Assembly (NCBI GenBank): GCA_015345905.1
Contig: JADDTR010000028.1
Location: 239,019 to 303,018 of the forward strand
Origin: Aotearoamyces nothofagi
Lineage: Eukaryota > Ascomycota > Leotiomycetes > Leotiales > Tympanidaceae
Direction: 5' to 3'
Length of the DNA stretch: 64,000 nucleotides
Positions within the stretch are counted from its first letter, which is position 1, and every line of letters begins with the position of its first letter. Below the pieces are notes generated by a model. The model searched no databases. It was given only the letters and a program-made list of their open reading frames with translations, and had not been told where the DNA came from. Position numbers and translations under genes: made by a program. Below are positions 1 through 64,000 of the stretch, piece after piece.

Positions 1-329
1 CGTGCGATGATGAGTTGGACTCTTCCGTAAGCAGTTGCTTGCAGCAGAGCACCGATCACCATTACCCCAGCTCCAAATCCAATCGACTTCTTCCTACCAA
101 TCTGTTCGCCAACGAGGGCCGTAGCAACACTTCCTAGGAAGCATCCTACTTCGTAGATTGCAACAATGAGGCCAGTTATCGTCGCACTGGGGGAGTTGAA
201 GGTATCTCCAAAGGCCGATGTATTCACCAGCCCACCCATAACTCCATTGTCGTATCCGATTAAGAGAAATCCGAGGCACGTCAAGGCCGTGACGGCTGAG
301 AACAACCCTCTGCCTTCGAGCTGCGCCAT
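1..329 (-). CDS. MFS sugar transporter, N-terminal part (cut by window edge)
   Basis: The reverse strand reads open from an ATG at 327-329 to the window edge, giving the first 109 residues of a sugar porter of the major facilitator superfamily. The first membrane segment carries the typical GYDNGVMGGL signature (family form GYDQGVMGG). After a short loop, the second helix (GLIVAIYEVGCFLGS) is followed by the cytoplasmic loop GEQIGRKKS, matching the sugar-porter G-R-x-G-R-[KR] motif between helices 2 and 3. A third hydrophobic helix follows. The protein should sit in the plasma membrane and import a hexose or related sugar; the substrate cannot be told from this part. The rest, including any introns, lies to the left of the window. 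Confidence 0.88.
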   Translation of the reverse strand, partial: MAQLEGRGLFSAVTALTCLGFLLIGYDNGVMGGLVNTSAFGDTFNSPSATITGLIVAIYEVGCFLGSVATALVGEQIGRKKSIGFGAGVMVIGALLQATAYGRVQLIIA

Positions 330-520
330 TGGCAAGATATCGAGGTCAAAACAACCCGTACCAGCGGCGGAGCAGGAGGCCCAAGGTGGTGGTGCTCATC
401 AGCGTAGAAACGGAGAATGGCCCTGGAGTCTATCTGCTCGTCGAGGGGAAAAGCTATGACATGAAAGCCTTCCTGGCGAAGGCTTAGTTTCGGGAGGAAC
501 AGAGCTAGAAAGCCACAGCA

Positions 521-545
521 GAAAGCTAGAAAGCTAGAAAGCTCG
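521..545. repeat. Octamer tandem repeat, unit GAAAGCTA
   Basis: About three copies of an AG-rich octamer, with a decayed copy (GCTCGAGAGCTAGAAG) just downstream. Confidence 0.7.
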
Positions 546-990
546 AGAGCTAGAAGGGAAAGGCAAAAGGCAAAAGGTACCTCCGGAAGGCTCCAGGGAC
601 GGGGGCGGAATATAGAGTTTGGTAGCGCACTGTCCACTTGGCAGAGCTTATCGAGACCGAGCTGCTCGCTGGCTGCTCGCTCGCTGCCACCTGCTAAAGG
701 GAGACGGCAAGGCATGTGCATGCTTCATTCGGCAGGTGCGTCGCAGCAACGCAGACAAAAAGCATAAATGAGCAAGACCTGTCGGAGGTGGTTCCGACCG
801 GTGTCCGAATATAGGACGGTCTCCGGCACCCTGGCGGCTAACTACATGCTAAAGCTCCTCGATACAGGACACAGCAGAGTGCGCACTGGACGTGCAACAA
901 CGACGACGGCAACAACAACAATGATGCTGCGGTGCGGTACAGGTAGGGCAGGTACTTAGAAGACACCGGATGCGGTGCGCGGAAAAAGAC

Positions 991-1032
991 AGCGGGAGCG
1001 GGAGCGAGAGCGAGTGCGAGAGCGAGTGCGAA
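991..1032. repeat. Hexamer tandem repeat, unit GAGCGR
   Basis: About seven imperfect copies of GAGCGR (GAGCGG, GAGCGA, GAGTGC variants). The strand is purine-rich. Confidence 0.7.
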
Positions 1033-1431
1033 GGCTAGGCACCCAGCACAGCGAGTAAATAAGTAGAGAGCCACTGGCCGGAGTCCGTAGCCGGACGCTT
1101 TAATCACTTTCATCACTCTGCTCTCTTTGCCCCAAGTACGTACGGAGTCCATTACAGGACTCTACCACGCACAGCTCAGTGCCTGGCCGTCGTAGCTATT
1201 CACAGCGGACGCGGTTGATTCCATTCCCAGTGGGACCATCTCAGGAAGCGTTCGATCTGCTACCGGGGCGGCCAAAAAAGCAGCCCAAGCCGGCTAAAAA
1301 AAACAAGAGGCATGGCATGCATGAGGTCCCTAGGAGGCGGCTGGAAGGGAGGGTAGGGATAATGCGCTTTTCACCCAAGCTACGCCGGGTTAACCAGCAG
1401 CGGCGGTGAGGAGGTGGTCGTCCTGGACGAG

Positions 1432-1470
1432 CAGTACTGCACTGCACTGCACTGCACTGTACTGTGCAGT
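1432..1470. repeat. Pentamer tandem repeat, unit ACTGC
   Basis: Six or so copies of ACTGC grade into ACTGT. The end of the array reads CTGTACTGTGCAG, which is partly self-complementary with the start and could form a small hairpin. Confidence 0.75.
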
Positions 1471-1679
1471 CCTTGGGACGGGCAGGACAGGCCACCGGAT
1501 GTTCGTGCCATCTCATGCATTGATTGCACTGCAACTCCCGTGCGTGCGTGCGTACGGCCTGGCCGTGAGGCATGTAGGGAGAATGGGACGAGTGCGAAGG
1601 TGATGCGGTACACGCAATGCAGCAGGCACGCACCGCACGGGCAGTGGGCAGTGGGCAGGACGACCTCTGCTACCCTGTG

Positions 1680-1727
1680 CTGCTCGATGCTACTCGATGC
1701 CACTCGATGCTACTCGATGCTACTCGT
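1680..1727. repeat. Decamer tandem repeat, unit CTACTCGATG
   Basis: Nearly five head-to-tail copies differing at one or two positions (CTGCTCGATG, CTACTCGATG, CCACTCGATG). The array ends in CTACTCGTACG. Confidence 0.85.
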
Positions 1728-1916
1728 ACGCACGTACCTGGGCAGTGCGCTGTAGTCGCGAAGCTACAGTGAAGTTGGAGTCAAGGCCTCTTAGTGATGG
1801 GGCGCCTGGCGGGTGTGGCCCTGGGAGGGAGTGGGTGTGGCATGGAGTGGCGTGTAGCAAGCCGCCCGGTACAGCACCGTGCTGCAGCGCAGAGGCAGTG
1901 CCGGAGTGGCAGATGG

Positions 1917-1956
1917 GCAGCGGCCGTGGCAGCGGCCGTGGCAGTGGCAGTGGCAG
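1917..1956. repeat. GGCAGCGGCCGT / GGCAGT tandem repeat
   Basis: Two 12-bp units of GGCAGCGGCCGT are followed by 6-bp GGCAGT units, so the longer unit looks like an expansion of the shorter. Confidence 0.7.
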
Positions 1957-2187
1957 CCCTGTAGCGGGCACGGGATGGATGCGCAGCGCAGATGGCAGAT
2001 TGGCAGATGGTAGCGCTGGCTGGTAGCGGATTAGGGGCCTTCGGTAGGGCTCCATGCGTGCGCCGCAGGCTTGGGGGCTCCGCCGGCAGTCCAAGTGCCG
2101 CCCCAGTCAGCGCGCTGCTCCAGGCCGGTGCAGCGTCGCCAGCCGGGCCATCGTCGCTTGCCACCCCCCACCACGCGCCGTCGCTGC

Positions 2188-2306
2188 ACCCACTGCACCC
2201 ACTGCACTGCACCCACTGCACCACACGCTGCACCACGCTGCACCACGCTGCACCACCCGCCACCCACCACCCACCACCCACCACCCACTACCGCACCGCA
2301 CCGCAG
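2188..2306. repeat. Compound C-rich array: CACTGCACC, CACGCTGCAC and CCACCCA units
   Basis: Three successive arrays on one strand: CACTGCACC-type units, then three copies of CACGCTGCAC, then five or six copies of the heptamer CCACCCA. The C-rich run makes the other strand G-rich. Confidence 0.8.
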
Positions 2307-2499
2307 TTCCTGGCCTGGCCTGGCCTCGCCTGGCAGCGCCTTGTCTGCCGCTACACTCGCTATCCAGCGCGCCCAGGTACACTTGCTGGCCCCTACCGCA
2401 GTAAGGTTCAGTGCCTAAGGCAAGGTAGGCAGGCACTGCACCTCCGTACGGTAGGCAGGAGGCACTGTACTGCACTCTCTGTAGCTGCCTTTCCTGCCG

Positions 2500-2550
2500 G
2501 ACCTCCCCTCCCCTCCCCTCCCCTCCCCTCCACCTCGCTCCCCTCCCTAC
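2500..2550. repeat. Pentamer tandem repeat, unit CTCCC
   Basis: Uninterrupted CTCCC pentamers followed by degenerate copies. The complementary strand is a run of GGGAG, a candidate G-quadruplex or triplex-forming tract. Confidence 0.8.
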
Positions 2551-3102
2551 CTGCCCTTCTCTGGCCGGGCTCTTCCTGCCCGCCCAGCTTCCCTCTGTCT
2601 CTGTCTCTGCCAGAAGGAGGCCGCTGTCTGCCCACAGCAAGCGACTGCCTGGCAGGTACAGAGAGGCGCACTCGCTGTCCTCTCTCTCTCCCCCTGCGAT
2701 GCCTCGCTGGGGGAGTGCAGTGCCTGTCCACGCCCATCCACCTCCTCTGCTGCAGATTTCAGCAGCGCTGCCGCTACAGCGCGAGTGGTGCGTGCTAGAC
2801 GTCGCTAGGGCGAGCGACAGGCTTGGCTGGCAGGCAGGTAGACGACGCCGCCTATCTGCCGCGTCCGCCAAAGTCTATTATCACAGCCTTGCTTGCTGGG
2901 GGCCTGCTGGGCTGCTGGGCTGTCCAGCTGCTGGCCTGCTCGCTCGGTGGGCGAGGGCCAGAGGGCGAGCAAGAGGCCCATTCGGCGCTGTTGCGGTTGA
3001 TGCCCGTCGGCTCATTCTCCGCGGCCACCCTCCTCCCACCCCACCTCCCCCCGACAGCGCCGTGAAAAGCCGCAGCAGCGCCCAACCAGCTCCCCACTAG
3101 CA

Positions 3103-3150
3103 CCAGCCCAGCGCCAGCCCAGCGCCAGCCCAGCGCCAGCCAGCCGCCAG
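3103..3150. repeat. 11-bp tandem repeat, unit CAGCCCAGCGC
   Basis: Three and a half perfect 11-bp copies followed by a decayed copy (CAGCCAGCCGC). Confidence 0.8.
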
Positions 3151-3294
3151 GCCACCCTGCCCGGTCGCCTCCTGCCAAGCCGCCGCCAGTGTGCTCGCCA
3201 TACTGTAGCATAGCAGGCTATACTCGCTCTCGTCGCTAAGCCAGCATCGCCCAGCTTGCACCTCTTACAAGCTTTTCCGCCAGTCCAACATGTC

Positions 3295-3350
3295 TGCGTC
3301 TGGTGTCTGGTGTCTGGCCTGTGTCTGGTCTGTGTGTCTGGCCTGTGGCT
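3295..3350. repeat. TGTCTGG / TGTGTCTGGCC repeat
   Basis: Imperfect TGTCTGG-type units form a T/G-rich stretch immediately before the CAGCTC array. Confidence 0.65.
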
Positions 3351-3377
3351 GCGTCTGCGTCTGCTCCTGCGTCTGCG

Positions 3378-3443
3378 TCAGCTCCAGCTCCAGCTCCAGC
3401 TTCAGTTCCTGCTCCAGCTCCAGCTCCAGCTCCAGCTCCAGCT
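3378..3443. repeat. Hexamer tandem repeat, unit CAGCTC
   Basis: About eleven copies of CAGCTC, with a few changed copies in the middle (CTTCAG, TTCCTG). It reads as poly-Ser on one strand and Leu-Glu on the other, which explains the spurious long open frames here. Confidence 0.85.
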
Positions 3444-3989
3444 CCCGTGCCTGCATGCGCTCGAGAGGGCGTGCAGAGAGAGCTGCGCCTGTTCGCTCCT
3501 CGCTCCTCGCCCCTCGCCCCCCCCCCCCGCGTACTCGTACTCGCGCGTGCTCGCTGCGGCGACGTCGTGAGGTAGTCTCTTTGCATAACTGGCATGACGC
3601 CGTGTCGAGCTACGCCAGCACAGCTGTGCACAACCTTGATGCTTTCCCTTGGCATGGGACCCGAAAATCGCGTTCCTGATGCTTGGAAGTTGCCGGCTTC
3701 CAGCTAGATCCAAAGGGCCTCTTCTGGGACTGTTGCTACACATGTGGGTTCTGCTAGGGATGTGCCCGCCTCAGGCTCTGTCAGGCTTTCCTACTCCAGA
3801 AGCAACCACCCGCGACTATATTCGCCCTGGCATATGTCGCCCACAAAAGCTGCGCACATCCCCAGATCAACCGTTGCTCGCATGCAAGTCCAGCCGTCAA
3901 TCGCCGCCTTCATACTGTCGCTCTACCACCTCCAAAAAAACCACCTCCTACAGGGAATATAGCCGTTTTACCTCGCCGACGCGCCTGAG

Positions 3990-6942
3990 ATGGCGTCTGG
4001 GGCAGGTTCAGCACCTGCTGTTGCGTCCAATGCTCCTTCAGTTGCAAATGCTTTTCCTCGTCCAAATGTCCCAGAACCTGATGGAATGAGAGCATATCGA
4101 GCATGTCTTCATTGTCGAAGTAGAAAGACGAAATGTTCGTTGGATTTGAATTCTGGTCGCCCAGTAAGTCAAGCGGCTATTTTTTTCATTTTCCTTTTTA
4201 CCATCGTTAGGCGCCATCACTCTTTAAGAGACGAGACGAGGAGTCGGACACGACGCCGCTATTGTTATATTCAGGGTTGAGGATTTTGATATTGGAATCC
4301 TCACAAGCTGTGGCGTGCTCAATAATGAGCCGTGCCGAGCTATAGTTGGCTGATATGCCGAGGTGGCATGCTGAATTGGCATCTCCGTCCAGATCTCGGT
4401 CATATAGTGGATACTGCCCTTTATTTTTATCTAACGATACATATATGTACATATGCTAACTCTAATCCAGCCTTGCAGAAGATGTCAGAGAGAAGGACGT
4501 GAATGCGTGCTCGGTGAGAGTCACAGAGGAGGCCGTCGAGTCAAAGGAGTAAAGAAATCGAGGAGCAATGATGGTGAACCAGCAACGAACCAAGGGAATC
4601 AGATCACTGCAAATCTTCCCCGTGATTATTCTACGGAACCTTCGTATGGTATCCAGCCCGGCCAGGGAACAATGCCGCAAGACCAATTTGGTGGCTCGTA
4701 TGATCCTCGGTTTGGCTGGCATCACTCTGCTCCAAGTTCTGCGGCAGCAGCAGCTGGGTCTGAGACGAGTGGGTACTCCAGCAATCAAGAACGCTCAGGC
4801 TCAACTGTGGCAGTATATCGAACCCGCAGCCACGAACCTTCAAATATAGATCTTGCTCTTGGATCTCGAAGTCAGGTTGCTGTGAGCATCACTTCAGCAG
4901 ACTTACAGAACCCTTCAGATGCGCTTGATATACTTGCTCAGGTCGCTGATGGAGCAGAAGATGATTCAGCTGAGAGTGGCCAGGGCAACATTAAAAGCAA
5001 TCCCAGAGTGAATATCAGGAAATCTCCTGTCAGCCCAACCAAACTAGATGACAATATTCTCTACCGACCCTTGGAAGAGGGACTCATCTCTCTCGATCTG
5101 ATCTACCACCTATTCACAATGTCAGTGTTCTCATCATCCATTGCTAAGAGATCCATTTGCCTCGCTTTTCTATTCCACCCCAAACAGATATGAGTTACTG
5201 ACATTCTACCAGATACTATGAACGTTATCATCCATTCGTTCCCATTGTACCCAAAGAGTCATTTGATCGCACAAAAATGGGATGGCTCTCGAAAACAGAA
5301 CCCCACCTCTTTTCTGCCGTATTGGCAATTGCATCAAAGGATAATGAAGGGGTGCATCGAATTTGTTATGATCACATGCAGCGTCTTCTTACCGACTTAC
5401 TTGCTGGTGCGGATGCAGGTGTCGAGGCTGTTGAAGCACTTTTACTCTTAGCAAACTGGGTATCGAATCGTCCGCAAAGCGAAATTCCGGTCGGTCGAGG
5501 AGAAGAGGATAAGGTATCTTGGATGTACATTGGATTAGCTATACGGCTGGGATATTTCTTGGGAATTGACCGGACGGCTTTCAGGGGCGATTCATCCTGT
5601 GATGAGCCTTATCAATTTCAGCGTAAGCGAATAGCATGGACGTCGTGTTATCTCTCCGATCGCTTGGTCTGCGTACGATTAGGGAAAGGGTTTTGGGCGA
5701 GAGGGCCGGGTCCTTTATCCGGTCTCAGTGCCAGCGATTTCCCTACTCTTCGACAAACCTCGCCACTCGATGACGATCATGGGTTGATACTGCAGGCGCA
5801 CTTGGAAATGACACAGATTTTCAGTAATGTTCACGACATTTTATACTCAGCAAAAGGACATGGCTGGAAAGAGATGTTGCAAGGTCGATATGCCAAGTAT
5901 CTTGATGACTTTCGTATAAATCTCCGGCACTGGAATGATAAATGGGGAGATCTCCAATGTATGTCTATTCTCCAATTGCTTATATTTCAATATTAACATA
6001 CTTAGGTTCCGTTGGTGTCAAAATGATGCTCATTCTACATTATGAGTATCTTCGCCTATACATCAATGCTTTCGCATATCAAGCTACTGTATCTAGAGCA
6101 ATGATGCTCTCAAAAGAAGGACAATCAAGTTCCATGCAACTCATCAACTCAACCGCCACAGACGCCAGATTCATCTACGAAGCGATCGACGCAGCGAAAT
6201 GTCTTCTCGACACATTCAACCTCTGTCCAAACATCCAAACCCTCCGCTACATGCCCTCAGCATATTTCCTTTATATAATATACAGTGCCGTCTTCCTCTT
6301 CAAAGTAAGTTTCAAATATGAAAAAAAATCCTGGCCCTCTTATCTCTTCCCAGTATAGATAGATCTAACAATTCTCAAAAGGCAAGAGCAACAACAACAA
6401 TGGACAGCCAAGAGCGTTTCCAAATCCTTCAAATGGTCGACATGACAATCTCCCGTCTCCAAGAAGTAGCCGGTGGCTCCAACCATATCGGAAACCGCTA
6501 TGCCCGCCTCCTCCAGCTCCTTTGGCACAAACCACAATCAAAATCTGCCCCCACCTCCACCTCCACCTCTAATCCTCCAACCAACTCCGCAAATCCTCCT
6601 CCTCTCGACCCACACTACCAAGTCCACCTACCTTCAAACGGCAATATCCATCCGAACTATGATCCGTATAATAATGTTGTGATTGTCCCTGATGGGAACG
6701 GGAATGGATTACCGAATAACGGAGGCACGTTTTCATGGTTGGATCTTGGCGCCACGTGGTCGTTTGCGACGCAGAACGCCGGCGAGGGGAATGCAGGCGA
6801 GATAGATGAGGTGTTGGGGTTGGACCATGTGAGGGGTGGACAGGTGGGAGAGCAGGGGCAAGGGCACGGATTCGACTTGAATTTAAACATGATGACGGAT
6901 TATAGGTTGTTGAATGAGGATAATCCAAGTATGATATTTTGA
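3990..6942 (+). CDS. Zn2Cys6 (fungal binuclear cluster) transcription factor
   Basis: Five exons: 3990-4163, 4471-5120, 5213-5958, 6006-6304 and 6382-6942; 809 residues. Exons 1 and 2 join inside the DNA-binding domain to give the six cysteines Cys39, 42, 49, 60, 63 and 70 in CX2CX6CX10CX2CX6C spacing, with basic residues between them. A basic linker (GGRRVKGVKKSR) follows. Residues of about 210-560 match the fungal-specific regulatory domain (YYERYHPFVPIVP; RIAWTSCYLSDRL). The C-terminus is low-complexity (Ser/Thr/Pro, then Asn/Gly). The first intron is long (307 nt), the others 47-92 nt. The linker and middle domain remind me of Aro80-type regulators, but I would not name the target. It should act in the nucleus as a pathway regulator. 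The huge repeat-rich upstream gap is its promoter side. Confidence 0.9.
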
Positions 6943-8135
6943 GAGATGGGGTTGACAGGAGAGGTTTTGCTCTTCAAGGGGGGGCTCATGAGAAGGGGCT
7001 TGCTCTTTTTCAACACGCAGGCTTATTGGAGGTCTTTTCGAAAGCTTTAGCAGGAAAATACTCGAGCGGGACGGGTTTCTCTCTTTTAGAGAATGCATGT
7101 TAGGGCGCTTGTTAATAGGTCGGGTTGGGTGGCTAGCTTGGTATACCATACTAGGCTTTGGTTTGGGTTTTTGGGTTTGGGTTTTGGGTTTTGGGTTGGT
7201 TTGGTTTGACTTTGCTTGGTTTGGTTTGGTGGAATCGGGTGTAAATAGATCGATTTGATTGATATTGACTGGGATCTGGAATGAATCTGGAACCTATCTA
7301 TCTATATACTTATATACTTAATTGTTTAATGTTATTATTTTGTAATTTGAAGAGTGTTATATGTATATATGATGATAATGATGTATTGGTTTTCTGCCTT
7401 TGAATGGTGGCACTGGCCTACCCAATCGAGAGTACCAGAGGGCAGAGACAATGTCTTATCATCTGAATTCTGCACTGATTAGTGACTGCTCTGATAATAT
7501 TCTGGCGGTCAGTATCCAATTCCAATAAATTAGAATACTCTATTTCGATATATCTTGCCATAAGGGAATTCTGTGTCGAGATCTAGTAAGGCTAGCTTGT
7601 CGTATCTAGCGAGAGTCTCTTGATTGACGTCGAGAATACTATATTATATATAAATATATAGAGTGCAGGCCTTGAAAGCTTGGTAGGGAGTCGAAGCTGG
7701 GTATCATAGGGTGCACACTATTCCAGGCCCTGTTCACTGCCGTTACGGTCCAGCATCATCACTACTCACCTGTTGCCCAACTCGCCGCCCACCGCCCTTC
7801 GGCCATCGCCCCATCTTAACCCACCATAACTGACCCCCTTACTGCCGATAAAGCAGGGCTGCTTACCTGTCCGCACAAACCCAGATTTTCGTTTCGACTC
7901 GGCGGTTCAGGGTCAGCAAGCAGCTGTTGCGTGGCGCGGCAGGTCACACGACCCCGCTTTCGTACATATATCCTGGATATTGGGCATAAAACAGCTTAAA
8001 CCCGCACTCACCACCCTTCGTCCAACACACACACACATCACGAAGAACGAAGAACTTCCAAGATACGCCGGCACAGAATTCATCGAAATAGAGAGCACCG
8101 TGGGACGAGAAGAGATTTTACGATTCGTAGACAGA
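6943..8135. other. Gene-free stretch with G-rich tract
   Basis: This holds the 3' region of the Zn2Cys6 gene and the promoter or leader of the small Cys-peptide gene. The only structured element is the GGG/TTT tract at 7159-7230. The rest is AT-rich and I see no gene. An open frame begins at 7980 in frame with the peptide gene, but its product upstream of the peptide start looks unlike a protein family. Confidence 0.6.
7159..7230 (+). repeat. G-run tract (GGG separated by T3-T5), possible G-quadruplex
   Basis: Five GGG runs separated by three to five T residues, flanked by further TTTGG units, lie about 215 nt past the stop codon of the Zn2Cys6 gene on its sense strand. Four or more runs with short loops satisfy the usual quadruplex rule. 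It is not the TTAGGG fungal telomere repeat. Confidence 0.65.
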
Positions 8136-8280
8136 ATGCATAACTCAAACTGCCCGAAATGCGGTGTCAAGAGTGACGGCACCAAGACCTGCGGTTCTTG
8201 CGGCGCTGTGAGTCCTGCTGCTCCTTCTACTGTTGCTGAGTAGCTCTGCTGACATTGACATGTAGTCCTGTCCTGTCTAA
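8136..8280 (+). CDS. 28-residue Cys-rich peptide, two exons
   Basis: Exon 1 is 8136-8207 (24 codons) and exon 2 is 8266-8280 (four codons plus stop). The 58-nt intron has a GTGAGT donor, a GCTGAC branch site and a TAG acceptor. The peptide starts MHNSNCPKCG and ends CGSCGASCPV. Five cysteines lie in CX2C-X9-CX2C-X3-C order, so it could bind one zinc ion or act as a small metallothionein-like peptide. I recall tiny fungal proteins with the same CPNCG...CGSCGATCPV shape, but cannot give a name or function. Without splicing the frame reads 11 more codons to a stop at 8243, ending differently, so splicing creates the conserved-looking end. An in-frame ATG at 7980 would add 52 residues without Cys motifs; I prefer 8136. 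Confidence 0.7.
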
Positions 8281-8801
8281 GCAGTTTTTGGACCTGTGCC
8301 TATGGGTAGCTGTGGGCTCACGATAGACTTTGGCAAATTGATTGGGTATGAGATGGTATGAAGGGGTGGGAATAGTTGACGTCGGGTTGTCGTAACCACA
8401 CTCGCTCACTGTTATCGGCAATACCATGGGCACTTTCATCTGGGTTCTCGAGGTTGGGCATGATGCTGGTGGTGAAGGGCTTCTGAGGTGAGAAGCGAGG
8501 CCTAATGGTGGTGGATTCCTCAAATATACAATTGCACCGATCTTGCTTCCTCATAAACCCGTCAATAACATGCTCCTAAGTGATTATAGACTTTATCTAT
8601 GAAAAACATGATAGTTATCTCCGAGGGCCATGACGAGGCTGACAATCTAGACCCATGCACGTGACGCCGAAGCGGGAAGCAAAAAGGTCGCTAAGATAAG
8701 GATAAGAAAAGTCGCAGGATATCATCGAATTCTTTTTTATTGTAGCTTACGCAGCAGTACTGCGGTTTTGGAATATTTCGCATTGGCCAGCTAGAAATAA
8801 A
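8281..8801. other. Intergenic, no feature recognised
   Basis: This is the 3' region of the Cys-peptide gene and the promoter of UTP25. No repeat or gene was seen. Confidence 0.5.
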
Positions 8802-11147
8802 ATGGCTTTTCACGGCGAGCGAGGAGGTTCAAGAGGGAGAGGATTCAGTGGAGCAAGAGGTGGAAGAGGAGGTAGTGGAGGTGGCAGAGGAGGTGGAAGG
8901 GGTGGTAGTAGAGGTGGTAGAGGTGGTAGAGGCGGCAGTGGAGCTCCGTCTAGAGGCCGTGGGGGAGGAAGAGGTGGCTTCAGAGGTGGGAGAGGAAAGC
9001 CCATATTCGACAGCGCTAGATTAGCTGAGAAGAAGGAAGAGTAAGCAAAATCTTGTGGTATCCAACAGAGATATATATATACTAATATTGAGCAGAGAAT
9101 CCGGAGAAGAATCCGAATCAAGCGCATCCGAGGAAGAAGAAGAACCTTTGAGTGAAGAAGACTCTAGCGACGACGAAGACGCTGTAATTGCGCCCGCCGT
9201 CAGGCCATATACTGCTCTATTGCAGAGCTTGACTGTAGATTCAGCCCCACAGGCGAAGAGACGGAAGTTGGACAATGAGACAAGTCAGGCTGTAAGCCAA
9301 GACGTCGAGAGCGATGACGAACAAGGAGATAAGGGTGACGTTGACGAAGTCGAAGAGCCAGAGGAAGGACCTGAAACAGCCGTTGACGGACTTGTGGAGG
9401 ATGAAGACGAGGAAGATGCCTCGGATCCGTTCGAAGCCCATTTTGCGGACCCTGACGATAATATTCTTTCGAGGAGGCTGAAAGCAGTCCAGAAGAACCA
9501 ATGGTCGACACAAAAAACGTTGGTAAAGAAGCTTGGGAAAGCTGTAATAAGTATCCCAGGAGACGATAACTCTAACGAAGCCGTGGTAGCAGCAGCTATC
9601 TCTGGCCCTCGCGGGTTGAAACTGAAGCAGAAATTGGTTGATCCTGTGACGAAGCAAAGACCAACATTCGATCCTATGGAGCAAGCCATCGCGCCTTTAA
9701 TTTTCAATTATCAGGATATTCTTTACTGCGAACGGAACCCAACAAATTCCGAAAGTCTTCGACGTCTTACATGTCTTCATGCGATCAATCATGTTTTTAA
9801 GTAAGTCGGACTGGAGCATCTGGTTTACATCCACTAATTCTATATAGGACTCGAGATAGAGTGATAAAGAATAATGCTCGACTTGCAAAAGAGGAGAATA
9901 ATGATGATCTAGATCTACGCGATCAAGGTTTCACTCGACCAAAGGTTCTCATGCTTCTACCAACACGCGAGTCCTGCGTACGGATGATAAACATGATAAC
10001 ATCTCTATGCGAGCCAGACCAGCAAGAGAATAGGAAAAGATTCGATGATTCCTATGTTGACAAAGAAGAAAAGTTCTCCGCAGACAAGGCCGAAGATTTC
10101 AGGGAACTCTTTGGCGGTAATGACGACGATATGTTTCGATTAGGGATGAAATTTACCCGCAAGACGGTCAAATATTTCTCACAGTTTTACAATTCCGATA
10201 TCATCTTTTCCAGCCCTCTAGGTCTACGCATGGCAATCGGAACAGAAGAAGACAAGAAAACCGACCATGACTTCCTGAGTTCCATCGAGATCGTCATCGT
10301 AGACCAAGCGGACGCCCTCCTGATGCAGAACTGGGAACACGTCGAATTCATCTTTGAGCATCTCAACCTCCAACCAAAAGAAGCCCACGGGTGTGATTTC
10401 AGCCGTGTCCGAAGCTGGTATCTCGATAACAACGCCAAGTATTTCCGTCAGACGATTGCATTGGCAGCCTTCAATACTCCCGAGCTGAACACGCTCTTCT
10501 TCAATCACTCCAAGAACTGGGCAGGCAAGATCAAAACCAGCCCCAACTACCCCGGCGCGCTTCAAGAGCTGGGCTTGAAAGTCAAGCAGACCTTCTCGAG
10601 ACTGGAATCTCCATCCTTCACTACAGACCCCGAGGCGAGATTCACGTATTTCACAACCGCTATCATCCCGACTCTAACACGCCACTCGAAGGACGGTGCC
10701 GGCACGCTGATCTTCATACCCTCATATCTCGACTTCGTGCGTATCAGGAACTACTTTTCGACGTCTGCCACTACGAGCACTTTGTCCTTCGGCAGCATCT
10801 CAGAATACACCTCCGTCCGCGACGTGGCCCGCGCTCGCTCACATTTCCTCACCGGTCGCCACAGCGTGCTCCTCTACACGGAACGCGCACACCACTTCCG
10901 ACGCTACCAGCTCAAGGGCGTGCGGAAGGTCATCATGTACGGCCTACCGGACAACCCGGTATTCTACAAGGAGATCGTCGGCGGGTATCTCGCTCGGAGC
11001 GTCCAGGACGGAAGCCTGGAACCCGGAGAGGGGAGCTCGAGAGCCGTCTTCTCGAAGTGGGACGTGATGAAGCTGGAGCGCGTGGCTGGGACGGAGAGGG
11101 TGGGGAGGATGATCAAAGAGAAGGGCGATACCTTTGACTTTCTGTAG
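8802..11147 (+). CDS. UTP25: Utp25, small-subunit processome protein
   Basis: Three exons: 8802-9040, 9096-9800 and 9848-11147; 747 residues, close to yeast Utp25. Utp25 is a nucleolar protein of the SSU processome, needed for early 18S rRNA cleavages. Residues of about 5-66 form an RGG/GGR-rich tail. Next comes a long acidic Glu/Asp/Ser stretch (about 80-180), typical of nucleolar proteins. The conserved Utp25 domain fills the rest and is built like a degenerate DEAD-box helicase: [14 protein letters not shown] resembles motif Ia, [18 protein letters not shown] stands where DEAD would be, and the end ([12 protein letters not shown]) is a decayed motif VI region. No Walker A is visible, as expected for the family. 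It is convergent with the mitochondrial L17 gene, 153 bp away. Confidence 0.93.
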
Positions 11148-11300
11148 TTGTAGTTGCAGTTGCAGTTGTAGATCTAGATTAGAGACCTAATAAAACGCCT
11201 TCCCAATGCTAACTTGTGCATCTGTCATAGTATAATACATCTTATACATCCGCTTTCCATCTCACCTCCAATATAGCTGATTCAGAATAGTATCATACCC

Positions 11301-12019
11301 CTAAACATCGCCACCCCATCTCTTCTCCACCCCAATCCGCTCCCCAACCTCCAACTCCCTAATCCGACTCACCATATCCCGCAACGCCTCCTCACCACCC
11401 TCCCTAAACCGTGTGACCTTGGCGATATTCTTCGCCGTCATGTCGTTCACCTCCTTGCCCTCCTCCTGCACCCGCGCAAGCGTCCGCGCCGTCATCGCGA
11501 ACCGCATGTCCTTGGGCCCATCGACGAGCTCGAGGATCGCGGACGGTGCCTGGTCGGGCTTCGTCGGCTCGACCCGCAGAACCCGTGTGTAGCCACCGGG
11601 TCGGTCGGCGTAGCGCTCACGCAGAGGACCGAAGAGCTTCGGGAGCAGCTCGTGCGGTGTCTGTCTGGCCGTTAGTATCGTATGCTTCCACGTACCCATT
11701 GCGGCCCGCTCCTCAGCCACGCACCCTCCGCGCCCAGCTGCCCGCACGCAGACACAGCATAGCACACGCCGCGGCCGGGGATGAGGGGACAGACGTAACG
11801 TACGTAGAAAATACTCAGGGCCCTCCGCCGGCTGGCTTCGGAATTCTTCTTGCCGAGCGTGATGAGCTTCTCGGCCAGCCGCTGCGCCTCCTTCGCCTTG
11901 GGCCACGTCGTCGTGATGGATTCGTGCGTGAAGAGCGACGTGACGAGGTTCCGCAGCAGCGCCTGCCGGTGCGCAGATGTGCGGCCCAGATGGCGGTATT
12001 TCATACGTCCTCCTGCCAT
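11301..12019 (-). CDS. MRPL8: Mitochondrial large-subunit ribosomal protein bL17m
   Basis: Two exons on the reverse strand: 11804-12019 and 11301-11660; the 143-nt intron has a GTACGT donor, a CTAAC branch site close to the acceptor and CAG. The 191-residue product starts with [18 protein letters not shown], the diagnostic L17 start (bacterial form [10 protein letters not shown]), followed by [20 protein letters not shown] and KLITLGKK. It belongs to the large mitochondrial ribosomal subunit near the exit tunnel. It continues past the bacterial L17 core with a fungal C-terminal extension, as in yeast MRPL8. It is divergent from the Mic12 gene, with 444 bp between the two starts. Confidence 0.93.
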
Positions 12020-12463
12020 CGTGGTGTGGCTCGGGGTATATGGCGGAGCGGGACACGCAGAGAAGGGCTTCTCGAGACACTTATCCAGATACTATAGAGA
12101 TCTCGCGGACTTCTCGCCTACTATCGTTGCATTGATCGTAGCCCGGTGGTTGTTGTTTTTTGGCAGGGACGGGGATGGAGTGAGGTTGGCTGTCCGTTGG
12201 CAGATTCGGATAGAGAGATACTAAACCTCGAGGCTGCGGAGCTCCCGCAGTTTTCCTTGGCATCAGTATTTTGGCGAGCTCTAAATCCACGAGAGCAACA
12301 ACAACACCTAGATCCTAGCAGTACTCCCACCCGGTCAATTAGCTCCCAGCGAGCTCGCCAGCTGTATAACCCTCATTCACGCCTGTTTTATCCTTTCCCG
12401 TTCGATCCGGAGTGATCGCGGCGAAGCAAGTCCCGCGCTGATCGAGATTCCGCATCGCCCACC
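12020..12463. promoter_or_regulatory. Divergent promoter region, MRPL8 / MIC12
   Basis: This 444-bp gap separates two divergent nuclear genes for mitochondrial proteins. No coding evidence and no clear repeat. Shared regulation is inferred only from the arrangement. Confidence 0.45.
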
Positions 12464-13564
12464 ATGGGCTTCACATCCGGCTTTGTAACCTCCCCCTTTC
12501 CTTCTCGATTGCCTACATTATTATGTAGCCGGATTACAGTATGCTAATTACGGACCGGATAGACTGGCGGAGTGACGCTCACTCTCGGCATCGCCTACCT
12601 CACCGTCCTCGCCCACGAACGCAATCGCACATCCCAAGCCCTCTACCTCCGCTCGCAAACGCACCTCCTCAACGGCCTGCTCGACCCGACACCGCTCCCA
12701 CCGCCGCCCTCGCGCGCCGAGATCGCCCGCGCAGAACGCAGCACCCTCATCGACCGCGCCAAGGACCGCTGGAACTACGAGGTCGAGACCGCCTTTCTCA
12801 GACTCCAGCAAACGGACTGGAGCGATGTGAGAGAAGGCGTCGAGGGCTCCGTCGCGCGGCTCCTCGGCCGGACTCTGGAGAAGTCGAGGGAGGGCATCGA
12901 GGAGGCAGAGAAGCGCGCCGGCCCGAAGATTATCGAGGCCGTTGATAGGTCCAAGGCGGCGGTGAGGAAGCTCGAGCACGAGGCTGCAGAGGGCATTGAC
13001 AGAGCTGCTTCTGCGACGATCAAGCGCCTCGAGAACGTCGCTCCGTCTGCCAGGGGTGCGGCTGACAGGACGGCTGCTTCGGCGAGAGCCGGAGTCGCCG
13101 AGGCGCGGCAGGGCCTGCATCGCGCTGATGTCAAGGCTCACGAGCTAGCTGCAACAGCCATCGAACGCGCAGAAGGTGCCGGGCGTTCAGCGCGAGAGGC
13201 GTGGGAGCGCGGCGTGGAGAAGGGCCATGTAGCAGCAGACGACGCACGCGACGACGCACACGAGACAGAAAGCAGAGGCGCTGGAGCCGTTACTGCTGCC
13301 CTGGGTCCCGTGCGGAATGCCATCGGCAAGGGCATTGAGAAGGGGAAGGAGGCGATCGGCAAGGCTCAGGTAGCTGTTGGCCTGGCGGAAGATAAGGCTG
13401 AAGCAAGAGCGTGGAGTGCGTTGATGGGCACCTCACATATTGAAAGGGCATTGAATGAACGATACGAGAAGCACGATGGGCTCAGCATGACTGTGGAGGA
13501 GGCGCTGGCAGAGCGGTATAAGCCTATAGATGAGAGGGATAATACCGTTCTACGGGGTGTATAA
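12464..13564 (+). CDS. MIC12: MICOS complex subunit Mic12
   Basis: Exon 1 is only 21 nt (12464-12484, MGFTSGF). Exon 2 is 12563-13564. The 78-nt intron has a weak GTAACC donor and a GCTAAT branch site. The joined 340-residue protein begins MGFTSGFTGGVTLTLG, matching the fungal Mic12/Aim5 start with its single membrane segment (about residues 8-24, rich in Gly/Thr/Leu/Ala). A proline stretch and a long, charged, mostly helical region follow, with Ala/Glu/Arg-rich repeats (about 130-260) that look like coiled coil or amphipathic helix. Mic12 is part of the MICOS complex that forms crista junctions in the inner mitochondrial membrane. It is longer than the yeast protein; the extension is the Ala/Glu-rich part. 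Confidence 0.85.
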
Positions 13565-13865
13565 TTATGATACATTAGGTTTGTAAATAGATTGCATTAT
13601 CACTTCTAGCTTTACGGCCACACGCCTTTTCCATGATTTGTGCTGTACCGTGTACGACTCAATTGATTGATATCTAATTGGAAAGAAATCAAGATAACAT
13701 GGTGGTTCTACATCAATGGGGTTTATGTTTAAACAGTTTAGTATTGTCTATGAATTCGAAACTAATACAAGCAATTTTCATCGGTCCGATCCAGCCAACT
13801 CCACCCATGCTACCGTACGCCACCATTTGATAGTGACATGAATGCTGGCCATAATTGGGATTCTT
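13565..13865. other. Convergent 3' intergenic region
   Basis: These 301 bp lie between the stops of MIC12 and the R3H-SUZ gene. Nothing beyond AT-rich 3' ends is seen. Confidence 0.5.
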
Positions 13866-16460
13866 CTAAGCTGTTGGCGGGGGCTTAGGTGGCAATGATG
13901 CGACGCTACCAAAGTGAGGAAGATGATTACCATTTGGTCCATTTGGATTTATTCCCTGGTGCATCATTGGCCTGGGAGGCATGTGAGGAGACGCATGATA
14001 GGAAGTTAATGACGTGTTCGACCCTTGTCGACTCATGTTGTAACCCAAACCGTTGTTGTATTGTGGTGGGGTATTGAAACCGTTATAAGGCAACTGAGGT
14101 GACCCATGATGAGGCTGTGGCATCGGAGCCCCATTGCCAGGAACGAATGATTGAGTCTTTGGATTGAATGCATGTCGATTGAAACTACCAGGAATCGGAT
14201 GCTGGCTCTTGGGATCAGCTGGGTTGACGGTGCTCGGTAATTGACCGTAAGGATAAGGCACGGTCGCTGCTCCTTGAATTGGTCCACGAGGCTGATACGG
14301 ACTCTGGTAAGCATTCTGAGGCCACTGCTGGGATGGTGGTTGCTGGGGCGGACTTTGAATAGGCGAGCCGTATGCAGTCATTGGGACATTGTGGGGTTGG
14401 AATTGAGGCGGGCTAGGCCTCTGGAATTGCTAGTAGTCGTCAGCTCATGCTAGAAAGGATAAAATGAAACAAGGATGCTTACCTGAGGAACCTGGGGATA
14501 GGGCGGCATGTTAGCACTAGGTACCATACCTGGATGGAAGTGCTGTGGTCCATACTGGGCCGGGGGGGTGTTGGAATAGTTATTCTGCATAGGATTACCA
14601 TACTGCGGAATGGCCATAGGTCCATACGGAGGAACCGGTGGCCATGTTGGTTGTTGCTGAGGTGGAAAGAATGGAGTGTATTGAGACCGGACATCAAAGT
14701 TTTCTGAATCGTCACGCCGTTGCTTTCCTGCCTTTCCTCGTTTGCCTTGACCAGACCGGTCTTTCGTTGATACAGAGCTCGATCGAGACATATCATTGCC
14801 CTCCTCCGTATCTGTGAAAAACGTTAGCTAATAATTCATTTGACGTAAAAAAAAAATCCATAAATACCTGGAGTTGCATCGCCGGCTTTCTCAGAGTTGC
14901 CAAATATGCGTTCTCTGGCCTTGTTATATGCGGCCTCTCTCTCTTCTCTCGACAGCCTGTTGGTTTGTCAGTATAAGAGAAATATCAAAATATGCAGTAA
15001 ATCATACTTGTCTTTGGCAGATGATGATTTATCTTTTCCATCACTTCCTGTCTCAGAGGCATCTTTGGATGGACTACCTCCATTATCTCCACCTCTCCGC
15101 ATGATTTTCATCGCAGGAATAGTCGGAGGGGGGGTATTTCCGGATGTGGGAGGATTTGAGATACTAGTAAGGGACGCTGGGAGTCTACAGAATGGAGTCC
15201 TGAATATGCGGACAGATCCAGCAACGGCATCAAATTGATGCGTCATATGATAGTAATCAGCTAATTTGTGCGTCAACATTCTACAGAATGAGTTGCAAGG
15301 TGGTAAATCGATGAAAGGCTCCCTAGGCAAACAAAGTCAGCACAGAAGTGTCTTAGGATCAGTATAGGCTTTTATCTTCATTGGCCAGTGCAACTGCCGG
15401 GAAACAAAGTCTTACAAGCAGACTTGAACAGATCGTAACTTACTTTGAAGCCCTTACAAATTCTATAACATCTTGCTCGAGACGAAGTAAGAATATACGA
15501 TCCTTTGGAGACTCTAATGCTTCAAGCAACTTCTCATCGGGAGTCTGCTTATAGAACAGACCGAAAGCTTCCTGAGTTCCAGCTCCTCCTCCAGCCAGTG
15601 GCTTAGGGTTTACGCCATCGACAACTTGTTGCCCCGAAGAAGCACTTAAAGGTGTGATAATGCCCTGGGCCTCCATAGGTGGTAGCATGATCTTTCGATC
15701 TGTAGGGTCATAGGTTTGTGCACGATATGCACGAGCCGCCGCGTCCGATCCAATACGGGAGCCAGCAACTATAGAACCTCGTCCCGAAAATGTGTCGTCA
15801 TCTTCCGCGGCCTTTACGCTTGCACTATCATCTGGACGAAGGGATTCTTTCTCATCTAAAGCAAAGGTTGTGCCCGAGGTAATGCTTTTCCCATCGAGGC
15901 TTGGTGGTTTCGTGTCTAAATCAGATCCAGAGTCTGTACGATGAAAATGATCGTCTAGAGAAGTATCTCCAAAGTCAGGTTTGGCATCTGGGTCCACTGT
16001 ACCTGACCCGTTAACAACAAGGCTTGGTGTGGTATTGCGCAGGTTTATAGCCTTAACGGCCTGGACCAATTTCGAACTGGACATTAGGTCTCCAGCCGTG
16101 ACTTCAGCGCTGCCTTCAAGCTCTTCTATTTGTGCTTCGCCAGATGGACGGACACGCGATGCTGTAGAATTGCTATCGATTCCTGAAGAGGATTGAATTG
16201 ATGCAGAGGTACTATTATGGCCGCTCGCTCCAGCTGCGATTGGCCTTTTCAAGTCGCGAGGGGAATTTCCTGCCGCGACTTTTGCAAAAGAAGTGAGACT
16301 AACATTCTCCTTCCCACCTGAAGCAGCGATCTATGCATTGTTAGTGGCAGGTATCTCAAATGACGAAACGGACAGTTGAGACGGGTACTGAATGATATCG
16401 AGACAAGCCTACCTTTGCAAAAGACATCCTATTTTCAACCTTGGGCGGAACCATAGTCAT
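13866..16460 (-). CDS. R3H and SUZ domain RNA-binding protein
   Basis: Six exons on the reverse strand: 16413-16460, 15444-16330, 15008-15322, 14868-14956, 14483-14811 and 13866-14429; 743 residues. After a disordered, Ser-rich N-terminus, exons 2 and 3 join in the R3H domain (about residues 295-370): LEQDVIEFVRASKEPFIDLP, then NSFCRMLTHKLADYYHMTHQ with the basic/histidine core that binds single-stranded nucleic acid. A SUZ-like motif follows, KIMRRGG then AYNKARERIFG. The remaining 300 residues are Pro/Gln/Asn/Tyr-rich and disordered, likely promoting assembly into mRNP granules. This layout matches fungal relatives of yeast Rbs1 and metazoan R3HDM/encore proteins. The inferred role is post-transcriptional mRNA control. 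MTMVPPK is the first possible start; the second Met, two codons on, is equally possible. Confidence 0.87.
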
Positions 16461-17144
16461 GATTCTAGACGTGAGTCTCCCGGAAGACCCTGAATATGCC
16501 AATGAGCGCGATGCCCTAGAATAAGACAAATGTTAAATCGCAGCCGGGCGAAGGCTTGTAGGAATTAAAGAGGTCCAAGGTAAGACGAATTAAGGTGAGA
16601 AGTGGTCATCAGCGCCCGATGGGAAGGAAAAAAGACCTGTAGGCATCGTTGTAGCTGGATGGGGTTTGATGAAGAATTGTTCGTCGTTATTTCGAATTTG
16701 AGGAGTTCGCTGATCGTCCGTTTGATCGGGTGGTAACAACGCACAACAGCTTCAAGAAGCCTGCTTCCAAGTCTCCACGTCGCACAACTCCCTCTTCCAC
16801 TTGCAACTAAATAATGAAGTCCTCCTAAATATTCGACAGTTGATGTTGTCGCTGTAGGATGTGTCAGAGCACCTTCAGCTCCTCTGGGGGATAATTCTTG
16901 AGGTTCCCGTTGTTCTGTCAAGGCTGTAGCACGCTACCATCAACCCCAGTAGATTCGGTTATGATAGGTGCGCAAAGCCCGCCAGGCATCCAAGGCAGAG
17001 ATCCATTGCGACCCGTTCTGGTATTCTTTTCCATTTCCAGCTTCATTCCATGATCATTCCATCTGTCAGCTGTGATAAGAGACAGTGCTATATCTGGCTC
17101 CTTACGATAATCTTGGAATCGCCATATACTTATATGCGCGTGCG
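16461..17144. promoter_or_regulatory. Divergent promoter region, R3H-SUZ / ZCCHC10-like
   Basis: 684 bp separate the start codons of two RNA-related genes. A 118-codon open frame on the reverse strand (16565-16921) looks non-coding and likely lies in the R3H gene's leader or promoter. Confidence 0.45.
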
Positions 17145-18232
17145 ATGAATTCCTACCGGGGAGCAACCATAGGAGCTCCTTCCAAAGCTACTGCTTCAAC
17201 GCTCTGTCAAAAGTGCCTCAAGAAAGATATGCTTATGTTGTTCCAGATACCAAATCTTAGCTGACCCTTCTTTACGTCACTATAGCTTCGAGTGCAAAGC
17301 CGTTGCGCAAGAACGACCATACGTTTCACGTCCCAGTCGTACCCAGCAGCTTTTCAATCCAAAGCTGGTACCAAAATTGACCAGCGACATACCACAAGAT
17401 CTTTTAAGAAAGTTAGTCAAGATATACCTATTCCTTCGGCCTTGTTAGCATACAAAAACCACGATATGTCCACCACTAACCTCTACCTTTCAGGAAGGGC
17501 GTTGCAGACGAGCAATTAGCTAAACGAGAGCAGGAGAGAGGGCGCAAACGCGACAGAGAGGATGACGATGCGGAAAACAAGATAAATGTAAAGCGTGTTA
17601 GGTCGACTTCATCTGAGTCATCCATTTCTGTTGCAACTATTTCTACAAAAGCGTCTAGATCACCATCACCACCACCAGGCAGAACGGAAGTTTCCAGGTC
17701 CGGGAAACCGCAGGCTATATCACCTGGAATTAATTCGGAAAAGAAGCGGAGAAGAGCCTCTTTCTCTTCTGAAGGCTCCTATATCTCAGAAGATGAATAT
17801 CATCGACGTGAGCGGAGGACGAGTAGTCGGAGCAATCGGAGGAAGATCAATGACGCTAGCCCACCTCCGAGGGGACGAAAAAGAAGTAGATCCCGCTCCA
17901 GAGATAGGCGTTTATCATATTCAAGTGAGGAAAGTCGATCTGGTAGCCCTGAACGTTTAGAACGACGTCAGCTCCCCCCTACGCAAAAACGTTCTGTGAG
18001 GAGTCGATCTCGCAGTCGCATAGCTCGTCAAAGGCGGGCACTATCCCGCGATGGAACCGACCGAAGACGTTACCCCGAAGACGACCGCTATGGTGCGAGC
18101 AATCATAATCATAGCACACGGCCTATCCCCCCAAGGCAAGAAGCACAGGTTAGAGCGCCACCGAGGGAGAGAAGCTTGAGTCCATTTTCAAAAAGATTAG
18201 CTCTGACACAGTCTATGAACATGGGCCGATGA
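17145..18232 (+). CDS. ZCCHC10-like zinc knuckle protein with RS-rich tail (AT-AC intron)
   Basis: Three exons: 17145-17226, 17276-17411 and 17494-18232; 318 residues. The first intron (49 nt) reads ATATGC...TTTAC instead of GT...AG. Removing it gives CQKCLKKGHYSFEC at residues 21-34, a complete CX2CX4HX4C zinc knuckle, and then RPYVSRPSRTQQL. This is the same order as human ZCCHC10 (CQKCL..GH..YEC...RPSRT). The second intron is canonical (GTTAGT...CAG). The tail is basic, with many Arg-Ser and Ser-Pro pairs (residues about 110-300), as in splicing-associated proteins. It probably works in the nucleus with the spliceosome; the exact role is not established. The next gene, on the other strand, is also a splicing factor (Cwf18). 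A start further upstream is unlikely. Confidence 0.82.
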
Positions 18233-18413
18233 GCATATGAGGGTCTAATGTTTTAGTATTGCTATGAGGCCTTAAAGTAGGCACAGCTAGATAGTCTATA
18301 ACCGAAGTGATACCGCTGTTCTGCAACGATACTATCCTTACGCCATACTCCATTCCCCACTTTCGATGCGATTGACGCCTGATAATGCTTTTCGTCCAAT
18401 ATCCACAGTGATT

Positions 18414-19043
18414 TTATATCATCTCTTCATCTTCCTTCTCCCTTTGCTCTTCAAGTTTATCCTCTCTCTCCCGAACTCTTAGGCCCTCAACTAGTGAGAC
18501 ACCCTCCATCCCAGTCTCCTCTCCACCTTGACTCGCAGCTGTAGAATTGCTACCTCCATTCTTTGTTCTTGCCGCCTTCTGAGCACCCTCAATACGTTCC
18601 CTTACTAGACCTGCAATAGCATTATCTGTCCTGACATTAAGGACCTCCAGCTTCTTCTCTAGATCACGCTTCAAATCCCAATTGGGTTTCTTGGGTTGCA
18701 ATTTGAAGAGGTCCACCCCTTTGTCGTCCTTCTCCTCCTCCTGTGCCTTTCTGCGAATATCTGCCTCGACCTCAGCGGCCTGTTGTTCAAGAGTAGGCTT
18801 CTCAAGCGCTAATGTTGGCGGAGCCTCAAATCCAAGCTTTGGGCCTTTGGCTTCCGGGTCATAGTTACGCCCTGAGAGGTGCAGCTTGGCTACATCTGGT
18901 GACCCTGGAGGTGAGGTAGAGTGCGTTGATTCTGGGGCTACGATCTCGTCGGCTGGCTGTTTGCGCTTCAAAGATTTGAGCTTTGCGAGGCGAGCTTTTC
19001 GCTCATCGGTTGCGGCACCTAGGGTAGCATGTATTGCTGACAT
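18414..19043 (-). CDS. cwf18: Cwf18/CCDC12 family pre-mRNA splicing factor
   Basis: Intronless, 209 residues. The start MSAIHATLGAATDERKARL, the central GRNYDPEAKGPKLGFE and the motif DLFKLQPKKPNWDLKRDLEK followed by KLEVLNVRTDNAIAGLVRERI are the hallmarks of the cwf18 family (S. pombe Cwf18, human CCDC12), a small component of the Prp19/NineTeen-associated spliceosome. Residues 85-120 are strongly charged and probably coiled coil. The C-terminus is acidic (about 180-209). It is convergent with the ZCCHC10-like gene and divergent from the PPR gene, with only 240 bp between starts. Confidence 0.92.
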   Translation of the reverse strand: MSAIHATLGAATDERKARLAKLKSLKRKQPADEIVAPESTHSTSPPGSPDVAKLHLSGRNYDPEAKGPKLGFEAPPTLALEKPTLEQQAAEVEADIRRKAQEEEKDDKGVDLFKLQPKKPNWDLKRDLEKKLEVLNVRTDNAIAGLVRERIEGAQKAARTKNGGSNSTAASQGGEETGMEGVSLVEGLRVREREDKLEEQREKEDEEMI

Positions 19044-19283
19044 GGCGAAGAGTAGATTGCTTAATGAAGAGAAGAGAGAGGAGTAAAATAGCCTTGTTGC
19101 AAAATCACAGCCTCATGAGAATTTCGAAGTTGTCAATAATCGCTACCGGCGCCTTGCGAACGCCGCCGCTAGCATATGCAACTACAACTTTAAAATTATT
19201 GGGTCCGCGTATCAACCTCGCAAACCAAAAGATTTGTATGTTTAATACGCCGTGAGTCTATAATTCTCAATTCGCTGCTGTCG

Positions 19284-22148
19284 ATGCCTTCACGCTTAAG
19301 GTCCAGCCCATTGACACAAGGCTTTTTGATACATAATCTTCCTATCCTTCCGTTTCTAGCACCTCGAGTCTTCGAGCCATGGCCAAAGAACTACCGATGC
19401 GGCAGAGCCCACGGAACAGCTCAGACAACGCAGCGAACACGAGCTACAGGATGTAAAGGGGTTCCAATTTGGGATAGCAAGCAGGAACCTGTAGTAGCAA
19501 GTCCGGACTGTGTTAGAGTGCGCGATGCAGATTTGGCAGCGACTAGAAGGATTGTACAGGCCACGGACAATGGAGATTCACATTATACAACGTCAAAGGA
19601 AGGCCCAAGACATACTTTTGGAGCATCTACTATCTCCTTTTCGGCCGCCCAATCCGCCTCATCACAAAAGATCATGACTCCAGTGAGCGCCAGAGAGCGA
19701 ATACCGTCATTTAGAGAAGAAGGGTTCCAAAAAGCCTACATCAAAACTTCAGGGCCACACAAGAGATCCGCTAGCAGAGGATTAATTCCTCTGAGGAAGG
19801 CCAGCCATGTATCTTTGAAGCCAACGCTAGAAGCTGTTGAGGAATCTCAGAAGATGGGTTTGAATAGCGTTGCACGAACCATGGAGCGTTCCTACAAGGC
19901 GAATCTGCCTACAGAGAATCACCATGGATTTCAAGAAATATGGGTTAAAACTGCTCGATATCATGCTGGGATAGCAGAAAAAGTCTACCGCGTCGCCAGT
20001 AAAACGTTGCCGCCTGTCCGAACCAGATATGTTAAGCTAGGTCGCGGTCATGACGACTCCCTGACGCAGTTTAACGACAACTGGAACAAGGAATTTGCCA
20101 AGCTAAATTTCAAATACGACGTCGCATTGAGGGAATACCAACGCCAACCGTTTGACGGTAGAGTCAGATATCCAATGGCTGGAAGAAAGGCATATGCACA
20201 GTGGCTCGTGCATCACAACTCTCTTGGACTACAAGACGAATGGGCGAAATTATCCCCTTCAGAACGACAAACAAAGTGGCTACCGATCATGCTAAGCATC
20301 TTACGAACCAACCCAGAGTCTGCCCTGAAATTCCTGATGGCAACATCTTTTCAACCTTTACCTCCCGGATATGCTATCAGTGACAGTCTCGAGTATATAA
20401 TCAGCTATTACCTTTATCAACAAAATGAGCCAGATCCACACAATAGCGCCATACTCCTTCGCTCAGTAGTCCGCCTGTTGAACCATGTTGGTAATGACCT
20501 CGAATTAACACAAAAATCCATATTCTTGCTTCTTCAGCATCTAAACGGCAAAGGAGCCAAGGAACTATTTAACGTCTTGATCAACCACAAACATTTGCTG
20601 CATGAGAATACTTTGTTACAATTTGTTGATGTGCTGGCGAGAAACGAGCAAACAGACCTCGCAGTTGAAGCTTTGAAGAGGGTATATGACCAAGGAGCAG
20701 ATTTCACGGAGCCACAGGTTGAAACTGTCTGTGCGACTTTGCTTCAACGAAAATATCGTGACACCCACGCAACTTTGTCTGATTCGGATCTTTTTGCTAT
20801 CATGCTTGAACGAGGTCTGCGGCCGAACATCATCTTCTACAACATCTTACTTCAAAACGCCCTTGATAGTGGAGATCCCGAGACCGGTTGGCGTATCTAT
20901 GACATGATGCTAGACAACGGAGTCGAGGCCGATCATTTCACTTATTCTATACTCTTAAATGATGCGAAACTGCGACTGGATCGCGATGCTATTGATCGGG
21001 TCCTGAGCATTATCCAGCCTAAGAGGATTGAAAACGCATATATAATAACTGATCTATTACATGCGATATTTTTGATACACGAACAAGATTCCAAGACACT
21101 TCCTCTTAGGAGAAGGGGCCTAGCCTCTCCATTCAAGCGTATGCTGTCATTATACAGCGAACATTTTGACATGGCTCCCCTAGCAGCCATTGCGCCGAGA
21201 CATGTCGATATATACCAAGACATGATATCCTCTTCCGGTAAAAATAAGATGCGCACTCCTATACCTACACTAACTGTTATGATTATCGCTCTTTTGAGAG
21301 GGTTTAACAGACCCCAATCGGCTGCACAGTTCTACGAACACTTTCGGAATTTGATACGTAATGGTCATGCAGATGTTGCAGCACTTGCAGAATCTGGGCA
21401 TATCTACGACGCTATCATCATGGCTTTGGGGAAACACTCTAAAACTCTACATATGTGCACCAAAGTCATTGGTGATATGCTTGCCCCAGAAAGTGATGCT
21501 GCCGCCAAAAGCTCAGTGGAAGCGCCTGGTTCGCCTCCAATACTCCAGCAGAAGCTCCTGTCCATAGAAGACGATACGTCTCTTGTTTTGACACTACGAC
21601 ATACCTCCAAGGTCAAAGGGGTCCAACCCACCGTGCGGACCTGGTCGATCCTCCTAAAAGCCTTCATTGATCACGGACAACCTCGTGCTGCGGAGAAGGT
21701 CCTTGCGATGATGCTAAAGCGAGGTATCAACCCGAATCAAGTAACCTGGAACACTCTGGCTGTAGGCTATGCCCGCATGCAAGACATCGCCAACACAGTC
21801 CGGGTAATTGAGCGTTTCGAAAACGAGGGCTGGGAAGTTGATGAAGTGACTATGAAGGGTTTGCAGTGGATCAGCGACCGGACTTCCCTTCTTCGTGCGC
21901 TGGAACAGAAAGACAAACGGCGAGGATTGGGATTCTCTAATAGTGGAAAGCCATTGGTTCGAAGTGCCAATCAGCTGCCTGAGAAGGTGCAGCCAGAACA
22001 ATTTAATTATGTGACCCAGACTCCGCCATCGAAGAAACGCAAGATTCTGGACGAGGCTGAGCTAATTATGCCACACGAGAGAACCCGGAATTTGCAACCC
22101 GTGGAGGGTGCTCAGACAAACATTGCTGTGGCATCCCAGGTATTGTGA
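19284..22148 (+). CDS. Mitochondrial pentatricopeptide repeat (PPR) protein
   Basis: A single open exon of 954 residues. The N-terminus (about 60 residues) is rich in Arg, Leu, Ser and Thr with almost no acidic residues, as in a mitochondrial presequence. Helical repeats fill the middle. The clearest PPR units are RPNIIFYNILLQNALDSGD and EADHFTYSILLNDAKLRLDR (about residues 510-570), and PTVRTWSILLKAFIDHGQP and NPNQVTWNTLAVGYARMQD (about 775-845), which fit the 35-residue pattern with x-T-Y/W-x-x-L-L. Such proteins bind organellar RNA and act in mitochondrial mRNA stability, processing or translation; the target cannot be read here. The tail (KKRKILDEAEL) is basic then acidic. I did not find a convincing intron; the first ATG was taken. 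Confidence 0.85.
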   Translation: MPSRLRSSPLTQGFLIHNLPILPFLAPRVFEPWPKNYRCGRAHGTAQTTQRTRATGCKGVPIWDSKQEPVVASPDCVRVRDADLAATRRIVQATDNGDSHYTTSKEGPRHTFGASTISFSAAQSASSQKIMTPVSARERIPSFREEGFQKAYIKTSGPHKRSASRGLIPLRKASHVSLKPTLEAVEESQKMGLNSVARTMERSYKANLPTENHHGFQEIWVKTARYHAGIAEKVYRVASKTLPPVRTRYVKLGRGHDDSLTQFNDNWNKEFAKLNFKYDVALREYQRQPFDGRVRYPMAGRKAYAQWLVHHNSLGLQDEWAKLSPSERQTKWLPIMLSILRTNPESALKFLMATSFQPLPPGYAISDSLEYIISYYLYQQNEPDPHNSAILLRSVVRLLNHVGNDLELTQKSIFLLLQHLNGKGAKELFNVLINHKHLLHENTLLQFVDVLARNEQTDLAVEALKRVYDQGADFTEPQVETVCATLLQRKYRDTHATLSDSDLFAIMLERGLRPNIIFYNILLQNALDSGDPETGWRIYDMMLDNGVEADHFTYSILLNDAKLRLDRDAIDRVLSIIQPKRIENAYIITDLLHAIFLIHEQDSKTLPLRRRGLASPFKRMLSLYSEHFDMAPLAAIAPRHVDIYQDMISSSGKNKMRTPIPTLTVMIIALLRGFNRPQSAAQFYEHFRNLIRNGHADVAALAESGHIYDAIIMALGKHSKTLHMCTKVIGDMLAPESDAAAKSSVEAPGSPPILQQKLLSIEDDTSLVLTLRHTSKVKGVQPTVRTWSILLKAFIDHGQPRAAEKVLAMMLKRGINPNQVTWNTLAVGYARMQDIANTVRVIERFENEGWEVDEVTMKGLQWISDRTSLLRALEQKDKRRGLGFSNSGKPLVRSANQLPEKVQPEQFNYVTQTPPSKKRKILDEAELIMPHERTRNLQPVEGAQTNIAVASQVL

Positions 22149-22588
22149 AGATCTGCGTAATTATATCAGAATAGAACTAGATAAATATTGGCTATAGCCT
22201 GGCTATACATGAGTTCGGATCTGCAATGGACCCATGAATGCGATTGTTATTTAATTGCCATTCATTGATCTATAAATACCATAACACTACAACCTCATTC
22301 TTATTATCCATATAAAACAATTTCGAAGATTAGCCGTAGACTTTCCTCTTTGGAGGTATCAAATTTCGTGAATGCCGTAATTGTGCTATATGCATAGCTC
22401 GGCTTTTGCTGTACAGAGCTGCCGGCAGGAGCCGCACATATTCTAGAACAATGACGTTGGATCGAGGATGTACGAGGTAGCGAATTTCTGTTGATCAATG
22501 CTTCTGCGTCCCAACAGACGATAATGTCGCGCTATGAGTCTATAGTTACGTGAAAAAGTCAATTATGCTTTCACTTCACTCATGAAAT
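22149..22588. other. Intergenic, promoter of the ABC1-family kinase gene
   Basis: 440 bp between two tandem genes. AT-rich near the PPR stop; no repeat or gene seen. Confidence 0.45.
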
Positions 22589-24432
22589 ATGAAGGGTTCC
22601 AATTTTGCATCGGCGCTTGCGCAGACTTCGCAATGGACCTGCCGGAGCTGCATACAGCGATCTCAATGGCGCTTGCGCATTCAGAAACAGCCTTTACGAC
22701 CCTTACGATCCTTACGATACTCTACCTCTGAGAAAATACCAGTAAAACCGCAACGTAGAAACGCCATTATTCTTGCGGCTGTTGGCGGCGCTGGTGTAAG
22801 CACTCTACTCTTCGCGGACGACATAAAGCATGCATGTCAAGCGGTGGAAAGGACGGGCAGAGTGGCGGGCACATTAACAGTATGCATAAATGAGTGAGAT
22901 CTTCAATTAACACATTTGCCATGGCTAGAGATATACTGATGCTGTTGAAAGTTATCGGGTTACGCTCAATCAAAACGAAAAGATAAAGGACGAGGCGGAA
23001 AAGCTGAGATGCCTCAAGGCTTGCCACCAAAGATGTGCGAGTCGAACTCTAGAGGTGTTAGAGAAGAATGGCAGTATATTTATAAAGCTTGGTCAACACC
23101 TGGTAAGAATCACGGTGGCTCCTTATTCATGTGTGAATATTAATGATTTATCAGAGTGCCATGAATTACCTACTACCCATCGAATGGACCTCGACCTTTA
23201 TACCTTTACAAGACAAATGCCCTGTATCATCATACGAATCAATAGACGCACTGTTTCTAAACGATACTGGCGAGCATATATCGGACTACTTCTCTGAGTT
23301 TAATCGAACCCCAATTGGTGCAGCTTCGCTGGCTCAGGTCCACGTTGCAAAAGTGAGAGAAACGGGACAGAAAGTCGCAGTAAAAATCCAACATCCATCT
23401 TTGGGCGAATGGACAAACCTAGACTTGGCCTTGACAAGATTCACGTTTTCGACGTTAAAAAGATTCTTTCCAGAATACGACTTGGAATGGTTGTCTAAGG
23501 AGATGGATCTATCTTTACCCCAGGAATTAGACTTCGCCCGGGAAGGTCAGAATGCAATACGTACAAAAGAATACTTTTCTCACCTCCCGGAGCTGCCATT
23601 AGTAATACCCAATGTTCTTTGGGCAAAGGAGCGTATCCTAGTCATGGAGAATGTCTCAGGCCACCGCCCTGACGATCTCGAATTCCTCGACTCCAATGGC
23701 ATCGACCGTGACGAAGTTTCCGCTGCCCTCTCCCGTATCTTCAACGAGATGATCTTCGGTGACGGTGCCCCGCTCCACTGTGATCCACACGGCGGGAACA
23801 TTGCGATAAGAAAGAACACTACTCGCCGCCATGGTGCCAATTTCGATATCATCCTCTACGACCATGGCCTGTACCGCGACATCCCACTCGAGATCCGCCG
23901 CTCCTACGCCAAACTCTGGCTCGCTGTCATCGATGCCGACGAGCCCCGGATGCGGAAATACGCACACGACGTCGCCGGTGTAACCGACGAGCAATTTCCT
24001 ATATTCGCCTCTGCTATCACCGGGCGAGAGTACCGCGTCCTCACTAAATCAGTCACAGCGCCACGCACCGAACGCGAGCGAGAGGAGATCAGCGAAGCCC
24101 TCGGAGACGGAATGCTACAGCAACTCGTCGAGCTTCTGGGCCAGGTCCCGCGCGTTATATTGCTAATTCTGAAAACGAACGATCTGACAAGGAGTCTAGA
24201 CGAGAACCTGCATACGCGCGAGGGGCCCGTGAGGACATTCTTGATCCTGGCGAGGTATTGCTCACGGACCGTGTTCCAAGAACAGGTCGAGAATATCAAG
24301 ACCCGAGGCAGCTTGCTGTGGCCCGGAAACGTCGCGCGGCTTATTGGTGCTTGGCTAGGCTATTTCAGAGTCGAGTTGAAGCTCGAGGCTTTTGAATTGT
24401 GGCTTGGTGTTAAGCGTGCAGTGGGGATATAA
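22589..24432 (+). CDS. MCP2: Mitochondrial ABC1/ADCK-family atypical kinase (Mcp2-like)
   Basis: Three exons: 22589-22893, 22952-23102 and 23155-24432; 577 residues. An Arg-rich mitochondrial presequence is followed by one hydrophobic segment (about residues 60-75, NAIILAAVGGAGVSTLLFA). The UbiB/ABC1 core has the KxGQ motif (KLGQHL, formed across intron 2), the Ala-rich nucleotide loop (IGAASLAQVH), the lysine in VAVKIQHP, the family-specific ExD (QELDF), the catalytic loop HCDPHGGNI and the metal-binding DHG (ILYDHGLY) in place of DFG. HCDPH plus DHGLY is typical of the ADCK1/ADCK5/Mcp2 branch rather than the coenzyme Q kinase Coq8. Yeast Mcp2 (Cqd2) is an inner-membrane protein linked to lipid and coenzyme Q distribution. 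The length matches yeast Mcp2 (about 570). Confidence 0.9.
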
Positions 24433-24719
24433 TGACGGTGTCCCTTGTAATTCTATTGTGCATTTATAGTCAGTGATGCAGATCAGTCACAGTAACGTAT
24501 ATAAGACAGCAGTTTTATTCTCAAAGGAGTAATTGTAAAAATCAGAGTTTTAGTTCAAAGTCAATGAGAATATTCTGCATTGTATACTTGGCAATCCGTT
24601 CCGTTCCCTACCTGCCTCGCTATCTATGTGTATCGCCGTCATACATGTACGCCAGTGAAAATGCTGTCAGTGAAACGTTTCTTCTTCTTTCACATTACGG
24701 TATGCTTTTAGTCCATGCC

Positions 24720-27700
24720 TTACGACCACTTGATTTCCCCACTTGGCTGACGAGGCCGTCTCTTCGAACTGAGATGTGAGACAGACGATGCAGGTGATGT
24801 TGATGTCGATGCTGATATCTTTGACTCGCCCCTGATTCGAATGCCATGATCCTTCCTGGCGGCAGGTGTGGGCACAGTAGTTTCATTACTAGTATCTCTG
24901 ATGGTTGGTGCTGACATTAAGGAGCGCGAAGTTCGAAGAGGTGCGGTCCGCGGTAACCGGCTCCTACTGATAGCAGCAGTGGCACCATTGACTATCTCTG
25001 TGCTGGTCTTTCGAGTGGTTGATGGACCGTCGCGGGTTCTTGGTCTGTATATCATCGAATCATTTACATCATTACTGATTGCTGTCCGTCGTGGAGTAAT
25101 GCTTCCATCCATGAAAGCGCTAGCCTGTGACGAACGGCTCCCATGGCGTGTATGAGTTGGAGTGCTTGGAGCCTGAACGCTAGAAAGCAATTTTGGCGAC
25201 GTGTACGAGCTTCTTCGACTCATGCTCTGTCTACTACGGCTACCATTTCCAGTCTCATCTCGTTCAACGGTGGATTTAACAAGCTCACTTGCCATGTTTC
25301 GCACCAGGACAGCGCCATCGCTCTCAGCCAGTAGCTTAATGCTTACGAAAAGTGGATGGCTTCTAATGGTTATCGTTTGCTCCTCGGTCGGATCGCAGAT
25401 GCTGCGAACAATTCGCAACAAATTCAACCTTATAACTGCCTTCTTGTGGTTAAGCTTCTGCAGAATGCCCGAGAACATGTCATTGCGAGCGAGGGAAGCT
25501 GCTACGGGTGGGCTCAGACGGAGTAGCTTTTGAAGAGGCTCAAGAAGGTTGTAGTCAAAAGCGTTTGCTTTCGGTGTATTGAAGGACTGGACTATAGCTT
25601 CTGTGAATGTGCCATCGAGTAGGCACTTCTCGACTCTCGCTGTCTCCTCTTGAAGCCTGAATACATTGTCAGCCTGTATACAACAACCATAGATGAAGTT
25701 CCCTACCATATGAATATAGCATCCAAGGCAGTGACCTGCCAGTACTGGTCTGCTAGCAATGATATGTAGAATTGTAGACCCTGGTTCTGCCATAGGTATT
25801 TTCTTCCCACCTTACCCGAATGAGCCATATCACAGAGGATCGGAAGAGCGAATTCTTTTGGCGGTCTATCGCCCTCCATGATGCGCTTCAGTAATGGAAT
25901 AATACCATTGACAGCTGCGTCTTCTTGCCGTACTTTACTTAGTCGACAGAGATTGAACATCGTATTCAAGACTTGGTTGCAGGTCTCTCGGAAATGGATT
26001 TGGTTTTTCCTCCTGCTGTGACTCAGTAGATCAATCAGGAGCTCAATAGCGTTCGAAGAGTGCAATGCATCCAATGTTGTTGAAAGCATAGACAAATTCT
26101 TGATGAACTTAAGCATAGTGATCTGATGTGCAGGTGACATTCGTCGGAGATCCTTGAGAACACCTACGAAGAGTTAACTTGAGAGACATTAAAGTGCAGT
26201 TAAGATAGATTACCCTTAAGCATCATTCTGTCCGCTACAACCTCTTTGACATAGTTCTCGGCCTGCGAGAACAAATAGAAGATGTTTACGATACGGCCTT
26301 CAATGAGTTCAGGAATCTCGCCCTCCTCATCAAGAACCCTATTTAGCACTAAAGACAGAGGATACAGAATCTTGCTTCTTGAGAAAATGCGGCAGAAGTC
26401 ATTCTTTGGAGTTGGCCCCTGAATGGACACATCAGCAGTGTTAAAAGTAGTCAATACTTGTCCGAAACTTACCTGCAGTTCAAAGACACTCCAAATACCA
26501 TTGACACCGATTAAAACCAAGTTTCTGGCTTCGTCATAATCCTCATCAAGGAATTCTACCAGTACATTAAGACCACCGGCAGATACAAACATTTGCAAGG
26601 TCAATGTTGACGTCTGGTACATTTGCCGCACAAATGCCGCAGCCTCGAGCCTGATTTCATTTGAGTATTGCCTCGCTGCAAATTTTGTTATAATCGGTAT
26701 GCCGCCGACGAAGCAGAGATTCTCCTGAATCTCAACAGTATCAGAGATAATCTACTCCAGTTAGAATATAGCCCCTAGATTATGAATGCCCATAACATAC
26801 CGCATTCACAACTTTGAGAAGGTGCAAGATCATGGTCTCGCGGCTCTTTACTGTGCAGGGTTCCAAAATTTCCAAAATCGGCAGCATTCCATGAGCACTG
26901 ATAATCAGGTTTTTTGCATCCGGCGATTCATATAAAATATCAAGCTGTGTATGTTAGCAATTGCATTGTGATCAAGAAATAGGGAGTATACCAGTTGTTC
27001 TGAGAGATCGGATAGAGTATCCTCTGATTGCGTGGACTTCAGAGAGCTGACAAGTCCCTCGACAAGTGTACATAACCTCGCATGCTTGTCTCGGGCAATA
27101 TTAGCTTGGAGATCCATCTCATCAAAACCTTGCTCCAATGAAGCAAAAGGGTCGTCCTCGTCGTCCTCATCGCCAAGCCAGGAATTGTTTGACAGTTTCG
27201 AATGGAGCATTAAGGCGCCATCGTCTGAGCCCCCTTCACTCTCATCTTGCTCGATAATACTTGGCTCCTTAGCAAATATATCAGAGAAGTCTTCGTCATC
27301 TTCATCTTCCGCATATCTCTGTATCTCGACTGAGGACTGGGTACGACGCATAGACGAGTCTCTGATATCTTGTCGAGGAGCTAGCTGTCGTCTCAGGCTT
27401 CCATTGGGAACTGGCGAGTGTCCAAATCGTGGCAAGCTTGTCAGGTCAGATGGATGGAATAGTTTCGGGGAAAGTACATCATCCTGCAAAGCTTCACTTA
27501 GTAGTATATTCATAATCTGGACAAAAAGTGACTTACCTTGATCAGATCTAACCTGCGATCAAAAACGCTATCAGTATCTATATGTAGATCGGAATAGTCC
27601 TCCACTGGATGTTCGCGAAACATAGAAGGAGGTCTTGAAGGTAGTGTGAATTTTGATCCGGGTTCTTCGGGAATCAATGTCTTCCGTCGTTGAGGTGCTG

Positions 27701-29557
27701 TATTGGAATTCTTTCGTGAGCTGCTTTTAGCCGTAACTGACGGCTTGATATTGATGTTCAGCTTAGACTTGCTTGGAGATAGACGGATAGTCTCAAGCTC
27801 CTTCGTGTCTGGCTCAACGTTTCTTCGGGTTGGCTTGATTGTCACAAGGTCACCCTCGTAATTATCATCCCAGTTATCATTCTCACTGCTAGCAGAAACG
27901 TCCATTGAGGCAAAAGACTTTAACCTGTCTGACGAGAACATTCCGCCGAAATTATCATGCGGCTTAAGATGTGGCAGCTGTAGAGCACTTGGGGATATGG
28001 AAGTAGCGAAGTCATCATCCCAGTTATCATCACCTAAATTTGTCAGTTCCTGCCTTTATGAATTATATTTGTGTTTCTTACCAGTACTCTCAGGAGACCT
28101 GAATGCTTCAGCCGCATTTCTAGGTTTTGCGAGAATTAGAGGTCCCTTCGCAGGTGTTGCCAAAATAGGCTGTTGTTCATTATTGACGTTTCGCAAAGGA
28201 GGATCCCGTCTGATCGGTAATGGGCTGTTTGCACTTGATCTAACCGTTGAATTCCTTAAGGAGCCATTATTGGGAGATCTTAAAGCTTCATTCCATTGTT
28301 TAACCTCTTCAACAGCGTCATTGAAGTTTGCTGGAGGCTTTGATACAGGAGCATCACTTCGACGAGATCCTACAATCCATGCATGCTTCAGTAGTTTCCG
28401 AGCAGACACTCTGAGATTGGGATCTTTCTGGAAACATTGCATTAAGAAGTCCCTCGCAGCCTTTAATCAGATAAGCCAAAGTCGGTAGTCAGGTACACAA
28501 ATATAGTAACTTACCGGGGAGACTCCTTCAGGAAGCGGGGGATGGTCGTCATTTACAATCGCGAACAGTGCAGGCATTGGTGCTAGTTTATGGTACGGCG
28601 GCTTTCCTTCTAAGAGCTCAATAACTGTGCAGCCCAAACTCCAGATGTCGGAAGCGGTAGTTGCTCCTGAGAGTTGAATGACTTCCGGGGCCATCCAGTA
28701 TGGCGTTCCAACGACTTGGGCTTCTTTGTCTGCTGTTGCCAGGGTACTTGTAGAAACCCCAAAATCGGCAAGTTTGACTTTTCCATCCTTCGTCGTGAGA
28801 ATATTGGCGCCTTTGATGTCCCTATGTATCACACCCTGGTCATGTAGGTAGAGAAGTCCTTGCAAAATCTGTGTCATGTAAACTCCCACAAGGTTCTCCG
28901 GAAACTTGCCAAAGTTCTTGCAAATCGAATGCAATGAGCCGTTCTCGCAGTATCTAGAATTTATTAGACATGTTTATAACAGAAAACAGGATCAAAGCTT
29001 ACTCAAGAATAATATTTAGGCATTCTGGGGACTTGACGAAGCCAAGATATTTCACGATATTGTCATGCTGGAATTTTTAGTTGCCCCAATCTGCAAGAGG
29101 GTATTAAACACCAATAACTTACATTGAGATTCTTGAGCAGATCGATTTCGGCCTAGAAATTGTGAGCTTAGCACTGGACCCCTAAAGATATTATGTAAGT
29201 ACCTCAATCATCCGTAATTCGCTCCTTGGTAGATCTGCAATTTTGATCTGTTTTATAGCCACCGCCTCGCCAGTTCCCCAGTTGAATGCCTTGTATACCG
29301 ATCCAAAAGCGCCCTTGCCTAGACATTCTCCCAGACGCTGTAGAAGATCCGAGTCAGATATATGTAGCCACAGAAGGGGCATCGCAACGCACATAGTCCT
29401 TAAGGCCCGGGTCCTGCATGGCTTTCTCCTTTGTAGCACCGCCGTCCTTTCTTGGTGTTCCCGTTGCCCTCTCCACTCTCCCTTGTCCTGCTGAAGGCCC
29501 TGATCTTCCGTTCGTGTGCCGCCCCCCCGAAGAAGGAGTGTGGGGGACCATGACCAT
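24720..29557 (-). CDS. sepH: SepH / Cdc7 septation initiation network protein kinase
   Basis: Thirteen exons on the reverse strand: 29393-29557, 29203-29337, 29123-29152 (30 nt), 29003-29067, 28515-28953, 28082-28460, 27537-28033, 26992-27483, 26801-26944, 26473-26751, 26214-26418, 25707-26163 and 24720-25656. The sum is 1407 residues, close to A. nidulans SepH. The kinase domain (about 56-320) has GKGAFGSV (62-69), Lys84 in [12 protein letters not shown] (175-182), DFG (195-197) and WMAPE. Then come a disordered region with acidic patches and an armadillo-like helical region (about 730-1190), as in S. pombe Cdc7 and SepH. The tail is Ser/Arg-rich. The kinase relays the septation signal from the Spg1 GTPase to Sid1 and Sid2 at the spindle pole body to start cytokinesis. 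Exon 10 and exon 11 are separated by a 54-nt, stop-free, in-frame intron. Two Met codons (29557, 29551) could start the protein. Confidence 0.93.
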
Positions 29558-30514
29558 TGCCGAGGAACAAGGCGGCGCAGATGTGTATTATGAGTCTGAG
29601 AGGAGAGGTAGAGCAGAAAGAGAGGTCGGTGATCTCATTACATCTACTGCTCGTTCGTGTCGACAAAGCTGCGTCGTTTCAGCTCGACTTATCGCGGGGT
29701 TGGCGGTGCTATTACCTAGGGTGTATACAAGCTGATCCTGGTTTGCGGGAGCACGCGAGATTCGTAGGAAGGGTTGGAAGGTTAATTGCGTCCGAGAATC
29801 TCGAGTATCAGTTGCCTGGAGTGGCCATTACATTCTATAAGAGCCGTTCATAAGGGATTATTCCAAAGATGTCAGAGGGTTCGAGGTTGCTGCACAAAAT
29901 TGACTTGACAAACAACTGCCTGCAGGGATCCTCCCTCGTAAGGCTGAGGCTGCGGCTTGCGAGTCGCCGGCCCGCAGCAGTAAACGAGACGGGCAACGCA
30001 ACAATGGCTTTGATTTGAGCGCACCAGGGTTATGATTCCTTTTTTTCGTATCAACATCCAACTCTCACATACTTCGATAGTCTATTTCGTTCTAAAATTG
30101 GCAGATTCCTATTTCGTGATACCCATCGAGAGCATCGTCATTTGATTCACATATGTACTTTAAGAATGCCCCACATTGCTCTATCATGACTCGTTCATAG
30201 GCTACCTAATCTCCTCCAAAACTGCAGGTCCCGGGTGGCTGTAAAATAGCTCAGGTTTCAGTCATCCTACTTTATTTCTTCAGCATCGGCTGGGTTAAGT
30301 AAGCTAGAGCGGGACATGGGTATCAATAAAGGAAATCGAACGTAAATTATTATCGTTTTCCAGCTGTCGCTGCGTACAGCTCCCAAGATCCTCCCATTCT
30401 ATATAATATTCAGAAAATCAGTTAACACCTTTCGTCTCAATTCATGAGTCTGTAAAAGCGGCGTCCCCCTTATCTAGTGACCGGACCCAGTGTCTCAAGC
30501 CCCTTTTCGGCTCA
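29558..30514. other. Promoter side of sepH and 3' side of the 434-residue unknown
   Basis: 957 bp with no gene or clear repeat. Both neighbours are on the reverse strand, so this is one promoter plus one 3' end. Confidence 0.5.
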
Positions 30515-31880
30515 CTATACGGTCTCCCGTTGAAAGTTTCGGCTGAGGCCTGCCTCAGCCCACCATTCATCGGGTATATCTTCTCGTCGTGCAAGTCTTC
30601 GTACTATTCGTTGCATTCCACCCAGGCTATCAGTCTCTGCAATTCCACTATGTCGTGCAACACGGTCGGCACGTGCAGCTACAACATCTGCGTAAGAACG
30701 CCAGAACCTGTCTCTTGCTGCGTGGGCATCTCCATGCAATTCGTAGATATCTTCTTCATCTTCTGCATCAGTTTCCGACATATCAGAGCAATCCTCAATT
30801 ACATCGCAGGCGTTTTCAAAGGATGGATCTTCAGGGCCATCCAAGGTCGTCAATGATGTATTAGCAGATGGCAGATTTGACGAACTAGATGCCACAGCAG
30901 AGGTAGATGCAAATGATGATCCTGCACTTGGTAGATGCGGGTCCTCAGTAACTGAGGCCACCATCGTATCCCAGGCATGGTCTCCATCTGGGCTCAAGCT
31001 TCGGTCCCGATCGCCCAGGCCATCCATACGAGGTATGCGGGCTGGGCCTCGAGGCTGCGTCATTCTTTGTCTTACAGATTCGGCAATTGTACGTCGCCCT
31101 TCACCTTCTCCAGGCGTCGAAGCATAGACAGGGGCACGTGACCCAGACTCTACTGAGTAGCGGCGGGCGGGAGAGAAATTAGGCGTCAAAGATGGCGGAT
31201 CATAAGTATTCGATTCGGTCCAAAACGAAGTACGCCGACTCAGTCTGCGAATATTGGCTCTTGTTTCGTAAAGCCGAAGTAAGTTTTCTCTACGCGCATT
31301 CCGTCCAGCCTGATCAGACGATTGCCGGCCCTGGAAGTCTCCAGATTCTGGAACGGGAGGCATCAGAGGCTCGGTCTCTTGAGATCTTAAGTTCCAGTTC
31401 AATAATGCCCTACGCTGAACAGGTCTGCCGGACCCAATTGGAGACGGCACGATCTCATTTGATGCTTGGGGTACGGGAGGGGTGGTGACTGTAGGCCGCC
31501 TCAAGAGAAAGCCATCCGGAGATCCGAAACGACGGGCGCCGCGATAGCGGTCTTCATCAAGGCCGTCAACGCTTGACCAAGTGTTCTGAACGCGTCCTGT
31601 GTCGTAAAGAGAGGAGCGTTCGTTCCGAGTGTTCGCAGGGTCATAGTGGATTCGTAGCGCCTCTGTAACGGCATCCTGATGGCGGTCTTGAAACGTTCGA
31701 TTCGGCCTGCGAATAGTGCGCTCCCGTCTGATGGAAGATCGTGCGCGTGCAGCGCCCTTTTCAACCGATTCGGATGTGACCTCAGGCTCAGGAGGGGTGA
31801 TAAACAGTCTGTGGGAAGCGAGTCAGCTTGTGATCGGCACGCGATGCGATCGCGAGTGCAGTTACTCACCGTAAACCCAT
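30515..31880 (-). CDS. Uncharacterised 434-residue disordered protein
   Basis: Exon 1 is 31870-31880, only 11 nt (Met-Gly-Leu and two bases of Arg). Exon 2 is 30515-31808. The 61-nt intron has GTGAGT and CACAG. The spliced start, MGLRLFITPPEPEVTSESVE, runs into an Arg-rich stretch (RARSSIRRERTIRRPNRTFQ). Most of the protein is predicted disordered with Ser, Arg, Pro and Glu. An acidic patch (ETDAEDEEDIYELHGDAHAA) precedes a more ordered C-terminus (RFWRSYADVVAARADRVARH ... EDIPDEWWAEAGLSRNF), which is the part most likely to be conserved. There are no membrane segments and no recognisable domain. I do not recognise its function. Support for coding comes from the long open frame, the clean 5' intron and the end motif. 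Confidence 0.72.
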
Positions 31881-32414
31881 CTTGGGGATATGAAGTGGGC
31901 GTGAAGACAAAGGGAGATAAAGAAGCGTTGGGGGGCTTGAGAAGGAGGCGAGCGCGAAATTGAAGCGATCTCCGGTGATGGAATTTGTGAGGGTTTGACG
32001 ACGATAGCCTCAGAGAGTGGTCCTGGTTGACGAAAAAACCAAAGGAGAGCGAACCGACGAAGGGGCGATTGCGAGATGGGGCGGTTGGGCGACCGCATAA
32101 GCGCAAGGCTGGGCGTGCTGGGGAAGTTAGGCGACCGGCTAAGGACACAGCCAGCCCACCCGTGCCACCTCAGGTACAGACAGTACTAGCGGCCTTGGTG
32201 CCTTGGTGTTTCGCAGGCGCAGGGAGACGGACTGTACAATATTTCCCGGCGTCAGCCAGATTGGCGATTGATACGGCTCTGTCGCTCAACAGCATTGACT
32301 CATAGCCACCACCGCAACAATACATGCAAGCAACAGCGATTTTCTGCCCACGACCCGCTGTCTGATGCTGAGAACGCCAGAAATGTGCCTCTCAAGCTGT
32401 ACCTGTCCTTCATC
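31881..32414. promoter_or_regulatory. Divergent promoter region, 434-residue unknown / FOL3
   Basis: 534 bp between two divergent starts. Open frames here on both strands look non-coding; the forward one is simply an upstream extension of FOL3 without an ATG. Confidence 0.45.
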
Positions 32415-33668
32415 ATGATCGAACTGGGCCTCGGGCGAATCAGCCGCCTGCTCACCCACACGCCACAGCCATGGAAAGCAATCCACGTCAGCGGCACGAA
32501 CGGCAAAGGCAGTATTTGTGCCTACCTGTCCTCGATGCTGCATGCCAGTGGTGTCCGCTGTGGACGCTTTACTTCCCCGCATCTAATTGACCGATGGGAC
32601 TGCATCACAATCGACGAGCAGGCTGTTCGGGAGTCTGTATTCCTCGAAGCTGAAAAGGCCGTCTTGCAAAGGAATAAAAGCGAGAGCATCGGCGCCTCGG
32701 AATTCGAACTCCTGACCGCAACGGCGTTCGAGATTTTCTCCCGCGAGAAGATCGAAATGGGTGTTGTGGAGGTGGGCCTTGGTGGACGGCTCGATGCGAC
32801 CAATGCGATGAAAAATAAGGCTGTTACTGTTATTTCAAAGATTGGGCTGGACCATCAATCTTTTTTGGGGAACACAATTGAAGAGATCGCATTGCAGAAA
32901 GCAGGAATCATGAGGCCGGGCGTACCTTGTGTACTGGACAGCAGCAATCCTCCATCCGTGCAGAACGTAGTCAAGGCCCACGCCAAAGAGATCGGTACAG
33001 AGCTCATTCTTAGCTCGACGGACTCCGCTTTCTCGGACGAGCTTGAAAGGGAGGATTTCGAACCGCACCAATGGGATAATCTTGCTTGTGCTTACACTAC
33101 ATTTCATTTGGCATATACGAAGCCTAATTCCCCTTTGAATCGCCTATTGCCGGCTATTCAGAAGGCCAATTGGCCGGGACGGTTACAAACCACTCACATT
33201 AGGAGTATTACAGGACGCCGAGAGGCGGTGCTCCTCGATGGCGCCCATAATACTCAATCTGCAGAGGCTCTAGGGGGCTATGTTGACCGCAAGCTTCGCT
33301 CGAAGTCAAGCAGGGTGACTTGGGTGCTTGCGGCTTCAAGGGGAAAGGAACTTGAGGGTATACTAAGGCCTCTACTGAATAAAGGAGACGGACTTGTATC
33401 CGTCGAGTTCGGCCCGGTAGATGGTATGCCGTGGGTAAAAGCCATGAAATCCGACGACATATTGACGGCTGCATCCAACTTGGGTATTGATAAATCACAG
33501 CAGTATAACGCTGGGAGCGACCTTTCGGGGGCATTGAGATGGGCGACAGAAGCCGCTTCTGGCGGACCACTCGTCATTGCTGGAAGCCTATATCTCGTTT
33601 CAGACGTTCTCAGACTCCTCAGGAAAGCCGAGATCCTGAACAGCCAGCTATTGAATATTGCCCACTGA
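32415..33668 (+). CDS. FOL3: Dihydrofolate synthase (folylpolyglutamate synthase family)
   Basis: Intronless, 417 residues, near the yeast Fol3 length (427). The start MIELGLGRISRLLTHTPQPW is followed by the ATP-binding loop HVSGTNGKGS (residues 24-33), SPHLIDRWDCI, the Mur-ligase-type GVVEVGLGGRLDATN, the GLDHQSFLG motif and, in the C-terminal domain, WPGRLQT and LLDGAHN. The enzyme adds the first glutamate to dihydropteroate using ATP. The branch assignment (Fol3 rather than the polyglutamylating Met7) rests on length and the short N-terminus, and is fairly but not fully certain. The frame stays open upstream of the ATG but contains no other Met. It is convergent with the kinase gene, whose stop is only 67 bp away. 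Confidence 0.9.
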   Translation: MIELGLGRISRLLTHTPQPWKAIHVSGTNGKGSICAYLSSMLHASGVRCGRFTSPHLIDRWDCITIDEQAVRESVFLEAEKAVLQRNKSESIGASEFELLTATAFEIFSREKIEMGVVEVGLGGRLDATNAMKNKAVTVISKIGLDHQSFLGNTIEEIALQKAGIMRPGVPCVLDSSNPPSVQNVVKAHAKEIGTELILSSTDSAFSDELEREDFEPHQWDNLACAYTTFHLAYTKPNSPLNRLLPAIQKANWPGRLQTTHIRSITGRREAVLLDGAHNTQSAEALGGYVDRKLRSKSSRVTWVLAASRGKELEGILRPLLNKGDGLVSVEFGPVDGMPWVKAMKSDDILTAASNLGIDKSQQYNAGSDLSGALRWATEAASGGPLVIAGSLYLVSDVLRLLRKAEILNSQLLNIAH

Positions 33669-33735
33669 TGAATATAAAAATATCCGAGCCTCAAATCAGT
33701 TCAAAGCCAGTAGTCAACTGTCTAACCAAATGAAA

Positions 33736-34566
33736 CTACTCGCCCTGAGCCTCCGGCTTCCAGCCCTCATCCTCGCGACTCTGAATAATCTCATGCACAT
33801 CCCTCAATCGTTCCATAATAATCTTATCTGCATTTAACGAATCGCTCTCCCTAGTCCTCCTCTTAGCCTCTTCCCTTGACGGTGCCACGCCGGTCCTAAA
33901 ATGCCTCTCAACCAGCCTCTCCATAGCCCTTTCCTTATCAACATCGACAAACCACAATTCATTCATCAACGCGGCGGCCTCCCTCCACGGATTTTTATCG
34001 AGGCTCAAATACAGGCCCTCGAACACCAAGACCCTTGTGCTTGGCAATATCGGGATGTCGTCTTCTTTCGGATCTTTCAGGGCGTGGTCGAAGGATGGCG
34101 CGTAGAGGACGGGCGAAACGGGTGTTTGTTGCCGGATCAGGCACACGAGCTTGAGGAAGGAGGCACCGTCGAAGGTGAATTCGGCACCGCGCCGTGCGTG
34201 CGCGGTCGTGGGGTCTGGTAGGGCGGAGAGCTGTGCCCGCGAGAGGTGGTAACCGTCCATGGGGACGAAGGCTGCGAGACCTTCTTGGGCGGCGTTGAGG
34301 CGGCTGCTTACGAGCGCTGCGAGGGTTGTTTTGCCTGAGAGTGTTTTAAGTTTTGATGGATAGGATGAGGTGATGAGGGATGTAATAGAACCCAACCTGA
34401 ACCTGGGATTCCGGATATAGCAACTAGATACCGTTGGTCTGTAGGCAGGGATGCGACTTTTGCTACAGAATGGTGTAAATGGTGGATTTCAGGGTGATTG
34501 CAATTGGGTTTTGCTAAGAAGCTCACCTTGGAGCTTCGCGACTAACTTGTTGACTTGCTCCTCCAT
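33736..34566 (-). CDS. P-loop kinase of the phosphoribulokinase/uridine kinase type (YFH7-like)
   Basis: Three exons on the reverse strand: 34527-34566, 34397-34462 and 33736-34334; 234 residues. Exons 2 and 3 join inside Walker A to make GIPGSGKTT (residues 31-39). Then come VPMDGYHLSR (substrate Asp), RRGAEFTFDGASF, APSFDHALKDP, VLVFEGLYLSLD and LWFVDVDKERAMERLVERH. The last parts contain the lid region with HFRTGVAPSREEAKRR. The pattern matches fungal YFH7-like and bacterial YggC-type kinases of the pantothenate/uridine kinase superfamily. The physiological substrate is unknown. It is shorter than yeast Yfh7 (about 350) because it lacks that protein's insert. Confidence 0.87.
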
Positions 34567-34817
34567 TCCTATAGACTTATATAATGTAAAACAATATCAA
34601 TAATATACGAAGGTTCAGCAGAAGTTCTGTCGAGGTTGGCCATGGCGGGGTAATTTCTTATCGTCGACATGTTCCACGATAACAATAACATCAAAAGTAC
34701 CTAGTTCTTCGCGAACATTCCTAGCTCTCCATAAGTAAAAGTCTCGACATAGACACATCATAGGTGCCCTTCTTGGCATCCAAGGCCAGAAAAGAAAGGT
34801 GGATATTAGCCAGAGTC

Positions 34818-35235
34818 ATGGACGATGACGGCGGACTCTTCGCGATCGAAATCAGCTCCGAAGACGAGCCCGCGTCCACACCCAAACTCCCTCGAGACCA
34901 CCAATCAGAAGCAGAATTCCAAGCCATCAAAGCCTCATGGATCCCCAAGACCGAAGACGGAGAAGTAAACAACCCCTTCTATCCTCAGACTGCGCATATA
35001 TTAACACATCCAGCAGCTCTGGAAGTCTCTCAAACTACCTCTGAATAATCCTTCCAAGCCGCAGTCCCAGAAGATTCTACACGCAATTGAAGAATTGTAT
35101 TTCTTCAAGAGATACCAAGAGGCTGAGGAGATCACTTCGAAGGCTTTAGACGCAGAGCTCCATGAAGATTTCAGGAAGACCTTGCTCGATTATCGCGCAC
35201 GCTGTGATGCAAAGCTAGGGAGGAGGAAGACATGA
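34818..35235 (+). CDS. Conserved small fungal protein of unknown function, 121 residues
   Basis: Two exons: 34818-34964 and 35017-35235. The 52-nt intron has GTAAAC, an ATTAACA branch site and CAG. The product starts MDDDGGLFAIEISSEDEPAS, then PRDHQSEAEFQAIKASW. After the junction (GELWKSLKLPL) it runs PSKPQSQKILHAIEELYFF, KRYQEAEEITSKALDAEL and a final basic helix. The second half resembles a single TPR-like helical pair (HAIEELYFFKRYQEAEEI). Without the intron the frame stops at 35048. I have seen similar short proteins in other filamentous fungi but know no function. It is divergent from the YFH7-like kinase with 251 bp between starts. Confidence 0.8.
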
Positions 35236-36144
35236 ACTCGATGCGATTGAAGCAATATAAATAAAACCCTCAAATCACCCCAGTCCTCAACACTGCCGAC
35301 AAAAACAAAAACAAGAAGACCATGGCTTAGAATTCTCACTAGACAGTTTAGATGTCCAAAAATAGGTCCCAAAAACGGCAGAAAGACATATTCAGGAGGC
35401 CTCGTCAAGAATATGAAAGCAGAAGCAAAAAGGATATCAAAGGACGAATTCATGTGCCAACCCGTCTGAACCGCCCCTCAATCAAATTACTCTACCGGAA
35501 GCATCATCGCGATTCAATACCGGCAAATCTCAGCCGAGGTGCAATAGAGGCACAATGTCTTTTCTAAGCCCTGGCCATTGACGCTTAAAGTACCTACAAT
35601 TTGCTTATTTAAATAAAATATATAGGACCTTTCTTGACCATCCTACCCGCGTTCCCAGCCTTAGCGAACGCGCAAGCAACTGGAACAACAAGCAAGTCAT
35701 TGAATCATGCATACAGATGTGGATAATTGGCAGTGGGACTTTCTGACTGATTGGGTTCTTGTTATTATGTTTTGGTGTATAGAATGCTAGGTTATGTGAA
35801 GGAGCTTGGGGAAAGACATGGAATTTTTTCCTACTGATATGTTATCGTACATGAGCGGATATGGCTGCTAAGATTCTAAAGCAGGAAGCACTGCTGTAGA
35901 TGATGCGAATGAAGCCTGGTTGACTAGCGTATGATGGACGTATTCGGGGCGAGCTAAAGTGGGATCAAGGATGTATGGTGGTCAATGATAAGGGAGCTTG
36001 GACATTCCTTATAAGGGTTATAGGGATATATAGCGCTATTCGATAGGTCGTATATTCAACAGACGGGCTTTGTGGTTTCTGAACAAGGATAAATGATTCT
36101 CTATGCGCTCTCATGAATATATACAATCTCATCCCAAGCCTCCA
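35236..36144. other. Convergent intergenic stretch
   Basis: 909 bp between two convergent stops, longer than needed for 3' ends. No gene, repeat or RNA was recognised. Confidence 0.5.
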
Positions 36145-36920
36145 CTATTGAAACGTCCGGCACGAGTACCTATCAGAAAATTAGTGACAATATCCCAATC
36201 ATGACAAGAAATACTCACGCATCCCCATACGTCTGCTCCTCATTCAACTTATAACTCTTCCCTCCTGGAATAAAACTAACCCCACTCGGCAATGGCGGCA
36301 ATCCATTCTCGCCCAACACGTCCAGATAGGCGCCCTTCTTCTCCCTAAACAACGCCGCCACGCCCTTCTCGCCCTCGTCCTTGACCGCCACCAAGCTCTT
36401 CGCGCCAGCCTCACCGATCAGTTCCTGTTTCGGCGCCGCGGCGCTTCCGACCGTTAGCAGGCCGACTACATCGCTCTGGCTCACGACCGAAAGACGAGGA
36501 TACGAGCGTCTGCTGTCGCGCTTCCAGTACGGATTCCCGGCAATGTCGCCGGCGGGGAGGGTTACGGGGTCGGTGAACCCCAAGGGGTCGTTGGAGCCTG
36601 GCGGTGGGTTGCGGAATTGGGGGTTCAATGGCACGCCGTTGGAGCGGGATGGGTCGATGGCGAGGGTGCGGCGGATGCGTTCCCAGATACCGACGGATTG
36701 GAGGGTGTATTTCTGCTACATGTCAGTATCTGTAGTAGATTAAGCTGCCGCGAATGGCAAGACTAATATCGCCGGTATGGGGGATGGATGGCGTGTGCAG
36801 AGCTGGAGATATTGCCGGTCGACGAGTAGCTGAGGGATTGGATTGAATGGGCTTTACCTTATGTACACCAACGACACCTTTGCTGAGTTGAGCTGCTTTC
36901 GCAGCTGAAGCAGAAGACAT
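36145..36920 (-). CDS. nuo-21.3: NADH-ubiquinone oxidoreductase 21.3 kDa subunit
   Basis: Three exons on the reverse strand: 36858-36920, 36219-36712 and 36145-36169 (25 nt); 193 residues, about 21 kDa as the name implies. The start MSSASAAKAAQLSKGVVGVHK joins to KYTLQSVGIWERIRRTLAID, then PRSNGVPLNPQFRNPPPG is approximated by SNGVPLNPQFRNPPP, then GDIAGNPYWKRDSRRSYP and LSVVSQSDVVGLLTVGS. These are the conserved blocks of the fungal accessory subunit of mitochondrial complex I. The last exon adds YSCRTFQ. If its intron (49 nt, GTGAGT, CACTAAT branch, TAG) were retained, the protein would end two codons after the junction at GDA. No cleavable presequence is obvious. Confidence 0.9.
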
Positions 36921-37504
36921 GATTGGGTTGTAAGTGTTCAACGGCTTGCGATTGAGCACGTTGTATGGAGATTGGACCGTTCTCAATGTTGAGATGGGGT
37001 GAGTTGTCGATCGTCGTCAAGCTGTGAGGTCGCGGATCCACTGCCGACCTTTCCCCGGAATCTCTGAACTCCGCGATACTCCCAATGTTTTGAAATTAAA
37101 GGCCTCTGAGAGGGCTATTCAGAAGTCTTGCACCGCAACACGGGGTATGAGGAAATGCAGCTGCACAGACACAATATATGCGAATCGCAATTTCTCCCAT
37201 ATAGGAATAATTTGCAATGTTTATATTTCACTATACTATAGGAACCTGTGCATTTGCGTAATGCCTTGAATCCATTGTCCTCGACTTGTTTCGGAAACGC
37301 TTTTCAACTACCTGCTCATATTGAATGACGTCCTTTTATTCATCTAGTTTTAGACATGCGCCAAATCAGAATATAAATATGGAATAAGGCCAATGGACTA
37401 TTAACGACCGCCTTTCCGATATCCACGACCAGTATCAAACCCGACCTTCCAAACCACCTAGGCTCCTGGTATTTTATGAAGAACTACGAACGCATTAAGA
37501 ATGC
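36921..37504. other. Promoter of nuo-21.3 and 3' side of DOT5
   Basis: 584 bp, no gene or repeat recognised. Confidence 0.45.
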
Positions 37505-38383
37505 TCAAAGGTTTGGCTTGAGTTCATTGCCATCAAGCTTCTCGGCAGTGTCAGCGACATCAGCAGCGACATTAGCCTTCGCAATATCCTCCTTGGTGGC
37601 CTCGAGAATTCCATCGGTGCCATTAGCAGTCTCGCCGTTGGCTTGGTCCGCAGCAGCGGCATCTCCTATAAGCTTTTTGACAACTTCGACAGTTCCAGCT
37701 GGACTACCAGGTTGAGCAGCAAGAACCTTTCCTGCCTTGTCGATCACAAAGACACCTCTTGTTGTGCCCTTTGGAGTCTTTTTGAGACCAATTGCAGCTA
37801 TTAAAGTAGCCTCGACGTCGCAAAGGAGTGGGTATGGGAGACTCTGCTTCTCTTTAAAGCTAGTGTTGGCTTTGAGAGAATCAGACGAAAGGCCGAAAAT
37901 GGAGAACCCGGTAGAGGTTAGAGGGGCGTATGAGTCGCGGAATAGGCATGCTTGAGTGGTGCCTTTGACAAGTTAGTTTTTAATTTTATATAATCAAGAT
38001 CGAGGATAATACTCACAACCAGGAGTTGAGGCCTTGGGGTATGTGAAGAGAACGACACCTGCTTTGCTCTCTTCTACAAGCTTCTTAAGCGTCGTCTTCT
38101 GGCCATCGTTTGTCTCGATCTGACCACCAAATCCTTCGAGCTTGATGGTCTCACCGACGGCCGCTTTCGGGGCTGCAACTGGCGCAGCTGGCGCAGCTGG
38201 CGCAGCCGGCGTAGCAGTTGTCGGAGCGGCTTGATTGGCTTTGGGAGACTTGGAATTGGGACTGGCTGAAAGAACTTCCTTGACTTTGCCATTGCCAACA
38301 CCTTTGCCTACAGCATTCTTTTTCCTTTGGACTGGAGCTTGGGCTGGCTCAACAGCTTTGCGCTTGCGTAACTCGACCGGCAT
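37505..38383 (-). CDS. DOT5: Nuclear thiol peroxidase, PrxQ/Dot5-type peroxiredoxin
   Basis: Two exons on the reverse strand: 38017-38383 and 37505-37962; 274 residues. The basic start (MPVELRKRKAVEPAQAPVQRKK) looks like a nuclear localisation signal. It is followed by a low-complexity Ala/Pro stretch (about 50-70). The catalytic domain starts at GETIKLEGFGGQIETNDG. The intron falls inside the active-site motif; joining gives ASTPGCTTQACLFRD, with the peroxidatic Cys and a resolving Cys five residues later, typical of PrxQ/BCP enzymes. RGVFVIDKAGKVL completes the fold. An acidic, Ala-rich tail (about 215-274) is extra compared with yeast Dot5 (215 residues). It should reduce alkyl hydroperoxides in the nucleus with thioredoxin as donor. 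Confidence 0.92.
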
Positions 38384-40286
38384 GTTGGCGATTCTTGGCG
38401 TTTGGAAGTTAAGAGAGGATGGTTATGCGATTGTGATAAAAGGGACGATGAATTAGACTTTAGCTGTGGGACGTGGATATTCGACGCTGTGATGTCTCAA
38501 TATGATACTCGGCTCAATTCATATGCACGATGATGCGATGTGATGCGATGCGATGCGACAGCTCGAGTACTGAGATGTTCGCAAAGCAAAAGGGACGAAG
38601 GAGATTCAAGAAGAGAGGGGACGTCAGATATAAGCCCGGCAAGCTTCCTATCCTGAGGACTAATGGAGAGCTGGGTGCCAGGTTAGGGGACAGCAGCTGG
38701 TGCACAAGAGTTCATGCCGCCTGTTCGATCCAGCACCGCAGGCCCTAGCTACAGTAGCAAATGAAAGGCGTAATTGCGAGCACGACGGATGGGGCCAGAA
38801 AGCGCGCAGCAGGATTTCTGCATCATCAATGGCAAGCGAAGAGAGGTCGGGGAAAAGAGGGGCTTTCGTGGTCTTCTTCCCACCAGAATTGCTTGTTTGG
38901 GGCACATTTCAAGGTTGGATAAGCTGGGACTTTGGAAGCTTCTCGTAAAGTACGGCTGTCAGAAGAGCACAGTAATGTCTACAGTATCAACGAGGTTGGC
39001 GGTTGCTACAGTACAACAGGTGCCGCCATGCACAGAACCGCTGCGGTGCTGCTGCACACGGCCAGAGAATCGGAACCGGCAGAGTAGAGTAGAGTAGAAT
39101 AGAATAGAATAGAATATGGTAAAGTAGGCACTGTACATTGCTCGAGGTTTTCAACAAGCTGTTCGATCGGAGAGCAGTAGCTTCGATGTTCCTAGACATG
39201 GAGTAATACGGATTTGAGCGGTGAATGTATATAGACAAACATAGATATCTCTAGAGACAGGAGGGATGGGGGATGAGTTGGAGGATCTGTCAATCTGTGG
39301 CAGCAGCTGTGCTAAAGCGCGCAACTGAGACAGCCCTCTCTCGATCCCCCTCCGCCTTTCATTACTACGGCAAGTAACAGACGTGGCTTGCCTCATGCAC
39401 TTTCTGTACAGTACATGGAGATAATACGTGGAGATAATACATACGTATATACAGTACACATAAACACCGACATTACCGTAGTAGTTGCCGGCTGTTTGAG
39501 CCTGAGGCAGCAGCAACACAGCAGCAACACACTGCAGCAACACCACAGAGTGACCTCATCGGCTTTCGTTTTCGTACTTGCTCGTCATGTGACCTTCTGC
39601 CGGGCATCCAATGACCGGAACCTGATATCCACTGATCCGATCTACTGTAGCATCTGTACGGTACAGTACGGTATGTGCGCACCACGGCGATCCTCGCATG
39701 TACACACTCAATGCACTGTAAGTACAAGGATCTCCATCCGCCGGTTTCTCCATCACCCTTACTCCAGGCGCTCATCGGCGTCATGACGCCGATTTAACTC
39801 GATGTGGATGTGGCAATCTGCCTCAATGCACGGGGCATTGTTGGCTCGACACTACAGCAGTCGAGGCCTGAGCCGCTTTGTCATTGCCAATTGTCTTCCA
39901 GCGTTGTCCACTTTTTATGCACAGCATAACTAGTTATGCTGTTCCGCCGAGGTCCTGTAGCTGGGGAGGTGACCAAAGTCGGGAAAGCACGGGCGCGCTA
40001 AGACAACCCGGTCGGGGAGGCAAAGAAATTCGCAGTTCACGAACTTTCCTAACAAAACGCCAGGACTTCCCGCTCTCTCTTCCCCAGACTCCTGGCGGCC
40101 TCCCTCTTCAATTCAGATAGACCTTCCTTTACCCTGAATAAAGAGCCTCGACCCAATTGAATCCCATCCTATTCGCCCGCGCCCGTCTGCAACGAGGTTA
40201 ATATCTAAATTCACAACAATCCCCGGATTTCCGAATTCCGGCTTCCCTTCACGCGACAGAGGGTGTAGCGCAACCCTCACGCGACC
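38384..40286. other. 1.9 kb divergent intergenic region with small repeats
   Basis: No credible gene. It holds small repeats: GATGC-type units at 38530-38559, AGAGT/AGAAT pentamers at 39081-39115, and CAGCAACAC units at about 39508-39545. Open frames on both strands look like composition artefacts. It contains the promoters of DOT5 and the Ups2-like gene. Confidence 0.6.
39081..39115. repeat. Pentamer tandem repeat AGAGT changing to AGAAT
   Basis: Three AGAGT units are followed by four AGAAT units. The unit changes by one base part-way along, as in other arrays of this window. Confidence 0.75.
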
Positions 40287-40902
40287 ATGAAGGTCTTTTC
40301 AAATACCTGTTCGTTCGAATACTCCTGGGAGGAAGTGTCGACGGCAAACTGGAGAAAATACTGTCCCTGGAATGATCAATCCACACATGTCATCGCCGTC
40401 GATACCCTATCCCGGCAAGTTGATCCCGCGACTGGTATTGTATGTTCCCCACGCTCTACTTCTATATCTCACCTACTAACTCGTATACCAGCTCCGAACA
40501 GAAAGACTCATTACCTGCAAGCAAAAGGCACCGAAATGGCTTTTGGCAATGATGGGCGGCAATGAGACGTCACATGTGTTCGAAACCTCATATGTTGATC
40601 CCGCGACCCAAAAAGTGACTATGTGCTCAACAAACCTTACATTCTCGAATCTTATAAACGTTCAAGAGACTGTTGTCTATCAACCTCAAACTGCAACCAA
40701 AACCCAGTTCATCCAGGATGCGAAGATCACAGCAGTATGCGGAGGCTGGGAAAAGATCAAGAATGCAGTTGAGGAAGCGACGGTATCAAAGTTTCGAGAA
40801 AACGCCGCAAAGGGCAAAGAAGGATTCGAGACTGTGCTAGAGATGAGCCGCCGAGTATTCAGTGAGGAGAAGGAGAAGAGAAAGGTGCTGGTGCTGGCTT
40901 AG
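40287..40902 (+). CDS. PRELI/MSF1 domain lipid transfer protein, Ups2-like
   Basis: Two exons: 40287-40439 and 40492-40902. The 52-nt intron has GTATGT, CTACTAAC and CAG. The protein has 187 residues. The start MKVFSNTCSFEYSWEEVSTA followed by NWRKYCPWNDQSTHVIAVD, then TERLITCKQKAPKWLLAMMG, is the PRELI/MSF1 fold. The KAPKWLL form and the GGNETSHVFETS block fit the Ups2/PRELID3 branch (phosphatidylserine transfer with Mdm35) better than Ups1 (phosphatidic acid). It should act in the mitochondrial intermembrane space. It has no presequence, in keeping with Mdm35-dependent import. The last 40 residues are a basic helix. Confidence 0.88.
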
Positions 40903-41564
40903 ACGTCTTCTATTACGCATGCCGCACATCTCCGCTATGAAACGACGTCTAACGAGTTCTCTTTGCTTCACTATTCGATTAGCGCTGTTTTCGAGCGATT
41001 TGCAATTAAATGGGTGGTGGTGTACAAAAACCTACATTTGGAGTTACAAGAGATAGGCCTAACCCATAGAGTCTTCTCTGGGATGACTCACGTCGTCCTT
41101 TTGGGTTTTATAGACAGGAACACTCCAGATCTCTACAGGGATGAGATGTACATTGGCCTTTCGATATGAGCGTCCTTAGACTGCTCAAACCAATTGGCGC
41201 ATAGACTAGACATATTTCAAATATTAATAGAAATAATGATCTACTCCTGAAACCTACTTTCTTAAAAGTTCCCTTCTATTAGGTATAGATTATCTTGAGC
41301 TCCCAAACAGGACGCGTTTGATATGTCATATGTATAACAGAATCAGACCGTAGATCAATTAAGGTACGTACACTTTACATATATTTCTCGAAGCCAAAGG
41401 CAAACTGGGTAAACGTAGTCCTCTCACGTGACCTATTTCAAGCCAATTGTAACCCAAACAATGGGTTTCTCCATCTCTAATCATCGAAACCATTACTCTC
41501 TGGCATAACTGCCATTCTGTCATTCTGAACTGGGCCGGCGCAGAAGTTCTTCAAATCAACGGCA
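40903..41564. other. Intergenic between tandem genes
   Basis: 662 bp, no gene or repeat recognised. It contains the promoter of the RUS-family gene. Confidence 0.45.
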
Positions 41565-43559
41565 ATGGCGCAACACACGTCCTCAACCTCATCGCTTGAA
41601 GTCGAGGAGCAGGATCAAGCTGGTAATCTCATTGCCACGTATATTGCTCCTTGTACTCCTAGTTCCTCCGATCAGAACGAAAGCCAAGGAATAACTGTAA
41701 TAGTGAGTAGAGAAGATAGCTTGAAGTCGGACGATGCATCATATCAGAACACTTCTTGGCACTAAGCAGGAGGATAAGGCTGAACTATAATTATATAGGT
41801 GCCGAAGGAATCGAAAAGCTATGCGAAGACGCTCATGAGTGCATTTTTGCCGGCTGGCTATCCGCATAGTGTTACTAAAGACTATATGGAGTAAGTGGTG
41901 TCATGGGCGGATGGAGAGCGACAGCGCCAGGGCTATTACTGACAGAAGTGGACAGGTATCAAATCTATGTAAGTGGTGAAAGTGTGATGGCTACTCCTTC
42001 TTGTTACGAATATGCTTGCTTGTCTTGAAAACGTATCTTACAGTTCATATGAGCTCATGATATGCTAGGACTCGCTCCAAGCCTTTTCGAGTTCGATTGC
42101 TGGTCTATTGTCGTCACGTGCAGTTCTAGAAGGTTGGCATCTTTTCTTCTTATATCGTCATTACTTTGGACGATACCATGATATTATTTGCATTACAGCT
42201 GATTTATTGTTAACTTAGGCATCGGTGTTGGTGATACCAGCACCTCCCCGACGGCTGCCCTGCTCTTGACAATCCTCCAAGATTCCATGGGTAGAATCGC
42301 CACGATCCTATTCGCACATAGGCTTGGTACCTCCTTGGAGCCAGAATGTAAGATGTACCGTCTTGCAGCTGATATCTTCAATGACGCTGCTATGATCTTG
42401 GACTGTCTGTCTCCTGCCTTCCCGAAGGTTGCTAGAGTTGGCCTACTTAGTTCAAGCAGTGTGCTGAGAGCACTTTGTGGAGTTGCTGCAGGTAGTTCCA
42501 AAGCCAGTTTGAGTGCACATTTTGCAACGCAAGGGAATTTAGGAGAGTTGAATGCCGTAAGTTTATAGCTCACTATCCATACATCCGGCAGAATTACCTG
42601 GCTGGCGATGCTTCAGGAATCTGAGATATCAAGAATCTACTTGAAATTATAGACGGGGTTCTCATAGGCTATTACTAATATTTCAGCAGAAAGACTCCTC
42701 ACAAGAAACTATCATATCTCTTCTTGGAATGTTAGCTGGCTCAGTTATAGTCTCGCACATCCATTCCCCTTTCGCAACTTGGACAGCCCTCCTATTCCTC
42801 CTGACCATCCACCTCGGAACCAATTATTTGGCCGTAAGAGCAGTCAGTATGCGCACCCTGAACCGACAACGCGCCAACATAGTATTCTCCCACTATCTCT
42901 CCGAAAAACAGAAAGATGTCCTCGTCCAGCCCACATCATCATCTCCATCGGCTATCACAGCAACAGGCACAAGCCATCGAAACATATTTCCTCTCTCACC
43001 CGAAGCCGTCTCCCCACTTGAACGAATCTTCGAACAAGACGGCGTCTTGCGCTGGAAAGACAGCGAAATCCTCGGCCGTGCCAGCATCGGCGTACCTCTC
43101 TCCTCCATCATCAAAGCCTTGCCTAGAACTGCCTCCTCACCTGATACCCCAAGAGAAGAACAAAATGCACTCTCAACATCCCTAACAAACCTCCTCGACC
43201 TCTACTCTTCCCAACCTTACGTTCTCTACTACGACGTACCAACCTCGCACTACCTGATCGTCCTCAAAAACGGTGCCACCCCCGCCACGCAGCTGAAAGC
43301 ATGGCTACATGCGCTGCTCTGTGCGAAGGCGATCAGTGACAGGAGAGGCAGTGGCGGAATTGATGCCGGCGTTGTCGATGTTGGCGACGAGAAGACGCTG
43401 CTGGATTTCTTAGACGCGGAGCTGAGGCACGCGGATAGAGATTGGGAGCATTTGAAAGCGAGGCTAGAATATGTGGGATGGGATGTTGAGGGTGGAGCGC
43501 TGGAGACGAGGTCGGGATTTAGGATCCGGGTGGGCGATATCGCGAGGAAGAAGGTGTAG
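41565..43559 (+). CDS. RUS-family (DUF647) membrane protein
   Basis: Six exons: 41565-41702, 41799-41890, 41956-41968 (13-nt micro-exon), 42069-42132, 42219-42556 and 42690-43559; about 504 residues. The DUF647 signature runs across exons 2-6: LMSAFLPAGYPHSVTKDYMEY, YDSLQAFSSSIAGLLSSRA, GVGDTSTSPTAA, LLTILQDSMGRIATILFAHR, the ECKMYRLAADIFNDAAM block and LAVRAVSMRTLNRQRA. One or more membrane helices lie around LLGMLAGSVIV and TALLFLLTIHLG. It matches plant ROOT UVB SENSITIVE proteins and human RUSF1. Plant members act in vitamin B6-related root signalling; the fungal role is unknown. The exon 6 acceptor is a CAGCAG pair, so a variant starting at 42687 with one extra Gln is possible. The micro-exon encodes only Tyr-Gln-Ile-Tyr. 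Confidence 0.87.
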
Positions 43560-43766
43560 GAAGGGGCTTCCACAAACAAGGTTGAAGGGAGCAATGCACA
43601 AAACCTCACGAGCGATATTCTAGAGAGAATCACGGCCGAAATGAGACCCCATATCATTTATTTTCGGCTGAAAGTAAATTTCCATATTTCGCGGAAACAC
43701 ATAATGCTTTCTATCCCGCTCCATTAAAATGCTAATTCGTATGCTAAGCTCATGGTATACCACCGC

Positions 43767-46450
43767 TCAGCCAAACCTCAATCCTACAGATGGATCCCAC
43801 TGCCCGCCCTGTGGTTTCTGCTGTCCTTGCGGCGGCCCCGGTGGTTGTACTGGTCCTCCAAACTTGATGCCCGCTTCCGGAGTCCACATTGCATTCTGTG
43901 GCACCGGAGGAGGCTGTAGAGGCGACATAGACGCCCGTGTAGGCACTGGTGCCGGTAGCGGTGGAGCTACCGATCTTGTGTTGTGGCTCCGTAATGATCT
44001 CGTATCATCATCCTTCTGTTGCTGTAGGTTCAAGTTTGCGATAGATGGTAGGTTAAGATCGCTGTAATCTGTCAGCAGTGAGTCTAGTCTGAACTGCTAA
44101 GGTACTCACGATTCCATTTGGGCAGCCTCAGAACGTCGACTGTAGCTAAATCCTTTGGCATCGTCTCTAAACCTTCCTACAATCTTGCTCAGATCGTTAT
44201 AGAACTTCCTGCCAACCTCTAAATTGCTGACTATTTCCTTGTATTTGAAATAAGCGTTCTCTAGCCGTTGCAAAGCTTGCTCTCGTTCCTTTGAACTAGT
44301 ATCACCCTTTCTGGCTCTCACAAAATCAATATTGGCGCTCTGTAGTTCCGAAAGTAGTTGCCCTTGTTCCTGAGCTTCAACTTTCACGGATTGTATATCA
44401 GGTTCATAGCGTCCAAGCCGTTGCTCGAAGAAGTCTTCGAAATGTGCCGGAACAATTTGTGTACTAGTATACTCGCGCTCAAGCCTCCCCGCCTCAGCCA
44501 AAATTGCACTATTAATATCATCATTCTTCCCCTTTTGTCGAATGATTTCAATTTTCCGCCGCCGCCTACTCTCAAGTCGACTAATGTCGTTGAGGCAGGT
44601 TCGTAGCCGAGAAGCTTCCGCTTCCAACTTAGGCGCTACATTTACACGCCGACTGCTAGGTACAAAGTTACCAATATCACGCTCGCTACTAGATAGGATC
44701 CGTAGCATATCTTCGCACTCGCGGTACTTCGTTCTAACCAACTCATCGCTGTTTGCTGCACTTTTGAGATAGCCGTCAACCTCGTTTACTTGCGTGTAAA
44801 GCTTCCCCGCAGCTGACGACGAGTCGAGCCTTGGCCACCTATCAGTTCCATATTTCATACGGAGGCGCTCATCCTCAGCGGCTTCTGCTTGTAGAGTTTC
44901 TCTACCTTCCACGAACATAGCTTCATCAGAAGCTTTTAGCTTAGCCGTGTCTGAAAAGGACCTTTGCAACCTCGTAAGCGCATCTGTTTGTCTAATCTCT
45001 TCGGCGTGAGAGAGTAGTGTGGATGGAAGGCCCAGGGGCTTCTCAAGAACTTGTAAAGATCCTGGAAGTCCAAGTGATTGAAGAGTATCGTGGATTCTTG
45101 TGTTTAGTATCTCAAGCTCATCGACGATACTTGTATTGATTAACCTATCCAGCCGCTCTTCGTAGATACTTGCAGCAAGATGTACAGCAAACGGAACAAG
45201 TTGGGTAAACAGCGGTCGGCCGAACTCTGCTGTATCTCCAAGAAAGGATGCTGATTCGGATACTTCTTTTGGTACTCTCGCGATAGCCATATTTGCACGA
45301 TCCAAGGTCTTCAGTTCTGACTTTGGGGGAACATTGTCTTTAATGCCATTAGTAACCGTAACCACCAATGATTACGGGAAACTTACTCAAGTATATTAAA
45401 TCGTTGTCTTTCTCCGCTCTTTTCAAATCTTCTCCCACTCTTGACTTCAAGCCATTTAGATCTCCTAAAACCGTTTTATTAAGGTATCTCGCCTCTTTCA
45501 ATGCCTCATTTACACATGACATGCTGTCTCTGAGTCGAGCGATCTCCTCCCCATATTTACGCTTCTCGAGACAGTCACATGCTGCTCGATACTGAGCTGC
45601 AGCAGCAAAATGGTGATGCTTAGCAGTCATATGATGTATCCATTCAGAACTAATAGCCTCGCTCTTTACTGCCCAATCGCCAGCAGAACTGTAAAGATCC
45701 GAGACTTTAGCAGCTAGCTTCGCAATTGATGCATCTTTATACCCATCCATGACTGCTTTCTGCCAAAAGCATTCCTGAGCCTGCGCAAGAAGCAACTGCT
45801 GGAGTGACTCAAGTGTAGCAAGATCCATATCCTCGGCAGGGGTTGTGCGTAATTCTGGGATGACAACGGTTTTAATATGCGAGATCACTCCTGCGGCAAG
45901 GCAGAAGTAATTACAAGCGGCCTTAAGTCCGTCCGCCGTTCCACGGTTGGCTGAGATGGCGAGCTGAGAGTAGAGCGCGGCAAGGTTGTAGAGAATATTC
46001 GATAGTTCGAATTTGACGTTATTCTGGGTCATGGGACGTTCTGTATTATATCCCAGCGCTGGAAACCATGTGAAGTCTGCACCGATCTGCCTGTTCTATT
46101 AGCCCTAATCTCATCCAAGGGAAGTTCCACTCTAGTATCACATACATCGATGGGAAATTTGCCTCCAATCCAGACTAACTGCGCCGCATACGCTGTTATC
46201 TTCTTCAAGCCGCTTGTATGCGGCTCTCTCACAGTTATAGCATCTTGTCGAAGGCTATCAATGACCTCGAGGTCCTGTTTAAACATATCCGGGTGCTGGT
46301 CATATTTAGCAGAGATGTATTGCTTTATGGCAGTGGAGATGGCGAGGCTGTGAGTCTTGCGAAAAGGTAAGAAGAGGATATTTCTAGGCATGGTCAGTTA
46401 CTGGCATAATAGCTGGAGTACAGGGATCATAATAGCACTTACGAAGCCAT
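43767..46450 (-). CDS. palA: PalA/Rim20, pH-response BRO1-domain protein
   Basis: Five exons on the reverse strand: 46443-46450 (8 nt), 46146-46383, 45387-46086, 44110-45337 and 43767-44061; 822 residues. Exon 1 supplies only Met-Ala and two bases of Ser, so the protein begins MASNILFLPFRKTHSLAIS. The BRO1 domain (about 1-370) has YDQHPDMFKQDLEVIDSLR, YAAQLVWIGGKFPIDIGADF and ELSNILYNLAALYSQLA. A helical V-domain (about 390-720) follows, then a Pro/Gln-rich tail (PPGPPQGQQKPQ). In the alkaline-response pathway PalA binds ESCRT-III and the YPX[LI] motifs of the transcription factor PacC and brings it to the protease PalB. The 1.2-kb upstream region shows no convincing clustered PacC site. Confidence 0.93.
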
Positions 46451-47649
46451 GGTGAAACATTTATGAAGTTCTATTTCTAACACGGCTCATAACCGTGTTT
46501 TGTTCTGGATTCTAGAAGCTGTCCTAGCTCTACAATGACTTCATTTGACGCCTCAGGCCAGAACGAGGGACAATCAGGCGCGCAGAATCGCATGTTATTC
46601 AAATTGGCGTAGCCAGTAGACTTCACGAGAAGAGATTCTGCATGTTGGTAAAGGCATTCTTCTTTTTATCACCGGTAGAAGTAAGGAGTGCGTTTTACTC
46701 AGTCATCTTCGAGCGTAGAACCATTGGCGTTGCATATCATGCCCAGCCAGTGCGCGGAACCAGAAGCAGGGAATAGTGACAACTGGAGAAGGGAACCGGA
46801 GCACATAATAGAAAAGGAGGAGTTATCACACTACCGATGATTACCGCCGTCTAGAACTCTCAACCCGACGATTCCGTATCATGGAGGGCTCCAGCCGGGC
46901 CTCCGCCTCCTTCCCCAGAGATTGAAGCCTCTAGGCGAGGCTACCGTGGCTATCAATCATCAATCCTGGCGGCTTTAGCACACAGTACCCGCCGTCCTCG
47001 GGCCCAGTCGAGCTTGTCGCAGCATTTCAGATCGAGTTTGGGTCGCCATCGGGGCAACAAAATTCCTGTATAGAGAGACGGCATTCAGAAGCACGCACAC
47101 AATGCTCCAGGCACCTTCAGGATCCTCAGCCGTAGAAAATTCACAAGAGCCTTGTGAACACCATCTGCAAGGCGTACCACTGTAAATGGCAAGAGTGTGG
47201 GGAACCCTCGGTAGGTGTCGGACACGCGGAGTTGCACTGTAACGCGATTCGGCAACAAGGGTTGGCCAAAGCTATCAGCTCATCCGCCAGCAATGACTCG
47301 ACTGAGAAATCTCGACTGGGAAATGGCACACGAGCTTCACTTGACCAACACACTCTCTATTCCGGTTTTCTTTTTTCTCCCAAATATCTACATGCTTTTC
47401 GGATTTTGATGCTGTTGTTGGCAATCCAATTGCTGAGATTTACCACGTACACAATTAGCTCGAGGAAGCCTCGGTACTAAGGTAGTCCTGTCGCCGTCAT
47501 CGAATCCAAGTGAACGCCGAAAGGTGGGGAGAACCAAGCTCGACCTGATCTGGCGTCAAGACCAACAACTCATGGACAAATCGCAATAATAACACCAAAG
47601 AGCACGAATATACTGCGCAGAGGCCCGAGGGCCAGGAGAAATACTCAAG
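46451..47649. promoter_or_regulatory. 1.2 kb divergent promoter region, palA / pyruvate dehydrogenase kinase
   Basis: No credible gene. An open frame near 47150-47480 contains HCKWQECG, which faintly recalls a zinc finger, but has no matching second half. No clear repeats. Confidence 0.45.
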
Positions 47650-49160
47650 ATGTCGTGGAAAAAGACTGAGAGGTTGATGGACACCATCAAGCATTACTCA
47701 GGCTTCCCTGCTACCGGTGTGAGCCTGCGCCAGATGGTACAGTTCGGAGAAAAGCCTTCTACTGGTAAGTTGCCTGATGGATACCTACATTTCGGGGCTA
47801 TTAGAAAGAAGAACCTGTACTGATATATCTCTTTCCTGCACAGGGACTCTATTTCGCGCCTCCCAATTCCTCTCCGAAGAACTTCCAATAAGATTAGCTC
47901 ATCGAGTACAAGAGCTGCAAACACTACCAGATGGACTGAATGAGATGCCATCGATAAAAAAGGTTCAGGACTGGTATGCACAATCATTTGAGGTAAGATG
48001 GTAGTTCTGAAAGCCACAGTAGATCTATGTTTGGTGTTAACATGTGACGAAGGAAATAACAACACTACCACGACCGCATTTATCATCAGATGTCCGAGAC
48101 CGTCTCATGAAACCCGGTAAACAACACGGCAGACACTCCAAAATTCTCACAGAAGTGACGCAGAATCCAAGTGTCAAGGAAGGACAATATACCTCGTCAC
48201 CTTGGCAGTTGGGCGGCAGCGGAAATGCAGACAGCAAGAAGGGATCCTCGAGGCGCTATTTTGCCACGGTAGAGGACAGCTCGGATTGGCCACCTGAGTT
48301 GCACGATTATAATCAACGATTTGCAGATACCCTAAACCACATCAAACGGCGACATGACAGTGTAGTGACGACTGTCGCGCAAGGCATCTTAGAATACAAG
48401 CGAAAACGACAACGGATGCAAATTGATCACAACATCCAATCTTTCCTCGATAGATTTTATATGTCACGTATTGGCATTCGAATGCTAATTGGGCAGCATA
48501 TTGCCTTAACAGATCAGGGCCACAACAAGGACCCCAGCTACGTGGGTATAATCTGTACCAAAACAAATGTGCGGGATTTGGCCGAGGAAGCCATAGAAAA
48601 CGCTCGGTTTGTATGTGAAGACCACTATGGTCTATTCGATGCGCCCAAGGTCCAGCTGGTCTGTCCCCCCGATTTACATTTCATGTACGTTCCCGGCCAT
48701 CTCTCGCACATGCTCTTCGAGACTCTAAAGAATTCCCTCCGGGCCGTGGTAGAAACCCACGGCCAGGATAAGGAGGAATTTCCTGTCACCAAAGTTGTCG
48801 TAGCGGAAGGGAAAGAGGACATCACCATCAAGATCTCGGACGAAGGGGGTGGGATCCCTCGTAGTGCTATACCTCTTGTATGGACGTATATGTATACAAC
48901 TGTCGACACAACTCCGAGCTTAGATCCTGATTTCGACAAAAGTGATTTCAAGGCACCCATGGCGGGTTTTGGTTACGGTTTACCTATTTCACGACTTTAT
49001 GCACGGTATTTCGGCGGCGATCTGAAATTGATTAGCATGGAAGGGTAAGCTCTTTGCTCGCTACGTCTCTGAAGCCAATTCTAATAACTCTCTCAGATAC
49101 GGCACAGATGTCTATCTGCATCTCAACCGCCTATCCAGCTCCTCAGAACCTCTCGCGTAA
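47650..49160 (+). CDS. Mitochondrial pyruvate dehydrogenase (acetyl-transferring) kinase
   Basis: Four exons: 47650-47764, 47844-47992, 48053-49044 and 49097-49160; 439 residues. The N-terminal four-helix part includes GVSLRQMVQFGEKPSTGTLF and SQFLSEELPIRLAHRVQELQ, with FLDRFYMSRIGIRMLIGQH further on. The GHKL ATP-binding part has the N-box HMLFETLKNSLRAVVE, G1 DEGGGIP (phosphate/ATP binding) and G2 AGFGYGLPISRLYARYFGG. These are the mitochondrial PDK/BCKDK family motifs. It phosphorylates the E1-alpha subunit of pyruvate dehydrogenase and lowers its activity. Which of the two fungal paralogues (Pkp1 or Pkp2 type) it is remains open. An insertion of about 50 residues (PGKQHGRHSK ... SSPWQLGGSG) between helices is an oddity also known from fungal family members. 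There is no strong presequence; the start MSWKKTERLMDTIKHYS is basic. Confidence 0.92.
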
Positions 49161-49727
49161 CAACCAGCAGTCATGAGGGAGACAGGAGGCTTTGGCCTGC
49201 AGCCTTCGTCCCAAGGATTGGCGCTGAGATTAAGACACAAGCAGATGCATTTGAAGAACAGAGAGGTCTCGGAGCGGAAACAGGTCGGCGACGCGGAGTC
49301 TATGGTCAACGAGGGAAGGAGTGCAACGGGCATCAGTGGCTTCTTTGGCACGGAAGGCCAAGTGTGAGAATCCGTATTGCCGCGAAATGGAGGTTCCCTT
49401 CAGAGCTACTCTTAGGATATGATATGGGATATTAGTTACATATGGTAGCGAGTGGCAAAAAATTAGGAAATCGTCGCCGAGAGCGAGATATTCCTAGATT
49501 TGAATTAAACGTGTACTGTACATCGGCCAAGTCTTGTCGATATAGCAACCGGAAGGTTTCAAGACGAGTTATTTCCACAGATGTAGTAGCTTGAGCAAAG
49601 GTTGATAGACTATGTGAACAGTGATACTAGGGGTACGTGAATCGAGGCCGACTAGGAAACTATCTAAACAGACAACGCCTCCCCACCTCCCCACCTCCCC
49701 CCCCTTTCAGACCCTGTATATAACTGA
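49161..49727. other. Convergent intergenic stretch
   Basis: 567 bp between convergent stops. A C-rich run (CTCCCCACCTCCCCACCTCC) lies at 49679-49703, just beyond the DPL1 stop codon. No gene seen. Confidence 0.5.
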
Positions 49728-51547
49728 TTAAGCCTTATACAACGTATCCAAAAACGCACTAGCAAGCTCTACGACGACGCTCTTGTTTGGCAGGCTGCCG
49801 GCAACACCATACAGCGCAGCACTGTCGCCGAGACTCTTGCCTTTGGCGCCCTTGCCCTCTGCGATCCGCACTCTCTCCTTCTCCTTCTCCGCCTCAATGA
49901 CGGCCTCGAGATCGGCAATGAGGCGCTCCCAGACCTTGACGATTGGGAGGGTGACGGCAACATGGATGGCGGGTGGGTCCTGGAGGCAGTTCAGATGCCA
50001 GCCCTTTTCAGACATTGCGTCTGCGATATCATAGATGTCGAGCGTCTTGGAAGTGAAGGCGACAACGGAGACGAGGGGGTTGCCAAGGATTTCGATATCT
50101 TGAGAAAGGGCCGGATTCTGGCGTATGCTGTCTGCGATTTTCTTGGCGGCGCCGACGATCGAGTGGCACGCGCTGATATAGCCGTTCTCACCCGTGTTCA
50201 CAAGGCTGGCCCAGCATCCGGCGATCAGAGCGCCAGGACGGGAGCCAGCGATTGAGGGCGAGGCGTAGACGCCACCGGACCAATCTGCGCTGATGAAGTA
50301 CTGGTATGCTCGTAGAGCGGCTGTGCGGTAGAGAACGGTTGAGTTACCTTTGGGTGCGAATCCATATTTGTGCGTGTCACAGCTGATGCTAGTAACACCT
50401 TTGAGACGGAAATCGAAAAGCGGGGCCTCGAAACCGGCCTTCTCGAGGAAGGGGACCAAGAAAGACCCGAGACAGCAGTCTACGTGTAGTGGAATCTGCT
50501 TCTTCGCTGCAATCTTTGACAGTGAGCTGATATCGTCAATGATTCCATGAGGGAAATTGGGTGCAGATCCGACAAGGAGGATGGTGTTACTGTTTACGAG
50601 ACGTGCTACGCTAGGGATGTGCACTTGGTATGAAGGTGCTGGGCAGGCCACCAAATGAATCTTGATACCGAAGTAGATGCCTGCTTTGCGAAATGCCGTG
50701 TGAGCAGTATCTGGAAGAATCCTGTGTTGTCTTGTTAATATAATAATCAACATAGCAAAGAAGCTTTGAATACTTACATTTCTGGTTCCGTGACTCCTCG
50801 CTCAGTAAGCGCCTTTTGTCTAGCACTCAAACATGCCATCAAAATAGACTCAGTGCCACCACTCGTTGTAACACCTGCTCCATCTACTGGCGCATTGAAC
50901 ATTGCCAGTACCATAGACACAACTTCAGCCTCCATCTTCCGGACTCCCGGGAACACATCCGGATGTATAGGATTTGCGACAGTGAACTTCCCAAAGGCCT
51001 CAGTTTGCAGAGCAATCAGAGCATCACCTCCGTGATATACTGCACCAGAAACAAATCCATCTTCCCATCTCGTATGGTCCATTGTCGCCAGTGTCTCTAA
51101 TTCCTTTCGGACTGTATCTTCCGACCATCCATCCTTTGGCAGCGCCAAATAATGGGTTACACCTGGACCAGAAGGTACTAGCTTTGCTTGTAACTTGGCA
51201 GTTGCTTCAGCCACCTGCTTCTGCACCTGCGACCGAACACCAGGCGCTCGCAAAAAGAGTCCATAGAGTCTGCGACGAATGGCGATATATGTATCGATCG
51301 CGGTACCGATCAAGCCGCGTCCTTTAAGCTTCAGAAGCCCTTTGCGCGTCCATCGCAGGACGAAGAGGAAAAAGATGATATTCCGAAGGCTGTAGGATCG
51401 CAGTCAGTAATTGGTAAATAATCCGACGTCAGATATGGTCATAGCTTACAGATCAATGTTCAATGCCAATAATTGGCTGCTTGAGCCGCCCTTTTTGACA
51501 GCGAAGGTGCTGCGCAGGCTCACTGGCATCCTGGAACTGCCCGGCAT
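49728..51547 (-). CDS. DPL1: Dihydrosphingosine/sphingosine-1-phosphate lyase
   Basis: Three exons on the reverse strand: 51450-51547, 50778-51389 and 49728-50721; 567 residues (yeast Dpl1 589). A short lumenal start leads to a membrane helix (LRNIIFFLFVLRW, about 34-46), as in the ER-anchored lyases. The PLP-dependent fold has HPDVFPGVRKMEAEVVSM, the TTSGGTESILMA phosphate-binding block, and CDTHKYGFAPKG with the PLP lysine at about residue 355. The C-terminal small domain carries VKVWERLIADLEAVI. The enzyme splits phosphorylated long-chain bases into ethanolamine phosphate and an aldehyde, the exit step of sphingolipid breakdown. All three exon joins keep frame. The N-terminal exon is Ser-rich and poorly conserved. 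Confidence 0.94.
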
Positions 51548-52968
51548 CTTGTTCTGAGGAGATTGTTTTCCGAAGCTTCAAAATCCAAAGTTGTGTCAAA
51601 GGGAATCCTTTTCTCCGGACGTTGAGTCAACTCGGAATTTCGGAAATTCGGCTCGGCATAAATCACATGTTGAGTTGAAGAAATTGGGTTTCATATCTTA
51701 TCGGATTCCAGCCCACTTTTACTGACGGACGGGCAACGGCTCTCCAAATGGCAGGTCACAGCGCTCGCCAGTGACCACACCCTTTTGCAACGACGGGACA
51801 GGCTGGCTTAGTTGAGGGCTGCTCGCAGTGCTTTCGCATGGGATAATTGCGCGAATAGAACGACGGGGATCTGTAATCCGTATCAGCGTGACCAGATTCG
51901 GCACGTGACTCGGATGAGCCGCAACTTCAATTTCCCGCCAACTGTGTGCGGAGTACTCACCTGCCATACCTAATGTGCCTCCCTCCTTCCCTCCCTCTCT
52001 CGCACGCTGCTCCTGCTGCTGTGAACTGGTATCAGCAGCGACGATACATTCTGGCGGGCTCCCGACGGTTTCCCTGGCATTATAAGCAGCCCACGCTGGT
52101 CTCCCGTTGACCAGTGACTTCGGAATGCTGCAGATAGTTGAGGTATAATGAAGATGCGCGGCAGGAGAAACTGCGTTGCGGCAAAAGCCAAATTGCCCCT
52201 GTGGGATCTGCTATAGGCAGATATTCGGGCCCTAGAGCTTGGCACGGTCCCTGCCACGAAGCCTCCCAACGCATGTCACAAAATTTCAACCACGTGACAT
52301 CTTGGCAGGTGGCTAGCGTGTCGTTCTATGTGGACTTAAGGCCACCTTACTTGTCCGTGATTTTACTTGGACTTGGCACTTTACAACATATACAATTCGG
52401 CCAGTAATAACATCTGCGTACATGCCTTGCGTCTAACGAGCCCGGGCTTATATAGCCCGTAACCGCAGCGCTAACCTGTAGACCCCACGGCTACTTGGAA
52501 TGGGGGGTTTAGCACCGGAAAAGAGTGGTTTATGAGCAATAATAGCCGTGCATAACGTAATATGGTGTCAACTACTATTGGCCTACAATATATGTTGTGG
52601 CTACTCCATCTATACCCATACAAGAGCCAGATCCTTGGAACCATCAGGCCTCTAGTATCAACCAAAAACAAATGAATCGAATGACAGTACCAGGACTGTA
52701 GGGGGTATGAAAAATATACAAGAGGGCGGGGGCTGGGTATTGCTGCATCCAGGTGACTGCAAATACCCATACTAACAAGAGATGCCATGTTTAAAGCAAT
52801 TTCCAAAGCCACTGCAACTTTGTACACGAATGAGAACCGTTCCCATGCTATCTAAAACGCCTCTGAACACCTGATAAAACTGGCCGTAGATCGTGCAGGC
52901 CGCTCTGGCCCATTACAGTATATGCGTAGCGCTAACACAACTTCCAAGAGATTCGTTTGGTGGGGTTT
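51548..52968. other. 1.4 kb intergenic region
   Basis: Promoter of DPL1 and 3' side of the GT34 gene, both on the reverse strand. Short open frames (for example 52471-52827 reverse) have no recognisable content. No repeat seen. Confidence 0.5.
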
Positions 52969-54035
52969 CTATCGTCGCGCGTTGAAAATCGTTCGCCATT
53001 GCTTTGAGAAAGGTTCCGCCTCTTTCTCACAATTCCTATCCGGTGGGCCTTGCTCACAGCCCATGAAGCGAATAACAAAGTCGCCATCTTTGTAGGCAGA
53101 ACTCTCGGGGGAAAAACTTCCGCTATACGCATTCATGATTCTTTGTGGAAATAGGACCAACTTCGATAGAATGGTCGGGTGCCATTGTACAATATGCTCC
53201 TATAATTTATTAGTAAAATCACTGGCTCCAGTTGAAGAGAATAATTACCAGAGCATGTGTTTCAGCCTTTTGGAAGTTGTAGCTTCGGTATAGAGGATCA
53301 AACCACGTGTCCAAAAAGAACTTCGCCCATTCACCTCTCTTTATCACGAAACTGCCGGGTGCCAAACCATGCATGTCCTGCGTGAGGACAAAGTCTATCT
53401 TGTCACCATGTAGGTACGGGAATGTTTTGATAACACTATCCGGTGGCACTACAGGCTGGTCCTTGATCATCAGAGCCTCTATTCGCTTTGGGTCCATGAT
53501 ATGATGTTCGATCGTCAATTCAGGGTTCATGATCAGGCTGTTCTGTTCAAGACACCAGAAGTATTTGGCATGAGGGAATTTAGTCATAGCATGGCGCATC
53601 GCAGGGATCTTTGCCCAAGAACTTGGTGAGTCGCTGATATCATAGTCGTCGACACTTGGGAGGAATACCGAGTATCCTAATTAGAGTCAGTAAGTCCCTC
53701 ATAAAAAACGCCCGTGAAAAAGCCATTGCAGAAGCGTAGGATTTACCATGTTTTCTGGCGTACTCGATCCGGTTCTCCTTGATATTCTCAATATACCGTT
53801 TCGAGTGCAATATCGGCTCGAGTACGGTGACAATGACCACAGGGGGGCTTCCTGAAGATATCTGATCTGCACCGCCCGTGAGCCACGAGATTAAAAAGAT
53901 AAGTGCACCAAGCCCAAGCACGCAGGAGATAAACAGTTGTAGGCGTCTACGTCTCAACAGTGGTAACCGTGAAGAACGACTCGAATGGTACGCGGGGGCG
54001 TGTGATGCCTTCCTAGGAGGCATTGCGAAGTGCAT
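52969..54035 (-). CDS. GT34-family Golgi alpha-1,6-mannosyltransferase (Mnn10/Mnn11 type)
   Basis: Three exons on the reverse strand: 53747-54035, 53249-53676 and 52969-53199; 315 residues. It is a type II membrane protein: a basic cytoplasmic tail ending RLPLLRRRRLQ, then a membrane anchor (about 33-53, LFISCVLGLGALIFLISWL). The lumenal catalytic domain has PPVVIVTVLEP, NRIEYARKHGYSVFLP, WAKIPAMRHAMTKFPHAKYF, WCLEQNSLIMNPELTIEHH and GSFVIKRGEWAKFFLDTW, typical of galactosyl/mannosyl GT34. The end has RFMGCEQGPPDRNCEKEAEP. It would extend the alpha-1,6 mannan backbone of N-glycans. The metal-binding motif position reads LEQNS; relatives I recall have D at the E position. An in-frame Met at 54068 would add 11 residues; MHFAMPPRK is preferred because the family start looks the same. 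Confidence 0.86.
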
Positions 54036-55080
54036 AGCGGGATATCTTGAGGATCCTCTGCACAACAAGGTGGACGGCGGAACGCGACTGAAAAGAGTGG
54101 CAGTCGCGCTGTCCGTACAGCGAATGTGAATTTGGCTAAGGATGGCTCGGGTCGTAAAGAGGCTGGCCTCTTGTTTTCAAAGGTGCAAGCTCCTGGCGCT
54201 AATCGTGATGTGATGGGACAGTATCGAGTCAACGACCTTCGGGTTTTGGTGTGGAGAGAGGCTCACTGTCGCCCGCTGCGACAAGAGGGGAGTAATGGAC
54301 GGTGGTTGTGCAAATTGCTCTCACACCGGTTCGGAAATGAGGATGATTATCGAAATACTAAGCTCGTTAAACTCTACGCAGTGTTGCGATACGCTTAGGC
54401 TTTAGCGCCTTTCCCAGCCCCTGGAAGATAACGAGCGCGCTGGCTAGCAACAGCAAGCCCCTATGCACCCACGGCAGCCTTTTGCTCCTTGTCGCTAATC
54501 ATTAATCTTAAGATTGATCATTTCTGCTGACCTGTCACAAAGCACGATTTGAAGCTGTGACCTCTATAATACTGCTGTGATCCATATTATAAGCTGTCCC
54601 ATCTCGCGCTCCAGTATCAGCAACGGTAAAAGACGCATGTCCAGAGTAACCAACCAGTCTTTTCTTTTAGCATACAGTCCCAGGCTGCAGTGCAGCGTGG
54701 ACCGTTCCTGTACAACGAAAGCTCCATTGAGCACGAGCCTACCACTGTGGTCAGAGCAAGTTGCTTCCGGCGATTTTTAATATATTATAATATAATAGAT
54801 GTAACTTGAAGATTGTAGTTCATTTACAGCCCAGACTTTATGCCTGGCATATGTCGGGCCGCAGATGGCAGTGATGTAAGGTTGTATAACGGACGGACGT
54901 CATAGATCTTTACAGCTCCCACCACTCCAAAATGGATTTTTTTCTTCACTCACGTAACCTCCATTCTACTTTCTACTCAACTATCCCTTAGTTATTTTCC
55001 CCAGATGCTTTTTTACAATATCTAAACAGTTACTGCGGTCACTTCTATTATCATCTACGATTCTAAGTGCATCAATTTAG
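54036..55080. other. Gene-free stretch before the isomerase remnant
   Basis: About 1 kb including the promoter of the GT34 gene and AT-rich DNA (TATATTATAATATAATAG near 54780). No gene, and no upstream part of the isomerase, is recognisable here. Confidence 0.5.
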
Positions 55081-55561
55081 CTACAACTATCCCCAGGAAG
55101 TGTCGCCCGCAATGGCGTCAGTGGTTCAATATTTACGTCCGACTTGACCTTCCGTCCGGAGGATCCTAATGAAGCCAGATTGAAACCCATGGCTTCAGAG
55201 CATGGCCTCAAAGGTCATACGAGGGTTTTCGCACCGCTACTATCAGAATTTAGAGTCCTAGTTACGGATCTTACATCTCAAGATACTAAGGCTATTAGGC
55301 CTATTCGGGGGCCAAACATTCTAGTTGTAACGTCTGGATCTGGTATAATTCAGGCTGAAGGTAAAATTCACCAGCTTAGGGAAGGTTACGTATGTCTTCT
55401 AGTAGTATAACCATTCGATTTCAAGTTTGATGAACTGCTTTCTGACATGTTAAAATTTTCAGGGCTTTTTCATCGGCTTCAATACCAAGTTTAAGCTTCT
55501 ATTCGGTGATGGACTTGAGACTCACATTACCTATTTTGAGGCAAGAATAGTCAAATCATGA
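55081..55561 (+). pseudogene. Remnant of mannose-6-phosphate isomerase, C-terminal domain only
   Basis: An open stretch starts just after an in-frame TAG at 55078-55080, runs to 55389, and continues after a clean intron (55390-55462, GTATGT...TTTCAG) in 55463-55561, ending at a TGA. The translation contains SDLTFRPEDPNEARL, FAPLLSEFRVLVTDL, GPNILVVTSGSGIIQAEGKI and REGYGFFIGF. These correspond in order to the C-terminal cupin-like end of type I phosphomannose isomerase (family forms: PPISEFSVL, GPSILVVTxGxGxI, REGYVFFVGA). The catalytic N-terminal half with the zinc ligands is absent upstream. The first ATG in frame is only at 55190. It is most likely a partial duplication decaying in place; a short expressed protein cannot be excluded. 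Confidence 0.75.
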
Positions 55562-55642
55562 TAACTGGTGAAAATAATTTATACTTTTCTGCCTACCCTG
55601 ATTGTAGTCAACTTGATACTTACAACATGTGATCCCTCTCCC

Positions 55643-56422
55643 CTATAACGGCAATTCAATCTCGCCCTCGACAGCATACTCTTGATCCCCTGTATCTCTT
55701 CCCTGTACATCTACCAACTTCTGCGCACCCATCCTACAAATAGCCACCTTCTCCACTCTCATATTTTCCATCCAAGTAAATTGTTCATACCGTTCTAATA
55801 TCTCTCTGGCATCAAGAGTCATCTTCGCTTTCCGCGTGCCATGGCCAGATGATCTATCTGCACTCCGTACTCCCGGCACATATATCGTATTGGCTATTGT
55901 AGCATGAAGGAGTAACGGTCTCGTATCAGGAACCAGGATATTTGCATCTGCAAACGCTTTTTGGATACCCCTGCAAAAATATTGCAGCCGTCCGTCCAAG
56001 TCGACTGGCTTTGCATAGAGAATTGAGGTTTTAGAAGGCTCGTGCATCGAAGCCAGGCCTCTAAGCGTGACATTTAAAGGTTTGAAAGACGGATTTCCGT
56101 CAGGATTTTCCTCGTCACATGTAGGCAGTGGCGGAGAGGAGCCAGGGAGCATCGACGACAAATCTAAATTCTGCAATAGGCCAATAGCATCGGCTATACG
56201 CTCTGCATTTAATAGGCTCATTACGCCGAGCGTAAGATGTAAGGTTCCGATGGGACGAATTGCCTTCTCCGGGATGCCATTGGGGTTCTCTAGGGCTCGG
56301 TCACTCGTCATGTCAGAGATGAAGGACTGGAAAGCGGTCTGAAGTTGTGGACGAGATGTTGACGTCACAAGAGGGACGCACAGAAAGTGCGTTAGGCGAC
56401 TGGGAGCCGCTGGACGCGGCAT
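55643..56422 (-). CDS. 2H phosphoesterase, AKAP7/ASCC1-like (2'-5' RNA ligase-like domain)
   Basis: Intronless, 259 residues from MPRPAAPSRLTHFLCVPLVT. The two catalytic histidine motifs of the 2H superfamily are LHLTLGV (His62) and LHATIANT (His173), framing a duplicated lobe structure. FICVPL-type and LFVPL-type starts are typical for the AKAP7 NLS/ASCC1 subfamily (here THFLCVPL). Related proteins hydrolyse 2',3'-cyclic or 2',5'-linked phosphodiesters (AKAP7 cleaves 2-5A), so an RNA-end or oligonucleotide substrate is likely but not shown. An in-frame ATG at 56507-56509 would add 29 residues. It diverges from DCL2 with 510 bp between starts, and its stop is 81 bp from the isomerase remnant. 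Confidence 0.87.
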   Translation of the reverse strand: MPRPAAPSRLTHFLCVPLVTSTSRPQLQTAFQSFISDMTSDRALENPNGIPEKAIRPIGTLHLTLGVMSLLNAERIADAIGLLQNLDLSSMLPGSSPPLPTCDEENPDGNPSFKPLNVTLRGLASMHEPSKTSILYAKPVDLDGRLQYFCRGIQKAFADANILVPDTRPLLLHATIANTIYVPGVRSADRSSGHGTRKAKMTLDAREILERYEQFTWMENMRVEKVAICRMGAQKLVDVQGRDTGDQEYAVEGEIELPL

Positions 56423-56932
56423 CTGAATAAATGTCTTGAAAATAACGTAGATGGGTGGGTGTGGTGCTGTTGGACTTGGAAGGAAATAATCGCCACAATT
56501 GGGTTTCAACAGCGCTTTTAAATTGGAGATTTGGTTTGGACTTTTAATGTTGGACCTTATAAATCAGTTTGAATGTAGAATATAAAGATACGAGTGGTAT
56601 TTAGTTGAGGTCATAATGTGCGGATGTCATCAGAGACACATGGCAGAATTTATGTCAAATGCTTGCACAAATACATAAAATGAACAAAATTTCGTATAAC
56701 TCGAACTACCCAACGTCTACTCGAGAGCAGTCACTCAGCCAACCACAATGGAGGAAGCATAGGTAGCCAATGATTATTTCAGCATTTAAATCTATTCCTG
56801 CAGGCCTTGGCTGTAAGGATCCAGTAATCTTCGCCCTGCGGCTGGCTGCAGTGGTGTAATGGTTGTGTTGGCATCGCTACAGCGCCGCAGCCTAAATCAA
56901 GGGAAATAAATCATCATCACCGATCAACAGGT
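56423..56932. promoter_or_regulatory. Divergent promoter region, 2H phosphoesterase / DCL2
   Basis: 510 bp between start codons of two RNA-acting enzymes. No clear known operator was recognised. Near 56850 a sequence resembles a tRNA A box only (see rejected items). Confidence 0.5.
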
Positions 56933-59900
56933 ATGAAGCTTTCCATCGACAATGACACCATGGCGAATCTATATGAGTCTAGTGATGATGAACCCGATCA
57001 GACAGGCCGCCTGTCGGCCTCTCCAGGTCTCGTGAACCATGAGCAGATTGACGGAACCACAACAGAGTTGACAGGAGGTGTCCAGGAGGGCGAGGGTATT
57101 AATACTACAGCTCCTGAGGATAAACCCACATTCAGTCCTCGCGCCTATCAGCTGGAAATGCTCGAAGAGAGTCTGAAACGGAACATAATCCTTGCAGTGC
57201 GTTTATAACATGACTCTACTGAACTTGCTGACAATCGTGTAGATGGACACGGGAAGCGGAAAGACCCACGTGTAAGTTAATGTCCTACTGTTAGTTCTAA
57301 TGTAGCTCTATGAATGAAGACTGATTACTCTCCCTAGAGCTATACTTCGTATTAAGGCAGAGCTCGACGCTGCTAGATCTACCAAGGTAACATGCATCAT
57401 CATACCTGTCTTGAGCACCTTGTGCTAACAATACTAGCTCATTTGGTTTCTTGCACCTACTTTGGCACTTTGCGAACAGCAGTTTACTGAGCTTAAATTG
57501 CAGATTAGCTCTGTTCAAGTGAAATTCCTGAGTTCGATGGATAACGTCGATAAATGGTCAGACCAGAACATGTGGGACACGGTTCTGAAGAACGTGAGAG
57601 TCGTCGTCTCACCATACAATGTACTCTATGAAGCTATGGCAAATGGATTTGTTCCCCTGAACACGCTGGCTTTGATCGTCTTTGATGAAGGTAATCTAGC
57701 CCATACATTCTATCTTTAACCTTAATTTATTTCAGTTCAATTCTTTATATATTTCTCATTTTTTAAATTCAATCAGTATTACTAGTACTATATATGGCTT
57801 CACTGCCCTACGCCATGCTAACCTTAACAGCGCATAACTGCGTCAAGAAGCATCCAGGAAGTAAGATAATGCTAGAGTATTATCATCAAGATCGTATTAA
57901 GAACCTGACTGTTCCGCATATTCTCGGTTTATCTGCGAGCCCTATAATGAACTCTAATATCAAGCAGCTTGATAATATCGAGGAGACATTACACGCTATA
58001 TGTCTAACACCCAAGAAAAACCGAGCTGAGCTCTCCTTATACATCAAGATGCCAGAATTTGTTCAGGTACTTTACAAGGATAGTCTTCCGGCGTATGGTC
58101 TCACTAAATGTACATCCTCGATTTCAAGTTTACACTCCGTCTACCGAAGACTCAACATATACGATGATCCATATATCATCAGCCTAACTACCAATAACAG
58201 TGAGAATTCGCGGTGGCTGTTGGAGAAAGCATTAAAAACTCAAAAAACGTGGTGTTTTGATCAAATGCGGTCATTTTGTGCAACGAGTTCGGTCATATGC
58301 CAAGAACTTGGTGCATGGGCGGCAGATTACTTTATCAATCAAGTCATTATAAGATTTGTTCGACTTGTAGACGCGGACAATACTTACTTTGGGTCGTGGA
58401 CTACCAACGAGAAAAGGCACCTCTATTGGATATTGAACCAAGTAGAAACTTATCCTATGGCTAGCGTGGAAGCTGTGGACATATCAATGGTCTCAGACAA
58501 AGTCACACAGTTAATCAACATTCTACCTCGTGATGGAACATCTGCAGGTATTGTCTTCGTACAACAGCGAGCAACAGTGGCAGTCCTCGCTCAGATCCTT
58601 TCAGTGCATCCACTTACGAAAGACCAGCTCCGCGTTGCCACAATGGTCGGGACATCGCAGCATGGCAAGCGTACTAATCTTAGAGACATCATCAACCTGG
58701 AAGAACAGCGATACACGCTCGATAAGTTTCGAACGGGGCAGTTGGATCTTGTGGTTGCGACTAGTATACTAGAAGAAGGTATCGATATTCCAGCGTGCAA
58801 CATTGTCATATGCTTTGACCAGCCAGCGAACTTGAAGGCGTTCGTTCAGAGAAGAGGTAGAGCCAGAGATTTGAAGTCTAAACTAGTACTGCTGCAACCG
58901 TCACAATCCGATAAATTGGATCAATGGCAACAATTGGAAGCTGAAATGAAGGCTAAGTACGCGGATGATATGCGGTCATTGCAAACTCTACAAGAAAAAG
59001 AGGAAAGCGAAGAACATGATGGCCGGGAGCTCCGTATTGAAAGTACTGGGTGAGTCATGAAACTCGTTCTGGAATGTAATCCCACCGAAAGAAAGCTGAT
59101 ATTTGTTTCAGAGCTCTTCTTAATCTCGACAATGCTATTTCGCGCCTGTACCATTTCTGCTCCGTGCTGCCACACAACCAGTATGTTGACTTACGTCCCG
59201 AATTTATCCTCAGGCCCGAGCAACTCGGCAGAGTCTTGCTCCCACTTTGCATCGATGTCGCTGTGCGAGAAGCCAGATCGCGGAAGACCTGGTTGTCCGA
59301 CCGCAACGCGAAGAAAGATGCAGCATTCGAGGCTTACGCTGCTCTGTATAGAGCTGGGCTGGTTAATGACAACCTTATGCCGTTGACGAGACTCGACCCA
59401 ATTGAAAAGGAATTTGCCATAGCGGTTGAAAAGAGGCCGTCTGTGGTTGATGCAGATGTGCAGCTAAATCCCTGGTATAAGATATCGAGGGCCTGGGCGG
59501 AGCGAAAAGGAACTGAACCGCTTGGCCGGGCCATCATGTCACTACAGGACGCAAATCATGAGGCAGAAAGCGAGGTTTTGTGTTCTATGGAGATCCTACT
59601 ACCCGTTGAGATACCAGCCCTTCCTCCGATATCCTTGCACTGGGATGAAACTACACATCTTACAATTCACACCACTCCACCAACACTTCAAGCTCCAAGA
59701 GGAGGGGATATTGTTCTCCAAGCTCAAGAAGAGACACGATCATTACTTGATTCCGCATATGGTTACCGCTTCCCAATAAGACGGTCTGACTTTGTGGTCT
59801 TATTCAAGTCCTCGTCGTTGTCTTCAAATCAGGATCCCATCAAGTCACCTCGCCACCAATCGATAAACAACGCCATCCATCTGTTGGAGGGGGTTCCCAT

Positions 59901-61734
59901 AACAGGTCTGATTAGAGATAAGACAGGAAATTACCCACCCTGCATCTTCAAAGAATGGCTAGAGGCTAAGCCATCCGCGGACTTGGTGAAGCATCCTTAC
60001 AAGGACTATGCGCAGCATCCAGAAGGCGTGCCACACCTTTCGCTTTCAAAGCTGCCACGCAGAACAGACTTCCTACACGAAATCCCAGAAAACGACCGTG
60101 CGTCTTCAGCGAAGAGATATGAGTACGTTCTACCAGCATCTCGATGCAGCGTCGAGGAAATGCCGTACAGGCAAGTACAGCTTGCAGCGATGATCCCCTC
60201 GATTATGCACAGGCTCGAGATATACCTACTAGCAGAGCAACTCTCCCAATCACTGCTCAGAGACGTACACTTCACGGATATCAGCCTCGTCATTACTGCC
60301 ATCAGTGCTTCTAGTGCCCGCGAGCAGACAAATTATCAACGGCTAGAATTCCTAGGAGATTCTCTACTTAAGATGTGTACATCTCTACAACTTCTAGCCG
60401 AGTATCCATTGTGGCACGAGGGTTATCTATCATTCAAGAAGGATCGAGTGGTGGCCAATTCAAGGCTGGCAAGGGCTGCACTGGATGTTGGCTTGGACAA
60501 ATTCATCGTCACTGAAAACTTCACGGGACGTAAATGGAGACCTCTATATGTCCAAGACATGATGGCGCCGAATACCGGTACCTCGAAGAGAGAAATGTCC
60601 ACCAAGGTATTAGCAGATGTCGTCGAGGCATTGATCGGAGCAGCGTACATCGACGGCGGTATAACAAAGGCTTTGTCTTGTATTCGTGTATTCCTTCCAG
60701 AAATTGACTGGCAGTCCCTAGAAAACCGGCGAGCAAAGATCTACAATACAGCGCTTACTGATGAGATTCTGCCGCCTCCTTTGGAGCCTCTAGAACAACT
60801 AATCGGCTACACATTTAAGAAGAAGGTCCTACTTACCGAGGCCATGACACACGCATCCTCCAACAGTGGTACAGCCAGCTTTGAAAGGCTGGAATTCCTT
60901 GGCGATGCCGTGCTTGATAGTGTCATTGTCAACGCTATATATGGACTAGACGTCGAGCTCTCTCACGTGAAAATGCACCGTCTACGAACCGCTCTAGTCA
61001 ACGCAGACTTCCTAGCGTTTATGTGCATGGAATTTGCGATCGATCAAGGAACATCGAGTGTTTTGGTTGACAGCAGTGCGAATTCATTTCGCACAGTGCA
61101 CTCGACGGTTTCTCTCTCCTTGTGGAAGTTTATGCGCCATACATCTCGAACGCTCTCGATCGTGCAAGCCGAGACTGAGGAGTGGCATCTGTCACTGCGT
61201 GCAGAGATCAACGCCGTTTTGGCAACGGGGACACACTACCCGTGGGCGCTGCTAAGTCGCCTCAACGCCAAGAAGTTCTATTCTGATATTGTGGAAAGTC
61301 TCCTGGGCGCGGTTTATATCGACGCGGGCTCCTTCAGAGCCTGCGAGGAGGTTGCGGAGCGGATGGGTATCCTGCCCTATCTCCGAAGAATCATCCAAGA
61401 CGATGTCCACGTCCTCCACCCGAAAGAAGAGCTGGGCATCCTGGCCGATGTGGAGAAGGTGAAATATGTTGTGGATCGTGGGAGAAGGATCGTGGGCGGC
61501 ATCGAGAAATGCGAGTATAGCTGCAAGGTGTATGTCGCCGAGCAGAGCGTCGCTGCGGCTAGCAACGGTGTAAGCTCGGAGGAGATCCAGACCAGGGCTG
61601 CGGAGGCTGCTGTCAAGGCCCTGAAGGACAATAGAGTGATGCGGGGAAAAGACGGGAGAGGGGTGCAGGATCAGGCGGGAGGTGGGAGTGTTGATGACGT
61701 CAATGATGCTAACGATGCCATGGATACGACCTGA
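56933..61734 (+). CDS. dcl2: Dicer-like protein 2, RNA interference nuclease
   Basis: Six exons: 56933-57196, 57243-57271 (29 nt), 57338-57386, 57438-57690, 57831-59049 and 59112-61734; 1478 residues. The helicase part starts at SPRAYQLEMLEESLKRNIIL. Exon 2 carries Walker A (MDTGSGKTHV, residues 89-98), and the DEAH box (DEAHNC) forms across intron 4 at about 197. Motif VI is QRRGRARD (538-545). A Dicer dimerisation domain follows (DNAISRLYHFCSVLPHN). Both RNase III domains have the full signature: RLEFLGDSLLK (from 1015) with DVVEALIGAAYIDGG, and RLEFLGDAVLD (from 1197) with DIVESLLGAVYIDAGS. No PAZ domain is evident, as usual for Dcl2. The C-terminus has a weak dsRNA-binding fold (from about 1400) and an acidic Asp/Asn tail. 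Dcl2 makes small RNAs against viruses and transposons. Every catalytic motif looks intact. Confidence 0.95.
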
Positions 61735-62411
61735 GGAGATGCTCCAACTAGATTACCTGTGTGTTCTTCTACGCAGTACATCTCCATACCACAGCCAACC
61801 CAGCAGCACTGGTACCCGAGTACGGAGACAGGCTCTGAATGTCAGCTTTTTCTTGGTGACTTGGACACCCAGTCAGAGCCGCAGCCTGGGTAGAAGATCG
61901 ACAGCAAGAGAGTGTACGCACAGCACAAATACAGCAAAAGCGACCACACATCCCAGAATACCCACCCACCCAGGCAGGCAGGCAGGCAGCTGGGCTGGCG
62001 CTGGGTTTGGGCTCGTCGGAAGCCCGACACTCTCCAGCCTCCCAAGTCGGACGCAGACCGGTGGGGAGCAGTCAAGTCACTACAGTGCAGCGAGTGATGC
62101 AGCACAGAGACCGCGCTGCCTCTCGCAGCAGATGGACACGAACCCAGCCTGCGAGATGGCCACGCCGTGTCTTCCCCCCCTCCTCGACGACGGCCGGAGA
62201 GCAGGGACGGCTGGGAAGAGGGCTTGACTGGACGTGTCCCTCTTGACATGTCGAGTAGCCGCTGCTTCGGCTGTGGGGATCTGTAGGCGGGACTCTTTAT
62301 ATAGATATGCACATACAGATATACAGATACAGACATGCCTACATACATACATATATACATCCCCCAACCTCCTCTGAGATCTTCCCCCAGACCCCACGTC
62401 GTCGACAGAGC

Positions 62412-62438
62412 AATCCACCCATCCATCCATCCATCCGT
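62412..62438. repeat. Tetramer repeat CCAT
   Basis: Five to six CCAT units ending in CCGTCC. Confidence 0.7.
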
Positions 62439-62745
62439 CCCCGTATAGCCATCTAGACAGACAGCATCGCGGCCCCAGCTCAGGCGCATCCCACTGCAGC
62501 GCCCCGTAATCCGTACCGTACAAACAGACCAGGAGCCGCGCTGCAGAGAGGGAGATAGCCCAGGCGAGCGCGCTGCTGTTGTTGTGTGTCGTTCGTGTCG
62601 TGTTTGGCAGAGGATGGGATCTCTCGTTTCGGACAGGTGGACGGGTGTGTTGTTTTTTTTCTCGGTGGGTGTTCGGGGAGGGGGGGTTGGTTTATGGAGG
62701 AGTTATATACATGGGGAATGGATGGATGGGATGGGTGAGGTTTGA

Positions 62746-62865
62746 TGTTTGCTTGTTTGCTTGTTTGCCTGCTTGCCTGTTTGCCTGCTTGCCTGTTTGC
62801 CTGCTTGCCTGCTTGCCTGTTTGCCTGCTTGTGCTTGTCTGCTTGTCTATCTACCTGCTTGCCAA
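62746..62865. repeat. Tetramer/octamer array of TTGC, TTGT, CTGC and CTGT units
   Basis: About 28 four-base units. Higher-order octamers TTGCCTGC and TTGCCTGT alternate in the middle. The reverse strand would read Lys-Gln-Ala-Asn-Arg-Gln repeats. Confidence 0.85.
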
Positions 62866-62892
62866 GCAAGCTGGCAGAGGACGTGCACAGGA

Positions 62893-62925
62893 TTGATTGA
62901 ATCGATTGAATCGATTGATTGATCG
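62893..62925. repeat. GATT/GAATC repeat
   Basis: GATTGATT and GAATCGATT units, partly palindromic (AATCGATT). Confidence 0.65.
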
Positions 62926-63670
62926 CGCCCCCCCTATCACAGCAGTGGAAGCCATCTCCGCCTCTCCGGCCCACAGCCTGAAGGGGGGATGCGAGAGCGA
63001 CGCGCCTCGGCCGGGGGGGGTGGCTGGGGTTCCGCGCTGCGCCCGCCCGCTCGCTTGATCCCGATAAAGGCAACCGCGGAGGACGGGGAGGGGATGGCGA
63101 GTTGGGAGCAGGGGGCCAGGAGGGGGGTTCGGGACTGGGTCTGCTGGGTGGGTGGGTGGGTTGTAGAGGGGGTACTGGATGTATAGATGTATGTACTCTG
63201 CGCCCTCGGCTTGTATCCGAGCTACGGGAAGCAGGCGCGGCGGGGTGATGAAGGGATGGATGGCTGCGTGGAGCGGAAGGATGACTGCAGAAGCGGAGAA
63301 GAGAGAGGGCAGCAGCGCACGTGTAGGGAATGTCGCGGTAATCTTGGAGAGTGTATCTATATAGTAAGGCCAGAATGGATAGATATGGGATAGCTTTGAT
63401 AGGGGTGGTGGGTGGTGGTGGATAGATATGGGTATAGAGATGTAGGTATAGGTATAGAGGTGTAGAGGTATAGGCTATAAGTACGAGTAAGGGATAGCCG
63501 TATATATCGATCCAGACGAGAGAGGTTCTGATGGTTTGAGGGAGAGAGGGAGAGGAGGTGGTGATGTGTGCGTGTTGTGGCTTGGGGTAGGTAGAGTAGG
63601 TAGATAGAGCAGATAGAGCAGACAGCATGTACCGTTGTGTTTTGCTGTAGCTCGCACGTACACTCAGCAC

Positions 63671-64000
63671 TGTATTCTGTATTCTGTCTTCAGTATTCTG
63701 TATGTATTCTGTATTCAGTATTCAGTGTTCAGTATTCAGTATTCAGTATTCAGTATTCAGTATTCAGTATTCAGTATTCAGTATTCAGTATTCAGTATTC
63801 TGTATTCTGTCTTCTATATTCTATATTCTGTCTTCAGTATTCTATATTCAGTATTCAGTATTCTATCTTCTATCTTCTATCTTCTATCTTCTATCTTCTA
63901 TCTTCTATCTTCTATCTTCTATCTTCTATCTTCTATCTTCTATCTTCTATCTTCTATCTTCTATCTTCTATCTTCTATCTTCTATCTTCTATCTTCTATC
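63671..64000. repeat. Heptamer minisatellite T[AC]TTC[AT][GA], continuing beyond the window
   Basis: About 47 seven-base units in head-to-tail order. Nearly all are one of TATTCAG, TATTCTG, TCTTCAG, TATTCTA or TCTTCTA, that is T-[A/C]-TTC-[A/T]-[G/A]. The left part is mostly TATTCAG, the middle mixed, and the last 135 bp pure TCTTCTA. One 3-bp slip (TATGTATTC) occurs near 63702. The array reaches the last base of the window, so its full size is unknown. Confidence 0.92.

Follow-up and report, generated by a model that had tools for sequence, protein, structure and literature searches.

AT-AC introns are a kind already known, and those of the U2 type are usually regarded as rare oddities. U2-dependent (type II) AT-AC introns include intron 21 of human SCN4A, and passages of the same article propose U12 introns as their ancestors: a change at position +5 would convert such an intron, which would then be trapped, as both ends would need to change simultaneously (PMC2831892). 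In fungi, AT-AC was the most efficient pair of ends after GT-AG in a mutated yeast intron, as cited in a section of PMC6726248, which also gives the yeast SUT635 protointron as AT-AC. RNA-seq of Trichoderma longibrachiatum placed AT-AC at 69 of 14,305 junctions (excerpt of PMC4324775), the non-canonical introns of Fusarium graminearum include AT-AC (excerpt of PMC3577648) and AT-AC accounts for 0.03% in SnowyOwl models (excerpt of PMC4084796). AT-AC is described as rare in fungi overall (excerpt of PMC7072748), and in the excerpted text of PMC3951366 Neurospora AT-AC junctions are mentioned solely in antisense transcripts. Against this background, deep conservation is the unusual property of the intron described here.

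The window, that is, the whole 64,000-nucleotide stretch of DNA analysed, holds a ZCCHC10-like gene of three exons on the + strand (17145-18232), the whole protein measuring 318 aa. Exon 1 (17145..17226, +) runs from the ATG to a phase-1 donor, supplies the first two cysteines of the knuckle and ends ...TGCCTCAAGAAAG at 17226, its last bases being AAAG. The 49 nt of intron 1 (17227..17275, +) read ATATGCTTATG...GCTGACCCTTCTTTAC, from ATATGC to TTTAC, and GTCACTATAGC (GTCAC) opens exon 2 at 17276. Exon 2 (17276..17411, +) completes the knuckle with HYSFEC and encodes the RPSRT motif; it is followed by an ordinary GT-AG intron 2 of 82 nt (17412..17493, +; GTTAGT...ACTAAC...TTCAG) and by exon 3 (17494..18232, +), which encodes an arginine/serine-rich tail with the TGA at its end. 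Joining exons 1 and 2 yields CQKCLKKGHYSFECKAVAQERPYVSRPSRT; left unspliced, the exon 1 frame reaches a stop after 39 codons. The 5' splice site ATATGC (17227..17232, +) departs from the U2-type GTATGT at two bases, A at +1 and C at +6. Within the branch site GCTGAC (17260..17265, +), the branch-like A is base 17264, 11 nt from the intron's final base. The 3' splice site is the AC at 17274..17275 (+), so that the intron starts with AT and ends with AC, as U2-type AT-AC (AT-AC II) introns do. When the sequence was re-read, the AT-AC ends, the 49-nt length, the end of exon 1 and the branch-like site were all as the original prediction, an earlier reading of this DNA, had described them, and the observation of an AT-AC intron at 17227-17275 in a zinc-knuckle gene is confirmed. 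In the fungus's own genome (25.5 Mb, 55 contigs), the query gave three matches, all of them the three exons of this gene.

No other join scanned recovers the family knuckle. Among 9,230 donor/acceptor pairs scanned, the AT-AC pair 17227-17275 alone restored the ZCCHC10-type knuckle CQKCLKKGHYSFEC, with the pattern CQKCxxxGHYSFEC, and the joined sequence bears out the exact CX2CX4HX4C knuckle running on into RPSRT that had been claimed. The scan also listed 17 open pairs with GT-AG or GC-AG ends, and CX2CX4HX4C arises from none of them. Thirteen of these lose the histidine (for example CLKKDMLIFEC and CLKKDIFEC), as the original prediction had held for nearby GT-AG choices in general; in the other four that claim fails, and the histidine is kept at the cost of one or both N-terminal cysteines. 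With its knuckle followed by the RPSRT motif, the AT-AC join scores 74.7 bits against Pfam zf-CCHC_3 (PF13917); two other joins reach 63.8 and 65.2, likewise above the cut-off of 27. This supports the assignment to a ZCCHC10-like gene, and the source names of some homologues read zinc finger CCHC-type containing 10. A sequence search of the PDB returned three weak matches (E 0.36 to 0.57), each to a gag-type knuckle of a retrovirus. Human ZCCHC10 is among the listed interactors of the spliceosomal protein FRA10AC1 (excerpt of PMC10048706).

Comparing the joined protein with 5.8 billion proteins found 987 homologues, of which the best 120 were listed. A short-ORF search contributed 15 relatives among 40 candidates, and a read-through-profile search, in which the 7,997 candidates sharing most words were scored, found 715 homologues, again with the best 120 listed. 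The resulting 255 listed proteins, partly near-duplicate rows, are not a neutral sample, because the profiles of the second and third searches were built from read-through rows and contain the Asp column in both and the Arg column in the third. A spliced G-H knuckle is present in 141 of the 255, the intron is translated through in 57, exposing its ends, and a forced GT-AG choice of the KDIYEC or KDNYEC type is seen in 12. The 45 listed proteins outside these patterns comprise 33 that enter exon 2 with R before H and 12 others. In the latter group, the frame is shifted in four ORFs whose start is of the A[T/C] type (P0121, P0122, P0123, P0129) and in two with a G start (P0130, P0133); three proteins show a forced CQNYEC choice (P0087, P0173, P0175), and three are uninformative for the intron ends (P0135, P0190, P0219). 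One protein, P0016, has a 299-aa spliced frame on a 934-nt contig; the 34 nt left over are too few for the intron, so P0016 represents spliced RNA or an intronless copy. No near-identical pair of read-through and spliced proteins, as expected where a gene is represented by both its genomic DNA and its cDNA, was found among the relatives (best pair 78% identical). Pattern scans gave 22 matches in viral_contigs and 25 in genome_contigs, none of them a relative by tblastn.

In a read-through protein, the junction codon reflects the start of the intron (Gly for GT, Asp for AT or AC) and the residue before H its last base (Gly for G, Arg for C or A). Since the relatives are known as proteins, position +2 is readable as T or C and the last base as C or A. 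Within that resolution, 55 of the 57 read-through rows have Asp, meaning an A[T/C] start with GT excluded, and two have Gly (P0242, P0255). Before H, Arg stands in 53, meaning a C or A end with G excluded, Gly in three (P0139, P0242, P0255) and Ser in one (P0149). A penultimate intron base A requires an A-ending codon for the residue preceding that Arg; such a codon is possible in 53 of 53 cases and impossible for 27% of the residues inside the same introns. Read by hand, the frame-shifted ORFs gave an AC end in P0121, A then C or T in P0122, P0123 and P0129, and a G start with an AG end in P0130 and P0133. The original prediction had proposed comparing the ends in related species; compared through proteins, A[T/C] starts and C/A ends dominate.

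Of 52 distinct Asp...Arg introns, 44 have an RCTRAC-encodable residue pair five codons before the Arg, compared with a mean of 2.2 and a maximum of 8 of 52 in 2,000 trials with shuffled residues, and the GCTGAC of the window lies at exactly the same offset. The second intron codon in the 52 is M in 21, K in 15, T in 6, E in 5, R in 5 and I in none, corresponding to ATATG, ATAAR, ATACN, ATGAR and other readings. G at +5 is certain in the 21 rows with M, and none of the 52 translated introns has the ATATC start expected of U12 sites. The forced models further suggest ATATGT (nine, KDI) and ATAAGT (three, KDN) starts, as these are the places where gene prediction limited to GT-AG ends would be expected to cut.

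The best reading of these protein-derived ends is that an AT-AC intron has been kept at one position across leotiomyceta. The six carrier classes that were looked up all lie within this group: read-through carriers are Tricladium (Leotiomycetes), Penicillium salamii (Eurotiomycetes), Lasiodiplodia (Dothideomycetes), Glutinoglossum (Geoglossomycetes) and Colletotrichum lupini (Sordariomycetes), and Icmadophila (Lecanoromycetes) has a forced GT-AG model. So read, the AT-AC state is common across leotiomyceta, not universal. In four relatives (P0130, P0133, P0242, P0255) the intron at this site begins and ends with G (GT..AG-like); the N-termini of P0130 and P0133 resemble those of short Dothideomycete members. 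Two related rows depart otherwise: P0139 combines an Asp start with a G end and P0149 an Asp start with an A end, the latter also with W replacing a knuckle cysteine. These two rows may represent damaged copies or lineages on their way out of the trap. In a tree of 30 rows and 75 columns, P0242, P0249 and P0255 fall outside most leotiomyceta rows, with an inner set of 24 at a weak 84/90; three long Dothideomycete rows are also outside the inner set, and the window gene groups with three Leotiomycetes (95/85), which makes a leotiomycete, or a fungus near that class, the probable source. Because the tree support is weak and those three Dothideomycete rows lie outside, we claim no polarity of change.

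Which spliceosome would remove the intron was approached through the genome's snRNAs. Over their cut-offs were U2 (158.6 bits), U4 (65.9) and two U6 genes (74.4 and 68.2). Three U1-like genes, all carrying ATACTTACCT at the 5' end, had scores of 51.6, 51.6 and 46.3 bits, which are significant but short of the 69.5 cut-off. As a separate observation, the two U6 genes, at L001 (reverse strand) and L002, each at about locus position 1501, apparently each contain a GC-AG intron of 47-48 nt (GCAAGT...CTAAC...AG) immediately ahead of the ACAGAGA box; the gene at L001 has ATACAGAGAAG and that at L002 has ATACATAGAAG, an altered ACAGAGA box. The U4 match at L010 (1576-1631) likewise contains a seeming 56-nt GTAAGT...ACTAAT...CAG intron.

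The original prediction had proposed a genome-wide search for the minor snRNAs and the U11/U12 protein genes. With prokaryotic genomes as controls, the whole genome gave no match to U11 or U4atac at E up to 10 and at most 17.2 bits for U12 and 15.3 for U6atac, so that none of the four is over its cut-off. The zf-U11-48K domain had no match in the genome and matched one prokaryote control; PDCD7 (PF16021) had none in the genome or in the controls and is uninformative. At the 5' splice site, ATATGCTT differs from the U12 consensus ATATCCTT at one of eight positions, just as the original prediction had counted. A U12-type 5' site would read RTATCCTT, with C at +5 and +6 and one T allowed (excerpt of PMC2846911), and the window has G at +5. 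U12 branch sites are close to TTCCTTRAC, and the window has CTTAGCTGAC. The G at +5 in ATATGC and the branch site GCTGAC are those of a U2-type intron. Given that no minor snRNA is over its cut-off, that the branch site is U2-type and that ATATC is absent from 52 relatives, the intron is most likely U2-type. Of the two options offered originally, a relic U12-like intron or a U2-type AT-AC intron, the second is thus favoured, whether or not the intron descends from a U12 ancestor.

If a diverged minor spliceosome were present and had been overlooked by the searches, a true U12-type intron would account for the AT-AC ends, for the agreement of ATATGCTT with the U12 consensus at 7 of 8 positions and for the distance from branch to end, since about 11 nt falls in the usual U12 range. 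We nevertheless consider it very improbable: U11, U12, U4atac and U6atac are all below cut-off or unmatched, zf-U11-48K gave no match, no relative among the 52 starts ATATC and 44 of them have the RCTRAC branch. In addition, C or T is expected at +5 of a U12 site (excerpt of PMC2846911), and passages of PMC10639083 find no convincing minor introns in Ascomycota.

Other boundaries at the same place fare no better. The GT-AG pair 17237-17285 (GTTGTT...TATAG) is in frame, also spans 49 nt, ends at the first AG past the branch site and has analogues in the KDIYEC/KDNYEC choice of 12 of the 255 listed proteins and the CQNYEC choice of three more. Were it the real intron, with the AT-AC join a coincidence or a minor alternative, the product CLKKDMLIFEC would lack the zinc-binding histidine and depend on the weak donor GTTGTT; spliced G-H proteins, however, prevail (141 of 255 listed, including P0016, whose contig cannot accommodate the intron), and the branch and end signals conserved in relatives are those of the AT-AC choice. 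We therefore regard this pair as extremely improbable. The pair 17233-17275 (TTATGT...TTTAC), giving CLKKDMRHYSFEC, differs from GTATGT at the first base alone and keeps all four ligands with altered spacing, yet its Pfam score is 63.8 bits against 74.7 for the AT-AC join, and it is almost certainly not the intron. Its KDMRH junction occurs in 0 of the 255 listed proteins. Finally, each end is one base away from GT-AG, as assembly errors in an ordinary intron might leave it. Two such errors would have to fall exactly at both ends, and the same starts and ends recur in independent sequences from many relatives, leaving this explanation next to no credibility.

Very probably, 17227-17275 is a real spliceosomal AT-AC intron in a fungal ZCCHC10 relative and the major (U2-type) spliceosome removes it; the AT-AC pair probably goes back to an early point in leotiomyceta. 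The GTATGT-like 5' site would base-pair with U1 and U6 even with A at +1, and GCTGAC with U2. For the second step, the A at the first base and the C at the last would stand in for the usual G-G contact of the intron ends. The pair probably had a single origin, and a two-step trap would hold it, since a change at one end alone is proposed to splice badly. The fungal intron fits the published trap idea. A more far-reaching version, which we think unlikely, is that a former minor (U12) intron outlived the minor spliceosome, gaining the +5 G and a fungal branch site, keeping its AT-AC ends and becoming trapped in leotiomyceta; its retention, which breaks the knuckle, may also act as a switch.

The conservation across classes goes beyond the original prediction and is the most interesting part of the analysis. 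One AT-AC intron seems to occupy one position of one gene in at least six classes, and this shared position makes the trap idea set out in passages of PMC2831892 testable. Natural candidates for such a test are the relatives with GT..AG-like ends (P0130, P0133, P0242, P0255) and the two whose ends are of another kind (P0139, P0149). The intron also produces wrong gene models: besides the 57 listed proteins that translate it, 15 use a histidine-less GT-AG pair (12 plus 3) and the 33 mentioned above enter exon 2 with R before H, and named public records are among the mis-modelled proteins.

When comparing the intron with known systems, the open-licence PMC text, with supplements outside the scope, contained no prior report that we found of a conserved AT-AC intron in a ZCCHC10-like gene. 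The Trichoderma, Fusarium and yeast cases likewise represent AT-AC splicing in ascomycetes without a minor spliceosome. However, the ZCCHC10-like gene and cross-class conservation are absent from the main-text passages of those reports, and the intron may be among the junctions in their supplements. U12-type AT-AC introns share the AT-AC ends, the ATAT start and the short branch-to-end distance, whereas here +5 is G rather than C or T, the branch site is of the fungal U2 type and no minor snRNA is over cut-off. SCN4A-type AT-AC II introns share the AT-AC ends, the +5 G, splicing by the major spliceosome as the reading and long retention in one gene family. Whereas those are long vertebrate introns, the present one, whose splicing we infer, is a 49-nt intron of a fungal gene in a genome with no detected minor spliceosome.
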